Source: Ectothiorhodospira shaposhnikovii (GTDB taxonomy: Bacteria > Pseudomonadota > Gammaproteobacteria > Ectothiorhodospirales > Ectothiorhodospiraceae). From it: a DNA stretch of 64,000 bases. Below the pieces are notes generated by a model. The model ran no database searches, was not told the DNA's origin, and was given only the letters and a program-made list of their open reading frames with translations. Location of the stretch: assembly GCF_022227765.1 (NCBI RefSeq), contig NZ_JAJMLZ010000006.1, positions 124,001 through 188,000 on the forward strand, read 5' to 3'. Made by a program: the position numbers and the translations under genes. Within the stretch, counting starts at the first letter, position 1, and every line of letters begins with the position of its first letter. Shown here in pieces: positions 1-64,000 of the stretch.

Positions 1-469
1 GTATCTGTCGGTCTGTCTGCTGGTGCCCGTGCTGGTGCTGGTGGTGATGGCCTGGCGGGTGCAGACCTGGCCGGTGCTGGAGTCCCAGCATCGGCATGTC
101 TACCCCTTTGACGAGCGGGTGAGCGAGATCCGGGATCTGGGCTTCAGCCAGGGTCTGATCGTGGGAGATCGGGCCTTTGTGGCGGGCAATCTGCGTTTTC
201 GCCTGCCCCGGAGTCAGGCCGTGATCCCGGGGGTGAATCCCGGCGGGCTGCGGTGCAGACCCGGTGATGATCTGCTGGTGGCCTGGGACGCGGACCGACA
301 GCGACAGATCCCCGCTCGGCTTGGGGACTGGCTCACGGCGGAACTGGGCCTGTCCACCGGGGACCTGATGCCCCGGTGGCTGGCATCCGGTGCTGGGGCA
401 GGCCCGGTGATGGGCGTGGTGGTGTTGCCGGGGGTGCTGGAGGGGGATTGCCGGGTGAGTGCTCAATAG
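1..469 (+). CDS. C-terminal part of a membrane glycosyltransferase (GT39-like), truncated by window edge
   Basis: The reading frame is open from base 2 and ends at 469, so only the last ~155 residues are present. It begins with a hydrophobic segment (SVCLLVPVLVLVVMAW) followed by a soluble tail containing 'FDERVSEIRDLGFSQG'. A transmembrane helix followed by a short extracytoplasmic tail fits the end of family 39 (ArnT/PMT-like) glycosyltransferases, which use polyprenyl-phosphate sugars in the periplasm. The catalytic N-terminus is outside the window, so this is a tentative reading. Its 3' end overlaps the 3' end of the convergent lpxL gene by 7 bp. Neighbouring lipid A and core genes would suit a role in envelope glycosylation. 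Confidence 0.45.
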   Translation, partial: YLSVCLLVPVLVLVVMAWRVQTWPVLESQHRHVYPFDERVSEIRDLGFSQGLIVGDRAFVAGNLRFRLPRSQAVIPGVNPGGLRCRPGDDLLVAWDADRQRQIPARLGDWLTAELGLSTGDLMPRWLASGAGAGPVMGVVVLPGVLEGDCRVSAQ

Positions 470-1383
470 TATTTCGGTAATCCCCAGCCGCGCTTGTACT
501 TGAAGCGCCGGTGGGTCCAGAAATACTGTTCCGGCGCCACCCGGATGGCCGCCTCGATGACGGCGTTGATGCGTCGGGCGTCCTGGGCCGGATCCTCTCC
601 GGGGAAGTCTTCAAGGGGCTCGCCGATCACCAGTCGGTAGCCCTGTCGGCCGGGCAGGCGGTAGCCGAAGAAGGGGATGACCGGGGCGCCGCTGATCTTC
701 GCCAGGCGGGCGGTGGCCGGATTGGTGGCGGCGGGGACACCGAAGAAGGGGACGATCACCGCGTTGCCGTTCTTGAAGGCCTGGTCCGGGGCGTACCACA
801 GGGCCTGGCCCTGCTTCAGGACGCGGATGGCGTCCCGGGCCTGGTCGCGGCGGATGGCCCGCAGATAATGGGTCTGCCGGTTCTGCCGGAAGCAGTGTTC
901 CATCACCGGATTTTCGTGGGGGCGGTACATGACGGCAAAGTCCTGATGGGCGCAGAGCAGGCGTCCCGCCAGTTCCAGGGTGGTGAAGTGAGCCGATAGC
1001 AGCAGTGCCCCCTTGCCTTTTGCCAGTGTCCGTTGCAGGTGTTCCAGGCCTTCGATACGGGCCAGTCCCTCAAGCGCCCGGTCGCTGCCCCACCAGCTCA
1101 GGGGCGTCTCGAAGATGCCCGCGCCCATGGCGCGAAAATGGGCCTTGACCAGGGCCTTTTGCGTCGCCGGGTCCAGGTCGGGAAAACACAGCCCGACATT
1201 GACCTCGGCGATCCGCCGCCGCCGCCGGGCCAGCGGGTAGAGCAGGGCGCCCAGGGTCTCGCCGGTCCGGATCTGCCAGTGCCAGGGCAGCACCCGGACC
1301 AGGGTGCGGAACAGGGCCACGCCCAGCCACATGGGCCAGTGGACAGGGTGGTACAGGCGGGAGGGGGACTGTTTTCGGGCCAT
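463..1383 (-). CDS. lpxL: Lipid A biosynthesis lauroyl acyltransferase (LpxL/HtrB family)
   Basis: This 306-residue protein matches the late lipid A acyltransferases, which move an acyl chain from ACP to Kdo2-lipid IVA at the inner membrane. The catalytic H-x4-E motif is seen as HFTTLE (H132, E137). The family blocks YRPHENP (~153-159) and WYAPDQAF (~196-203) follow. An N-terminal hydrophobic stretch (~18-36) would anchor it. HF-type rather than HG-type sequence at the catalytic site favours LpxL over LpxM. It diverges from hldE across 115 bp, so the two probably have separate promoters in that gap. Confidence 0.9.
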   Translation of the reverse strand: MARKQSPSRLYHPVHWPMWLGVALFRTLVRVLPWHWQIRTGETLGALLYPLARRRRRIAEVNVGLCFPDLDPATQKALVKAHFRAMGAGIFETPLSWWGSDRALEGLARIEGLEHLQRTLAKGKGALLLSAHFTTLELAGRLLCAHQDFAVMYRPHENPVMEHCFRQNRQTHYLRAIRRDQARDAIRVLKQGQALWYAPDQAFKNGNAVIVPFFGVPAATNPATARLAKISGAPVIPFFGYRLPGRQGYRLVIGEPLEDFPGEDPAQDARRINAVIEAAIRVAPEQYFWTHRRFKYKRGWGLPKYY

Positions 1384-1498
1384 GGGGATGTTTGCGGAGG
1401 ACTGGCCGCGGATTGTAGCAAATGGGTCCGTGTCCGCAGGGCGATGGAGCGCCCCATGGTAAGATCCTCCCCGGTTTCCTCTGCAAGGTAGTCAAGCC

Positions 1499-2923
1499 GT
1501 GAATCTGCACATGCCCGCCTTTGAACAGGCCCGGATCATGGTGGTGGGTGATCTCATGCTGGATCGCTACTGGTCCGGGGCCACCGCCCGCATCTCCCCC
1601 GAGGCCCCGGTGCCCGTGGTTCACGTGAACGAGGTCGAGGAACGTCCCGGCGGGGCGGCCAACGTGGCCGTCAACCTGGCCCGACTGGGGGTGCAGACCC
1701 GGCTGCTGGGTATTGTGGGCGAGGACGAGGCTGGCCATGCCCTGGAAGGGCTCCTGGCCCAGGCCCGGGTGAGCTGTGATTTCGCCCGCTCGTCCCGGGC
1801 GACCACCATCACCAAGCTGCGGGTCCTGAGCCGCCATCAGCAGTTGTTGCGCCTGGATTTCGAACAGCCCCTGGAGGCTGCGGATACCGCGTCCCTGCCG
1901 GATCGTCTGGCGGGGCATCTGGACGGGCAGGCGGTGGTGGTGCTGTCCGATTACGGCAAGGGGACCCTGACCGAGGTGGCGCGCATGATCCGCGCGGCCC
2001 GGGAGGCCCGGGTGCCGGTGCTGGTGGATCCCAAGGGGCGTGATTTCGAGCGCTACCGGGGCGCCACCCTGCTCACCCCCAACCTGGCCGAGTTCGAGGC
2101 CGTAGTGGGGCCTTGTCCCCGTGACGATCTGCTGGTCAGTCGGGGTGAACGGTTGCGGACGGACCTGGATCTGGAGGCCCTGCTCATCACCCTGAGCGAG
2201 CGGGGCATGCTGCTGCTGCGGGCGGGCCGGGACCCTTTGCACCTGCCCACCCGCGCCCGGGAGGTCTATGACGTGACCGGGGCGGGGGATACGGTGATCG
2301 CGGTGATCGCGGCGGCCCTGGGGGCCGGACAGGATCTGGCCCAGGCGGCGGCCCTGGCCAATCTGGCGGCGGGCATCGTGGTGGGCAAGCTGGGCACCGG
2401 CTGCGTGACCCCGGCGGAGCTGCGGGCGGCGGTCAGGGGGCATCAGGGCGGTTGGAGTAGCCTGCTGTCGGAGGCGGACCTGCTGCTGGCGGTGCAGGAG
2501 GCCCGGGCCCAGGGGGAGCGGGTGGTGATGACTAACGGGTGCTTCGACATCCTCCATGCGGGGCATGTGGCCTATCTGGAACAGGCCCGGCGTCTGGGGG
2601 ATCGCCTCATCGTGGCGGTGAATGATGACGCCTCTGTGCGCCGTCTCAAGGGCCATGGGCGGCCGGTGAACGGTATGGAGCGACGCATGGCGGTGCTGGC
2701 GGGACTGGCCTCGGTGGACTGGGTGGTGCCGTTCCGGGAGGATACGCCGGAGCGTCTGATCCGGGCCGTGTCGCCGGACGTGCTGGTGAAGGGCGGGGAC
2801 TACCGGCCCGAGGAGATCGTGGGCGGTGACCATGTCCGTGCCCTGGGCGGCCGGGTGGAAGTGCTGCCGTTCCTGGATGGGGTGTCCACCACCCGGGTCA
2901 TCGACCGGATCCGGGGCACCTGA
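1499..2923 (+). CDS. hldE: Bifunctional heptose-7-phosphate kinase / heptose-1-phosphate adenylyltransferase
   Basis: This 474-residue fusion makes ADP-heptose for the LPS inner core together with GmhA, which is encoded at 39.3-39.9 kb. The N-terminal PfkB/ribokinase domain (~10-320) carries [14 protein letters not shown] and the catalytic VTGAGDTV loop (~257-264). The C-terminal nucleotidyltransferase domain starts with [12 protein letters not shown] (~345-356), which contains the HxGH motif. The start is GTG at 1499 with AAGG 10 nt upstream; an in-frame ATG at 1511 is an alternative. waaA follows after 16 bp, so the two are probably cotranscribed. A full-length two-domain protein means no separate hldA/hldC genes are needed. 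Confidence 0.95.
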
Positions 2924-2939
2924 CGACCCTCTGACCGGC

Positions 2940-4196
2940 ATGCGCGTACTGTATTCCCTGATCCTCTATGTCATCACGCCGCTGGTGCTGGCGCGGTTGC
3001 TCCTGCGCAGCCGCGCCAATCCGGATTATCGTCACCGCTGGGGGGAGCGCCTGGGCTGGTCGCCCCGCCTGCCGGCGCGGCCCCGGCTCTGGGTGCATGC
3101 GGTCTCGGTGGGGGAGGTGGCGGCCGCCGCGGCGCTGGTGGCGGGGCTGCGGCGGCGGTTCCCCGGGCATGCCATCCTGATGACCACCACCACCCCCACC
3201 GGTTCCGCCGAGGTGATCCGGCGTTTCGGGAACTCGGTGGAACACTGTTATCTGCCCTATGACCTGCCCGATGGGGTGACCCGCTTTCTGGCGCGGGCGC
3301 GTCCCGAGCGGCTGCTGGTCATGGAGACCGAACTGTGGCCCAACCTGTATCGGGCCTGTGCCCGCCGGGGCATCCCGGTGATGGTGGTCAATGCCCGCCT
3401 GTCGGCCCGTTCTGCCCGGGGCTATGCCCGCATCCGGCCCCTGGTCCGGCAGACCCTGGCTCAGGTGTCCGGGATCGCGGCCCGAGGGGAGGAGGATGCC
3501 CGCCGTTTTCTGGCCCTGGGTGCCCGGCCCGATCAGGTGCGGGTGAGCGGCAACATCAAGTATGACCTGACCCTGTCCGATGACCTGATCCAGGCCGCGG
3601 CGACGTTGCGCGCGCAGGTGGGCGAGCGGCCGGTGTGGATCGCCGCCAGCACCCATCCGGGGGAGGAAGAGCAGGTGCTGGCGGCGCACCGGTTCCTTTT
3701 GTCCAGGTGGCCCCATGCCCTGCTGATCCTGGTGCCCCGCCATCCGGAGCGTTTCGAGGCCGTGGCGGCCCTGTGCCGGACGCAAGGGTTTGCCGTGGCG
3801 CGCCGCAGTGCCGGTCTGCCGCCCAAGGTCGGGGATGTCGTGTGGCTGGGGGATACCATGGGGGAGTTGCTGCTGCTCTACGGAGTGGCCTCGGTGGCCT
3901 TCGTGGGGGGCAGTCTGGTGCCCACCGGCGGGCATAACCCGTTGGAGCCGGCCGCCCATGGGGTGGTGGTGGTGACCGGTCCGCAGGTATTCAATTTCAC
4001 CGAGGTTTACCAGGCCCTGGAGCGGGCCGGGGGTGTGTGCCGGGTGGCGGACGCCGATGGGCTGGCGGATGCGGTGTCGGCCCTGTGGGCGGACCCGTCG
4101 GCCCGCCGTGCCATGACAACGGCGGCCCGACGGGTGCTGGATGAAAACCGGGGTGCGGTGGAGCGGGTGCTGGACTGGGTGGAACAGGCCTCTTGA
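2940..4196 (+). CDS. waaA: Kdo transferase (3-deoxy-D-manno-octulosonic acid transferase)
   Basis: This 418-residue GT30 glycosyltransferase transfers Kdo from CMP-Kdo to lipid IVA on the cytoplasmic face of the inner membrane. It has one N-terminal anchor helix (~3-21). The VSVGEVAAA segment (~55-63) contains the expected catalytic glutamate. The C-terminal donor-binding block is FVGGSLVPTGGHNPLEPAA. ATG at 2940 was chosen over upstream in-frame codons because MRVLYSLILY matches the usual family start and follows the hldE stop closely. Kdo supply genes kdsC and kdsD lie at 19.8-21.3 kb. Its 3' end is convergent with the cysteine hydrolase, 13 bp apart. Confidence 0.94.
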   Translation: MRVLYSLILYVITPLVLARLLLRSRANPDYRHRWGERLGWSPRLPARPRLWVHAVSVGEVAAAAALVAGLRRRFPGHAILMTTTTPTGSAEVIRRFGNSVEHCYLPYDLPDGVTRFLARARPERLLVMETELWPNLYRACARRGIPVMVVNARLSARSARGYARIRPLVRQTLAQVSGIAARGEEDARRFLALGARPDQVRVSGNIKYDLTLSDDLIQAAATLRAQVGERPVWIAASTHPGEEEQVLAAHRFLLSRWPHALLILVPRHPERFEAVAALCRTQGFAVARRSAGLPPKVGDVVWLGDTMGELLLLYGVASVAFVGGSLVPTGGHNPLEPAAHGVVVVTGPQVFNFTEVYQALERAGGVCRVADADGLADAVSALWADPSARRAMTTAARRVLDENRGAVERVLDWVEQAS

Positions 4197-4209
4197 AGGC
4201 CGGTTCGGC

Positions 4210-4785
4210 TTAACGGATCAGATTCAGGATTTCCTTGAACTTCGGGTGGCGTGAGTCTGCCAGCCATTCAAACAGCACCGACTCGAAATTGGTGATGATC
4301 ACCCCGGCCCTGGCCATGCGGGCCAGGGCATTGGCCTTGTTGCGCGGGTCTCTGGAGCAGACGGCGTCTTCCACCACGAAGACCTGGAATCCGGCCTCCA
4401 CGAGCAGCAGGGCGGTCTGCAGCACGCAGACATGGGACTCCATGCCGCAGACCACCACCTGGGGCCGCTCGGCACGTTTCACGGCGCCCATGATGCCCTC
4501 GTCGCGGCAACAGGAGAAGGTGGTCTTTTCCAGCACCCGAACCGCCTCCGGCAGCATGCCCTGGATTTCACCGGCGGTGTGCCCGATACCCTGTGGGTAC
4601 TGTTCGGTTACCGTCACCGGGATGCCCAGCACGCCGGCCCCCTGGGCCAGGCTGCCGGCCCGTCGATAGACCTCACGGCGTGTGTCGGCGTCCATGGCCA
4701 CGGCCAGCTTTGCCTGGATGTCCACCACCAGGAGCTGGCTGTGTCCGGCACTGCACAGGGGGGAGGGTGGGGTGTGATTCATCAT
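4210..4785 (-). CDS. Isochorismatase-family cysteine hydrolase
   Basis: This 191-residue protein belongs to the isochorismatase-like hydrolases (nicotinamidase, YcaC and relatives). The catalytic triad is visible: D22 in LLVVDIQ, K87 in EKTTFSCC and C120 in ESHVCVLQT. The substrate cannot be told from sequence. It starts about 10 bp after the tolC stop on the same strand, so it is probably the last gene of a pcm-rhodanese-tolC unit. Two consecutive ATG codons (4785 and 4782) are possible starts. A hydrophobic segment follows the catalytic cysteine, as usual for the fold, and no signal peptide is seen, so it should be cytoplasmic. Confidence 0.85.
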   Translation of the reverse strand: MMNHTPPSPLCSAGHSQLLVVDIQAKLAVAMDADTRREVYRRAGSLAQGAGVLGIPVTVTEQYPQGIGHTAGEIQGMLPEAVRVLEKTTFSCCRDEGIMGAVKRAERPQVVVCGMESHVCVLQTALLLVEAGFQVFVVEDAVCSRDPRNKANALARMARAGVIITNFESVLFEWLADSRHPKFKEILNLIR

Positions 4786-4794
4786 CAGTCCAGG

Positions 4795-6120
4795 TCAGTC
4801 CAGCCAGGTGTTGATGGCGAGCAGGTCATCCTCGCTGAGGGTGCCCGCGGCCTGCTTCAGGCGCAGGGTATCCAGCAAATAGGCGTAACGGGCCTCGGCG
4901 TAGTCACGCTCGGCCCGGAACACCTGGCGCAGTTCCAGCAGCACGTCCACGGCGGTGCGGGTGCCCACCTCGAATCCGGCTTCGGCGGCCTCGAAGGAGG
5001 CGCGGGTGGACTCCAGGGCTTGTTCCAGGGCGTTGACCCGCGAGATGCCGGCATTCACCGACAGGAAGGCGCTACGGGTCTGACGCACGGTCTGGCGCTC
5101 GGTCAGTTCCAGTTCCTCCCGGGCGGCGTCAAAGCTTTCCCGGGCCTCCCGGGTGAGGGAGGTGGTGCGGCCGCCGGTGTAGACGGGGACGCGCAGCTGG
5201 ATGCCCACCTGAGTGTCGCGGCTGTCGAGGAAGTTGTTGGCTATCGGTCCGCCGGGGGCATTGTGAAAATCCCGGTCGGTATAGCTGGCCGAGAGGCCCA
5301 AGGTGGGATAATGACCGGCCCGCTGGCGCTTGATTTCCTCGGCGGCCGCCTCGGTGCCGAAGCGGCGGGCGATCAGGGCCAGGTTGGCTTCCAGGGCGGT
5401 CTGTACCCATTGATCCATGTTGCCCGGCTCCGGCGAGACCAGGGGCATGCGTTCCGACAGCAGGGCCAGTGCCTCATGGAACTGGCCGGTGATCACCATC
5501 AGTTCCTCGCCGGCCAGATCCAGGCGGTTGAGGGCGGCGATTTCCTCGGCCACGGCCAGGTCGAACTGGGCCTGGGCCTCCTTGACGTCGGTGATGGCGA
5601 TCAAGCCCACCTCGAAGCGGCGCTCCGCCTGTTCCAGCTGGCGTCCGATGGCCTCTTTTTCCGCGCGGGCGAAGGAGAGGTTGTCCTGGGCCGCCAGCAC
5701 GCCGAAATAGGCTTCCGCCACTCGCAGGATCAGGCCCTGTCGGGTGGCGTCACGCACCGCCGTGGCCTGGGCGATACCCAGGTCCGCCTGGCGCAGGGCC
5801 ACATAGTTGCGGTGATCGTAGAGGGTCTGGTTGAGGGACAGCTCGAAGCTGCTGGTGCGGTAATCAAAGGAGTCGCCCCCTCGTTCGGTGTCCGTGTAGG
5901 CATATCCCAGGGAGCCTTCGATCTGGGGCAGCAGGACCGATCTTGCCTGGGGTCGCTGTTCCAGGGCCGCCCGGAACTGGGCCTCGGCGGCGCGCAGCTG
6001 TGCGTCACGTTCCAGGGCCGTACGATAGATCTCCATGAGATCGGTGGCCTGGACGGGTGCGGTTGCCAGGGTGAATCCGACGAGGGCGGCAGCCAGCAGG
6101 GTTTTGGGAAAACGGATCAT
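4795..6120 (-). CDS. tolC: TolC-family outer membrane efflux/secretion channel
   Basis: This 441-residue protein has a signal peptide ending near APVQA (~25) and then the paired helical repeats of the outer membrane efflux protein family. TolC forms the trimeric outer membrane duct for RND, MFS and ABC exporters and for type I secretion. The N-terminal region (LMEIYRTALERDAQLRAAEA) is typical of the TolC subfamily. GGAGA lies 6 nt before the ATG. It follows rhodanese and pcm on the minus strand, an arrangement also seen in other gammaproteobacteria. No inner membrane pump partner is encoded in this window. Confidence 0.93.
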   Translation of the reverse strand: MIRFPKTLLAAALVGFTLATAPVQATDLMEIYRTALERDAQLRAAEAQFRAALEQRPQARSVLLPQIEGSLGYAYTDTERGGDSFDYRTSSFELSLNQTLYDHRNYVALRQADLGIAQATAVRDATRQGLILRVAEAYFGVLAAQDNLSFARAEKEAIGRQLEQAERRFEVGLIAITDVKEAQAQFDLAVAEEIAALNRLDLAGEELMVITGQFHEALALLSERMPLVSPEPGNMDQWVQTALEANLALIARRFGTEAAAEEIKRQRAGHYPTLGLSASYTDRDFHNAPGGPIANNFLDSRDTQVGIQLRVPVYTGGRTTSLTREARESFDAAREELELTERQTVRQTRSAFLSVNAGISRVNALEQALESTRASFEAAEAGFEVGTRTAVDVLLELRQVFRAERDYAEARYAYLLDTLRLKQAAGTLSEDDLLAINTWLD

Positions 6121-6223
6121 CGGTGTCTCCGGCCCGGGCGGGCAAGAAGGAAATATTCCATCAGTGAATCCTGATTATCCTACCGGGAACCGGGAAAAAA
6201 TGCATAGGGGATCTGTCGGGACA

Positions 6224-6547
6224 TCAGTAGCAGGGCAGGCTGGGGTCCACCTGCCGTGACCAGGCATCGATTCCGCCGGTGAGGTTGATGATGCGGGTGA
6301 AACCCTGTCGCTCCAGCAGCATGCCCGCCTGTCGGCTGCGGATGCCGTGATGACAGATCATCACCAGTTCCGTGTCCGGCGGGATGTCTTCGACCAGGGT
6401 CCCGAGCCGGCCGAGGGGAACATGCCGTGAGCCCGGGATGTGGGCAATGTCGTATTCCCAGGATTCGCGCACGTCGATCAGCAGCGGGGCAGGGTCCCCG
6501 GCCTGATCCAGGTACGCCTTGAGTTGCGGGGCTGAGAGGTGTTGCAT
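6224..6547 (-). CDS. Rhodanese-like sulfurtransferase, single domain
   Basis: This 107-residue single rhodanese domain has a C-H-H-G-I-R-S active loop (C65), which would carry a persulfide, and the LLIDVRESWEY motif (~22-32) of the fold. It has no signal peptide and should be cytoplasmic. GlpE-like proteins of this size move sulfane sulfur to thiols or cyanide, but the true acceptor cannot be read from sequence. It sits between pcm and tolC on the same strand. The upstream gap holds a 13-bp inverted repeat that may end pcm transcription, so the gene could have its own promoter or depend on read-through. Confidence 0.9.
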   Translation of the reverse strand: MQHLSAPQLKAYLDQAGDPAPLLIDVRESWEYDIAHIPGSRHVPLGRLGTLVEDIPPDTELVMICHHGIRSRQAGMLLERQGFTRIINLTGGIDAWSRQVDPSLPCY

Positions 6548-6578
6548 GTCTGGCCCGTCGAGAAAGGGACATTACATG

Positions 6579-6614
6579 GGTCGATCGGGCGATGCCGTGC
6601 CCGCCCGATCGACC
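6579..6614. repeat. 13-bp perfect inverted repeat, possible hairpin terminator after pcm
   Basis: GGTCGATCGGGCG (6579-6591) is exactly complementary to CGCCCGATCGACC (6602-6614), with a 10-nt loop. It lies 9 bp beyond the pcm stop codon in the direction of pcm transcription. No T-run follows on the minus strand, so a classic intrinsic terminator is not shown. It may instead stabilise the mRNA end or pause polymerase before the rhodanese gene. Confidence 0.6.
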
Positions 6615-6623
6615 TGGTCCTGG

Positions 6624-7280
6624 TCAGAAGATGAATTGCGGTCTGGGCTCGAAGCCCGTCAGGGGCTTGAGGCTGGTCTCGAACAGGGTGTGGCGGGTGA
6701 ATTCGTTCTCGCCCTGGCGCGTCACCAGCATGGCCTCCATCACCGGCGCTTCCCCCACCACGACGAAGAGTCGGCCGCCCGGACTGAGCTGGCGTTCGAA
6801 GCAGTCCCGGTACCGGGCCATGGAGGCAGTGACGGCGATGACATCGTAATGCCCCCGTTGCCCGGTCCAGCCCTCGGCGGCATTGCCGGTCTCCAGGTGG
6901 ACATGGGTGATGCCGGCCTTGTCCAGATGTTTTTTGGCGGCGCGGGTGAAGGTCTTATGGATATCGATGCTGTCCACCTGGCCACCCAGGCGGGCCAGGC
7001 AGGCGGTCAGGTAGCCGGAGCCGGTGCCGATCTCCAGGATGACATCCCGCGGCTGGATATCCAGGGCCTGCAGAAGGCGCCCTTCCACGGTGGGACGCAT
7101 CATGGACTCACCCTGTCCCAGGGGGATTTCCAGGTCCGCGTAGGCCAGTTTTGCGTGGGCCCGGGGCACGAACAGCTCCCGGGGGACGTTCTCCATCACA
7201 TCCAGTACCTTGGGGTCCAGCACGTCCCAGGGACGGACCTGCTGTTCAACCATATTGAAGCGAGCTTGATCCAGGTTCAT
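6624..7280 (-). CDS. pcm: Protein-L-isoaspartate O-methyltransferase
   Basis: This 218-residue SAM-dependent methyltransferase repairs isoaspartyl residues in damaged proteins. Motif I is ILEIGTGSGYLTA (~81-93), and the PCMT-type region with GQGESMMRPTVEGRLL (~56-70) precedes it. It is soluble and cytoplasmic. It is the first gene of the minus-strand group pcm, rhodanese, tolC, cysteine hydrolase. It diverges from the polyphosphate enzyme across 268 bp, which must hold promoters for both sides. In many relatives pcm is next to tolC, which supports the assignment. The length is close to the usual 205-220 residues. Confidence 0.93.
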   Translation of the reverse strand: MNLDQARFNMVEQQVRPWDVLDPKVLDVMENVPRELFVPRAHAKLAYADLEIPLGQGESMMRPTVEGRLLQALDIQPRDVILEIGTGSGYLTACLARLGGQVDSIDIHKTFTRAAKKHLDKAGITHVHLETGNAAEGWTGQRGHYDVIAVTASMARYRDCFERQLSPGGRLFVVVGEAPVMEAMLVTRQGENEFTRHTLFETSLKPLTGFEPRPQFIF

Positions 7281-7548
7281 GGTGGTTATCTGCCGTCTTG
7301 TGATTGTTATGGGAGTCCCAGAGTGGTCCGGTCTCGTGCTTTATCTGACTCGTTGAGTATCCGCAAAGCTGGCGGCGAGCTGCCGTTGGATCGGCAGACT
7401 GAAAGATTAAGCCTTCACTAATGTTCCGGCAAGTCCTTGATGCTCTTGTGCAATGCGCAATGATACCGGCCACGGCCGGTCCAATGCAGCATCGGGTTTG
7501 TGGCATGCTGCAGGGTCATGATCCGTGGCGATACCCCAGGAGGACATC

Positions 7549-9054
7549 ATGTTTGAAGCTGCCGAACTCGGTCGCAGTCTGTCCAAGGAGGCCTATGGCG
7601 CCGCGGTGCCCGAGCTGCGCGCGGAACTGCTGGAGGCCCAGCGTCGGCTCAGGGATACCGATACCGCCGTGATCGTGATTGTGGAAGGGGTGGATGGGGT
7701 AGGCCGGGGGGAAGTGGTCAACCGACTCAATGCCTGGCTGGACACCCGCGGGGTGGAGACCCACGCCTTCTGGGAGGCCACCAGTGATCAACAGGCGCGG
7801 CCCCGGCTGTGGCGCTACTGGCAGGCGATGCCGGCGCGGGGGAGCATCGGCATCTTCTTCGGTGCCTGGTATTCGGAACCCATTCGTCGGCATATCCGGG
7901 ATGAATGGGACGAGGCACGGTTGCATGAATCCCTGAGCCGCATCCGCGATTTCGAGAACATGCTGGTGGCCGATGGGGCACTGATCGTCAAGTTCTGGTT
8001 CCATCTGACCCGGGATGAGCAGAAAATCCGCCTGAAACAGCGTCTCAAGGACCCTGCCAGCCGCTGGTATCGTCTGCCCAAGGGCAAGGAGCAGGCAACC
8101 CAGTATCGTCGCCTGGTGGAGACCGGTGAGCGGGTGATCCGGGAAACGGACAGCGGTCTGGCCCCCTGGTATCTCATCGAGGCCACGGATCGGCGCTATC
8201 GGGATCTGACGGTGGGACGCACCCTGCTCGATGCCATCCGCGAGCGGCTGGAACTGGCGGCCGCGCCGAGCCCGCCCGTCACCGCCTCCCATGCCCCCAG
8301 CCTGCCGCCGGAAGACAGTGCCCGCATCACCGTGCTGGACCATCTCGATCTGACCCAGACGCTGGATAAATCGGTCTACAAGGAGCGATTGTCCCGTGCC
8401 CAGGCCCGCTTGCGGGATCTGGCCTGGCGGGCCAAGGATCAGGGCGTGGCCACGGTACTGGTGTTCGAGGGCTGGGACGCCGCTGGCAAGGGCGGGGCGA
8501 TTCGGCGGCTGACCGCCGGCATCGACGCCCGGCTGTACCGGGTGGTGGCGGTGGCCGCCCCCACGGACGAGGAAAGGGCCCATCACTATCTCTGGCGTTT
8601 CTGGCGGCATGTGCCGCCCCGTGGGCGCATGATGGTGTTCGACCGTTCCTGGTACGGGCGGGTACTGGTGGAACGGGTGGAGGGGTTTGCCGCCGAGGAT
8701 TGCTGGCGTCGTGCCTATCATGAAATCAATGACTTCGAGGAGCAGTTGACCGAGCACGGCATCGTGTTGGTGAAGTTCTGGCTGCATGTCAGCGAGGAGG
8801 AGCAGCTGGCCCGTTTCAAGGAACGGGAGGAAGTGGCCTACAAGCAGCACAAGATCACCGATGAAGACTGGCGCAATCGCCAGCAGTGGGAGGCCTACAA
8901 GGCGGCGGTGAACGAAATGGTGATCCGCACCAGTACGGAGTTCGCGCCCTGGACCCTGGTGGCCGCCAATGACAAGCGTTTCGGGCGGGTGACGGTACTG
9001 GAAACCGTGTGCCGACGGCTGGAGGCCGTGTTGCGGCAGCCGTCGTCCGAGTAG
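7549..9054 (+). CDS. pap: Polyphosphate:AMP phosphotransferase (two-domain PPK2 family)
   Basis: This 501-residue tandem PPK2 protein is predicted to make ADP from AMP with polyphosphate as donor. The C-terminal domain has an intact Walker A (EGWDAAGKGG, ~307-316) and the lid/Walker B region FDRSWYGRVLVERVEGF. The N-terminal copy is degenerate: its Walker A reads EGVDGVGRGE with Lys replaced by Arg, and the second block is FFGAWYSEP. This matches the known class II layout with one active domain. ATG at 7549 is chosen because AGGAGG (7538-7543) lies just upstream; the longer GTG start at 7525 precedes that site. It appears monocistronic, with thiC beyond a riboswitch. Confidence 0.9.
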   Translation: MFEAAELGRSLSKEAYGAAVPELRAELLEAQRRLRDTDTAVIVIVEGVDGVGRGEVVNRLNAWLDTRGVETHAFWEATSDQQARPRLWRYWQAMPARGSIGIFFGAWYSEPIRRHIRDEWDEARLHESLSRIRDFENMLVADGALIVKFWFHLTRDEQKIRLKQRLKDPASRWYRLPKGKEQATQYRRLVETGERVIRETDSGLAPWYLIEATDRRYRDLTVGRTLLDAIRERLELAAAPSPPVTASHAPSLPPEDSARITVLDHLDLTQTLDKSVYKERLSRAQARLRDLAWRAKDQGVATVLVFEGWDAAGKGGAIRRLTAGIDARLYRVVAVAAPTDEERAHHYLWRFWRHVPPRGRMMVFDRSWYGRVLVERVEGFAAEDCWRRAYHEINDFEEQLTEHGIVLVKFWLHVSEEEQLARFKEREEVAYKQHKITDEDWRNRQQWEAYKAAVNEMVIRTSTEFAPWTLVAANDKRFGRVTVLETVCRRLEAVLRQPSSE

Positions 9055-9076
9055 CTGCCGGTGGGCTGCTTTTCGG

Positions 9077-9103
9077 TTGCAAACCTTGGCTGCCTGCTAT
9101 AGC
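9077..9103 (+). promoter_or_regulatory. Candidate thiC promoter
   Basis: TTGCAA (9077-9082) and TATAGC (9098-9103) are separated by 15 bp. TG at 9095-9096 gives an extended -10 element. Transcription would start near 9110, just before the TPP aptamer. The spacer is short, so this is a moderate-strength call. Confidence 0.45.
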
Positions 9104-9114
9104 TTGGACGGCCA

Positions 9115-11145
<2,031 letters not shown>

Positions 11146-11160
11146 GTTTCCGGTGTCCGT

Positions 11161-11370
11161 CTAGCGCGGGGGCGGCTGGTATCGATAGGCCCTGGCCTTG
11201 CGCCAGGGCGACGACGGCCTGATGCCGGCCGCCCTCAGCATCTCTTCAAGGTCTGCTCCCAACCTGCCCAGTTCCTGGCGATAGGCAATGAGCCCGTCCA
11301 GCAGATCCGCGGCCAGCGAGGTCTGGGTCTGCAGGGTCGGGTCGTCATGGTCAGCCCGGTCGATCTGCAT
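11161..11370 (-). CDS. Small hypothetical protein
   Basis: I do not recognise this 69-residue ORF. A longer in-frame version reaches 11658, but it would overlap the start of the GGDEF gene and its extension is low-complexity. ATG at 11370 with GGGAG about 10 nt upstream is the more credible start. The middle (SLAADLLDGLIAYRQELGRLG, as two parts) looks like an amphipathic helix with heptad leucines, and the C-terminus is basic and proline-rich. It diverges from the diguanylate cyclase across 272 bp. It may be a real small coiled-coil protein or a chance ORF. Confidence 0.35.
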   Translation of the reverse strand: MQIDRADHDDPTLQTQTSLAADLLDGLIAYRQELGRLGADLEEMLRAAGIRPSSPWRKARAYRYQPPPR

Positions 11371-11642
11371 CTGTGAAGTGCTCCCGGTGGTGGGTGTGGG
11401 ATCGCCACGGAAAACCATCCTGGATGAATCACTTGCCGCCGGTATCCAGTCGCCTGGCGGGTATGTCTTTCTTGTGTGTAGTCCAATGGTCGCCACCTTG
11501 CCAGTCTCCGGGACCGGGGAAACGGCAGGCGGTATGTTCGGACTGATCAAAATCAGGTTGTTCCCTCGGTGCATGCAGGTCATGATCCGTAAAGGATGGA
11601 TGGGATAGGCTGGAGTCAGGCTCGACAGGGGAACGGCAACGC

Positions 11643-12773
<1,131 letters not shown>

Positions 12774-12786
12774 GTTCCCTCTCCGA

Positions 12787-13056
12787 CTACTCCGGCTCAC
12801 CGAACTTGTCATTGATCAGGCCTTCCAGGGCCTTCAGGGCAGCTTCGGCGTCGTCGCCTTCCGCAACCAGGCGAACGGTGCTGCCCTTGCCGGCCGCCAG
12901 CATCATGATGCCCATGATGCTCTTGCCGTTGACGCGCCTGTGTCCCTTTTCCACTTCCAGGCTGGCATCGAAACTGCTGGCCAGGTTGACGAATTTGGCC
13001 GCGGCGCGGGCATGCATGCCCAGACGGTTGATGATGGTGAGTTCTCGGCTGGGCAT
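12787..13056 (-). CDS. ptsH: HPr-family phosphocarrier protein
   Basis: This 89-residue protein is an HPr/NPr phosphocarrier. H15 in GMHARAAAKF is the EI-dependent phosphorylation site. S46 in NGKSIMGIM is the residue that HPr kinase modifies, and hprK is four genes upstream in this same run. It directly abuts the EIIA gene (stop codon next to ATG). With ptsN, rapZ and hprK it forms a regulatory phosphorelay. No sugar EIIB/EIIC or enzyme I is found in the window. It could equally be labelled ptsO/NPr; the retained Ser46 favours the HPr name. Confidence 0.9.
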   Translation of the reverse strand: MPSRELTIINRLGMHARAAAKFVNLASSFDASLEVEKGHRRVNGKSIMGIMMLAAGKGSTVRLVAEGDDAEAALKALEGLINDKFGEPE

Positions 13057-13452
13057 TTAACTGTGGGTCTCGCAGAGCAGGATACCGTCATGGCCTCCGC
13101 TGATGGCCTTGTTGACCAATTCATGCAGGCGCAGATTCGGGTAGTTGAGCACCCGGACCAGCATGGGCAGGTTGATGCCGGCGATGACCTGTACCTTGGG
13201 TTGTTGCAGCAGTCGGTTGGCGATGTTGCTGGGGGTGGAGCCGTACATGTCGGTCAGGACCAGCACGCCGTCCCCCTGATTCAGACGTTGGTAAAGGTCA
13301 ATTGCGCGGTCCAGCAAGATGTCCGGATCACCGGACTGGGATACCGCCAGGCAGCGAGTCTCCAGGGGGATGGAGCCCATCATGGATCGGGCTGTGCTCA
13401 GCAGGTCCTCGCCAATGTGATTGTGAGTGATGATGAGAAGTCCGACGGACAT
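13057..13452 (-). CDS. PTS EIIA component, mannose (EIIA-Man) type
   Basis: This 131-residue protein has the EIIA-Man fold signature: LLIITHNHIGEDLL near the N-terminus, with H10 as the expected phosphohistidine, and VLVLTDMYGSTPSNIA in the middle. It stands alone without EIIB, EIIC or EIID partners, as in many proteobacteria where this protein is part of a regulatory PTS. It ends exactly where HPr begins and starts 20 bp after rapZ, so it is in the same transcription unit. Phosphate would pass from HPr. Its output target is unknown. Confidence 0.88.
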   Translation of the reverse strand: MSVGLLIITHNHIGEDLLSTARSMMGSIPLETRCLAVSQSGDPDILLDRAIDLYQRLNQGDGVLVLTDMYGSTPSNIANRLLQQPKVQVIAGINLPMLVRVLNYPNLRLHELVNKAISGGHDGILLCETHS

Positions 13453-13472
13453 GGATGCATACCGATACTGGT

Positions 13473-14333
13473 TCAGGAAAGTTCGCGGTGACGGGTGCTT
13501 ACACCGTCGCCTCTGAGCTCACGAAAATGGCGGGAGAGTCGTTCGGTCAGATAGACCGAGCGATGACGCCCCCCGGTACAGCCGATGGAAACGGTCAGAT
13601 AACTGCGATTGTCGCTTTCAAACCGGGGTATCCAGGTGGTGAGGAAGTCACGCAACGAGTTGAACATCGCTTCCACCATGGATTCGTTCTCCAGAAAACG
13701 GATCACCGCCGGATCCTTGCCGGTCAAGGCGGCTAAACCCGGTTGCCAGTGGGGATTAGGCAGACAGCGTACATCGAACACGAAATCCGAGTCTACCGGT
13801 GAACCGTACTTGAAGCCGAAGGACTGGATCAGCAGCGACAGCCCTCGCAGGCTGGCCTGACGGACCCGCTCCCGAATGGACTGGCTGAGCTGGTGGACAT
13901 TGGTGCGGGTGGTGTCGATGGCCAGATCGGCATGGTCGGCAATGACGCCCAGCAGGTCCCGTTCCAGGTTGATGGCCTCCATCAGGGGGATGCCCCGACG
14001 GGCCAGAGGGTGACGGCGGCGGGTTTCGCTGAAACGGCGCAGCAGGGTTTCCAATTCCGCGTAGAGGAAAATGATCTGCAGTTCGACACCCATGGCACGG
14101 ATCTCGTTGACGATGCGACCGAACTGATCGAGTGATTCGATGCCGCTGCGGGCATCGATGCCCACGGCTGCCTCGCTGTAACCGGCCTGGGGGGCTTGTC
14201 GAAGCTGGCCGACCACCGCCGGCAGCAGTTCCAGATGAAGATTGTCGATGCAGTAGTAGCCGGCATCCTCCAGGGCATGCAGGGCCACGGTCTTGCCCGA
14301 CCCGGAGAGTCCGCTGACGATGACGAGTTTCAT
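13473..14333 (-). CDS. rapZ: RNase adapter / nucleotide-binding protein RapZ
   Basis: This 286-residue protein has an N-terminal P-loop (SGLSGSGKT, ~7-15) and the conserved C-terminal block SIGCTGGRHRSVYL. In enterobacteria RapZ directs RNase E to the GlmZ small RNA and so adjusts glucosamine-6-phosphate synthesis for the envelope. That specific role is known for E. coli and inferred here. The start codon overlaps the hprK stop by 4 bp (ATGA), showing translational coupling. The length is close to the 284 residues of E. coli RapZ. Confidence 0.93.
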   Translation of the reverse strand: MKLVIVSGLSGSGKTVALHALEDAGYYCIDNLHLELLPAVVGQLRQAPQAGYSEAAVGIDARSGIESLDQFGRIVNEIRAMGVELQIIFLYAELETLLRRFSETRRRHPLARRGIPLMEAINLERDLLGVIADHADLAIDTTRTNVHQLSQSIRERVRQASLRGLSLLIQSFGFKYGSPVDSDFVFDVRCLPNPHWQPGLAALTGKDPAVIRFLENESMVEAMFNSLRDFLTTWIPRFESDNRSYLTVSIGCTGGRHRSVYLTERLSRHFRELRGDGVSTRHRELS

Positions 14334-15277
14334 GAGTCGCTCTGCATCTGACGCCGCTGGCGGGCGGCCAGGTCATCGGCGGCAACATAGCCGCGTAGAC
14401 GCAGCAGGTGGTTGCGCACCGCCGCCTCTACCATGACCGCCAGGTTGCGACCGGAGGCCACGGGCAGGGTGATGACGGGGACCTGAAGCCCCAGTACCAC
14501 CCGGTTGCAGCGTCCCCCATGAAGGCGGTCGATGTCGGCGGACGTCACGTCGACCTGGTCTTTCAGGTCGATGATCAGGCGCAGATACTTGCTGCTCTTG
14601 ATGGCGCTGTCACCGTACATGGCACGAATGTTCAGGACACCCAGTCCTCTGACCTCCAGGAAGTTTTCCAGCACCGGCGGGCAGGTGCCCCGCAGGATGT
14701 CCGGGGCAATGCGGGCAAATTCGGGTGCATCGTCAGCAATCAGACGGTGTCCGCGACTGATGAGTTCCAGGGCCAGCTCGCTCTTGCCGATGGCGCTTTC
14801 CCCCGTCAGCAGCACCCCGATGCCCAGCACTTCCATGAAGACACCGTGCAGGGTGATGGTCTCCGCCAGCTTGTCGCTGAAGAAATAGCGCAGGATATTG
14901 ATGATTTCGTGGCTGTGCAGGGTGGTGGAGAGCAGGGGGACGGACTGCCTGTCCGCCAAGGCGCACAGTTCCGGCTGAACCGCCAGACCGTCGGTGACGA
15001 TCAGGAGGGCCGCCGTGCCGTTCACCAGCTGTTCCAGGATGTCCCGCTGGGAGTTCTTGCGCAGGTTCCACAGATAGCGCATCTCGTCCGGACCCAGCAC
15101 CTGGATCTGGTTGGGATGGATGATGTTCAGGTGTCCGACCAGTGAGGTACTGCCGTGAGGCGTGGCCTGGTGAGCGATCCGGCGTTCCCTGCCCTGATGA
15201 CCGGCCACCCAGCGCAGGGCCAGGCGTTCTCCCATGGCCTCGACGACGTGATGGACGGTAAGGGGGGGCGTGGTCAC
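14330..15277 (-). CDS. hprK: HPr kinase/phosphorylase
   Basis: This 315-residue protein carries an HprK N-terminal domain (~5-135) and a C-terminal kinase domain with the P-loop GESAIGKSELALEL (~159-172). The signature VRGLGVLNIRAMYG follows. It phosphorylates or dephosphorylates HPr on serine 46, and the HPr in this cluster keeps that serine in the right sequence. The gene overlaps ptsN and rapZ by 4 bp each. Enteric bacteria lack hprK; its presence is common in beta- and some gammaproteobacteria outside the enterics. Confidence 0.94.
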   Translation of the reverse strand: MTTPPLTVHHVVEAMGERLALRWVAGHQGRERRIAHQATPHGSTSLVGHLNIIHPNQIQVLGPDEMRYLWNLRKNSQRDILEQLVNGTAALLIVTDGLAVQPELCALADRQSVPLLSTTLHSHEIINILRYFFSDKLAETITLHGVFMEVLGIGVLLTGESAIGKSELALELISRGHRLIADDAPEFARIAPDILRGTCPPVLENFLEVRGLGVLNIRAMYGDSAIKSSKYLRLIIDLKDQVDVTSADIDRLHGGRCNRVVLGLQVPVITLPVASGRNLAVMVEAAVRNHLLRLRGYVAADDLAARQRRQMQSDS

Positions 15278-15747
15278 GGTGAGTCTGGGCTTTCGGTATC
15301 CCAGTGGTGTACCAGGTCCAGCAGATCTTCCGGTCCTTTGGCGCTACGCAGTCGGGCCAGGGTCTCCGGATCGGAGAACATGCGCGCGAGCAATGCGAGG
15401 ATCTGCAGGTGTTCGTCGGTACATTCGGTCGGCACCACCAGGGCAAACAGGATGTCCACCGGTTCGCTGTCCGGGGCGTCGTAGTCCACGCCCTTGCCCA
15501 GCTTGAGCAGGGCGGCACAGGCCTCGTCGGCTCCGGCCAGCCGGCCGTGGGGGATGGCGACGCCATGCCCCAGGCCGGTGCTGCCCAGGCGTTCCCGGGC
15601 CAGCAGGCTGTCGAAGATCTCTCCCTGGGTCAGCCTGGGCAGGTGGCTCGAAAGCATTTCACCCAGCATCTCCAGAGCGCGTTTCTTGCTGCTGACGTCC
15701 GGCAGACAGCAGACGCGCTCCGGAGCGAGAAGATCACCGATGTTCAT
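15274..15747 (-). CDS. ptsN: Nitrogen-regulatory PTS EIIA protein
   Basis: This 157-residue PtsN-type EIIA-Ntr domain has the phosphorylation histidine in GHGVAIPHGR (H67). In other bacteria unphosphorylated or phosphorylated EIIA-Ntr controls potassium uptake, KdpD and carbon/nitrogen balance. I chose ATG at 15747 because MNIGDLLAPE matches family N-termini; the ORF upstream is low-complexity and overlaps hpf. It is 7 bp from hpf and overlaps hprK by 4 bp. Its place after rpoN and hpf is strongly conserved. Confidence 0.93.
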   Translation of the reverse strand: MNIGDLLAPERVCCLPDVSSKKRALEMLGEMLSSHLPRLTQGEIFDSLLARERLGSTGLGHGVAIPHGRLAGADEACAALLKLGKGVDYDAPDSEPVDILFALVVPTECTDEHLQILALLARMFSDPETLARLRSAKGPEDLLDLVHHWDTESPDSP

Positions 15748-15754
15748 GGATATC

Positions 15755-16078
15755 TCACCCGACGTGGTTGCGGTGGGAGCCTTCGGCGCGGTGATGGTCC
15801 TTGAGCTTCTCCTTGTGCTTGACCACCTGACGGTCCAGCTTGTCGACCAGGGCATCAATGGCTGCATACATGTCGGCATGGGTGGCGTCGGCAAAAATGG
15901 TGTTGCCGCTGACCAGCATGTTGGCTTCCGCCTTCTGCTGCAGTTTCTCCACGGTCAGGACCACGTGCACGTCGATGACGTTGTCGAAATGGCGCTCCAG
16001 GCGCTGGAACTTGTCATTGACATAGTCGCGCAGGGCGTCGGTCAGGTCCACGTGGTGACCGGTGAGGTTGATCTGCAT
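15755..16078 (-). CDS. hpf: Ribosome hibernation promoting factor (short HPF)
   Basis: This 107-residue protein is a short-form HPF, which binds the 30S decoding region and promotes 100S ribosome dimers with RMF in stationary phase. The N-terminus MQINLTGHHVDLTDALRDYV and the ADMYAAIDALVDKLDRQ helix are typical. A consensus AAGGAG sits 7 nt before the ATG. It lies between rpoN and ptsN, the usual gammaproteobacterial order. No C-terminal dimerisation domain is present, so it is not the long HPF type. Confidence 0.94.
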   Translation of the reverse strand: MQINLTGHHVDLTDALRDYVNDKFQRLERHFDNVIDVHVVLTVEKLQQKAEANMLVSGNTIFADATHADMYAAIDALVDKLDRQVVKHKEKLKDHHRAEGSHRNHVG

Positions 16079-16132
16079 GAGATGACTCCTTGGTTTGGAA
16101 TGTGAAAGTGAAGCTGAGGCCTGGTTATGGAT

Positions 16133-17650
16133 TCAGACGAGGCGCTTGCGTTCGTTGGATGGCGGGATCGCCATGGCCTCGCGATACTTGGCAACGGTGC
16201 GCCTCGCTACCTGGATGCCCCGATCCACCAGGATCTGGGCAATCTTGCTGTCACTCAGGGGCTTGCCCTGGGGTTCTTCGGCAATCAGTTTGCGAATCAT
16301 GGCACGGATGGCCGTGGCGGAGCACTCACCGCCGTCGGACGTCCCCACATGGCTGGAGAAGAAATACTTGAATTCGTAAATCCCTCTTGGGGTGTGCATG
16401 TACTTCTGGGTGGTGACGCGGGAGATGGTGGATTCGTGCATCTCCAGTTGCTCGGCGATATCCCGCAGCACCAGGGGTTTCATGGCCTCGTCGCCGTGTT
16501 CCAGAAAGGCGCGTTGATGTTCCACGATGGCGGTGCCTACACGCAGCAGGGTCTCGTTGCGGCTTTGCAGGCTTTTGATGAACCAGCGGGCCTCCTGCAG
16601 GCTGTTGCGCAGATAGACATTGTCCTGGCTGGAATCGGCCCGACGCACAAAGCTGGCATAAAGTGGGTTGACCCGCAACCGGGGCGCGACTTCCGGATTC
16701 AGTTCCACCTGCCAGCATCCCTCGCGCTTGCGCACGAAGACGTCGGGAATGATGTATTCCGGTGCGCTGGAGCTGATCAGGGTGCCCGGGCGTGGGTTCA
16801 GGCTCTGGATCAGGGTGATCACCACCTGCAATTCGCCGTCGGCCAGACCCAGTCGGCGCTGGACACCCTTGAAGTCGCGGGTGCCCAGGGCTTCCAGGTG
16901 ATCACGCACCAGGGTCCTGGCCTCGGCCAGCCAGGGCGTCTCCGGCGCGAACTGCTCCAGTTGCAGCAGCAGGCACTCGGCAAGATCCCGTGCACCCACG
17001 CCCACGGGATCCAGGTGCTGGACCATGCGCAGCACGGCTTCCACCTCGTCCAGCTCCAGTTCCATCTCCTGGTCCTGGGCCAGGCCGGCGTGGATCTGCT
17101 CGATGGGTTCGGCCAGATAGCCGTCATCGTTGATGGCATCGATGATGGTCATGGCGATGACCTGGTCCCGCTCGCTCAGGGGCGACAGGTGAATCTGCCA
17201 GAGAAGGTGGTCACGCAGGTCTTCGCCGGGTGCACTCTGGTTCTCGAACAGGTCGCGACCGTCGTTGTCCATCTGGCCGCCGCCGGCGGTCGGCATGTCG
17301 TAGAGGTCTTCCCAGTTGCTGTCCACGGGCAGCTCCTCGGGAATGGTTTCCGAGGGTTCGCTGGTGTTGTCCCGTTCGGCGGGCTCGTCGAATTCTCGGC
17401 TCCCCGCATCCTTGTCGGCGTTGTCGGCGCCGGAGGTCATGCCTTCATGTTGGGTGTTTTCATCCATGCCGGTATCCAGGTCGGCATCCGCGCCTTCCAG
17501 GGCTTCCAGCATCGGGTTGGTCTCCAGCGTTTCCTGGATCTGGGCCTGAAGCTCCAATGTGGACAGCTGCAGCAGCCGGATGGCCTGCTGCAGCTGCGGT
17601 GTCATGGTAAGGCTCTGGCCGAGACGGAGCTGGACAGAAGGTTTCAGCAT
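16133..17650 (-). CDS. rpoN: RNA polymerase sigma-54 factor
   Basis: This 505-residue protein has all sigma-54 regions: a glutamine/leucine-rich activator-interaction N-terminus ([20 protein letters not shown]), an acidic region II (~60-135), the core-binding domain, and the C-terminal RpoN box [10 protein letters not shown] (482-491) that reads the -24 promoter element. It directs transcription of nitrogen, motility and other regulons with AAA+ activators. It lies 166 bp after lptB, so it may have its own promoter there, and hpf follows 54 bp later. No obvious -24/-12 promoter was found in the gap. Confidence 0.97.
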
Positions 17651-17816
17651 AGGATGTGGCGTGCCACCGGAATCGTCAGGCAGGAGTTGAAGGGTCCGGG
17701 CAGTATCGACGGTGCCTTGCCGCCACGTGCCGGGTCTGTCATCCGGATTATACGTCCTGGCACGAAAAATGTGACCCAGTGTGGGGAAACCATGCGTTGG
17801 CTCAAAAACTTTACTT

Positions 17817-18542
17817 TCATAGTCGGAAATTATCGCCCAGGTAGACTCGCCTGACCTGGGGGTCTGCCAGCACCACTTCCGGCGGCCCCTCGCTGATCAG
17901 GTGTCCGTCGCTCAGGATATAGGCGCGATTGCAGATGCCCAGGGTTTCACGGACGTTGTGATCGGTGATCAGTACCCCGATATTCCGGGAGACCAGATGG
18001 GTGATGATGCGCTGAATTTCGATCACGGAGATGGGGTCTACCCCGGCAAAGGGCTCATCAAGCAGGATGAAGGCCGGTTCGGTGGCCAGGGCGCGGGCGA
18101 TTTCCACCCGCCGCCGCTCACCCCCCGAGAGGCTGATGCCCAGGCTCTCGCGGATATGCATGATCTGAAACTCTTCCAGCAGGGATTCCATGTGCTCATG
18201 GCGCTGGCCGCGGCTGAGGTCGCGGCGTGTTTCCAGCACGGCAAGCAGGTTGTCTTCCACCGACAACTTGCGAAAGACCGAGGCCTCCTGGGGCAGATAG
18301 CCGATGCCCAACTGGGCGCGGGCATGCATGGGCAGGGGGGTGATGTCCCTGCCGTCCAGTTCGATGCGCCCACCGTCGCAGGGGATGAGGCCGACGATCA
18401 TGTAAAAACAGGTGGTCTTGCCGGCGCCGTTGGGACCCAGCAGGCCCACGACCTCACCGCTGTTCACCTGCAGTGATACACCGTCCACCGGCTTGCGGGC
18501 GCGGTACTGCTTGACCAGGTCGTGGGTCTGCAGACGACTCAT
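17817..18542 (-). CDS. lptB: LPS export ABC transporter ATP-binding protein LptB
   Basis: This 241-residue ATPase powers LptB2FGC, which pulls LPS from the inner membrane. Walker A is GPNGAGKTT (36-44), the signature is [15 protein letters not shown] and Walker B is [10 protein letters not shown]. The start overlaps the lptA stop by 4 bp. The partner permeases LptF and LptG are not in the window, as expected since they are usually encoded elsewhere. The order lptC-lptA-lptB-rpoN is conserved in gammaproteobacteria. Confidence 0.96.
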
Positions 18543-19111
18543 GGCGTCCCCTCGACAGGGGCGGGGGGCTGTTCCCTGGGCGTGAAGATGGCCTCGACGC
18601 GGCCGGTGTCCCCGGTGCGGGCCTCCAGCGTGGCCGTGCGCAGGTCATAGGTGATGCGGCTGCCCCGGAACTCGTCCGTGCCCTGTCGCACGCGGGCATT
18701 GCCGCTCAGTTCCATGCGTTGCTCGTTGGGGAGGAACTCCATCCGCGCGGCTTCGGCCCGGACTTCCCGCCCCTGCGGGTCCTGAGTGCGCAGGGTGGCC
18801 GGTTGACCTTCTGCGGTCATGCGTTCCAGCACCCGGCCCGGGGTATGGACGGTGACCGTATCGCCGCTGATTTCCGTGGCGCCCTGGGTGATGCGTACGC
18901 TGCCCCGGTAGGTGCTGATGCCCCGGTTGTCGTCCAGGGTGGCCGAGTCCGCCTCGATGCGGATGGGCAATGTCCGGTCCACCTGCGCCTGGAGTGGTCC
19001 GGCCGGCAGCAGGATGGCCAGGGCAGGGATCATGAACCACGTTCCAAGCCGCCGCCAGGGTGAGCATTGAATCGCTCCCTCGCCGTCTCTCCCGCGCAGG
19101 CGGGAGCCCAT
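18539..19111 (-). CDS. lptA: LPS transport periplasmic protein LptA (start uncertain)
   Basis: The C-terminal ~170 residues form the OstA/LptA beta-jellyroll that bridges LptC and LptD ([17 protein letters not shown], then [18 protein letters not shown]). A signal peptide ends at GPLQAQ. The start is unclear. ATG at 19033 gives a signal peptide with no positive charge. ATG at 19111 adds a basic n-region with WRRLGTWF and has GGAG 8 nt upstream, but its first codons lie inside a palindromic repeat. I give 19111 as the better choice. The ORF stays open to 19522 through the repeats and into antisense lptC, which is not credible coding sequence. Confidence 0.8.
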
Positions 19112-19211
19112 GCTTTTCACTCCGTGACTGGATTCCCGCTGGCGCGGGAATGACGACCCGGGGGAGGCCGGCCGCATTCCGTTGGACCTGGATTCCCGCT
19201 GGTGCGGAAAT
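19089..19211. repeat. Cluster of three palindromic repeats (dRS3-like) between lptC and lptA
   Basis: Three short palindromes lie in the 118-bp gap and at the start of lptA. CTCCCGC-GCAG-GCGGGAG is at 19089-19106, and ATTCCCGC-TGGC-GCGGGAAT, an 8-bp perfect stem, is at 19132-19151. ATTCCCGC-TGGT-GCGGAAAT, with one mismatch, is at 19192-19211. The last two are exactly 60 bp apart and share GGATTCCCGCTGG and AATGAC flanks. The middle one fits the neisserial dRS3 pattern ATTCCC-N8-GGGAAT. No transposase is nearby, so they look like a non-autonomous dispersed repeat. Confidence 0.75.
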
Positions 19212-19229
19212 GACTGACTGGGAACAGCC

Positions 19230-19793
19230 CTAATGGGGAACATAGACACCCCGTGCTTCACGTTTGAGTTCCAGAACTTCATGCCGCAGGTCCAGGAACA
19301 GCCCCAGACCCTCGGCCTCCTGATAGGTTGTCTGCAGACGTGCCGGGGCGTCGGTGACGGCCTGACGGGGACCCGGCCAGAGGGTGGTGTCCCGGGTGGT
19401 GATGGTGATCGGGCCCCGCTCGCCCTCGGCAGCGCGGTGGATGTGCACCTCGCCCAGCAATTTGACTTCATCGCCGGCGGGAGAGATCCAGCCCTGTTCG
19501 GCGCGCAGGGTCCAGGTGGCACCGGGGCTGTACCGCAAGATCAGTACCGGGGTCTCAAGCCAGCGGGACCCGTCTGCCTGGCGCTGCTCCATGCGCTGGC
19601 CGCGGAGCTGGTAACGGGGTTCACCCAGGGAGTCCATATGGATGGCCGCATACTGTTCCAGAAAGAAATCGGTCCCTTCGGTCGCCGCTTCTTCCAGTAC
19701 CCGGCGGCGTTCATCGGCGTCCCGGGCCAGCCAGAAGCCGACGGCCGCGACCAGAGTCAGCAGCAGGATCAGGAACAGTGAGGGCAGTTTCAT
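19230..19793 (-). CDS. lptC: LPS export protein LptC
   Basis: This 187-residue protein has one N-terminal membrane anchor (LFLILLLTLVAAVGFWLA, ~6-23) followed by a periplasmic LptC beta-jellyroll. It hands LPS from LptB2FG to LptA. Start overlaps the kdsC stop by 4 bp, so kdsC and lptC are translationally coupled. Sequence similarity in this family is always low; position between kdsC and lptA and the topology carry the assignment. The gap to lptA is unusually wide because of inserted palindromic repeats. Confidence 0.9.
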   Translation of the reverse strand: MKLPSLFLILLLTLVAAVGFWLARDADERRRVLEEAATEGTDFFLEQYAAIHMDSLGEPRYQLRGQRMEQRQADGSRWLETPVLILRYSPGATWTLRAEQGWISPAGDEVKLLGEVHIHRAAEGERGPITITTRDTTLWPGPRQAVTDAPARLQTTYQEAEGLGLFLDLRHEVLELKREARGVYVPH

Positions 19794-20317
19794 CTCAGAT
19801 AGGCTGCCATGGCGGCCTGCAGGGTGCCCTGGGCCTCCATGATGAATTCACAGACCTCCCGGGCGGCACCGCGCCCTCCTGGTTGTCGGGTGACGTAGTG
19901 GGCATGTTCCCTTACCAGGGCATGGGCGTCAGCCACCGCAACGGCCAGGGCGACCCGGCGCATGACCGGGAGATCCACCACGTCATCACCCACGTAGGCG
20001 GTTTCATCGGCGCCGACACCGGCATCCGCGAGCAGGCCGCCGAGTGCTTCGAGTTTGTCGCGTCGGCCCTGGACCACGAGCCGGATGCCCAGATCCCGCA
20101 TCCGGTGTTCCACCACGCCCGAGCGGCGGCCGGTCAGGATGCCCACCTGGACACCGCTGTCCGCGAGCATGCGCATGCCCTGACCATCCTTGCTGTTGAA
20201 GGCCTTGTACTGGCGTCCGTCATCGTCCAGGAACAGGCTGCCGTCGGTGAGTACGCCATCCACATCAAAGATGACGAAGCGCACCCGTCGTGCGCGTTCA
20301 GTGAGCGTTTCGTTCAT
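19790..20317 (-). CDS. kdsC: Kdo-8-phosphate phosphatase
   Basis: This 175-residue HAD phosphatase removes phosphate from Kdo-8-P to give Kdo. The HAD motif I is VIFDVDGVLTDGS with D18 and D20 as nucleophile and acid. Motif II TGRRSGVVEHR and the GDDVVDLP motif IV follow. The short cap-less length is typical for tetrameric KdsC. It acts between the KdsD neighbour and CMP-Kdo synthetase (not in window), feeding WaaA at 2.9-4.2 kb. Confidence 0.95.
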   Translation of the reverse strand: MNETLTERARRVRFVIFDVDGVLTDGSLFLDDDGRQYKAFNSKDGQGMRMLADSGVQVGILTGRRSGVVEHRMRDLGIRLVVQGRRDKLEALGGLLADAGVGADETAYVGDDVVDLPVMRRVALAVAVADAHALVREHAHYVTRQPGGRGAAREVCEFIMEAQGTLQAAMAAYLR

Positions 20318-20350
20318 GGGGCAACGATACCACGCGTCGGGCAGGAACGG

Positions 20351-21328
20351 TCAGACCACGCCGGCGCGCAGCAGGTCGTGCATGTTGAGGGCGCCCACCA
20401 GGCGTTGACCCTCGTCGAGCACCGGCAGGGCGCTGATCTTGTGATCCTCCATGATCTTCAGGGCCTCGGCGGCCAGCATGGTGGGGGCGGCGGTCTTGAA
20501 CTGACGGGTCATCACTTCACCGATGGTGGTGGCATGCACGTCCACGCCCCGGTCGAGTGTGCGGCGCAGGTCGCCGTCGGTGAAGACACCGATGAGTCGT
20601 CGCTGTTCATCCACTACCGCCGTCATGCCCAGGCCCTGGCGGCTGATTTCCAGCAGGGCATCACCCAGGGGCGCATCGGCCCGCACCACGGGGATGCGTT
20701 CGCCGGTATGCATGATGTCCGCCACGTGCAGGAGCAGCCGGCGGCCCAGGCGCCCGCCCGGGTGGGAGCGGGCGAAGTCGTCGGCGGTGAAGCCGCGGGC
20801 TTCCAGCAGGGCCACGGCCAGGGCATCGCCCATGGCCAGGGCGGCCGTGGTGCTGGCCGTGGGGGCCAGGCCCAGGGGGCAGGCCTCCCGGGCCACGCTC
20901 ACGTCCAGGTTCACGGTGGCCTCCCGCGCCAGGGTCGAGCGGGGATTGCCGGTGAGGGCGATCATCGGCACGCCCAGGCGACGGATCAGGGGCAGGATGG
21001 TGAGCAGTTCATCGGTCTCGCCGGAGTTGGACAGGGCGATGACCGTGTCACCCGGCGTGATCATGCCCAGGTCTCCATGGCTGGCTTCACCCGGGTGGAC
21101 GAAGAAGGAGGGGGTGCCGGTGCTGGCCAGGGTGGCGGCGATCTTGTTGCCGACATGGCCGGACTTGCCCATGCCCGTGACCACCACTCGACCGGTGCAG
21201 GCGAGCAGGTGTTCGCAGGCGCGGATGAACCGGGCGTCGATGCGGGCCATCAGGCCGCGGATGCCCTCGGCCTCCGTGTCCAGTACCGCCAGGGCAAGTT
21301 CGCGGGTCTTTTCCGGATTGAGTTTCAT
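20351..21328 (-). CDS. kdsD: Arabinose-5-phosphate isomerase
   Basis: This 325-residue enzyme interconverts ribulose-5-P and arabinose-5-P, the first committed step of Kdo synthesis. It has an N-terminal SIS domain (VVTGMGKSGHVGNKIAATL, HPGEASHGDLG, ~40-190) and two C-terminal CBS domains (~205-325). It sits 33 bp before kdsC and 62 bp after yrbG on the same strand. Tandem CBS domains are the normal KdsD layout; their ligand is unclear. Confidence 0.95.
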   Translation of the reverse strand: MKLNPEKTRELALAVLDTEAEGIRGLMARIDARFIRACEHLLACTGRVVVTGMGKSGHVGNKIAATLASTGTPSFFVHPGEASHGDLGMITPGDTVIALSNSGETDELLTILPLIRRLGVPMIALTGNPRSTLAREATVNLDVSVAREACPLGLAPTASTTAALAMGDALAVALLEARGFTADDFARSHPGGRLGRRLLLHVADIMHTGERIPVVRADAPLGDALLEISRQGLGMTAVVDEQRRLIGVFTDGDLRRTLDRGVDVHATTIGEVMTRQFKTAAPTMLAAEALKIMEDHKISALPVLDEGQRLVGALNMHDLLRAGVV

Positions 21329-21390
21329 GATGCCGTCATGCTACCAATGCTTCAGGTGGGTTGAGCAAGATTATTTTCTGTCTTCATCGC

Positions 21391-22383
21391 TTACGCCGCT
21401 CCCCCGGCCGGACTCAGGCTCAGATACACCCAGGTCATGTAGCCGATGAAGAGCGCCAGCAGCACTCCGCCCTCCATCCGGTTGATGCGCCTTGGACGCC
21501 CCCGGAAACTGAAGGCCATGACGATGATCAGCAGGGTCAGGCCCACCATGACCGGAAAATCCCGCCACAGGGCATCGGCCGGTACGCCGGCGGGGCGGAG
21601 CAGACCCGGGATGGCCAGCACGCCCAGCAGATTGAACAGGTTGGAGCCCAGGATGTTGCCCAGCACCAGATCGGGTTCGTTGCGGCGGGCACTCATCAGG
21701 GCCGCCGCCAGTTCCGGCAGGCTGGTGCCGATGGCGACGATGGTCAGCCCGATCACCAGGTCGCTCACGCCCAGGGCGGTGGCGATGTTCACCGCTCCCC
21801 AGACCAGGGCCCGGGCGCTGATCAGCAGCAGCACCAGGCCGATCAGCAGCCAGAGAACGGCCCTGCCGGTGGAGACCGCCCGCGGAATCTCCGCCTCGAA
21901 CTCGCCCTGGATCGGGTCGGGGCCGTTGTTGCGTCCCTTGAGGCCGTCCCGCACCATCCAGGCCATGACCAGGATCAGGCCGCCCAGCAGGATCAGGCCG
22001 TCCATCCTGCCCAGGGTGCCGTTGAGTACCAGCAGGTAGGCCAGCACGCTGACCCCAAGGACCAAGGGCATTTCCTTGCGCAGGGTGGCGGAGGTGATGG
22101 CCAGAGGGGCGAGCAGGGCCGTCATGCCCAGGATCAGGCCGATATTGGCGATGTTGGAACCCACCGCGTTGCCGATGGCCAGCCCGGAGTTGCCCTGCCA
22201 GGCGGCAATGCCGGAAACCAGCAGCTCCGGCGCCGAGGTGCCGAAGCCGACGATGGTCAGGCCGATGATCATGGTGGGGATGCCCAGGTTGCGCGCCAGG
22301 GCGGCGGCACCGAAGATGAACCGGTCGGCACTCCAGACCAGAATGACCAGACCCAGCAGGACGGCGGTGATGGAAGTGAGCAT
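21391..22383 (-). CDS. yrbG: Sodium/calcium exchanger family protein (YrbG-like)
   Basis: This 330-residue membrane protein has about ten hydrophobic helices and the two inverted alpha-repeats of the Ca2+:cation antiporter family: GFGTSAPELLVS with GNAVGSNIANIG, and AIGTSLPELAAAL with GNILGSNLFNLL. It should exchange Ca2+ or another cation across the inner membrane; the substrate is not proven even for E. coli YrbG. It leads the minus-strand kds-lpt-rpoN run and diverges from the DUF72-like gene with only 38 bp between starts, so promoters must be compact or lie inside coding sequence. Confidence 0.92.
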   Translation of the reverse strand: MLTSITAVLLGLVILVWSADRFIFGAAALARNLGIPTMIIGLTIVGFGTSAPELLVSGIAAWQGNSGLAIGNAVGSNIANIGLILGMTALLAPLAITSATLRKEMPLVLGVSVLAYLLVLNGTLGRMDGLILLGGLILVMAWMVRDGLKGRNNGPDPIQGEFEAEIPRAVSTGRAVLWLLIGLVLLLISARALVWGAVNIATALGVSDLVIGLTIVAIGTSLPELAAALMSARRNEPDLVLGNILGSNLFNLLGVLAIPGLLRPAGVPADALWRDFPVMVGLTLLIIVMAFSFRGRPRRINRMEGGVLLALFIGYMTWVYLSLSPAGGAA

Positions 22384-22421
22384 ACAGGTGTTTGCGATAG
22401 GGCTGTGGGGGACGGGGCGCC

Positions 22422-23015
22422 ATGGCTGATCGGGCGGATTTTACCCTGGACTTCGGGGTTCGTGACTGGGAACACCCGGCTTGGCTGGCGCAATTCTACC
22501 CGGATGATCTGCCGGCGTCCTGGCGTTTGTCGTATTACGCCAATGAATTTCGTGCCGTGCTGGTGCCCAGGGAGCGGCGCCTGGCCGCCGGTGAGGCCGG
22601 CATGCGTGTCTGGCGGGACGAGGTGTCCCGGGGGTTCCGGTTCTATCTGGAGCTGTCACCGGAGGACGATGCGGTCGTGCCCGCCAGAGCCGAGGCGGTC
22701 CTGGGTGATCATCTGGCCGGCTATGTGATGGCGGCCGGGGCGGCCCTTCCTCCGCCCGGCACGGGCCGGCCCTGGTTTGCATCCCGTGCCGAGTCCGGTT
22801 CGGCGCGACTCTGGACCGGCATGGATGCCCCGGGCGCCTGTGGTGGCGTGGGCCTGCTGACACTGGATGGCCCGCCGGACCTGCGGGCCTTGCGTGGGCA
22901 GTTGGAGTGTTTCATCCACGGCAGCCCGGCCGGGGCGGGGCTGCTGTTCATGGATGCCGGACCCGGTACGGTGGATCAGGCCATGACCATTGCCGCGCTG
23001 CTGGGAGTGGCTTGA
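22422..23015 (+). CDS. Hypothetical protein, DUF72-like N-terminal half
   Basis: I do not know the function of this 197-residue protein. The N-terminal part resembles DUF72 (FGVRDWEHPAWLAQFYPDDL, then LSYYANEFRAVLVP and GFRFYLEL), but DUF72 proteins are usually about 240-300 residues and form a TIM barrel. Here the second half is short and unlike them. There is no signal peptide or membrane segment. It precedes mlaF closely, and the longest possible mlaF frame overlaps its 3' end. It may be cotranscribed with the mla genes. Confidence 0.75.
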   Translation: MADRADFTLDFGVRDWEHPAWLAQFYPDDLPASWRLSYYANEFRAVLVPRERRLAAGEAGMRVWRDEVSRGFRFYLELSPEDDAVVPARAEAVLGDHLAGYVMAAGAALPPPGTGRPWFASRAESGSARLWTGMDAPGACGGVGLLTLDGPPDLRALRGQLECFIHGSPAGAGLLFMDAGPGTVDQAMTIAALLGVA

Positions 23016-23910
23016 CAGGACCCGGACGGCCCGGGAACATTCACGGTGCCTGACCACCCGCCCCCCATTCAAACCCAGGACCCGGACCATCGACGCCTCT
23101 CCCGACAAGACGCCCTGGATCGAGATCCGTGATCTGCATTTTGCCCGCGGTGATCGCAAGATCTTCGACGGCCTGAACATCACCATTCCCCAGGGGCAGG
23201 TGACGGCCATCATGGGCCCCAGCGGCACCGGCAAGACCACGTTGCTGCGGCTGATCGGGGGGCAGCTGCGCCCCGATCACGGCCAGGTGCTGGTGGAGGG
23301 GCGGGACGTACATCGTCTTTCTCGCCGGGAGCTGTATCGCCTGCGCCGTCGCATGGGCATGCTGTTTCAGAGCGGGGCACTGCTCACGGATCTGAACGTC
23401 TTTGACAACGTGGCCTTTCCCATTCGCGAGAACACCCGCCTGCCGGAGCCGCTGGTGCGCAACCTGGTGCTCATGAAGCTGGAGGCGGTGGGCCTGCGCG
23501 GCGCGGTGTCCCTCATGCCCAGTGAGCTCTCCGGCGGCATGGCCCGGCGGGTGGCCCTGGCCCGCGCCATCGCCCTGGACCCGCTGCTGATGATGTATGA
23601 CGAACCCTTTACCGGCCTGGACCCCATCACCATGGGCGTCATCGTGTCCCTCATCCGTCGCCTCAACGATGCCCTGGGCATGACCAGTATCGTCGTGTCT
23701 CACGATGTGGCCGAGGCCGGCTCCATCGCCGACTGGGTCTACCTCATTTCCGAGGGCAGGGTGGTGGATGCCGGTCCGCCGGAGCAGTTGCGCCGGGAGG
23801 CCTCGGACTGGTCCCGTCAGTTTCTGGAAGGCTTGCCGGATGGTCCGGTTCCCTTCCATTATCCGGCGCCGGATTATCTGGATGACCTCATGGGAGGCGA
23901 TACACGGTGA
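22990..23910 (+). CDS. mlaF: Phospholipid transport ABC ATP-binding protein MlaF (start uncertain)
   Basis: The ATPase of the MlaFEDB complex, which drives phospholipid movement between inner and outer membrane. Walker A (GPSGTGKTT), the signature ([14 protein letters not shown]) and Walker B ([14 protein letters not shown]) are all present, and homology begins at WIEIRDLHF. No ATG or GTG lies in frame before that point. The only in-frame conventional start is TTG at 22990, inside the previous gene. A GTG with a fair GGGAA site exists at 23046 in another frame; removing one C from the six-C run at 23061-23066 would join it to mlaF. The true start is therefore open. Confidence 0.93.
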
Positions 23911-24689
23911 TGGGACCTTTCCAACGGCTGGGGCGCTCGGCACTGGGCGTGCTGGAACGCCTGGGGCGGGGCCACCTGTTCCTGCTGCGCACCCTGCTGG
24001 CCATGGGGACGCTGGTGCGTCGTCCGGGGTTGCTGCTGCGGGAAATCTATTCGGTGGGGGTGTTGTCCCTGCTGATCATTGCCGTGTCCGGCCTGTTCGT
24101 GGGCATGGTGCTGGGGTATCAGGGTTACATCACCCTGGTGGACTTCGGTGCCGCCGAGGCCCTGGGTACCGTCGTCGCCCTGTCCCTGGTCCGTGAACTG
24201 GGGCCGGTGGTGACCGCGCTGCTGTTTGCCGGTCGGGCCGGTTCCGCGCTGACGGCGGAGATCGGCCTGATGAAGGCGACGGAACAGCTCTCCAGCATGG
24301 AAATGATGGCGGTGGACCCGTACAAGCGGGTGATTGCGCCGCGTTTTCTGGCCGGCGTGATCTCCCTGCCGTTGCTGGCGGCGATCTTCAGTGCCGTCGG
24401 CGTGGCCGGCGGCTATTTCATCGGTGTGGGGGTGCTCGGGGTGGATGCCGGCGCCTACTGGTCGCAGATGCAGGCCAGCGTGGATTTCCACGAAGACGTC
24501 ATGAACGGCGTGATCAAGAGCATGGTCTTTGGCGTGGTGGCTGCCTGGATCGCCGTATTTGAAGGTTACGATGCCACGCCCACCTCGGAAGGGGTGAGCC
24601 GGGCCACCACGCGCACCGTGGTGCACACGGCACTGGCCATTCTGGCCCTGGACTTCATTCTGACCGGACTCATGTTCGGTGATATCTGA
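23907..24689 (+). CDS. mlaE: Phospholipid ABC transporter permease MlaE
   Basis: This 260-residue integral membrane protein is the MlaE/YrbE permease, with about five to six hydrophobic helices and the conserved [24 protein letters not shown] region (given in parts: [27 protein letters not shown]). Two of these bind a MlaF dimer. GTG at 23907 is favoured since GGGAGG lies 9 nt upstream; ATG at 23910 is the alternative. It overlaps the mlaF stop, so the genes are coupled. mlaD follows 15 bp later. Confidence 0.95.
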
Positions 24690-24704
24690 TAACGGGACGG
24701 CAAG

Positions 24705-25163
24705 ATGACGACGCGCAGGATCGAGATCACCGTGGGCATCTTCGTGGCCCTGGGCCTGGCGGCCCTGTTCATGCTCGCCGTGCAGGTGAGCAACCTGGGC
24801 GAGTACCGGGGCGGCGACGGCTATGAGGTGCATGCCTATTTCAACAACATCGGCGGCCTGAAGGTGCGGGCCCCGGTGACCATGGCCGGGGTACGGGTCG
24901 GTCGGGTGAGCGCCATCACCTATGACGCCGAGCGCTTTCAGGCCCGGGTCAGCTTCACCATCTCCGCCCGCTATGACCAGTTGCCCACGGATACCCAGGC
25001 CAGCATCTATACCGCCGGACTGCTGGGAGAGCAGTATATCGCCCTGGAGCCCGGCGGCGAGGATGAGGTGCTGCGGGACGGCGACGTGATCCTGTTCACC
25101 CAGTCGGCCCTGGTGCTGGAGGAACTGATCGGCCGGGTGCTGGTCAACCTTACCGGAAACTGA
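24705..25163 (+). CDS. mlaD: Phospholipid transport MCE-domain protein MlaD
   Basis: This 152-residue protein has an N-terminal anchor (ITVGIFVALGLAALFMLAV) and one MCE domain (~38-120, with IGGLKVRAPVTMAGVRVG and GLLGEQYIALEPG). MlaD forms a periplasmic hexamer that exchanges lipids with MlaC. The single short MCE domain separates it from the long PqiB and YebT proteins. It sits between mlaE and mlaC; its stop overlaps the first possible mlaC ATG. Confidence 0.95.
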   Translation: MTTRRIEITVGIFVALGLAALFMLAVQVSNLGEYRGGDGYEVHAYFNNIGGLKVRAPVTMAGVRVGRVSAITYDAERFQARVSFTISARYDQLPTDTQASIYTAGLLGEQYIALEPGGEDEVLRDGDVILFTQSALVLEELIGRVLVNLTGN

Positions 25164-25180
25164 TGTGGAGTCCCCTTGTG

Positions 25181-25830
25181 ATGAAGCCCCTTGTCCATCT
25201 GACTTTCACGGCCTGTCTGGTACTGGTCCTCAGCCTGGTGCCGGCGGCGGCGGCCACCCAGGACCCGGTGAAGCTGGTGGAGCAGACCTCCGCCCGGGTG
25301 CTGGACAAACTGCGGGAAGATCCTGAGCGGACCCGCAATGATCCGGAGTTTCTCTATGCCCTGGTGGACGACATCATCCTGCCGGTGGTGGATGTCCAGG
25401 GCATGTCGCGGCTGATCCTGGCCCGGCACTGGCGTACCGCCACCCCCGAGCAGCGGGAGCGATTCACGACGGCCTTCCAGAACATGCTCATGCGCACCTA
25501 CACCCTGCAGATGGCCGAGCACATGGACAAGGATATCCGGGTCCTGCCCCATCGCAGCCGTCAGGATGATCGCATGGCTTCGGTGGCCACCGAGATCGTG
25601 ATGGGGCAGGGGCGATCCAACATCCCCGTCATCTACAGCCTGCGGCCCGTGGACGGAGAATGGAAGATTTTCGATCTGACCGTGGAGGGGCTGAGCTTCG
25701 TGACCAATTTCCGCACCAACTTCGGTGCCGAGGTGGAGCGCCATGGCCTGGATGCCCTGATCGAGCGCCTGGAGGCCGGTGACGAATCCCTCATCGAGGA
25801 GGCCGTTCAGGCCGATGTGGGGGCGAGCCG

Positions 25831-25834
<4 letters not shown>
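25181..25834 (+). CDS. mlaC: Periplasmic phospholipid-binding protein MlaC
   Basis: This 217-residue secreted protein has a signal peptide ending near PAAAA (~24) and the MlaC/Ttg2D domain (tolerance family). It ferries a phospholipid between MlaD and the outer membrane MlaA-OmpC complex. ATG at 25181 is preferred over 25163 because GGAG (25167-25170) is 10 nt upstream and the shorter form has a better n-region (MKPLVHL). mlaB overlaps its end by 4 bp. Confidence 0.93.
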
Positions 25835-27446
<1,612 letters not shown>

Positions 27447-27451
27447 GCCCC

Positions 27452-28093
27452 ATGCCAGAACAGACACTGACCATCGCCCTGTCCAAGGGGCGGATCTACA
27501 AGGATACCCTGCCGCTGCTGGCGGAAGCCGGGATCGAGCCGAAGGACGATCCGGAGACCAGTCGCAAGCTGATACTGGATACCAACCGTGACGACGTGAA
27601 GTTGGTGGTGATCCGCGCCACCGATGTGCCCACTTATGTGCAGTACGGGGCCGCCGATGTGGGGGTTTCCGGCAAGGATGTGCTGATGGAGCACGGCGGG
27701 GAAGGGTTGTACGAGCCCCTGGATCTGAACATCGCCCGCTGCCGTCTGATGGTGGCGGGGCGTCCGGAGGCCGCGGCGCGGGCCGGCCGCCTGCGGGTTG
27801 CCACCAAGTTTGTCAACACCACCCGTCGTTATTATGCCGAGCAGGGTAAGCAGGTGGAGATCATCAAGCTCTACGGTTCCATGGAACTGGCGCCGTTGGT
27901 GGGGCTGTCCGACTGTATCGTGGACCTGGTGGACACCGGCAATACCCTCAAGGCCAACGGCCTGGTGCCCCTGGAGCACATTGCCGACATCAGCTCCCGT
28001 CTGGTGGTGAACAAGGCCTCCATGAAGATGAAGTCCGCGCGCGTCAAGCGTCTGCTCAAGGATCTTGAGGCGGCGGTGGCGAGGCGGGCCTAG
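27452..28093 (+). CDS. hisG: ATP phosphoribosyltransferase, short form
   Basis: This 213-residue protein catalyses the first step of histidine synthesis (ATP + PRPP). It has [18 protein letters not shown] at the start and the PRPP-binding block near [16 protein letters not shown]. It lacks the C-terminal ACT-like regulatory domain of ~300-residue HisG, so it is the HisG-S form, which works only with HisZ. HisZ is not in this window. ATG 27452 lies 5 bp after the murA stop; upstream in-frame codons overlap murA. A DAHP synthase separates it from hisD. Confidence 0.95.
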
Positions 28094-28175
28094 ACCGCCT
28101 GCCCCCCAATGACGGCCGGCTCCCGCGGTGACTTGTGATTGCCCTGACCGTTTCCCGAGAGGATCATGAAATTCG

Positions 28176-29231
28176 ATGCCATACCAGACCGATGATCTGA
28201 GAATCCTGGGTATCCAGGAAGTGTCCCCCCCGGAACAGCTCCACCGGGAGTATCCCGTCAGCGACGAAGCCGCCCGGACCGTTTACGAGTCCCGCAACGC
28301 CATTCACCGGATACTCAAGGGGGAGGATGATCGTCTGCTGGTGATCGCCGGTCCCTGCTCCATCCATGACGTGGAGGCAGCCCGGGACTACGCGGCCCGT
28401 CTGAAGGGATTGCGGGATGAACTGGCGGCCGACCTGGAAGTGGTGATGCGGGTCTATTTCGAAAAGCCCCGGACCATCGTCGGCTGGAAGGGGCTCATCA
28501 ACGATCCCGACCTGGACAACAGTTTTCAGATCAACAAGGGCCTGCGCCTGGCCCGCGGCCTGTTGCTGGACCTGGCCCGACGGGGCGTACCGGCCGCCAC
28601 CGAATATCTCGACCTGATCAGCCCCCAGTACGTGGCGGACCTGGTGGCCTGGGGCGCCATCGGCGCCCGTACCACCGAAAGCCAGGTACATCGCGAGCTG
28701 GCCTCAGGGCTGTCCTGTCCGGTGGGCTTCAAGAACAGCACCGACGGCAGCCTGCAGGTGGCTGTCGACGCCATTCGTTCCAGCTCGAAACCCCATCATT
28801 TCCTGTCCGTGACCAAGGCGGGACGCTCGGCCATCTTCTCCACGGCGGGCAACGGGGACTGCCACATCATCCTGCGGGGCGGCAAGACGCCCAATTACGA
28901 CCCCAAGAGCCTGGACGAGGCCGCCGAGGCCCTGCAGGATGCCGGTCTGCCGCCCCAGCTCATGATCGACTGCAGCCATGCCAACAGCCGCAAGGACCCG
29001 GCCCGCCAGGTGGAGGTGACCCGTTCCGTGGCGGCTCAGATCCATGGCGGCGACCGTCGCATCATCGGTGTGATGCTGGAAAGTCATCTGGTGGCGGGTC
29101 GTCAGGACCTGGTGGCGGGCAAGCCTCCCGTCTACGGGCAGAGCATCACCGATGCCTGCATGAGCTGGGATGACACCGCCCCCCTGTTGCGGGAGCTGGC
29201 CGCCGCGGTCAAGGCCCGTCGCGGCCGTTGA
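28176..29231 (+). CDS. DAHP synthase, class I AroF/G/H type
   Basis: This 351-residue enzyme condenses PEP and erythrose-4-P to start the shikimate pathway. Motifs are VIAGPCSIHD, YFEKPRTIVGWKG, GFKNSTDGSL, GDCHIILRGG and IDCSHANS, which include the metal-binding cysteine, histidine and glutamate sites. Which aromatic amino acid inhibits it (Tyr, Phe or Trp isozyme) cannot be told here, so I give no symbol. It lies between hisG and hisD. AGAGG lies upstream of the ATG at a rather long spacing (13 nt). Confidence 0.94.
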   Translation: MPYQTDDLRILGIQEVSPPEQLHREYPVSDEAARTVYESRNAIHRILKGEDDRLLVIAGPCSIHDVEAARDYAARLKGLRDELAADLEVVMRVYFEKPRTIVGWKGLINDPDLDNSFQINKGLRLARGLLLDLARRGVPAATEYLDLISPQYVADLVAWGAIGARTTESQVHRELASGLSCPVGFKNSTDGSLQVAVDAIRSSSKPHHFLSVTKAGRSAIFSTAGNGDCHIILRGGKTPNYDPKSLDEAAEALQDAGLPPQLMIDCSHANSRKDPARQVEVTRSVAAQIHGGDRRIIGVMLESHLVAGRQDLVAGKPPVYGQSITDACMSWDDTAPLLRELAAAVKARRGR

Positions 29232-29260
29232 AGGCCCTGGTTGCCATCCTGTCTGCCTCT

Positions 29261-29287
29261 GCCCTTCTCCCCCAAGGGGAGAAGGGC
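29261..29287. repeat. 12-bp perfect inverted repeat between DAHP synthase and hisD
   Basis: GCCCTTCTCCCC (29261-29272) is exactly complementary to GGGGAGAAGGGC (29276-29287) with a 3-nt loop. There is no T-run after it, so it is not a standard intrinsic terminator. It resembles the purine/pyrimidine palindromic repeats scattered in many proteobacterial genomes. It could also act as an mRNA stability element inside the operon. Confidence 0.7.
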
Positions 29288-29327
29288 GCGCTACACTAGC
29301 CAATCCATTCCGTTTCGAGGCGTCCCC

Positions 29328-30644
29328 ATGCCGCAGATCAATCGCCTGGACTCCCGACAAGCCGATTTCCGCGCACGACTGGATCAGTTGCTGGCCTGGG
29401 AGAGCGTATCCGACGAGGCCGTGTTCACCACCGTGCGCGACATCCTGGCCGATGTACGACATCGGGGCGATGCGGCCGTGCTGGAATACACGGCCCGGTT
29501 CGACCGCCTGGAAAAGACCGCCGTGGCTGAGTTGGAGATCCACCGGGACCGGCTTGACCAGGCCCTGACCCGCATCGCCCCGGCGCACCGGCAGGCCCTG
29601 GAGCGGGCCGCGGAGCGAGTGCGCCGCTATGCCGAACATCAGAAACTGTCCGACTGGCAATACACCGAGCCCGACGGCACCGTGCTGGGCCAGCAGGTGA
29701 GCCCCCTGGATCGGGTCGGACTCTATGTGCCCGGCGGCAAGGCAGCCTATCCCTCCTCGGTGATCATGAACGCGATCCCGGCCAAGGTGGCCGGGGTACC
29801 CGAGGTGATCATGGTGGTACCCACGCCGGACGGGCAGGTGAACGACCTGGTGCTGGCGGCGGCGGCCGTGGCCGGGGTGGATCGGGTGTTTGCCATCGGC
29901 GGGGCCCAGGCGGTGGCGGCACTGGCCTACGGCACCGGGACCATTCCGCAGGTGGACAAGATCGTGGGCCCCGGCAACATCTATGTGGCCACCGCCAAGC
30001 GCATGGTTTTCGGGGCCGTGGGGATCGACATGGTGGCGGGGCCGTCCGAGATTCTGGTGGTCTGTGACGGCCGGACCGATCCCGACTGGATTGCCGCCGA
30101 CCTGTTTTCCCAGGCCGAACATGACGAGGATGCCCAGGCCATCCTGGTCAGTCCCGACGCGGACTTCCTGGAGGCGGTGGCGGTCGCCATGGATGCCCTG
30201 CTTGAACGCATGCCCCGGGCCGAGATCATTCGTACGTCCCTGGCTGCCCGGGGTGCCCTGATCCGGGTACGGGATCTGGACGAGGCCGTGGAGGTGGCCA
30301 ACCACGTGGCGCCGGAGCATCTGGAACTGTCCGTGGCCGAGCCCGAGGCCATGGCCCGGCGCATTCGCCATGCCGGTGCCATCTTCCTGGGGCGTCACAC
30401 AGCCGAGGCCGTGGGTGACTACTGTGCCGGTCCCAACCACGTGCTGCCCACCTCCCGCACGGCGCGCTTTTCCTCGCCCCTGGGGGTCTATGACTTCCAG
30501 AAGCGCTCCAGCCTGATTCACTGCTCCGCCGCCGGGGCCTCCGATCTGGGTCGGACCGCCTCCGTGCTGGCTCGGGGGGAGGGGCTGGTCGCCCATGCCT
30601 GTTCGGCGGAATACCGCATCGACCCCAAGGTTGATGATCGCTGA
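29328..30644 (+). CDS. hisD: Histidinol dehydrogenase
   Basis: This 438-residue zinc enzyme performs the last two steps of histidine synthesis, oxidising histidinol to histidine with NAD. The [20 protein letters not shown] and VAPEHLEL blocks and the [14 protein letters not shown] segment match the family, including zinc and substrate ligands. ATG at 29328 ([14 protein letters not shown]) was chosen because upstream in-frame codons fall within the inverted repeat. hisC follows. Confidence 0.96.
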
Positions 30645-30675
30645 GCCTGTTCCCATTGCCTGTGTCCACGATACG

Positions 30676-31773
30676 ATGCCTCAAGACGCCCAAGCCGTGA
30701 CGGCACCTTGCCCGGAACACCTGATCCGGACCGAGATCCGTGAACTGTCCGCCTACCCCGTGCCCTCGGCACAGGGCCTGATCAAGCTGGATGCCATGGA
30801 AAATCCCTATGAGTGGCCGCGGGACTTGCGCGATGCCTGGGCCGAGACCTTGAGTCGGCTGCCGGTCAACCGGTATCCGGACCCGAAGGGCACCGAACTC
30901 GTGGCCCGTCTGCGCACGGTGATGGGGGTGCCCGGCGAGGCGGCATTGCTGCTGGGCAACGGTTCCGACGAGCTGATCCAGATCCTGCTCATGGCCGTGT
31001 CCGGTCCCGGGCGGGTGGTGATGGCGCCGGAGCCCGGCTTTGTCATGTACCGGATGGTGGCCCGCTGGCTGGGTCTGGAGTTTGTCGGTATCCCCCTCAA
31101 GCCGGATTTTTCCCTGGACATGCCGGCCATGCTGGCGGCGCTGGAACGACACCGGCCGGCCGTGATGTTCCTGGCCTGGCCCAATAATCCCACCGGCAAT
31201 CTCTGGCCGCGGGCCGACATGGAAACGCTGATCCGGGCGGCACCCGGGCTGGTGGTGGTGGACGAGGCCTATGGCCCCTTTGCCCGGGACAGCTTTCTGC
31301 CGGACGTGGGCAGCGACGGGCGCCTGCTGGTGATGCGTACCGTCTCCAAGCTGGGGCTGGCCGGACTTCGGCTGGGTTATCTATGCGGGATGCCGGCGTG
31401 GATCGGGGAACTGGACAAGGTCCGCCTGCCTTACAACATCAATGTCCTGACCCAGGCGGCGGCGGAATTTGCACTGGCCCATCACGGGGTGCTGGATGAG
31501 CAGGCGGCCTGGATTCGCCGGGACCGGGAGGCGTTGTTCAAGGCCCTGGCGGCCCTGCCGGGGGTGGAGCCCTTCCCCAGCGAGGCGAATTTCATCCTGT
31601 TCCGGGTGCCGTCCGCCCGGGGGCGGGAGATCTTCGAGGGGATCCGTGCCGGCGGGGTGCTGATCAAGGACCTGTCGGGGCAGGGCGGCCTGCTGGCCGA
31701 CTGCCTGCGGGTGACGGTGGGGGCGCCGGAGGAAAACGCCCGCTTCCTGGCGGCCCTTGAGGCCGTGCTCTGA
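30676..31773 (+). CDS. hisC: Histidinol-phosphate aminotransferase
   Basis: This ~365-residue fold-type I PLP enzyme transaminates imidazole-acetol phosphate. The PLP lysine is in TVSKLGLAGLRLGY, with the WPNNPTG and VVDEAYGPF blocks before it. The KLDAMENPYEWP segment marks the HisC subgroup. Start is uncertain: ATG 30676 (MPQDAQAV) is 31 bp after hisD, while ATG 30634 would overlap hisD by 11 bp with AAGG too close. It is the last gene of the run and converges with the protease gene. Confidence 0.93.
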   Translation: MPQDAQAVTAPCPEHLIRTEIRELSAYPVPSAQGLIKLDAMENPYEWPRDLRDAWAETLSRLPVNRYPDPKGTELVARLRTVMGVPGEAALLLGNGSDELIQILLMAVSGPGRVVMAPEPGFVMYRMVARWLGLEFVGIPLKPDFSLDMPAMLAALERHRPAVMFLAWPNNPTGNLWPRADMETLIRAAPGLVVVDEAYGPFARDSFLPDVGSDGRLLVMRTVSKLGLAGLRLGYLCGMPAWIGELDKVRLPYNINVLTQAAAEFALAHHGVLDEQAAWIRRDREALFKALAALPGVEPFPSEANFILFRVPSARGREIFEGIRAGGVLIKDLSGQGGLLADCLRVTVGAPEENARFLAALEAVL

Positions 31774-31793
31774 CGCCTTGGGGCGGTCCCGGA

Positions 31794-32954
31794 TCAGGAC
31801 GACCTGCGCACGGCCGGCCGCTGACCCACCTCGGCCCGGATCTGTACCGGCCGGCCCTCGCGCACCCCCTGGATAGCCAGGGTCTCGCCGGGCTTGCGGC
31901 GGGCAATGAAGTTCAGGGCATCTTGGGCGTCATTCACCCGGTCGCCATCCAGGTGCGTGATGACATCCCCGGGGCGGATTCCGGCCCGGGCCGCCGGGCC
32001 GCCGGAGAGCACCCCGGCGATGAGGATGCCGCGGGCATCCGGGAGGCCGAAGGACTGGGCCAGTTGCGGCGTGATCTCCTGGACCTCAATGCCCAGCCAG
32101 CCACGCACCACGGTGCCCTTTTCGATGATCTGGGTCATCACGTCCCGGGCCAGGTCCACTGGAATGGCAAAGCCGATGCCCTGGGAGCCGCCGGAACGGG
32201 TGAAGATGGCGGTGTTGATGCCCACCAGTTCGCCGTGGGCGTTCACCAGGGCGCCGCCGGAGTTGCCCGGATTGATGGCGGCATCGGTCTGGATGAAGTC
32301 TTCATAGGTGTTGATGCCCAGGCGACTGCGACCGGTGGCGCTGACGATGCCCAGGGTCACGGTCTGGCCCACGCCGAAGGGATTGCCGATGGCCAGGACC
32401 ACGTCACCCACCCGCAGGCCGGCGGAGGCGCCGACCACGATGCTGGGCAGGGTGCGCCCGGCCGCGTCGATCCTCAGGATGGCCAGATCGGTCTCGGGGT
32501 CTGTGCCGACCACGGTGGCCGCCACGCTGCGCCCATCCGCGAGCAGGGCCTCGATCTCGTCGGCGCCCTCGATGACGTGATTGTTGGTGAGAATGAAGCC
32601 CTGGGGGCTGATGATCACGCCGGAGCCCAGGCTGGTCTGGGTGCGCTGTCGGGGATTGTCGAAGCGATCACCGAAGAACTGCCGGAACAGGGGGTCGTCC
32701 ATGAAGGGGTGGCTGCGTTGCACCACCGTCTTGCGGGTGTGGATGTTGACCACGGCCGGGGCGGCCTGGCTCACGGCGTCGGCATAGGACACCGGACCCG
32801 TCATGGGGCCGCTCAGGGTGGCGCGCTCGCTTTGTCGCACCTCCACCACGGGGCGAGGTTCCCGCAGCAGGTCGGGAAAGAACAGCAGCATGAGGGCGGC
32901 CACGGCAAGGCCGACGCCCACTACCTGAAGCAGGAAACGACTGATCGGGGTCAT
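31794..32954 (-). CDS. degS: Membrane-anchored serine endoprotease (DegS/AlgW type)
   Basis: This 386-residue HtrA protease has an N-terminal anchor (~5-28), a trypsin-like domain with triad H126, D156 and S232 (TNNHVIEG, ETDLAIL, NPGNSGGAL), and a single PDZ domain (~270-365). One PDZ domain and the anchor point to DegS/AlgW rather than DegP. It would cut an RseA/MucA-type anti-sigma factor when misfolded envelope proteins bind the PDZ domain. The gene beside hisC matches algW in Pseudomonas. ATG 32954 (MTPISRFLLQ) was chosen over the upstream GTG-like codons. Confidence 0.9.
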   Translation of the reverse strand: MTPISRFLLQVVGVGLAVAALMLLFFPDLLREPRPVVEVRQSERATLSGPMTGPVSYADAVSQAAPAVVNIHTRKTVVQRSHPFMDDPLFRQFFGDRFDNPRQRTQTSLGSGVIISPQGFILTNNHVIEGADEIEALLADGRSVAATVVGTDPETDLAILRIDAAGRTLPSIVVGASAGLRVGDVVLAIGNPFGVGQTVTLGIVSATGRSRLGINTYEDFIQTDAAINPGNSGGALVNAHGELVGINTAIFTRSGGSQGIGFAIPVDLARDVMTQIIEKGTVVRGWLGIEVQEITPQLAQSFGLPDARGILIAGVLSGGPAARAGIRPGDVITHLDGDRVNDAQDALNFIARRKPGETLAIQGVREGRPVQIRAEVGQRPAVRRSS

Positions 32955-33019
32955 GGCAATAACATACCATACTGGTGTAGGGTCATGGCCCGCCAACATT
33001 GCAATATGGAGATAAGCTT

Positions 33020-33769
33020 ATGGTCGCTCTGCGGGACCTGATCAGCCATGTCGACACGTTGCTCAATGTGGGCGCATTTACCGACTATAGCCCTAACGGG
33101 CTTCAAGTTCAGGGCAGACCTCACGTTTCCCGTCTTGTGACCGGCGTGACCGCCAGTCGGGCGCTGATTGAAGCCGCCATCGAGCAGGGCGCGGATGCCC
33201 TGCTGGTTCATCATGGTTACTTCTGGAAGGGTGAGGACGCCCGGATCGTCGGCATGAAGCGGGAGCGATTGCGTCTCCTGCTGGCGCATGACATCAGTCT
33301 GCTGGCTTACCATCTGCCCCTGGATGCGCACCCTGAGCTGGGGAATAACGCTCAGCTGGCTGGATTGCTGGATTTTCAGGTGCAGGGCGTCCTGCGTCCC
33401 GATGGCGTGGGCTTCTTCGGTGTGCCGGATGCCCCGCTGTCAGCGCAAGCGCTCGGGGAGCGCCTGTCCCGGCGCCTGGGGCGCGAGGCCCTCTGGATTC
33501 CCGGTGGTCCGGAGGTGATCCGTCGCCTTGGATGGTGTACCGGAGGTGCTCAGGGCATGGTTGAGAGGGCCGCGGAAATGGGGCTGGACGCCTACATCAG
33601 CGGCGAGGTCTCGGAGCAGACCGTGCATGTGGCCCGGGAAGCGGGCATTCACTATTTTGCCGCCGGGCATCATGCCACCGAGCGCTACGGACCCAGGGCG
33701 CTGGGTGAGTACCTGGCCAGAACATTAGCACTTTCGCATGAATTTATAGATGTAGAGAATCCTATTTGA
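33020..33769 (+). CDS. Nif3-family dinuclear metal centre protein
   Basis: This 249-residue protein matches the Nif3/YbgI/DUF34 family. The metal-binding histidines are seen in LLVHHGYFW, AYHLPLDAHPE and GHHATERYGP. Members form hexameric toroids; reported roles differ (GTP cyclohydrolase-like, metal chaperone), so the function is open. GGAG lies 8 nt before ATG 33020, favouring it over the upstream TTG. It diverges from the DegS gene by 65 bp and precedes petABC, the usual neighbour in gammaproteobacteria. Confidence 0.93.
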   Translation: MVALRDLISHVDTLLNVGAFTDYSPNGLQVQGRPHVSRLVTGVTASRALIEAAIEQGADALLVHHGYFWKGEDARIVGMKRERLRLLLAHDISLLAYHLPLDAHPELGNNAQLAGLLDFQVQGVLRPDGVGFFGVPDAPLSAQALGERLSRRLGREALWIPGGPEVIRRLGWCTGGAQGMVERAAEMGLDAYISGEVSEQTVHVAREAGIHYFAAGHHATERYGPRALGEYLARTLALSHEFIDVENPI

Positions 33770-33958
33770 ATCAGATGGTTGTTGGAGGTCCGGGTGTTTC
33801 CTCTTGACGTTGTGGGCGTCTTCGGGAATCCTACTGCGTTTTGAGTGCCCCGACGGGTTGACGGGTCTTTGGATCGGCGAGGGGATTTTCAGTGCCCGGC
33901 CGATGAGGGGTGCCCGTGAACCAGCGGTCTTTTTGGAACTCAATTGGAGATCTTTTTG

Positions 33959-34561
33959 ATGGCTAACGAAGGCGTGAACCAGAGTCGACGGCGATTCCTG
34001 GTCGCGGCCACCAGCGTGGTCGGCGGTGCAGGTGTCGTCGCGGTGGCCTACCCCTACCTGGCATCCTGGGCGCCCAGTGCCCGTGCTCAGGCGGCAGGTG
34101 CACCGGTTGAAGTGGATGTTTCCCAGGTAGAGCCGGGACAGCTCATTCGAGTGGAATGGCGGGGCAAGCCCATCTGGATTACCCACAGAACCCCGCAGAT
34201 GCTTGAACTGCTGCCCGAAAACCGTCCCCGTCTGTCGGACCCGGATTCCACGGTTGTCTCCCAGCAGCCGGCTTACTGTCAGAACGAAACCCGGTCCATC
34301 AAGCCGGAGTATTCCATTCTGATTGGTATCTGCACCCATCTGGGTTGCTCCCCCAGCTATCGCCCGGAACTGGCTCCTCCGGACCTGGGCAGCGAATGGC
34401 GCGGCGGTTACTTCTGTGTGTGCCACGGCTCACGCTTCGATCTGGCCGGCCGGGTGTGGCGCAACGTGCCCGCCCCAATCAACCTGGCGGTTCCGCCCCA
34501 CAAGTACCTGTCGGAGACCCTCGTCCTGATCGGCGAGGATGACGAAGGAGTTGCCGCATGA
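33959..34561 (+). CDS. petA: Ubiquinol-cytochrome c reductase Rieske iron-sulfur subunit
   Basis: This 200-residue subunit of the bc1 complex starts with a twin-arginine signal-anchor (SRRRFLVAATSVVGG). The 2Fe-2S ligands are C125-x-H127 (CTHLGC) and C153-x-x-H156 (CVCHGS), with the disulfide cysteines C130 and C155 present. It carries electrons from ubiquinol to cytochrome c1. GGAGA precedes ATG 33959. The 189-bp gap upstream holds no clear consensus promoter, although it must drive the operon. petB overlaps by 4 bp. Confidence 0.97.
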   Translation: MANEGVNQSRRRFLVAATSVVGGAGVVAVAYPYLASWAPSARAQAAGAPVEVDVSQVEPGQLIRVEWRGKPIWITHRTPQMLELLPENRPRLSDPDSTVVSQQPAYCQNETRSIKPEYSILIGICTHLGCSPSYRPELAPPDLGSEWRGGYFCVCHGSRFDLAGRVWRNVPAPINLAVPPHKYLSETLVLIGEDDEGVAA

Positions 34562-35940
34562 GAGCCCTAGTAGACTGGATCGACGCCAGATACCCGCTCA
34601 CCAAGACCTGGAATGAGCATCTGGCCGAGTACTATGCGCCGAAGAATTTCAATTTCTGGTACTACTTCGGGTCCCTGGCCGTCCTGGTCCTGGTGATCCA
34701 GTTCGTCTCCGGTATCTTCCTGACCATGTTCTACAAGCCGGACGCCCAGCTGGCGTTCGCCTCCGTCGAGTACATCATGCGCGACGTGGAGTGGGGCTGG
34801 TTCATCCGCTACATGCACACCACGGGGGCCTCGGCCTTCTTCATCGTGGTCTATCTGCACATGTTCAGGGCCTTGATGTACGGTTCCTACAAGCGGCCCC
34901 GTGAACTGATCTGGATCATCGGCGTGGCCATCTACCTGGTGCTCATGGCGGAAGCCTTCGCCGGCTACATGCTGCCCTGGGGTCAGATGTCCTACTGGGG
35001 TGCCCAGGTGATCGTGAATCTGTTTGCCACCATTCCCGTGGTGGGCGGCGATCTGGTGACCTGGATCCGGGGTGACTTCCTGATCTCCGATGCCACCCTC
35101 AACCGCTTCTTCGCCCTGCACGTGGTGGCCCTGCCGCTGGTGCTGGTGATGCTGGTGTTCGTGCACATCGTGGCCCTGCATGCCGTGGGTTCCAACAACC
35201 CGGATGGCGTGGAAATCAAGAAGTTCACCGGCAGCAACGGTCATCCCGCCGACGGCATTCCCTTCCACCCCTACTACACCGTCAAGGACCTGTTCGGTTT
35301 CGGCGTGTTCCTGATCCTGTTCTTCGCGGTGGTGTTCTTTGCCCCCGAGGCCGGCGGCTACTTCATCGAGAAGGCCAACTTCCAGATGGCCGATCCGATG
35401 GTGACCCCTGAACTGATCCATCCGGTATGGTACTTCGGCACCTTCTACACCGTGCTGCGGGCGGTGCCCGATCCGTTCCTGGGCGTGCTGCTCATGTTCG
35501 GCGCCGTGCTGATCCTGTTCTTCCTGCCCTGGATCGACCGCAATCCGATCAAGTCCTGGCGCTATCGCAGCACCATCCACAAGTTCAACATCGTGTTCTT
35601 CGGTCTGACCTTCGTGGTGCTGGGCTATCTGGGTCTGAAGCCGGTGGAGCCCTTCTATGCCGAACTGGGTCTGCGCCTGACGGCCGTCTACCTGCTGTTC
35701 TTCTTCGTGCTCTGGTTCCATAGCCAGCCCCGGTCTTCCCTGTTCAGCTGGCTGTCCTTCCTGGTGCTGGTGGGCGGTTACACCTACTGGGATTACCTGC
35801 GCCTTGAGGCCGGTGTCGACCAGACTCTGCTGGTGGCCATGTGGTTCATTCCGACCGTGTACCTGGTGATCTGCCTGCTGCTGCCCCTGTACACCCAGCT
35901 CAACGAGGAAAAGCCGGTTCCGGCGAGGGTGACTTCGTGA
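34558..35940 (+). CDS. petB: Cytochrome b of the bc1 complex
   Basis: This 460-residue membrane subunit carries the two b hemes. The heme histidines are in MHTTGASAFFIVVYLHMF and HVVALPLVLVMLVFVHIV, and the Qo-site block appears as PEAGG/FFAPEAGGYF with a downstream HPVWYF. Pseudomonas PetB is ~403 residues. The extra ~50 residues lie between helix G (FNIVFFGLTFVVLGYLGL) and the last helix; two extra hydrophobic segments are seen there (TAVYLLFFFVLWF and LFSWLSFLVLVGGYTYW). The C-terminal tail KPVPAR still matches. It overlaps petC by 1 bp. Confidence 0.95.
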   Translation: MRALVDWIDARYPLTKTWNEHLAEYYAPKNFNFWYYFGSLAVLVLVIQFVSGIFLTMFYKPDAQLAFASVEYIMRDVEWGWFIRYMHTTGASAFFIVVYLHMFRALMYGSYKRPRELIWIIGVAIYLVLMAEAFAGYMLPWGQMSYWGAQVIVNLFATIPVVGGDLVTWIRGDFLISDATLNRFFALHVVALPLVLVMLVFVHIVALHAVGSNNPDGVEIKKFTGSNGHPADGIPFHPYYTVKDLFGFGVFLILFFAVVFFAPEAGGYFIEKANFQMADPMVTPELIHPVWYFGTFYTVLRAVPDPFLGVLLMFGAVLILFFLPWIDRNPIKSWRYRSTIHKFNIVFFGLTFVVLGYLGLKPVEPFYAELGLRLTAVYLLFFFVLWFHSQPRSSLFSWLSFLVLVGGYTYWDYLRLEAGVDQTLLVAMWFIPTVYLVICLLLPLYTQLNEEKPVPARVTS

Positions 35941-36674
35941 TGAAAAAGACAATTGCACTCGTGTTCATGATGGTCTGCGCGGCGCCCGTTGCGGCGCTGG
36001 CGGCCGGACCTGCCAAGCCCCTGGATCGGGCCAATATCGACATGACCGATACGGCCTCCCTGCAGCGTGGCGCGGAGTACTTCTTCCAGTACTGCATCGG
36101 CTGTCATTCGATCCAGTTCAAGCGCTACAACCGCATGGGCAATGACCTGGGTCTGAGTGACGATCAGCTGCGGGAACGGTTCATCCATACCCGCGACCAG
36201 TCCGGTGACCAGACGGGTGTCGGCGAGCTGATCAAGATCGCCATGAAGCCCGATGATGCGGAAGAGTGGTTCGGTCAGCCCGCGCCCGACCTGAGCCTGA
36301 CGGCTCGCCTGCGGGGCACGGACTGGATCTACACCACGCTGCGCAGCTTCTACCTGGATGACAGCCGTCCCATGGGCGTGAACAATGCCATCTTTGAAGC
36401 CATGAGCATGCCCCATGTCCTGTGGGAACTGCAGGGCTGGCAGGCCAACGTGGGTGAAGAGGGTCACATCAAGCTGGAGAAGGTTGCCGAAGGCAAGCTG
36501 ACCACCGAGGAATACAACGAAGTGGTCCGCGACATCACCAACTTCCTGGCCTATGTGGCGGACCCCGTGAAGGTGGAGCGTCACGAGCTGGGCAAGTGGG
36601 TGCTCCTGTTCCTGGCCTTCTTTACCTTCGTGGCCTACCTGCTGAAGAAGGAATACTGGAGAGACGTGCACTGA
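35940..36674 (+). CDS. petC: Cytochrome c1
   Basis: This 244-residue subunit has a signal peptide (MKKTIALVFMMVCAAPVAALA), one heme site CIGCH (~58-62) and a C-terminal membrane anchor (WVLLFLAFFTFVAYLL). The RPMGVNNAIFEAMSMP block supplies the axial methionine region. It passes electrons to soluble cytochrome c. ATG 35940 overlaps the petB stop in TGATG, so translation is coupled. A strong terminator follows within 40 bp, closing the petABC operon. Confidence 0.96.
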   Translation: MKKTIALVFMMVCAAPVAALAAGPAKPLDRANIDMTDTASLQRGAEYFFQYCIGCHSIQFKRYNRMGNDLGLSDDQLRERFIHTRDQSGDQTGVGELIKIAMKPDDAEEWFGQPAPDLSLTARLRGTDWIYTTLRSFYLDDSRPMGVNNAIFEAMSMPHVLWELQGWQANVGEEGHIKLEKVAEGKLTTEEYNEVVRDITNFLAYVADPVKVERHELGKWVLLFLAFFTFVAYLLKKEYWRDVH

Positions 36675-36685
36675 TCGTCGTTCCA

Positions 36686-36714
36686 GGAAAGGGGCAGGGA
36701 TGCCCCTTTTTTCC
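36686..36714 (+). terminator. Rho-independent terminator of petABC
   Basis: The stem GGAAAGGGGCA with TGCCCCTTTTTTCC has a 4-nt GGGA loop and ends in a run of six T. This is the clearest intrinsic terminator in the window. It lies between petC and sspA, so sspAB should be transcribed from its own promoter. Confidence 0.9.
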
Positions 36715-36759
36715 AGCCGGCCGCCTGGATCCTGTCGGCCGACCGACCGGAGAGCCTCC

Positions 36760-37383
36760 ATGGCGTTAATCGCCAATCGTAGATCCGTCATGACGCTCTT
36801 TTCAGCACCCACCTGTCCGCGATGTCATTCGGTCAGGATCGTGCTGGCTGAAAAGGACATCACGGTGGACATCCACCAGCTTGAACCAGGCGAAAAGTCC
36901 GAAGACCTTTCCGACCTGAACCCCTATAACTCGGTCCCCACGTTGGTGGATCGGGAACTGGTGCTCTACGGCACTCAGGTCATCCACGAATATCTCGACG
37001 AGCGTTTCCCCCATCCTCCCCTGATGCCGGTGGATCCGGTGGCCCGCGCCACCGCCCGTCTGGCCCTCTATCGGGTGGAGATGGACTGGTACCGTGGCCT
37101 GGAAAGCCTGGATGCCACCTCGGACAAGCAGGCCGCCAAGGCCCGCAAGATCCTGCACGAGAGCCTGGTGGCGGCCAGTGAGATCTTCGCCATCAAGCCC
37201 TATTTTCTCAGTGATGAATTCAGTCTGGTGGACGCGGCCATTGCGCCGGTCATGTGGCGACTGCCTCATTACGGGATCCCGCTGGAAAAGCTGCCGGCCC
37301 CCATTCGTGACTACGCCCGGCGCATGTTTGCCCGGGATGCCTTCCGGCAGAGCCTGACCGAGGCCGAGAAGGAGATGCACTGA
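36760..37383 (+). CDS. sspA: Stringent starvation protein A
   Basis: This 207-residue GST-fold protein binds RNA polymerase in E. coli and acts in late growth and acid stress. NSVPTLVDRELVLYGTQVIHEYL, as NSVPTLVDREL and HEYLDERFPHPPLMPV, are near-identical family blocks. Unlike E. coli, which has TDIYSH, the N-terminus has a TCPRCHSVRIVL motif with a CxxC dithiol. ATG 36760 has GGAGAG just upstream. sspB follows 47 bp later, the conserved pairing. Confidence 0.94.
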   Translation: MALIANRRSVMTLFSAPTCPRCHSVRIVLAEKDITVDIHQLEPGEKSEDLSDLNPYNSVPTLVDRELVLYGTQVIHEYLDERFPHPPLMPVDPVARATARLALYRVEMDWYRGLESLDATSDKQAAKARKILHESLVAASEIFAIKPYFLSDEFSLVDAAIAPVMWRLPHYGIPLEKLPAPIRDYARRMFARDAFRQSLTEAEKEMH

Positions 37384-37430
37384 CTCCGGTCCCGGCTGTA
37401 TCCGCACTTCATTGTCTTTCGAGCCTTGCC

Positions 37431-37838
37431 ATGACTTCCAGTCGACCGTATCTCATCCGCGCCATTTATGAATGGATTGTGGATAACGACATGACTCCCC
37501 ACCTCCTGGTGGATGCCGCCGCGGAGGTGGTGGTACCCCGTGAGTACGTGGAAAACGGGCGCATCGTGCTCAATGTGGCCCCGCTGGCGGTCAGCGGCCT
37601 GCTGATCAGTAACGAAGCCGTGACCTTCAATGCCCGTTTCGGGGGTCGCCCCATGAACGTGATGATCCCAGTGGACCGGGTGCTGGCCATCTATACTCGG
37701 GAGAACGGCCAGGGCATGATGTTTGCCGAATCCGAGGACGGAGACGAGCCACCGCCTTCCGGCGGGGATGATGACGGTGGCGGCGGCAAGGGCGAAGGCG
37801 GGCGCCGCAAGGGACCGAGCCTCCGGGTGGTCAAGTAA
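37431..37838 (+). CDS. sspB: ClpXP protease specificity-enhancing factor SspB
   Basis: This 135-residue adaptor brings ssrA-tagged proteins to ClpXP. The N-terminal domain (YLIRAIYEWIVDNDMTPHLLV to MIPVDRVLAIYTRENGQGM) binds the tag. A glycine/acid-rich linker (~100-125) leads to the C-terminal ClpX-binding tail PSLRVVK. The gene faces the FAD oxidase with only 3 bp between stops. Confidence 0.95.
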   Translation: MTSSRPYLIRAIYEWIVDNDMTPHLLVDAAAEVVVPREYVENGRIVLNVAPLAVSGLLISNEAVTFNARFGGRPMNVMIPVDRVLAIYTRENGQGMMFAESEDGDEPPPSGGDDDGGGGKGEGGRRKGPSLRVVK

Positions 37839-37841
37839 GCC

Positions 37842-39275
37842 TCAGGCGGTTGTGTCCGTGGCAGGGGGAAGGCCCTTGCCCGGATTGAGGATGCCGTCCG
37901 GGTCAAAGCTTTGCCTGACCGCATGCATCAGTGAAAGCGCTTCTTCCCCCAGTTCCCGGGCCACGAAGGGGCGTTTCACCAGTCCGATGCCGTGTTCCCC
38001 GGAGATGCTGCCCCGCAGGCCCAGCACCAGATCGAATACCCCGTCCAGACAGGCATCCGCCGCCTTCATCTGTGCCGCATCGTCCGGGTCTACCAGTAGA
38101 TTGACATGAATGTTGCCGTTGCCGGCGTGACCGAAACTGACGATGGTGATGCCGTGGTCGGTTCCCAGGCGCTCCAGTCCATTGATGAGGGCGGGAATCT
38201 TCGACACCGGCACCACCACGTCTTCGTTGATCTTCTTGGGCGCAATGGTGCGCAGAGCCGGTGACAGGGCCTTGCGGGTGGCCCAAAGGGCCTTGACCTC
38301 GTCTCCGGTGCGGGCCAGTTCCACCGACAGGCAGCCTGTCCCCCGGGCCGCCGCCGCCACCCTTTCCGCCGCGGCATCCAGCCCCGCCGCCAGTCCGTCC
38401 ACCTCGATCATCAGCAAGCCGCCGGCGCCCGCGGGTAGCGTCGCCTCGGAATAGTGGCGGATCATCTCGATGGCGCGACCGTCCATGAATTCCAGGGCGC
38501 AGGGCACCACCGGCTGGGCCATGATGCGGGAGACGGCTTGGGCGGCGGCATCCATGGATTCATAGACCGCCTGCAGGGTGCGCTTGTCCTCCGGCAGCGG
38601 GGTGAGTTTGAGGATGGCCTCGGTGATGATGCCCAGGGTCCCCTCGGAGCCGATCAGCAGTCGGGTGAGATCATAGCCGACCACGCCCTTGGTGGTGTGG
38701 ACGCCGGTACGCAGCAGTTGCCCGCGGCCGGTGACGGCGGTCAGCCCCAGGGTGTTGTCCCGGGGCGTGCCGTACTTGACCGCCCGTGGGCCGGCGGAGT
38801 TGTAGGCGAGGTTGCCGCCGATGGTGCAATAGGCGGCGCTGGTGGGATCGGGGGGCCAAAAGAAGCCATGACGGCCGGCCGCATCCTGCAGGGCCTGATT
38901 GGTGACGCCGGGCTGGACCACCGCCAGCCGATTGTCCGGGTCCAGTTCCAGGATACGGTCCATGCGCTCCAGGCTCAGTACCACGCCACCCCGGTCCGGG
39001 ACCGTGGCGCCGGTGGTGCCGGTGCCGCGTCCGCGGGCGATCACGGGCACCCGGTGTTCCCGGCAGCCGCGTACCACGGCCTGTACCTGCTCGGTGTGGG
39101 TGGCGAAGACCACGGCTTGAGGGGGGGCATGCAGACGGGAGTTGTCGCCACCGTAGGGCCAGCGGTCGGCGGCCCGGGTCAGCAGGTTGTCCGTGCCCAC
39201 CGCCGCTTCCAGGGATCGGAGCAGGGCCTCGGGCAGCGGCGGTTGCGTGGGTGGCGATGCGTCGGACAGTGCCAT
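37842..39275 (-). CDS. FAD-linked oxidase, GlcD/D-lactate dehydrogenase type
   Basis: This 477-residue protein has an FAD-binding PCMH domain (~40-220, with ARGRGTGTTGATVPDRGG) and a C-terminal FAD-oxidase domain ending near SFDPDGILNPGKG. The GHAGNGNIHVNLL and SGEHGIGL blocks supply the histidine and glutamate typical of D-2-hydroxyacid dehydrogenases. It probably oxidises D-lactate or glycolate, but the substrate is not fixed by sequence. No Fe-S domain is fused and no glcE/glcF genes are adjacent. It starts 14 bp after gmhA on the same strand. Confidence 0.88.
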   Translation of the reverse strand: MALSDASPPTQPPLPEALLRSLEAAVGTDNLLTRAADRWPYGGDNSRLHAPPQAVVFATHTEQVQAVVRGCREHRVPVIARGRGTGTTGATVPDRGGVVLSLERMDRILELDPDNRLAVVQPGVTNQALQDAAGRHGFFWPPDPTSAAYCTIGGNLAYNSAGPRAVKYGTPRDNTLGLTAVTGRGQLLRTGVHTTKGVVGYDLTRLLIGSEGTLGIITEAILKLTPLPEDKRTLQAVYESMDAAAQAVSRIMAQPVVPCALEFMDGRAIEMIRHYSEATLPAGAGGLLMIEVDGLAAGLDAAAERVAAAARGTGCLSVELARTGDEVKALWATRKALSPALRTIAPKKINEDVVVPVSKIPALINGLERLGTDHGITIVSFGHAGNGNIHVNLLVDPDDAAQMKAADACLDGVFDLVLGLRGSISGEHGIGLVKRPFVARELGEEALSLMHAVRQSFDPDGILNPGKGLPPATDTTA

Positions 39276-39289
39276 GGCCGGAGGGCTCC

Positions 39290-40240
<951 letters not shown>

Positions 40241-40244
<4 letters not shown>

Positions 40245-42097
40245 TGGGTCTGATCCGCCACGGGTAGCTCGGGCTGTCCGACGAGCCGCGGGCGGCCGCC
40301 GATGAAGCGTGCCCAGTTCAGGTCCCGGGTGATGTGTCCGTGGGCATCCATGCGTAATCCACCGGTCACTCCCTGGTAACGTTCGTTGGGGCGCTCCGAG
40401 AGCCGTTCCAGCAGTGGGAAGATCTGAAGGGCGTCAAAACCCAGGGCTGTCAGGCGGGGGAGTTGGAGTGTGTTGCCCGAGAGCTGGGCGTCCAGGCGCG
40501 AGCGCAGTTCCGGGCGGGGGTTGGCGCCTTCCAGCAGCCAGGGGATGTCGGCAAAGACCAGACCGTCCAGATCCTGATCTTGACGGGGATCGGGCCGCCC
40601 GGAATACACATGGGAGGTGGCCAGTACCGGAATCTGTCCGGCGCGATGGAAGCGTAGCTGGGGCCAGAGCAGTCTGGCCTGGCGGGGACTGCCCGACAGG
40701 AAGATCAAGTCCACGTCCTCCCGCGGCACGGGCGCTGCGTCCCGCCCGGTACGACCGCTGCGATCACGGATATCGAGCGCGGCGATGATGGAGGCGCCGT
40801 AGTCCGATGCCTCCGGCGCAAAGAACTGGGTGCTGATCACCTGGCCGCCCAGGGCCTCGAAGCGGTCACGGAAGGCGCGTTGCAGACGTTCACCCAGCTC
40901 GGTGCGGGGCATCAGGATGACGGCGCGCTGACGTCCTTCTAGGATGGCCCGCTCGGCCGCCTGGATGGCCTCGGCTTCGGGGTTGAGGCCGAACTGATAG
41001 AGGCCGGAGGGGTAGGTGGACTGGGGTTCGGCATGGTTCAGCGCCAGGACCGGTATGGGCAGGGATTCGCGCTGGGCAAACAGGGTCACGGCCTGACGGT
41101 CCAGAGGGCCGATGACGCCGCGGGCACCATCGGCGATGGCCTGCTGATAGTGGGTCCAGGCGGATTCCGCTTGCTCGCCCGTATCGTGGATGCGCAGTTC
41201 CGGCCGGTTGTCGGCGGGGCTGTCGTAGTAGGCGGCGAGGATGCCTTCAAGAATGGCCTGAGCCGCGGTGGAAAAGCGCCCGGTCAGCGGCAGCAGCACC
41301 GCCACGTGTTCCGGGAAGTGTCCGTAGGTTGCCCATTGTTGCCGCAGGCGGTCGAGGAAGCGGGGAGTAGCCGGATGACCGTCAAACTGCCTTTGCCATG
41401 CGTCCAGTCGTGTTTCCAGGGCCGCCAGTCGCGGCGGGGTGTCGTGGGCCAGTTCCGCCAGGCTCAGCCAGCCGCGGGCCTCGAAGCGGCCACTACGCGC
41501 CGTCAGGTCCGGTAATTGGCGGGCCGGGATCTGTTGCAGCATGGCCCACAGGGCTTCCTGGCTAGCCAGACGCTCTTCGGGAGTCTGATACAGGGTGCCC
41601 TGACGGATGCGGGTTTCCAGGGCTTCATGCCAGCGGCCCTGGTCGGCGAGGATGCCGGCCCGTGTCTCCAGGATGCGCGCCGCCAGGCCGATGGGGAGGG
41701 TGTCCAGGGAAGGGGGCAGGTGGCCCAGGGCGGTCTGCGGATCCCCTTCCATCCAGGTGATGCGGGCATTGAGCTCGGCGCGGCGAGCCTTGCCGACCGT
41801 ATCCAGATGCCGGTCCTCCACCTGGCTCAGGATCCGCGAGGCCTCCTCAAGGGCCTCCGGCTCAACCGGGGGGCGCAGCAGCAGGTCGACCGCATTGAGC
41901 TGGGCGCGCGCCTTGTCGCTCCCCCGCAGTCGCTCCGCGGCCGCCAGGTATTCAGAGGCTGCCGCCCGGTGTGCCCCCTCCTGTTCCAGCAGGGCGGCGC
42001 GGGTCAGGATATCCGTGGGCGGGTCCGCGGGGCGGGGCATGCCGGCGCAGGCCGACAGGAGCAATGCAATCAGCAGGGGCAGGACGATATGTCGCAT
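40241..42097 (-). CDS. lpoA: Penicillin-binding protein activator LpoA
   Basis: This 618-residue outer membrane lipoprotein has a signal peptide with lipobox LLSAC (Cys17). The N-terminal TPR-like domain spans ~25-240. The C-terminal LppC/YraM domain (~260-600) has a periplasmic-binding-protein fold, with VAVLLPLTGRF marking its start. In E. coli it stimulates PBP1A from outside the peptidoglycan layer. ATG 42097 gives a tidy signal peptide; a GTG 9 bp further upstream is possible. It diverges from rsmI across ~95 bp. Confidence 0.93.
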
Positions 42098-42192
42098 GGC
42101 GCACACGGGGTCATGGGTTCTCCCGCCCGGCGGGGCGGGTTAGACTGGCGAACCGTTTTGTGGGGTTTCCAGTATCTTGGCCGGGGTGCAGT

Positions 42193-43035
42193 GTGTCAAT
42201 TGAGGCGGGTGTTTTATATGTGGTGGCAACACCGATCGGCAATCTCTCCGACATGTCCCGTCGTGCGCTGCAGATACTGGGGGAGGTGGATCTGATCGCG
42301 GCGGAGGATACCCGCCACACGGGTCGGTTGCTGACCCATTTCGGACTGGCCACGCCGCGTGTCAGTCTGCATGAACACAACGAGGAGCAGCAGGTCCCGG
42401 CGCTGGTGTCCCGTCTTGCCCGGGGTGAGTCCATTGCCCTGGTCAGTGATGCCGGTACCCCCCTGATCAGTGATCCTGGCTTTCGTCTGGTGGTCGCGGC
42501 CCGCGAATCCGGGATTCGTGTCTCTCCCGTCCCGGGGCCGTGTGCCCTGATCGCCGCTCTCTCCGCCAGCGGCCTGCCGTCGGACCGTTTTCTCTTCGAG
42601 GGTTTTTTGCCCGCCAGGGAGCTGGCACGGCGCAAGCGTCTACAAGCTCTGCGGGACATCCCCAGCACGCTGATCTTCTACGAGTCCAGTCACCGTATCG
42701 GTGATGCCCTCACGGACATGGCCGAAGTGCTCGGGGGGGATCGCCGGGCAGTGGTGGCGCGGGAGCTGACCAAGACCTTTGAGCAGTTGCAGGGGGATAC
42801 CCTGTCGGGGCTGGTGCAATGGCAGGCGGAAGATCCCAATCACGGGCGCGGCGAGTTCGTGGTGCTGGTGTCCGGGGCCTCACGGCAGGAGACGGGTGAA
42901 CTGACAACGGAGGCGGAGCGCGTGTTGCGCTTGCTGTTGGGAGAGTTGCCGTTGAAGGCGGCGGCTCGTCTGGCGTCGGAGATCACCGGCATCTCCAGAA
43001 ATACCCTCTATCAGCGGGGGCTTGAACTGCGTTGA
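42193..43035 (+). CDS. rsmI: 16S rRNA C1402 2'-O-ribose methyltransferase RsmI
   Basis: This 280-residue SAM-dependent tetrapyrrole-methylase-fold enzyme methylates C1402 of 16S rRNA, the same nucleotide that RsmH (44.3 kb) modifies on the base. VVATPIGNLSDMSRRAL, AEDTRHTGRLL and LVSDAGTPLISDPG are the signature blocks. GTG at 42193 is chosen since SIEAGVLYVVATPIGN begins typical homologues. It leads directly into rnpB. Confidence 0.95.
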   Translation: MSIEAGVLYVVATPIGNLSDMSRRALQILGEVDLIAAEDTRHTGRLLTHFGLATPRVSLHEHNEEQQVPALVSRLARGESIALVSDAGTPLISDPGFRLVVAARESGIRVSPVPGPCALIAALSASGLPSDRFLFEGFLPARELARRKRLQALRDIPSTLIFYESSHRIGDALTDMAEVLGGDRRAVVARELTKTFEQLQGDTLSGLVQWQAEDPNHGRGEFVVLVSGASRQETGELTTEAERVLRLLLGELPLKAAARLASEITGISRNTLYQRGLELR

Positions 43036-43075
43036 GAATGACGTCTTCAAAGTCTGCTGAGTGGTTTCGCCCGTC

Positions 43076-43105
43076 TTGTGCTCGGTTCCTGAACTTACAT
43101 ACAAT
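43076..43105 (+). promoter_or_regulatory. Candidate rnpB promoter
   Basis: TTGTGC (43076-43081) and TACAAT (43100-43105) are spaced 18 bp. The predicted start lies about 6 bp downstream at 43112, exactly where the RNase P RNA 5' end is expected. Confidence 0.6.
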
Positions 43106-43111
43106 GACGAC

Positions 43112-43458
43112 GGAGCCGGCCAGACAGTCGCTGCGGTTTTGACAGCCGTGGAGGAAAGTCCGGGCTCCACAGGGCAGGGCGCCAGGTAACGCCTGGGCGG
43201 CGCAAGCCGACGGAAAGTGCCACAGAAATGATACCGCCGATGGCCTTCGGGCACAGGTAAGGGTGAAATGGTGCGGTAAGAGCGCACCGCGCGGGTGGCA
43301 ACACGCCGCGGCAGGGTAAACCCCGTCCGGAGCAAGGCCAAATAGGGGTGCATTGGTGCGGCCCGCACTGCACCCGGGTAGGCTGCTCGAGGCGCATGGT
43401 GACATGCGTCCCAGATGAATGACTGTCCCCGACAGAACCCGGCTTATCGGCCGGCTCC
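43112..43458 (+). ncRNA. rnpB: RNase P RNA (class A)
   Basis: Catalytic RNA that trims tRNA 5' leaders with the protein RnpA (not in window). Universal core segments are present: CCAGACAGTCGC near the 5' end, GAGGAAAGTCCGGGCTCC, GGCGCCAGGTAACGCCTGGG, GAGCAAGGCCAAATAGG, and ACAGAACCCGGCTTAT at the 3' end. The terminal helix P1 is perfect: GGAGCCGGCC (43112-43121) pairs with GGCCGGCTCC (43449-43458). The position between rsmI and mraZ is the usual one in gammaproteobacteria. ORFs predicted across it are not genes. Confidence 0.97.
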
Positions 43459-43474
43459 GCTTCCCTCTTCATGA

Positions 43475-43497
43475 CCCCGGTTCGGCTTGAGCCGGGG
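43475..43497 (+). terminator. Hairpin after rnpB, probable transcript end
   Basis: CCCCGGTTC (43475-43483) pairs with GAGCCGGGG (43489-43497) through a 5-nt loop, including one G-T pair. It lies 17 bp after the RNA. There is no T-run, so termination strength is uncertain. A second stem, TTCACTCA/TGAGTGAA, follows at 43513-43536. Confidence 0.5.
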
Positions 43498-43676
43498 CTG
43501 TCAATCCCGGGTTTCACTCATCTCTGTTTGAGTGAATTATCGCCTTTATTTTGCAACCCTATGATTAATCTGGAAACCCTGATATGGATGGGGCCGTGTG
43601 ACCGTGTTCCTTGCAGCAGGTTTTGTAAGTATTTGTGACACAAGCATAAATCTTGAACCTGGTAAGGGCGTTTTTC

Positions 43677-43706
43677 TTGACACCCCGCTGAGCCGATCCA
43701 TATAGT
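43677..43706 (+). promoter_or_regulatory. dcw cluster promoter (mraZ promoter)
   Basis: A consensus TTGACA at 43677-43682 and TATAGT at 43701-43706 are separated by 18 bp. This is the strongest sigma-70-type promoter seen in the window. It would transcribe mraZ and the division genes downstream, with the start near 43713, right before the MraZ repeats. Confidence 0.8.
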
Positions 43707-43714
43707 GTAGAAAA

Positions 43715-43739
43715 GTGGATTTATGTGGGGGCAGGTGGA
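43715..43739 (+). promoter_or_regulatory. MraZ operator: three direct repeats
   Basis: GTGGA (43715-43719), GTGGG (43725-43729) and GTGGA (43735-43739) lie exactly 10 bp apart. MraZ is known to bind such spaced GTGG/TGGG repeats upstream of its own gene. Their location just after the promoter start fits autorepression by blocking initiation. Confidence 0.75.
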
Positions 43740-43832
43740 GTTTTCCGACGTTTCGGGGCTTTTCCGAGATGAATGGTCGGATGGATTCCTGCGGGGCAGG
43801 CGTTGTGATCGGCAGAGGTGCCCGGAGCGGTC

Positions 43833-44285
43833 GTGTTCCGAGGGATTACCAATCTGAATCTGGACACCAAGGGACGCATCGCGATGCCGTCCCGGTACCG
43901 GGATCTGCTGCTGGAGCATTGTCGGGGTCAGCTGGTCGTTACGGTCCATCTGGACCAATGTCTGCTGATCTATCCCCTGCCTGACTGGGAGATCCTCGAA
44001 CAGCAAGTGATGTCCCGGCCCAACATGAATCGGCAGGTGCGAAACCTTCAGCGTCTGCTGGTGGGGCATGCCTCTGACTGCGAGATGGATGGCAACGGCC
44101 GGATACTGTTGCCGGGTCCCCTGCGTGAATTTGCGAATCTGACTAAACGGGCGGTACTGGTGGGGCAGGGCAACAAGTTTGAATTGTGGGACGAGGATGC
44201 GTGGAACAGCAGTCGCGAGGCGTGGTTCCGGCAAGAGGCTCGGGAGGGCGATCTGAGTTCGATCCTGGAGTCTCTGACGCTGTGA
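43833..44285 (+). CDS. mraZ: Transcriptional regulator MraZ
   Basis: This 150-residue AbrB-like protein has two SpoVT/MazE-type swapped-hairpin repeats, seen as [15 protein letters not shown] (~8-22) and [16 protein letters not shown] (~85-100). In E. coli it represses the dcw operon, and three matching operator repeats are found upstream. GTG at 43833 is chosen, with GGAG 5 nt before it and [10 protein letters not shown] following as in homologues. rsmH overlaps its stop by 4 bp. Confidence 0.96.
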
Positions 44286-45229
44286 GTCATGACCTGGTGG
44301 AAAAGACCGGCCATCGTCCGGTACTGCTGGCTGAAACCCTGACGGCCTTGTGCATCCGTCCGGATGGAGTCTACGTGGACGGGACCTTCGGCAGGGGAGG
44401 TCATACCGGCGCCATCCTCGACCGGCTGGGTCCAACCGGTTGCCTGATCGCCCTGGACCAGGACCCGGAAGCCGAAGCCGAGGCCCTTGCCCGATTTACG
44501 GGGGATGGTCGCTTTGAATTCGTGCGCACCTCCTTCACCCGGTTGCTTCCAGTGCTTGAGGCGCGCGGTCTGGTGGGGCGAGTGGATGGCGTATTGCTGG
44601 ACCTGGGGGTGTCTTCCCCTCAACTGGATACTCCGGAGCGGGGTTTCAGCTTCATGCGGGATGGTCCCCTGGATATGCGCATGGACCCGATGCGGGGAGA
44701 GTCTGCCGCCCAGTGGCTGGCAAGGGCCGATGAGGCAGAGATCGCCGGGGTTCTCAAGACCCTTGGCGAGGAGCGCTTTGCCCGGCGCATTGCCCGCCAT
44801 CTGGTTGAACAGCGGGCCGTCATGCCCATCGAGCGGACCGGTCGGTTGGCGGCGCTGATCGCCGAGGCCATCCCCCGCCACGAACGGCACAAGCATCCGG
44901 CCACGCGCAGCTTTCAGGCGATTCGTCTGTATGTGAATCATGAACTGGAGGCGCTGGATGAATGCCTGGCGCAGATACCGGCGGCACTGGCGCCGGGAGG
45001 ACGGTTGGCGGTGATCAGCTTCCATTCCCTGGAGGATCGAAGCGTGAAGCGCTTCATTCGCCGTCAGTCCGAGGGGGAGCCGGTACCACGGGGTCTGCCT
45101 GTCACGGCGCCGCCACCGGGAAGAACCCTGCTGAAGATCGGTAAGGCACAACGGGCTCGGGAAGATGAGGTGGAAGCGAACCCGCGGGCACGCAGTGCGG
45201 TGTTGCGGGTGGCCGAGCGCCTGTCGTGA
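44282..45229 (+). CDS. rsmH: 16S rRNA N4-cytidine (C1402) methyltransferase RsmH
   Basis: This 315-residue enzyme places the N4 methyl group on C1402 of 16S r[32 protein letters not shown] and the [14 protein letters not shown] block identify it. GTG at 44282 overlaps the mraZ stop; the longer ORF upstream only continues through mraZ in another frame. ftsL overlaps its 3' end. Both C1402 methyltransferases (RsmI and RsmH) thus lie within 2.1 kb. Confidence 0.96.
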
Positions 45230-45495
45230 ATCGGCGTCTGGCATTACTGGCCCTGCTGTTTCTGGCGGTGGTCGCCAGCGCCCTGGCCGTGGTGCATAGC
45301 AAGCATCAAAGCCGGGTGTTGTTCATTGATCTACAGGCTGAACTGAGATTGCGTGACGAATTGAATATTGAGTGGGGGCAGTTGCAGCTGGAACAGAGTA
45401 CCTGGGCGACCCATGGACGCATCGAAGAGGAGGCGGGCAGCCGTCTCAACATGCGCCTGCCCGATGCCCGTTCCACCGTTATTCTGCTGGAGTGA
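45226..45495 (+). CDS. ftsL: Cell division protein FtsL
   Basis: This 89-residue bitopic protein has one membrane helix ([19 protein letters not shown], ~5-23) and a periplasmic coiled coil (~30-60) that pairs with FtsB to recruit FtsW/FtsI. The small size, topology and position between rsmH and ftsI are diagnostic, since the sequence varies widely. GTG at 45226 overlaps the rsmH stop. The tail [17 protein letters not shown] matches gammaproteobacterial FtsL. Confidence 0.92.
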
Positions 45496-45498
45496 TTG

Positions 45499-47211
45499 AT
45501 GTCGGAGCCCAAGACAACGATTTCTAGCTGGCGGCGTGGCGTGGTGCTGGGGGCGTTTGCCCTGGCCTTTGTCGCCGTGCTGGCACGTGCCGTGGATCTG
45601 CAGGTCCTGCAGCAGGATTTTCTCCAGGGCCAGGGTGACGCGCGTCATCTGCGGGTGGTATCCCTGCCTGCTCACCGGGGCATGATCCTGGACCGTAACG
45701 GCGAGCCCATGGCGGTGAGTACCCCCGTGGACAGCGTCTGGGCCAATCCCCGGGAGACCCTGCTTCACCCCGAGCAGCTGGCGGGCCTGGCCCGTGTGCT
45801 GGAGATGAATCCGCGGGATCTGCATCAGCGGCTGGCCGAGCGGGCGGAGCGGGAATTCGTCTATCTGCGCCGCCATGTCACCCCGGACGTGGGGCGGCAG
45901 GTCATGGCCTTGCGGGTCCCCGGTGTCGCCCTGCAGCGGGAATACCGCCGCTACTATCCCATGGGTGAGGTCTCTGCTCATGTCCTGGGCTTCACCAATA
46001 TCGATGATCGCGGTCAGGAAGGACTGGAGCTGGCCTATAACACCTGGCTGACCGGTGAACCGGGCGCCAAGCGGGTGGTTCGCGATCGTCTGGGGCGTGT
46101 CATCCGGGACGTCGAGAACATCCGTCCCGCCCGTCCCGGGCAGGATCTGACCCTGACCATCGATCAGCGTCTGCAGTACCTGGCCTATCGTGAGCTCAAG
46201 GCCGCGGTGCAGGCCCATGGGGCGAGGGCGGGATCGGCGGTGATCCTTGACGCCCGCAATGGCGATGTCCTGGCCATGGTCAATCAGCCCTCCTACAACC
46301 CGAACAACCGGGGCACCCTGCGGGGAGACAGTGCCCGTAACCGGTCCGTCACGGATCTGATCGAGCCCGGTTCCACCATCAAGCCCTTTACCGTGGCGGC
46401 GGCCTTGGAGAGTGGTCAGTTCCAGAAGGAATCCCTGCTTCAGACCAGTCCCGGCCGCATGCGGGTGGGCCGTCATACCGTCACCGACATCCGCGACTAC
46501 GGCCTGATCGACCTGACCACCATGATCAGCAAATCCTCCAACGTGGGGGCGAGCAAGCTGGCCCTGGCCGTCGAGCCCCAGCAGCTGTGGGAGACCTTCT
46601 ATCGGGCCGGTTTCGGTCGCAGTACCGGTAGCGGGTTCCCGGGAGAGGCCGGGGGTAATTTGCGGGATTTCTTCCATTGGCGTGACGTGGAACGTGCCAC
46701 CATGGGGTTTGGTTATGGTCTGTCCGTCACGCCCCTGCAGTTGGCCCAGGCCTACGGTGCCATCGCCAATGAGGGCGTGATGTTCACCCCTCGCCTGGTG
46801 GTGTCCGATGCCCCCCGCGAAGCCTATCGCGTCATGAGCCCCCATTCCGCACAGAGCCTCATGCACATGCTGGAGGTGGCGGTTTCCCGCGAGGGTACCG
46901 GCATTCGCGCCTCGGTGGAGGGCTACCGGGTGGCCGGCAAGACCGGTACCGCGCGCAAGCTGGTGGATGGCGGTTATGCCAAGGGGCTCTATCTGTCCCT
47001 GTTTGCCGGCATGGCGCCGGCCAGCGATCCTCGCCTGGTGATGGTGGTGATCATTGATGAGCCTCGCGGTGATCAATACTACGGCGGCCAGGTGGCGGCA
47101 CCCGTATTTGGCGCGGTCATGCGCGGCGCGCTCCGCCTCATGGACATTCCTCCCGACAATCTCCCCGGCCTGAGGTCCGCCGCCCGTTCCTCCGCGGAGG
47201 CGCCGGCATGA
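45499..47211 (+). CDS. ftsI: Septal transpeptidase FtsI (PBP3)
   Basis: This 570-residue class B penicillin-binding protein crosslinks septal peptidoglycan. It has an N-terminal anchor (~16-34), a pedestal domain, and the transpeptidase domain with S292-x-x-K295 (EPGSTIKPF), SSN (KSSNVG) and KTG (AGKTGTARK). LPAHRGMILDRNGEPMA opens the pedestal. ATG 45499 follows GGAG within the end of ftsL; TTG 45496 is possible. murE overlaps its end by 4 bp. Confidence 0.97.
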   Translation: MSEPKTTISSWRRGVVLGAFALAFVAVLARAVDLQVLQQDFLQGQGDARHLRVVSLPAHRGMILDRNGEPMAVSTPVDSVWANPRETLLHPEQLAGLARVLEMNPRDLHQRLAERAEREFVYLRRHVTPDVGRQVMALRVPGVALQREYRRYYPMGEVSAHVLGFTNIDDRGQEGLELAYNTWLTGEPGAKRVVRDRLGRVIRDVENIRPARPGQDLTLTIDQRLQYLAYRELKAAVQAHGARAGSAVILDARNGDVLAMVNQPSYNPNNRGTLRGDSARNRSVTDLIEPGSTIKPFTVAAALESGQFQKESLLQTSPGRMRVGRHTVTDIRDYGLIDLTTMISKSSNVGASKLALAVEPQQLWETFYRAGFGRSTGSGFPGEAGGNLRDFFHWRDVERATMGFGYGLSVTPLQLAQAYGAIANEGVMFTPRLVVSDAPREAYRVMSPHSAQSLMHMLEVAVSREGTGIRASVEGYRVAGKTGTARKLVDGGYAKGLYLSLFAGMAPASDPRLVMVVIIDEPRGDQYYGGQVAAPVFGAVMRGALRLMDIPPDNLPGLRSAARSSAEAPA

Positions 47212-48710
47212 TGCGCCACCCAAGCAACGAACACCGATCTCTGCTTTCATATCTGCTGGCCGGGATGGTGCCGGTCCCGTCTGTCCTTGACCGCCCCGTA
47301 CAGGGCCTGTGTCTTGACAGTCGCCGGGCAATGCCCGGCGAGGTGTTTCTGGCCGTGGCGGGACATCATCACCACGGCCTGAGTCATGTGCGGGAGGCGG
47401 TCCGGCGGGGTGTCGTGGCGGTACTCTGGGAGCCCGCGGCAGCGGTGGAAGATCTTGCCCGGGAGGTGCCGGTATCCTGTATCGCCGTCCCCCGGTTGCG
47501 CGAGCGCATGGGTGAACTGGCGGCCCGCTTCCATGGGCATCCTTCCCGTGCCATGCAGGTGGTGGGGGTGACCGGCACCGACGGCAAGACCTCGGTATCC
47601 CAGTGTCTGGCCAGTGCCCTGGACAGTGACAGCCGTCCCTGCGGCGTGATCGGCACCCTGGGCAGCGGACGCTACGGCGAGTTGGGGCGGCCGGGCCTGA
47701 CCACGCCGGATCCCGTATCCCTGCAAGCCTTCCTGGCCGACATGGGGCGTCGCAACCTGCATCAGGTGGTGATGGAAGTGTCATCCCATGCCCTGGACCA
47801 GTCCCGGGTGGGCGGGGTGGATTTCGATGTGGCCATCCTGACCAACCTGGGCCGTGATCACCTGGACTATCACGGCACGGTAGAGGCCTACGGCGAGGCC
47901 AAGGCGCGGCTGTTTGCCTGGCCCGGCCTGAAAACGGCGGTAGTGAATCTGGATGATCCCTTCGGCCGCTTGCTGGTCGAGCGGGTGCAGGCCCCGGTGC
48001 TGGGCTATGGCCTGCGGGCGATGGCCGACGGCCCCGAGCAGGTGTTGGCGACCCAGCCGGAATTTCATGCCGATGGCATCCGTGCCCATGTCACGACCCC
48101 GTGGGGCGAAGGCGAGCTGGAAAGCCCCTGGCTGGGATGTTTCAACCTGCAGAATCTGCTGGCGGTGCTGGCGGGGCTGCTGAGTCTTGACGTCAGCCTC
48201 ACCGATGCCCTGGAGCGGCTGCATCACAGTCCGGCGGTTCCGGGTCGCATGGAGCGTTTTCGCGGCACCCGGGGGCCGCTGATGGTGGTGGATTATGCCC
48301 ACACCCATGAGGCCCTGGCCCAGGTGCTGCAGGCTCTGCGTGCCCATTGCGGCGGGCGGCTCTGGTGCGTGTTCGGTTGCGGCGGTGATCGCGATCCGGG
48401 CAAGCGTCCGCTGATGGCGGCCATGGCTCAGCGTTACGCGGACCAGGTGGTGGTGACCAGCGACAATCCCCGCCATGAGGATCCGCTGGCCATCATCGAG
48501 GCCATCTGCGTCGGCTTCAGCGACCTTTCGCGGGTGCATGTGGAAGCCGACCGGGAAGCCGCCATCCGTCATGCCTTCTGTCAGGCGGGCCGGGAGGATG
48601 TGGTGCTGGTGGCAGGCAAGGGCCACGAGACCTGGCAGATTTTCGGCGATGAACAGCGTCCCTTCAGTGACCGGACCCTGGCCCGCCGGCTGGTGGAGGG
48701 TGAGGCATGA
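47208..48710 (+). CDS. murE: UDP-MurNAc-tripeptide synthetase MurE (meso-DAP adding)
   Basis: This 500-residue Mur ligase adds the third amino acid. The DNPRHEDP motif is the meso-diaminopimelate specificity signature, so the peptidoglycan is predicted to be A1-gamma type. The P-loop reads GVTGTDGKTS, where most homologues have GTNGKT, and the ATP-binding block DYAHTHEAL differs from the usual DYAHTPDAL. GEAKARLF holds the carbamylated lysine. Catalytic lysine is kept, so activity is expected. Confidence 0.96.
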   Translation: MMRHPSNEHRSLLSYLLAGMVPVPSVLDRPVQGLCLDSRRAMPGEVFLAVAGHHHHGLSHVREAVRRGVVAVLWEPAAAVEDLAREVPVSCIAVPRLRERMGELAARFHGHPSRAMQVVGVTGTDGKTSVSQCLASALDSDSRPCGVIGTLGSGRYGELGRPGLTTPDPVSLQAFLADMGRRNLHQVVMEVSSHALDQSRVGGVDFDVAILTNLGRDHLDYHGTVEAYGEAKARLFAWPGLKTAVVNLDDPFGRLLVERVQAPVLGYGLRAMADGPEQVLATQPEFHADGIRAHVTTPWGEGELESPWLGCFNLQNLLAVLAGLLSLDVSLTDALERLHHSPAVPGRMERFRGTRGPLMVVDYAHTHEALAQVLQALRAHCGGRLWCVFGCGGDRDPGKRPLMAAMAQRYADQVVVTSDNPRHEDPLAIIEAICVGFSDLSRVHVEADREAAIRHAFCQAGREDVVLVAGKGHETWQIFGDEQRPFSDRTLARRLVEGEA

Positions 48711-50089
48711 TGCAGTTTTCCATGACGCAGGTGGCGGCGCTGACCGGCGGTCGTCTGCATGGCGCCGATGCGATCGTGCGCGGTGTATCCACGGACAGCC
48801 GCGGCGTGACGGCCGGGCAACTCTTCGTCGCTTTGAAGGGGCCGCGGTTCGACGCCCATGACTTCATCATCCCGCAACTCCCGGCCGCCGGCCTGCTGGT
48901 CAGCCGGGACTCCGGTCCGCGGGACGACAGACCCCGGGTGCTGGTGGACGATACCCGGCGTGCCCTGGCCGATCTGGCCACCGGCTGGCGCCGCCGCTGT
49001 CAGGCCCGGATCGTGGCTCTGACCGGCAGCAACGGCAAGACCACGGTGAAGGAGATGCTGGCGGCGATTCTCGGTCACTGCGGCCAGACCTGGGCCACCC
49101 GCGGTAACCTGAACAACGATATCGGCGTCCCCCTGACCCTGCTGAACCTGTCGGAATCGGATCGTTTCGGCGTGATCGAGATGGGGGCCAATCATGCCGG
49201 CGAGATTGCCCTGCTGACGGGCATTGCCCGGCCCGACGTGGCCCTGATCACCAATGCCGGGCCGGCCCATCTGGAAGGGTTCGGCAGCATCGAGGGGGTT
49301 GCCCATGCCAAGGGCGAGATTTTCCAGGGGCTGGGGGATGAGGGGGTGGCGGTGATCAATGCCGATGATCCCTATGCCGACCTGTGGTTGTCCATGAATC
49401 CCGGGCGCCGGGTCATCCTGTTCGGCCTGTCGGCACGGGCCGGGGTCCGGGGCGAGATGGATGGCGAGGATCTGCTGATCCACCTGCCGGAAGAGCGGAT
49501 CCGTGTGTCCCTGGTACTGGCCGGCCGTCACAACCGTCTCAATGCCCTGGCGGCGGCGGCCGCCGCCCTGGCCATGGGGGCGGACGCGACGGCCATCACC
49601 CGGGGGCTGTCATCGATGCAGCCGGTGCCGGGACGGCTGGTGTCCCGACCAGGGCCGTCGGGCAGCCGTCTCATCGACGACAGCTACAATGCCAATCCCG
49701 CTTCCACCCGGGCGGCGATCCAGGTGCTTTCGGAACAGCCCGGACATCGCATCCTGGTCCTTGGGGACATGGGCGAATTGGGCGAGGACGCAGCCGGCAT
49801 GCACCGTGAAATGGGTGCACTGGCCCGGTCCATGGGGGTGGAACAATTGCTGGCGGTCGGGCCGCTGAGCCTGCATGCGGTTCAGGGTTTCGGCGCCGGG
49901 GCGGAACATTTCGACGACCAGTCCCGTCTGACGGCGGTGCTGACGGGGTGCCTGGGACCCGATGTGGTGGTCCTGGTCAAGGGTTCCCGCGGGCAGCGCA
50001 TGGAGCGGGTGATCTCGGCATTGATGCCGGAACAAGGGCAGCGACAAGAACAATCGGGAGATAATGGGCATGCTGCTCATTCTGTTTGA
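48707..50089 (+). CDS. murF: UDP-MurNAc-tripeptide:D-Ala-D-Ala ligase MurF
   Basis: This 460-residue ligase adds D-Ala-D-Ala to form the pentapeptide precursor. The P-loop is [13 protein letters not shown], followed by [13 protein letters not shown] and the [10 protein letters not shown] block that fixes MurF identity. It overlaps the murE stop by 4 bp, and its 3' end overlaps mraY by 20 bp. It depends on Ddl, which is encoded at 57.1-58.1 kb in the same cluster. Confidence 0.96.
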
Positions 50090-51152
50090 GTATCTGAGCC
50101 AGTACTACACGGCCTTCAATGTATTCCAGTACCTGACCCTGCGCGCCATTCTGGGCGTGCTCACCGCGTTGCTGATCGCCTTTATGGTGGGGCCTGCCAT
50201 GATCCGGCATCTGACCCGCTACAAGATCGGCCAGCAGGTTCGCAGTGATGGTCCCCAGACCCATTTCAGCAAGGCGGGAACTCCCACCATGGGTGGCGCC
50301 CTGATCCTGGTGGCGGTGGCCGTCAGCACCCTGTTGTGGAGTGATCTGAGCAACCGCTTCGTCTGGGTGGTGCTGCTGGTTACCCTGTTATTCGGACTTA
50401 TCGGCGGGGTGGACGATTACTTGAAGCTGCGTTATGGCAACAGCCGGGGCCTGTCTGCGCGCAGCAAGTTCTTCTGGCAGAGCGTGGTGGCCTTCCTGAC
50501 CGCCGTGTTCCTGTTCTATACCGCCCAGACCCCCATCGAGACTACCCTGATCGTGCCCGTCTTCAAGGATGTGGCCATTGACCTGGGGCTGTGGTTCATC
50601 CCCCTGACCTGGCTGGTGATCGTGGGTTCGAGCAATGCGGTGAATCTCACGGACGGCCTGGATGGCCTGGCCATCATGCCCTGTGTGCTGGTGGCGGGGG
50701 CGCTGGGGGTGTTCGCCTATGTGTCGGGGCATGCCATCTTCGCCGACTACCTGGGCATTCCCTATGTGCCCGGGGTGGGGGATCTGACCGTGTTTGCCGC
50801 GGCCCTGGTGGGCGCGGGCATGGGTTTTCTCTGGTTCAACGCCTATCCGGCCCAGGTGTTCATGGGCGATGTGGGGGCACTGGCCCTGGGGGCGGCCCTG
50901 GGCTTGCTGGCGGTGACCACGCGCCAGGAGATCGTGCTGGTGATCATGGGAGGGGTATTCGTGATCGAGACCCTGTCGGTGATCCTGCAGGTGGCTTCCT
51001 ACAAGCTGACCGGGCGACGCATCTTCCGTATGGCGCCGCTGCATCATCATTTTGAGCTCAAGGGCTGGCCCGAACCCAGGGTGATCGTGCGTTTCTGGAT
51101 CATTACCGTGGTGCTGGTGTTGATCGGCCTGGCCACCCTGAAGATCCGTTGA
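50070..51152 (+). CDS. mraY: Phospho-MurNAc-pentapeptide transferase MraY
   Basis: This 360-residue polytopic enzyme (about ten helices) makes lipid I from undecaprenyl phosphate. Signature blocks are [39 protein letters not shown] and [13 protein letters not shown], which include the catalytic aspartates and the HHH motif. ATG 50070 is preferred because GGAG is 9 nt upstream and 3 nt from ATG 50064. murD follows 14 bp later. Confidence 0.97.
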
Positions 51153-51166
51153 GGACGGCGAGTGAC

Positions 51167-52498
51167 GTGACAGAGCAGGCGACGACATTGATCGTGGGAC
51201 TGGGCACCACCGGACTCTCCGTGGCGCGGCATCTGGCCGCCCGCGGGGAGCGCTTCTGCGTGGCCGACACCCGCGAATTTCCGCCGGGCCTGGCGGCGCT
51301 GCGGGAACGGGTGCCGGAAGTCCGTCTGTTCTCCGGGCCGTTTGACGCGGACACGCTGGCCCGTTTCGAGCGGCTGATCGTGAGCCCAGGGGTGAGCATT
51401 CGGGAACCCGCGATCCGGGCCGCCCAGGCCGCCGGTGCCCGGGTGCTGGGTGATATCGAACTCTTCGCCGGGCAGGCCGACGCCCCGGTCCTGGCCATCA
51501 CCGGTTCCAACGGCAAGAGTACGGTGACGACCCTGGTGGGAGAGATGGCCAGGGCGGCGGGATTGCAAGTGGCGGTCGGTGGCAATCTGGGTACCCCGGC
51601 ACTGGATCTGCTGGCATCCCGCTCGGCGCCCGATCTCTATGTGCTGGAGCTTTCCAGTTTCCAGCTGGAGACCACTTCCGGGCTCCGGTGCGCGGCGGCC
51701 GCCGTGCTCAACCTGTCCGCGGATCACCTGGATCGTTACGAGGGACTGGATGACTATGCCCTCGCCAAGGCTCGTATCTTCCGGCATGCCCGGGTGGCGG
51801 TGATCAACCGGGAAGATCCTCGGGTCCGGGCCATGTCCGGCGGCCGGAGCCGGGTGAGCTTCGGTCTCGATGTACCCGCGGAGGGTCAGTATGGCCTGAA
51901 AGACCAGGATGGCGGGTCCTGGTTGTATCGGGGGGACGAGCCCTTGCTGGCGGAGGCGGAGCTGCGCATGGCCGGGCGGCATAACACCGCCAATGCCTTG
52001 GCTGCCCTGGCCCTGGGCGAGGCCGCCGGCCTGCCCAGGGACGACATGCTGGCGGTATTGCGCCGCTTCGCGGGTCTGCCTCATCGCTGCCGGTGGGTGG
52101 CGCATCGGCAGGGCGTCGACTGGTACAACGATTCCAAGGGCACCAATCTGGGCTCCACCCTGGCGGCGTTGGCGGGGTTGCCGGGCAAGGTCGTGCTCAT
52201 TGCCGGCGGGCAGGGCAAGGGCCAGGACTTCACGCCCCTGCGTGCCGTGGCCGCCGACAAGGCTCGGGCCGTGGTGCTGTTGGGGCAGGATGCCCCGGTC
52301 ATCGAGCAGGCCCTGGAAGGCGTGGTACCGGTGGTGCGGGTCCATGACATGGATCAGGCCGTGGCCGAGGCCGCCCGTCTGGCCTGTCGCCAGGACAGCG
52401 TGCTGCTTTCGCCGGCCTGCGCCAGCCTGGACATGTTTCGTAATTATGAACATCGGGGCGAGGTCTTCGAGTCCGCGGTACGGAGGCTGACATCATGA
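51167..52498 (+). CDS. murD: UDP-MurNAc-L-Ala:D-Glu ligase MurD
   Basis: This 443-residue ligase adds D-glutamate. ITGSNGKSTVTTLVGE is the P-loop, with LELSSFQLETT, NLSADHLDRY and NDSKGTNLGST following. GTG at 51167 is chosen (MTEQATTLIVGLGTTG), since the earlier TTG at 51149 overlaps mraY. Its stop overlaps the ftsW ATG. Confidence 0.95.
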   Translation: MTEQATTLIVGLGTTGLSVARHLAARGERFCVADTREFPPGLAALRERVPEVRLFSGPFDADTLARFERLIVSPGVSIREPAIRAAQAAGARVLGDIELFAGQADAPVLAITGSNGKSTVTTLVGEMARAAGLQVAVGGNLGTPALDLLASRSAPDLYVLELSSFQLETTSGLRCAAAAVLNLSADHLDRYEGLDDYALAKARIFRHARVAVINREDPRVRAMSGGRSRVSFGLDVPAEGQYGLKDQDGGSWLYRGDEPLLAEAELRMAGRHNTANALAALALGEAAGLPRDDMLAVLRRFAGLPHRCRWVAHRQGVDWYNDSKGTNLGSTLAALAGLPGKVVLIAGGQGKGQDFTPLRAVAADKARAVVLLGQDAPVIEQALEGVVPVVRVHDMDQAVAEAARLACRQDSVLLSPACASLDMFRNYEHRGEVFESAVRRLTS

Positions 52499-53697
52499 AG
52501 GGCCTTGATCTTCAGGCCACCCGGGACATGGATAGCCGCTTGGCGGTGGAGCTGCATCAGAAGGTGGACCTGGGGCTGGCGGTCACGGTGATGGCCCTGC
52601 TGGGACTGGGACTGGTGATGGTGGGTTCCGCCTCCATCGGCATCGCCGAGCGCAGCCTGGGTGATCCCTTCTATTTCCTGCAGCGGCAGCTGATTTTCGT
52701 CAGCCTCGGCGTGGCGGCGGCCATCATGCTGTACAACCTGCGCCTGGCCTGGTGGCAGGCCATGGGTCCCTGGCTGCTCCTGTCCGTCTATGTGCTGTTG
52801 CTGCTGGTGCTGGTGCCCGGTATCGGCAAGACGGTGAACGGCTCCACTCGCTGGATTTCGGTGGGGTTGTTCAACCTGCAGGTTTCCGAAGTGGTGAAAC
52901 TGCTCATGACCATCTATCTGGCCGGGTACCTGGTACGACATGCCCGTCAGGTCCGCGAGACCCTGTTGGGATTCGCCAAGCCATTGATCCTGATCATGCT
53001 GGCGACGGTGCCCCTGCTCATGCAGCCGGACTTCGGTGCCGCCGTGGTGCTGATGGCCATCGCCCTGGGGATGCTGTTCCTGGGCGGTGCGCGGTTGTGG
53101 CAGTTCTTCATGCTGCTGGGTGTCGTGGGCGCGGCGATGGCCTGGTTGGCGATTCAGACCCCTTACCGGGTGGCCCGTCTCACCGGCTTCATGGATCCCT
53201 GGACCGATCCCTTCAACACCGGTTTCCAGCTCACCCAGTCCCTGATTGCCATCGGCAGTGGTTCCTGGTTCGGCGTGGGGCTGGGCGGCAGTGTGCAGAA
53301 ACTCTTCTACCTGCCGGAAGCCCACAACGATTTCCTGTTCGCCGTGCTGGCCGAGGAACTGGGTCTGGTGGGCATTGTGGTGCTGGTGGCCCTCTACGGC
53401 TTTCTGCTCTGGCGCAGCTTTGCCATCGGCCAGGCTGCCGAACGGGTAGGGCACCTGTTCGGTGCACACCTGGCCTACGGCATCGGCATCTGGATCGGTC
53501 TGCAGGCCTTCATCAACATGGGCGTGAACATGGGCATGCTGCCCACCAAGGGGCTGACCCTGCCCCTGATGAGTTATGGCGGCAGCTCCATGCTGGTGAC
53601 CTGCGCGGCCATGGGGCTGCTGGCCAGGGTGCACCGGGAAACGGTGGAGAGCGGGGGCTTCAGGCCCCGCCGTCGTGCCTCGGGAGGTGGAGCATGA
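52495..53697 (+). CDS. ftsW: Septal peptidoglycan glycosyltransferase FtsW
   Basis: This 400-residue SEDS protein has about ten membrane helices and polymerises lipid II at the septum with FtsI. GLVMVGSASIGIAER, the NGSTRWISVGLFNLQVSE block, PDFGAAVVL, and TKGLTLPLMSYGGSSML identify it. The catalytic aspartate is expected in the large loop following helix 7 (LPEAHNDFLFAVLAEELG). murG overlaps by 4 bp. Confidence 0.96.
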   Translation: MKGLDLQATRDMDSRLAVELHQKVDLGLAVTVMALLGLGLVMVGSASIGIAERSLGDPFYFLQRQLIFVSLGVAAAIMLYNLRLAWWQAMGPWLLLSVYVLLLLVLVPGIGKTVNGSTRWISVGLFNLQVSEVVKLLMTIYLAGYLVRHARQVRETLLGFAKPLILIMLATVPLLMQPDFGAAVVLMAIALGMLFLGGARLWQFFMLLGVVGAAMAWLAIQTPYRVARLTGFMDPWTDPFNTGFQLTQSLIAIGSGSWFGVGLGGSVQKLFYLPEAHNDFLFAVLAEELGLVGIVVLVALYGFLLWRSFAIGQAAERVGHLFGAHLAYGIGIWIGLQAFINMGVNMGMLPTKGLTLPLMSYGGSSMLVTCAAMGLLARVHRETVESGGFRPRRRASGGGA

Positions 53698-54782
53698 GTC
53701 GTCGTCCCATCCTGATCATGGCCGGTGGCACCGGGGGGCATGTCTTTCCCGGGCTGGCCGTGGCCGACCACCTGCGTGCCCGCGGCGAGACCGTGTGCTG
53801 GTTGGGCACGGCCACCGGCCTGGAGGCCCGGCTGGTGCCGGCGGCGGGAATCGAGTTCCATACCCTGCCGGTGAGCGGGCTAAGGGGTAAGGGAGTGGCC
53901 ACCTGGTTGCTGGCTCCCTGGCGACTGGGGGTGGCTCTGTGGGCGGCCCTGGGCCTGATGCTGCGGCTCAAGCCCCGTGCCGTGCTGGGCCTGGGGGGAT
54001 TTGCCTCCGGCCCAGGGGGCCTCATGGCCGCCGCCCTGGGACATCCCCTGGTGATCCACGAGCAGAACGCCATTGCCGGCATGACCAACCGCTGGCTGGC
54101 CGGTCGTGCGGACCTGGTGCTGGAAGCCTTTCCGGGCACGTTCCCCGCGAGCCGCCAGGCGGTGGCCGTCGGCAATCCCGTGCGCGAGAACATCCGGGAA
54201 CTGCCGGAGCCTGACCTGCGCATGGCCGGGCGGGAAGGTCCCTTGCGTCTGCTGGTGGTCGGCGGCAGCCTGGGCGCCCTGGCCCTGAATACCCGCGTGC
54301 CCGAAGCCCTGGCGCGTCTGCCCGAGGCGCGCCGACCCCTGATCCGTCATCAGGCGGGGGAGCGCACGCTGGAGGAGGCCCGCCGGGCGTATGCCCGGGC
54401 CGGGGTGGAGGCCGAGGTGACGGCCTTCATCGATGACATGGCCGAAGCCTACAACTGGGCGGACCTGGTGATCTGCCGGGCGGGGGCGCTGACGGTCTCC
54501 GAACTGGCGGCTGCCGGCGCGGCCGCCTTGCTGGTGCCCTATCCCCATGCGGTGGATGACCACCAGCGTGCCAACGCCCGCCACCTGTCCGAGGCCGGGG
54601 CGGCCCGGCTCGTCCTTCAGGATGAACTGGACCCCGAGGCCCTGGCGACGTGGCTGGCGTCCCTGGATCGCCCCCGATTACTGGAAATGGCCCGCCAGGC
54701 CCGTTCCCTGGCGCGTCCCGATGCCACCCGTCGCGTGGCCGAGGCCTGTCTGGCCCTGGCCGGGGAAGGAGATCGCCCATGA
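53694..54782 (+). CDS. murG: Lipid II synthase MurG
   Basis: This 362-residue GT28 enzyme adds GlcNAc to lipid I at the inner membrane. The G-loops are [16 protein letters not shown] (~10-25) and [11 protein letters not shown], with [15 protein letters not shown] and [16 protein letters not shown]-like donor binding ([12 protein letters not shown]). ATG 53694 is right after AGGTGG and overlaps the ftsW stop. A much longer ORF in this frame runs back through ftsW antisense-free sequence and is not coding. Confidence 0.96.
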
Positions 54783-56205
54783 ATGCGCCCAACGCCCTGA
54801 TCGGCATGCGTCGCATCCGTCGGATTCACTTTGTGGGTATCGGCGGCTCGGGCATGGGCGGCATCGCCGAGGTGCTGGCCAACCTGGGGTACCAGGTCAG
54901 TGGTTCGGACATTGCCGAAAATGCCGTGACCCGGCGTCTGGAAGGACTGGGCGTGGAAGTCCGCCTGGGTCATGATGCCGCCCATGTGCGGCAGGCCGAC
55001 GTGCTTGTGGTGTCCAGTGCCATTCGCTCCGATAACCCGGAACTGCGGGCGGCGCGGGAACGCCGCATTCCCGTCGTGCCCCGGGCCGAGATGCTGGCGG
55101 AACTGATGCGTTTTCGCTACGGCATTGCCGTGGCGGGGACCCACGGCAAAACCACCACCACCAGCCTGGTGGCCAGTCTGCTCGCGGAGGGCGGGCTGGA
55201 CCCTACTTTCGTCATCGGCGGCCGGCTCAACAGCACCGCCAGCCATTCCCGGCTGGGGCAGGGCAGCTATCTGGTGGCGGAGGCGGACGAGAGCGACGCC
55301 TCCTTTCTGTGTCTGCAGCCGATGATCTCGGTGGTGACCAACATCGATGCGGACCATCTGGCCACCTACGAAGGGGATTTTTCCCGGTTGCGGGATACGT
55401 TCCTGGAGTTCCTGCACCATTTGCCCTTCTATGGCCTGGCGGTGCTGTGTGTGGATGATCCGGAAATCCGCGATCTGATCACCCGCATCGGTCGCCCCAT
55501 GCTCACTTACGGCATCGATCACCCGGCCGACGTCAAGGCCCGTGAGCTGCGCCCCGACGGCACCCGCACCCACTTCGATCTGTACCTGCCGGGCCGCGAT
55601 CGGGCCCTGCCGGTGACCCTGAACCTGCCGGGACGCCACAATGTGCTCAATGCCCTGGCGGCGGTGGCCGTGGCCCACGAGTTGGGGGTGGACGACGGTG
55701 CCATCCAGCGGGGGCTGCAAGCATTCCAGGGTATCGGCCGGCGTTTCCAGGTCTACGGCAGTCTGCCCACGCCGGTGGGTGAGGTGATGCTGGTGGATGA
55801 CTATGGCCATCATCCCACCGAGGTGGCGGCCACCATCGCCGCCGCCCGGTCCGCCTGGCCGGAGCGGCGTCTGGTACTGGCCTTCCAACCCCATCGCTAC
55901 ACCCGTACCCGGGACCTGTTCGAGGATTTTGCCGAGGTACTGTCCGAACCCGATGTGCTGGTGCTGCTGGATGTCTATGCGGCGGGGGAGGACCCGATTC
56001 CCGGTGCCGATGGTCGCACCCTGGCGCGGGCGATTCGTACCCGGGGACGGGTGGATCCCGTGTTCGTGGATGCGCCCGAGCGTCTGGTGGACGCCCTGCG
56101 GGGCGTGTTGCGGGCGGGGGATGTCCTGCTGACCCAGGGCGCGGGGAATGTGGGGGCACTGGCGGCCAGCCTGCCGACGGCACTGGCCGGCGATGGGGAG
56201 GCGCC

Positions 56206-56209
<4 letters not shown>
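54779..56209 (+). CDS. murC: UDP-N-acetylmuramate:L-alanine ligase MurC
   Basis: This 476-residue ligase adds the first peptide residue. [17 protein letters not shown] is the N-terminal nucleotide-sugar site, [12 protein letters not shown] the P-loop, and [10 protein letters not shown] and DDYGHHPTE follow. ATG 54779 overlaps the murG stop (ATGA). murB overlaps its end. With murDEF, murG and mraY all present, the entire cytoplasmic precursor route after MurA is in one run. Confidence 0.96.
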
Positions 56210-58052
<1,843 letters not shown>

Positions 58053-58062
58053 TGGGGTGTAT

Positions 58063-58836
58063 ATGGGCAGATCGATGGCAAGGCGAAGGGTGCAGCGGCC
58101 GCCCTGGTGGCGGGAGGCACGCTTGCGCCGCGCCCTGCGAACCCTGCTGCTGGTGGCGGCGCTCATGATGCTCGCCTTTGCCGGTCAGGGTGCCGTGGCT
58201 TATCTGATGGAGCCTGATACCCTGCCTATCCGCAGCGTGGAAGTGGAAGGCGAGTTGCGTTACCTGGGGCCGGAGGCCCTGTCCGCGGCCATCACACCCC
58301 ACGTGCAGGGTGGGTTCTTCAGCCTGGATCTGCGTCAGGTGGAGGCGGCGGTCAAGGCGTTGCCCTGGGTGCGCGGAGTCTGGGTGCACCGGGAATGGCC
58401 GGACCGGATCGTGATCCGGATCGAGGAACAGGTTCCGGTGGCGCGTTGGGGTAGCGATGCCCTGGTGAACCAGTACGGGGAACTGTTCCGACCGGCGTTG
58501 TCGGAAGCCCCCGAGGGCCTGCCGTTCCTGGAAGGCCGCGAGGGACGTCAGCGGCAGCTCATGGAGCGCTTCCTGGCAGTACAGGCCAGGTTGGCGGATG
58601 TGGGCCTGGAAGTCTCCGGGCTGAAGGAAGATGCACGCCGTTCCTGGGTGATTCAGCTCGAGAACGGAGGGCAGGTGCTGATGGGGCGGGGCATGGACGC
58701 CGATCGGCTGGATCGACTGGTGCGCATGTACCCGCGCCTGGAGGAACACCGGGACGAGCCCATCAGGCGAATCGACATGCGTTACACCAACGGCATCGCC
58801 GTGGCCTGGAAGCCCCGGGAGGGTGGTGCACAATGA
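58063..58836 (+). CDS. ftsQ: Cell division protein FtsQ
   Basis: This 257-residue bitopic protein has a basic cytoplasmic tail, one membrane helix (TLLLVAALMMLAFAGQGAV, ~27-45), a POTRA domain (IRSVEVEGELRYLGPEALS) and a beta domain (~115-255) that binds FtsB. WVHREWPDRIVIRIEEQVPVARW is the typical junction. ATG 58063 was chosen; GTG 58057 and ATG 58075 are alternatives. Unlike in E. coli, ftsA does not follow directly; 111 bp with a small ORF intervene. Confidence 0.93.
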   Translation: MGRSMARRRVQRPPWWREARLRRALRTLLLVAALMMLAFAGQGAVAYLMEPDTLPIRSVEVEGELRYLGPEALSAAITPHVQGGFFSLDLRQVEAAVKALPWVRGVWVHREWPDRIVIRIEEQVPVARWGSDALVNQYGELFRPALSEAPEGLPFLEGREGRQRQLMERFLAVQARLADVGLEVSGLKEDARRSWVIQLENGGQVLMGRGMDADRLDRLVRMYPRLEEHRDEPIRRIDMRYTNGIAVAWKPREGGAQ

Positions 58837-58955
58837 GACAGGTTAGGCAGGCAAGGCGAATGAGAGTCATGAATACAGCGTTATGCATCGGGTCGCCACG
58901 GGATGCTTCAGTCGCGCTGATCGGCACGGTAGCGGAGATGAAGGCTTATGTCTAA
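58833..58955 (+). CDS. Possible 40-residue ORF bridging ftsQ and ftsA
   Basis: An ATG at 58833 overlaps the ftsQ stop codon (ATGA) and opens a 40-codon frame whose stop (58953-58955) overlaps the ftsA start (58948). The product starts MRQVRQARRMRV and ends VAEMKAYV; it is basic at the N-terminus and has a mildly hydrophobic middle. GGGTGG lies about 6-11 nt before the ATG. I recognise no family. It could be a real micropeptide, a coupling device that keeps ribosomes moving into ftsA, or a chance frame. Confidence 0.3.
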   Translation: MRQVRQARRMRVMNTALCIGSPRDASVALIGTVAEMKAYV

Positions 58956-60183
58956 GCGATCCGATAAGGGAATGATCGTCGGCCTGGATATCGGGACCTC
59001 CAAGGTGGAGGCCATCGTCGGCGAGGTGAATGACGAGGGGGGAATCGAGATCGTCGGTATCGGTTCCCACCCGTCCCGCGGTCTGAAAAAGGGTGTGGTG
59101 GTCAACATCGAATCCACCGTGCAATCCATCCAGCGCGCCATCGAGGAGGCCGAGCTGATGGCCGGTTGCCAGATTCACTCGGTTTTCACCGGGATTGCCG
59201 GCAGCCATGTGAAGAGCCTCAATTCCACCGGCGTGGTGGCCATCAAGGACAAGGAAGTGACCACGGCGGACGTGGAGCGGGTGATCGATGCCGCCCGTGC
59301 GGTGGCCATTCCGGCGGATCAGCGCATTCTCCATGTGCTGCCCCAGGAGTTCATCATTGATGAGCAGGAAGGCATTCGTGAACCCATCGGCATGTCCGGC
59401 GTGCGGCTGGAGGCCAAGGTCCACCTGGTGACCGGTGCCGTGTCCGCGGCGCAGAACATCATCAAATGTGTCCGTCGCTGCGGCCTGGAAGTGGATGACA
59501 TCATTCTGGAACAGCTGGCTTCCAGCCACGCGGTCCTCACCGAGGACGAAAAGGAACTGGGGGTGTGCCTGGTGGACATCGGTGGCGGCACCACCGACAT
59601 CGCCGTCTTCACCGACGGGGCGATTCGCCACACGGCGGTGATCCCCATTGCCGGTGATCAGGTCACCAACGATATCGCCGTGGCCCTGCGTACCCCCACC
59701 CAGTACGCCGAGGACATCAAGATCAAGTACGCCTGCGCCCTGCGTCAGCTGGCCAATCCCGAGGAAAGTATCGAGGTGCCCGGTGTCGGCGACCGGCCGC
59801 CCCGGCGTCTGTCCCGGCAGACCCTGGCCGGGGTGGTGGAGCCGCGCTACGAGGAGCTCATGTCCCTGGTGCAGGCGGAGCTGCGCCGTTCGGGCTGCGA
59901 GGAGATGGTGGCGGCGGGCGTGGTCCTCACCGGGGGGTCGTCGAAGATGGAAGGCGTCGCGGAACTGGCCGAGGAGGTCTTTCACATGCCGGTGCGTCTG
60001 GGTCTGCCCCAGTATGTCACCGGCATGGTGGATGCCGTGAAGAATCCCATTCATTCCACCGGGGTGGGGTTGTTGCTGTTCGGTCATCAGAGCCGCTACC
60101 AGGCCCTGGGGGAAGGGGTCAGGGGCGGTGGCATGAAATCCGTCTGGGGGCGGATGAAGAGCTGGTTTCAGGGCAATCTCTAG
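58948..60183 (+). CDS. ftsA: Cell division protein FtsA
   Basis: This 411-residue actin-like ATPase tethers FtsZ to the membrane. GLDIGTSKVEAIVGEV is the phosphate-1 motif, LVDIGGGTTDIAVF phosphate-2, and VVLTGGSSKMEGVAELAEE the adenosine motif. The 1C domain is intact, and the C-terminus forms an amphipathic helix (WGRMKSWFQGNL) for membrane binding. GGAG is ~11 nt before the ATG. ftsZ follows after 132 bp. Confidence 0.97.
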   Translation: MSKRSDKGMIVGLDIGTSKVEAIVGEVNDEGGIEIVGIGSHPSRGLKKGVVVNIESTVQSIQRAIEEAELMAGCQIHSVFTGIAGSHVKSLNSTGVVAIKDKEVTTADVERVIDAARAVAIPADQRILHVLPQEFIIDEQEGIREPIGMSGVRLEAKVHLVTGAVSAAQNIIKCVRRCGLEVDDIILEQLASSHAVLTEDEKELGVCLVDIGGGTTDIAVFTDGAIRHTAVIPIAGDQVTNDIAVALRTPTQYAEDIKIKYACALRQLANPEESIEVPGVGDRPPRRLSRQTLAGVVEPRYEELMSLVQAELRRSGCEEMVAAGVVLTGGSSKMEGVAELAEEVFHMPVRLGLPQYVTGMVDAVKNPIHSTGVGLLLFGHQSRYQALGEGVRGGGMKSVWGRMKSWFQGNL

Positions 60184-60315
60184 CATCGGCGACTGTACCG
60201 ATGTCCTGGGCAGGGACTGGAAACTAAACAAGCAGGGGCGGTTGGGTCTGCGGGTCTGAATTCGAAGTATGACGGTCTTTCAACGAACATTGTGGTTTTT
60301 CAGGAGGTAGTGAAT

Positions 60316-61506
60316 ATGTTTGAGCTCATGGATACCTATCCCCAGAACGCGGTCATCAAGGTGATCGGTGTCGGCGGTGGTGGCGGCAATGCAGTCCAGC
60401 ACATGGTCAATGCCTCCATCGAGGGCGTGGATTTCGTGGTGGCCAACACGGACGCCCAGGCACTCAAGCGGGTGGATGCCAAGACCCTGTTGCAACTGGG
60501 TTCACACATCACCAAGGGTCTGGGCGCCGGCGCCGACCCGGCGGTGGGTCGCGAAGCCGCCCTGGAAGACCGGGAGCGCATCCAGGAAGTGATCGACGGT
60601 GCCGACATGGTCTTCATCACCGCCGGCATGGGCGGCGGCACGGGCACCGGTGCCGCGCCCGTGGTGGCTCAGATCGCCAAGGAAATGGGCATCCTCACCG
60701 TGGCCGTGGTCACCAAGCCCTTTCCTTTCGAGGGCAAGAAGCGCATGCAGGTGGCGCAGTCGGGGATGGAGAACCTGGCCAAGTACGTGGACTCCCTCAT
60801 CACCATTCCCAATGACAAGCTCTTGTCGGTGCTGGGCAAGAACGTGACCCTGCTGGATGCGTTCAAGGCCGCCAACGACGTGCTGCTGGGCGCGGTGCAG
60901 GGGATTGCCGAACTCATCACCCGCCCCGGCCTGATCAACGTCGACTTTGCCGACGTGCGCACCGTCATGTCCGAGATGGGCATGGCCATGATGGGAACCG
61001 GTTCCGCCTCCGGTGGTGACCGCGCCCGCGTGGCTGCCGAGGCGGCCATCTCCAGCCCGTTGCTGGAGGATGTGAACATCGCCGGTGCCCGGGGCATCCT
61101 GGTGAACGTGACCGCCGGCATGGACATGTCCATCGGCGAGTTCGAGGAAGTGGGCGCGGCGGTCAAGGAGTTCGCCTCCGAGGATGCCACCGTGGTGGTG
61201 GGCACCGTCATCGATCCGGAGATGAACGACGAACTGCGCGTGACCCTGGTGGCCACCGGTCTGGGAACCCCTGGCCAGGCGGCACGCCCGACCCGGGAAA
61301 AACCGGCCGTCAAGCTGGTCGAGCCCCGCCAGACGGCCATGGGTGCCCAGGGCCACGGCAATGAGTTGGACATGATGGATTACGACAAGCTGGACCGGCC
61401 CGCGGTGATGCGCAAGCAGCAGGGCAATGCCGCTTACGATATCTCCGGCAATCCCAACATGGACTATCTGGATATTCCGGCGTTCCTGCGCAAGCAGGCT
61501 GACTGA
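60316..61506 (+). CDS. ftsZ: Cell division GTPase FtsZ
   Basis: This 396-residue tubulin homologue forms the Z-ring. The tubulin signature [14 protein letters not shown] and the T7 loop [11 protein letters not shown] are present. A variable linker (~318-380) ends in the conserved tail [13 protein letters not shown], which binds FtsA and ZipA. ATG 60316 has AGGAGG 8 nt upstream, a much stronger site than most dcw genes, so FtsZ should be made in excess. The 132-bp leader may hold an internal promoter, though none is clear. Confidence 0.98.
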
Positions 61507-61522
61507 GCATGGGCAGGTGCAG

Positions 61523-61551
61523 GGCGGAGCGCACCGCCGGTGTGCTCCGCC
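61523..61551 (+). terminator. Strong hairpin after ftsZ, probable end of dcw transcript
   Basis: GGCGGAGCGCACC (61523-61535) pairs with GGTGTGCTCCGCC (61539-61551) through a 3-nt loop, with one G-T pair. It begins 17 bp after the ftsZ stop. The 13-bp GC-rich stem is very stable, but no T-run follows, so it may be a pause site or part of a Rho-dependent end. Confidence 0.6.
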
Positions 61552-61581
61552 GCCCTGAGCCGGCACCGTTTCAGGGCGTGC

Positions 61582-61623
61582 CTTGCATCAAAACATGCAA
61601 GTCAACCCGTCCAGTGGCATAAT
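61582..61623 (+). promoter_or_regulatory. Palindrome and candidate lpxC promoter
   Basis: CTTGCAT (61582-61588) and ATGCAAG (61595-61601) form a 7-bp perfect palindrome around CAAAAC, a possible operator. An extended -10 TGGCATAAT (61615-61623) follows, with no good -35 at the right distance. If used, lpxC mRNA would have a leader of about 100 nt. Confidence 0.4.
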
Positions 61624-61727
61624 GTGCAGCTATTTTTCCCCGTTGGGGCGTTCCGGGAGGGTTTCCCCTGGTCTGGCACGCATCATGCACTCATCCTGGT
61701 GCGTCACGGGTTCAGAGGACTATCACG

Positions 61728-62642
61728 TTGATCAAGCAGCGCACGCTCAAGAACACCATCCGCGCCACCGGCGTTGGTCTTCATACCGGTGAGAAGATCT
61801 ATCTGATGCTGCGTCCGGCACCGGTGAACGCCGGTGTGGTGTTTCGCCGTGTCGACCTGGATCCGGTGGTGGAGATCAAGGCCCATCCCGAGAACGTGGG
61901 TGACACCTGCCTGTCCACCACCATGGTGAGCGGCGAGGTGCGTGTATCCACGGTGGAGCATCTGCTATCGGCCGTGGCCGGGCTGGGCATCGACAACCTC
62001 TACGTGGATGTCAGTGCGCCGGAGGTGCCGATCATGGACGGCAGCGCCGGGCCTTTCGTCTTCCTGATTCAGTCCGCCGGGATCGTGGAGCAGAACGCCC
62101 CCAAGCGTTTCATCCGTATCAGGCAACCGGTGGAAGTGCGCGAGGATGACAAGTGGGCAAGGCTGGAGCCCTTCAATGGTTTCAAGGTGGGTTTCTCCAT
62201 TGATTTCAAGCATCCCATCTTCAGCGGCGGGATCCAGACGGCGGAACTGGATTTCTCCACCACCTCCTTCGTCAAGGAGGTCAGCCGGGCCCGCACCTTT
62301 GGTTTCATGCGCGAGATCGAGGCCCTGCGCAGTCGCCGGCTGGCCCTGGGCGGTAGCCTGGACAACGCGGTGGTGCTGGATGATTACCGGGTCCTCAACG
62401 AGGATGGTCTGCGCTACGAGGATGAATTCGTCAAGCACAAGATCCTGGATGCCATCGGTGACGTCTATCAGCTGGGCCATAGCCTGATCGGGGCCTTCAC
62501 CGGCTACAAGTCCGGTCATGCCCTCAACAACAAGCTGATCCGCAAGTTGATCACTCTGGAAGATGCCTACGAGATCGTGACCTTTGAAGAGGGCGGCGAG
62601 CCGCTGCCCATCTCCTACGCTCACGCGGCGGCTACGGTCTGA
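61728..62642 (+). CDS. lpxC: UDP-3-O-acyl-N-acetylglucosamine deacetylase
   Basis: This 304-residue zinc enzyme performs the committed step of lipid A synthesis. Zinc ligands H78 (VEHLLSA), H237 and D241 (HKILD), and the catalytic H264 (GHALNN) are all present. The first codon is TTG at 61728, preceded by AGAGGA at 9 nt; [22 protein letters not shown] is the normal family start and no in-frame ATG/GTG is upstream. It overlaps convergent dciA by 11 bp. Confidence 0.97.
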
Positions 62643-63063
62643 CCGGACCGTGGCTGCGCGCCGCCAGGCGGCGCAGGGCCTGACTCAGCTCCGGGTCGTC
62701 CACGGCACGAGCGGCTCCCAACAGGGCGCTGCGCGCCCGCGGGGAAAGCGGGTCGAGCTGACGAGCGCGGGATTCGGACCGCACCGACCCCATCGCCGGG
62801 CGCACCCGGATACGGACGGATTTTGCCTGCAGGCCATGGTGTGCCTTGACCTGCTTGAGGATTTCCCGCTGCAGGTAACGCAGTTGGGAAGCCCAGGCGC
62901 CGGCGTCCGTCACCAGGATCAGTGCCCCGGCCTCCAGGCCGCCCACCCAGCAGTGTTCCCGCGGCCCCGGTGGCAGCAGATCCCTGACGCTTTGGGTCAG
63001 GTTCTCCAGTTCTCGGGCCCGATGCAACAGTTCGGGGGCCAGCAGGGTTCTGGGGCGACGCAT
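62632..63063 (-). CDS. dciA: DUF721 protein, DciA-like helicase loader
   Basis: This 143-residue protein has a DUF721 domain (~25-105): [27 protein letters not shown] is split here as [15 protein letters not shown] and [14 protein letters not shown]. DciA loads the DnaB replicative helicase in bacteria that lack DnaC. Position between lpxC and the M23 peptidase/secA region matches P. aeruginosa. ATG 63063 ([13 protein letters not shown]) was chosen over 63147, which adds a low-complexity stretch. It is transcribed against lpxC. Confidence 0.8.
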
Positions 63064-63252
63064 GAGCTGAGGGGTTCCTGGTCGGCTGGACGGGATGCCT
63101 GCAAGATTACCCGTATCCTCGGTATCGGAGTAGCGAGGATTTCCCACACAGTATGTGGTTGGATTATGATCGTGCCTTCCATGAAGGATGCGTGCCCGCG
63201 GCCGGCTTCACCCGGCACGGGTCCTGATCAGAAAAAAGCGGGCTGAGTCAGC

Positions 63253-64000
63253 ATGAACATCATCTTCCTGACAGACAAGGGGACGGGTTCCCGGCGCTTT
63301 CATGTCTCACGCTGGTACCATCTCTCCATGCCCCTGGCCGCCCTCACGGTCTGCGGCGGTCTGATCCTGGGGGCCGGTTATCAGGCCGGTCGTCATCTGC
63401 ATGGCACCACGGACCCCGGCCTCGCGCACTGGAGCGAGGAACTGCGGGAGCAGCGCTATCAGCTGGAATATGCCAGGGATACCGCCGAAGCCGGCATTCA
63501 GGCCCTGACCCAGCGCGTGGCCCAGCTCCAGGCCCAGATGATGCGTCTGGAAGCCCTGGGTAACAAGCTGGTGAAGATGGCCGACCTGGAAGACGGCGAG
63601 TTCGATTTTGGTGCCCTGCCCGGCCTGGGGGGGCCTGAAGAGCTGCTTCACGAAGCGCCTCCTTCCGATCTGCTGCAGCAACTCGATGAACTGGCGCGGC
63701 AGATGGATGACCGGGAGTCCCAGTTGCGGCTGCTGAGCCGTCTCATCCTGTCGGGGCAGTTGGCGGATGAGGTGACACCGGGCGGTCGCCCCGTGGTGTC
63801 CGGCTGGATGTCCTCGGGCTACGGCACTCGCACCGATCCCTTTACCGGCCGCCAGGTTTTTCACCGCGGCGTGGATTTTGCCGGTCGCCCCGGCTCCGAC
63901 ATCATTGCCGTGGCCGGCGGCATTGTGATCTTTGCCGACCGCCGGGATGCCTTCGGCAAACTGGTGGAGATCGATCACGGTAACGGTTATGTCACCCGCT
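63253..64000 (+). CDS. M23-family zinc metallopeptidase, truncated by window end
   Basis: The first 249 residues are visible. There is an N-terminal membrane helix (~28-44), a coiled-coil region (~55-100), and then a peptidase M23 (LytM/lysostaphin-like) domain from ~180, with SSGYGTRTDPFTG and the zinc motif H204-x3-D208 (HRGVDFAG). The second histidine motif (HGNGY) is just inside the end. It probably cuts peptidoglycan crosslinks or activates amidases at the envelope. The gene is next to lpxC-dciA and, in relatives, before secA. Confidence 0.88.
   Translation, partial: MNIIFLTDKGTGSRRFHVSRWYHLSMPLAALTVCGGLILGAGYQAGRHLHGTTDPGLAHWSEELREQRYQLEYARDTAEAGIQALTQRVAQLQAQMMRLEALGNKLVKMADLEDGEFDFGALPGLGGPEELLHEAPPSDLLQQLDELARQMDDRESQLRLLSRLILSGQLADEVTPGGRPVVSGWMSSGYGTRTDPFTGRQVFHRGVDFAGRPGSDIIAVAGGIVIFADRRDAFGKLVEIDHGNGYVTR

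Follow-up and report, generated by a model that had tools for sequence, protein, structure and literature searches.

REPs of the CGTC-1 type carry a CGTC tag, an 8-bp stem that opens with complementary A,T, a 4-nt loop and an unpaired CCA tail, and they occur as many dispersed copies, mostly in head-to-head dimers with the tags outside and with conserved spacers (PMC3733652). The dRS3 elements are the CGTC-1 elements of Neisseria, and the excerpted text of the same source reports no association of CGTC-1 REPs with transposase genes (Di Nocera et al. 2013, PMC3733652). Intragenic REPs, including insertions at the N-terminus, are already described in it, and the palindromic elements RPE-4 and RPE-6 of Rickettsia are covered too (PMC3733652). 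The genus Ectothiorhodospira has 0 occurrences in the excerpted text, and no REPs at lptA were found in the literature searched, which consisted mostly of abstract beginnings.

The lptC-lptA junction described here belongs to a 64-kb stretch of DNA (the window) from the 3.34-Mb genome of an Ectothiorhodospira, a purple sulfur bacterium (the host). Both genes lie on the minus strand, and the lptC stop is the TAG at 19232-19230 (Table 1). On the same strand, genes that we take from their translations to be kdsC-like and kdsD-like are found 5' of lptC, and presumably lptB-like and rpoN-like genes, also named from their translations, are found 3' of lptA. The counterpart of lptA in E. coli is essential. 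Besides the ATGs at 19243, 19111 and 19033, the lptA frame has another one at 19177 (minus strand). Of the five junction ATGs listed, the one with the strongest Shine-Dalgarno (SD) energy is not in the lptA frame; it lies at 19067 (minus strand; -7.7, and -8.0 at its counterpart in E. lacustris), opens a frame of 140 aa in the host and could compete for ribosomes. Rfam gave sub-threshold matches only at the junction, CRISPR-DR28 with 20.2 bits over P1 (cut-off 35) and BjrC68 with 13.5 bits (cut-off 39), and the promoter and terminator scans returned 0 sites.

Table 1. Features of the lptC-lptA junction in the host, in window positions. SD energies were computed with a generic anti-SD and opening costs over -15 to +12.
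Feature	Positions	Strand	Properties
lptC	19230..19793	-	TIGR04409, E=1e-34; PF06835, E=1.6e-28
lptA (234 aa when begun at the ancestral ATG)	18539..19243	-	TIGR03002, E=3.5e-39, residues 87-222; PF03968, E=1.1e-26
Ancestral lptA ATG, 11 nt before the lptC stop (preferred start)	19241..19243	-	SD -6.3; opening cost 9.1 kcal/mol
Internal ATG, in frame and inside the dimer spacer, preceded by GGAG at 8 nt	19109..19111	-	SD -6.1; opening cost 21.8 kcal/mol
ATG in frame at the core of the signal peptide	19031..19033	-	SD -4.8; opening cost 13.2 kcal/mol
P1, CTCCCGC-N4-GCGGGAG, partner in the dimer, orientation opposite to P2	19089..19106	-	
P2, exact ATTCCCGC-N4-GCGGGAAT, CGTC tag and CCA tail	19132..19151	-	
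P3, CGTC-1-type REP monomer, 1 mismatch, orientation as P2	19192..19211	-	
Head-to-head REP dimer (P2, spacer, P1), 73 nt	19083..19155	-	dispersed copies; 60-copy alignment

The preliminary description of this DNA had placed three palindromes at the junction, the last two spaced by 60 bp and the middle one with the dRS3 consensus. All three were found where it had put them, the starts of P2 and P3 are exactly 60 bp apart, and P2 matches ATTCCC-N8-GGGAAT exactly. P2 and P1 are the halves of one 73-nt unit, and P3 is an additional monomer. The CGTC tag is present on P2 and P1, and P3 has AGTC, which is not among the variants named in the excerpted text of PMC3733652. The 8-bp A,T-first stem with its 4-nt loop is exact in P2 and has one mismatch in P3, while P1 taken alone fails it, its stem being 7 bp long and its core of the CTCCC type. 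The CCA tail comes directly after P2 and P3 and one base later after P1. The 73-nt unit is a CGTC-1 REP head-to-head dimer as this class is outlined in the excerpted text, and its earlier placing with dRS3 was sound, neisserial dRS3 being one member of the CGTC-1 REPs (PMC3733652).

In the window alone, if up to 3 mismatches are allowed, the palindrome pattern lies only mildly above chance, with 2 matches against a shuffle mean of 0.58 and 10 of 100 shuffles reaching 2. Genome-wide its count is far above chance. The full-genome search that had been suggested finds 81 exact copies of ATTCCCGC-N4-GCGGGAAT in the host genome, against 0 for a reversed control pattern, so the palindrome is a dispersed repeat and does not occur here alone. 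Exact copies number 202 in E. lacustris A-7Y (G004), 9 in E. magna B7-7 (G003) and 70 in E. shaposhnikovii DSM 243 (G002). The palindrome is thus confined to four of the 10 genus genomes, and the lack of any exact copy in the other six suggests that it was gained or spread within one group of the genus. With the 73-nt dimer as query, there are at least 52 matches in the host genome (40 of 114 first-look candidates scored), at least 42 in E. lacustris (40 of 181 scored), at least 41 in E. shaposhnikovii (40 of 110 scored) and 4 in E. magna (14 of 14 scored).

Sixty dimers were aligned, namely the two lptA copies (host and E. lacustris) and 58 others, drawn from the remaining matches of the host (29 of 51) and from those of E. 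lacustris, E. shaposhnikovii and E. magna (29 of 86). The aligned unit is CGTCATTCCCGC-loop-GCGGGAATCCA, a spacer of about 20 nt, then TGGACTCCCGC-loop-GCGGGAGTGACGG, and the 60 aligned dimers have their tags outside (head-to-head). In the consensus of the spacer, GGAC...GAAA...CTG, one or two changes would be enough to give a Shine-Dalgarno sequence and an ATG. Y1_Tnp genes (RAYT-type transposase) are present in 10 of 10 genus genomes. No transposase is named here as mobiliser of the REPs: out of 32 listed Y1_Tnp matches eight loci were examined, seven of which have no CGTC palindrome nearby, and the eighth (L096) has a weak match with 2 mismatches.

The junction was compared in nine of the 10 genus genomes, there being no match in G005, and also in three genomes from a different genus. 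In all nine, an lptA-frame ATG overlaps the lptC stop, starting 11 nt (seven genomes) or 14 nt (two genomes) before it. The distance from this ATG to a conserved LPI motif is 87 nt in G002 and G009, 96 nt in G008, 99 nt in G001, 102 nt in G006 and G007, 168 nt in E. magna, 258 nt in E. lacustris and 273 nt in the host. The last three are the insert-bearing species, with one genome each, and the REPs of the host sit between the ancestral ATG (19243-19241) and the signal peptide, in frame with lptA. The frame from the ancestral ATG has no stop through the insert in any of the three, and 273, 258 and 168 nt, less the 87 nt of E. shaposhnikovii (G002), are multiples of three. The junction comparison that had been proposed thus shows genus relatives outside these three species without the insert and with the same ancestral start. 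The claim that a mobile repeat had rebuilt the start of lptA stands in one part, as these relatives show that a repeat did enter the 5' part of the gene, but the ancestral ATG 19243, which the preliminary description had overlooked, is intact and in frame.

The stretch from the ancestral start to the internal ATG has 90 nt fewer in E. magna than in E. lacustris. The host carries CAGTCA twice, at +23 and +113, a distance of 90 nt; E. magna has it once, at +23, and in E. lacustris the second CAGTCA alone is intact. Since this second CAGTCA is part of the dimer spacer, the E. magna junction is probably a deletion from an older full array. Past the internal ATG, E. magna agrees in register with E. 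lacustris at 37 of 60 positions (equalled or bettered by 0 of 20,000 shuffles) and with the host at 30 of 60 (shuffle P 0.0004), and the P1 palindrome is worn away in E. magna. The insertion would be placed in the common ancestor of the host species, E. lacustris and E. magna. Elsewhere in the window, the alignment of the host with E. lacustris (G004:C46) breaks at about 4208-4211, 6207-6211 and 21385-21393, where E. lacustris has roughly 350, 200 and 140 extra bases, with a repeat-like match in the first.

The candidate starts can be compared by their SD energies and by the cost of opening the RNA around them. The SD energy and opening cost (kcal/mol) of the ancestral, internal and core ATGs are -6.3/10.5, -6.1/18.1 and -5.1/14.5 in E. 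lacustris and -5.0/9.8, +0.9/15.9 and -5.2/20.0 in E. magna. The ancestral ATG has the lowest opening cost among the in-frame ATGs in the host, E. lacustris and E. magna, and its SD energy is at least as good as that of the internal start in all three. The opening cost is not decisive, because the overlapping ATGs of the insert-free G008 and G001 cost 18.4 and 25.7 kcal/mol. The dimer folds as a single hairpin that includes ATG 19111 (-49.4 kcal/mol in the host, -42.0 kcal/mol in E. lacustris), and the 201-nt junction fold has z = -2.48, with 4 of 200 shuffles equally stable.

The start at 19033 does lack a positive n-region, as had been noted, and the ATG at 19111 does have GGAG 8 nt upstream and lies within the repeat spacer. 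Its proposed role as a start supplied by the repeat fares less evenly: GGAG and ATG occur together in both lptA copies and in none of the other 58, but this ATG is inside a hairpin and its E. magna counterpart has no Shine-Dalgarno sequence. Counted separately, GGAG occupies the SD columns of 2 of the 58 non-lptA copies and ATG the start columns of 5, and the rarity of the pair gives no fair probability, because the locus was chosen for that feature. Two copies (L078 and L080) have GGAG outside the aligned columns and no ATG there.

Between the host and E. lacustris, the extension (40 codons) has 11 nonsynonymous and 2 synonymous changes, with dN 0.133 and dS 0.07, and the part from the internal ATG to MIPAL has dN 0.193 and dS 0.304. 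The corresponding values are 0.023 and 0.25 for the signal-peptide core, 0.046 and 0.396 for mature LptA, and 0.027 and 0.316 for lptC. Differences occupy 13 of 120 sites in the extension and 321 of 2896 in intergenic DNA; the latter, with genes called by a simple longest-frame rule, has 25 indels, of which 18 have lengths not divisible by three, while the extension has 0 against about one expected, which is not significant. An extension without amino-acid constraint would fit a discarded n-region or an untranslated leader alike, and it may be untranslated, as it has no codon constraint and diverges like intergenic DNA. Codon constraint is not decisive as a test for the start, given the small counts and an insert that diverges like intergenic DNA, and the conserved TAT at the ancestral ATG is uninformative, TAT being 44% of Tyr codons. 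The placement of a 15-nt gap differs between the BLAST and the codon alignment, with 7 and 12 differences in 63 nt, respectively.

The reading preferred here, to which we give an even chance, is that the ancestral start is retained and that the REPs lengthen the front of the preprotein rather than supply a new start. A CGTC-1 REP array, consisting of a head-to-head dimer and one monomer, would have entered lptA shortly after its ancestral start, and LptA would still be begun at ATG 19243, which ribosomes ending lptC could reach because it overlaps the lptC stop. The REP codons would form a long cytoplasmic n-region, with 70 residues ahead of MIPAL and a net charge of +8, and this n-region would be removed with the signal peptide, so that mature LptA would be unchanged; ATG 19111 may add some secondary starts. 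The E. magna length difference, which at exactly 90 nt equals the distance between the two CAGTCA of the host, counts for the retained start. Frame conservation is thin evidence for it, with two informative length changes and about 1 in 9 by chance. An n-region of 70 residues is unusual and counts against the retained start, and so does the combination of GGAG and ATG, which is peculiar to the lptA spacer copies. This combination is central to the possible but doubtful alternative that the start has moved into the repeat, so that ATG 19111 would be the chief start of lptA and everything from there to 19243 a leader. The signal peptide would then have 42 residues (37 in E. lacustris) and a cationic n-region. 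The moved start agrees with the pair being found in host and E. lacustris lptA and in 0 of 58 other dimers, with a 34-nt run over GGAG and ATG that is identical in these two species, with cationic residues (WRR, GR, PRR) before the hydrophobic core, between the internal ATG and MI, in the three species, and with the lack of codon constraint upstream. However, the hairpin gives it an opening cost of 21.8 in the host, where the ancestral ATG costs 9.1, and of 18.1 in E. lacustris, where the ancestral one costs 10.5, E. magna has the ATG without an SD (+0.9), an SD of -6.1 or better is common (14.6% of positions in this stretch), and the frame from the upstream ATG is kept in three species.

It seems unlikely that the spacer of the REP dimer became a real start inside a hairpin by two small departures from the family consensus (GGAC to GGAG and CTG to ATG) and that an essential envelope gene now takes both its start and its translational control from it. 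The use of two starts is quite improbable: ribosomes entering at 19243 would melt the REP hairpin and expose GGAG and ATG 19111, and long and short preproteins would give the same LptA. Both starts are in frame, have similar SD energies (-6.3 and -6.1) and have the hairpin between them, but the scheme is a prediction from sequence, and the internal SD is absent in E. magna. Very hard to credit is the idea that the REPs are passive intergenic insertions and that lptA begins at 19033 or else at some non-canonical codon, ATT 19072 for example. In its favour, the divergence of the insert resembles that of intergenic DNA and ATT 19072 has an SD of -7.0 in the host, yet the start at 19033 comes without a positive n-region and ATT 19072 is not conserved, the E. 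lacustris codon being TTT.

With insert-free relatives and three insert-bearing species, the lptA junction offers a clean case, putatively dated, of a REP array tolerated in the 5' end of a gene. It is also a warning that the start closest to a strong Shine-Dalgarno sequence may turn out to be an artefact of a repeat, and that relatives are the place to look for the start. If the spacer start were used, the locus would show how REPs can supply start sites, and REP dimers would in that case form a lasting reserve of sites close to being starts.

Compared with CGTC-1 REPs as they appear in the excerpted text of PMC3733652, the repeat shares the CGTC tag, the ATTCCCGC stem, the 4-nt loop, the CCA tail, the head-to-head dimers, the conserved spacer and the dispersed copies, and it differs in P1, which carries a variant ACTCCC-type stem. 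Neisserial dRS3 forms large clusters, according to the same text, whereas here, in another genus, the usual unit is the 73-nt dimer. Like the intragenic REPs and RPE-4 and RPE-6, the lptA insert is a palindromic repeat kept in frame within a protein gene, in a frame that is open and unbroken to the LptA domain if 19243 is the start. Unlike in those cases, as far as they are outlined there, the putatively translated insert precedes a removable signal peptide, and the mature protein may therefore stay the same. Intragenic REPs are a known kind in that text, and the lptA insert is another case of it.
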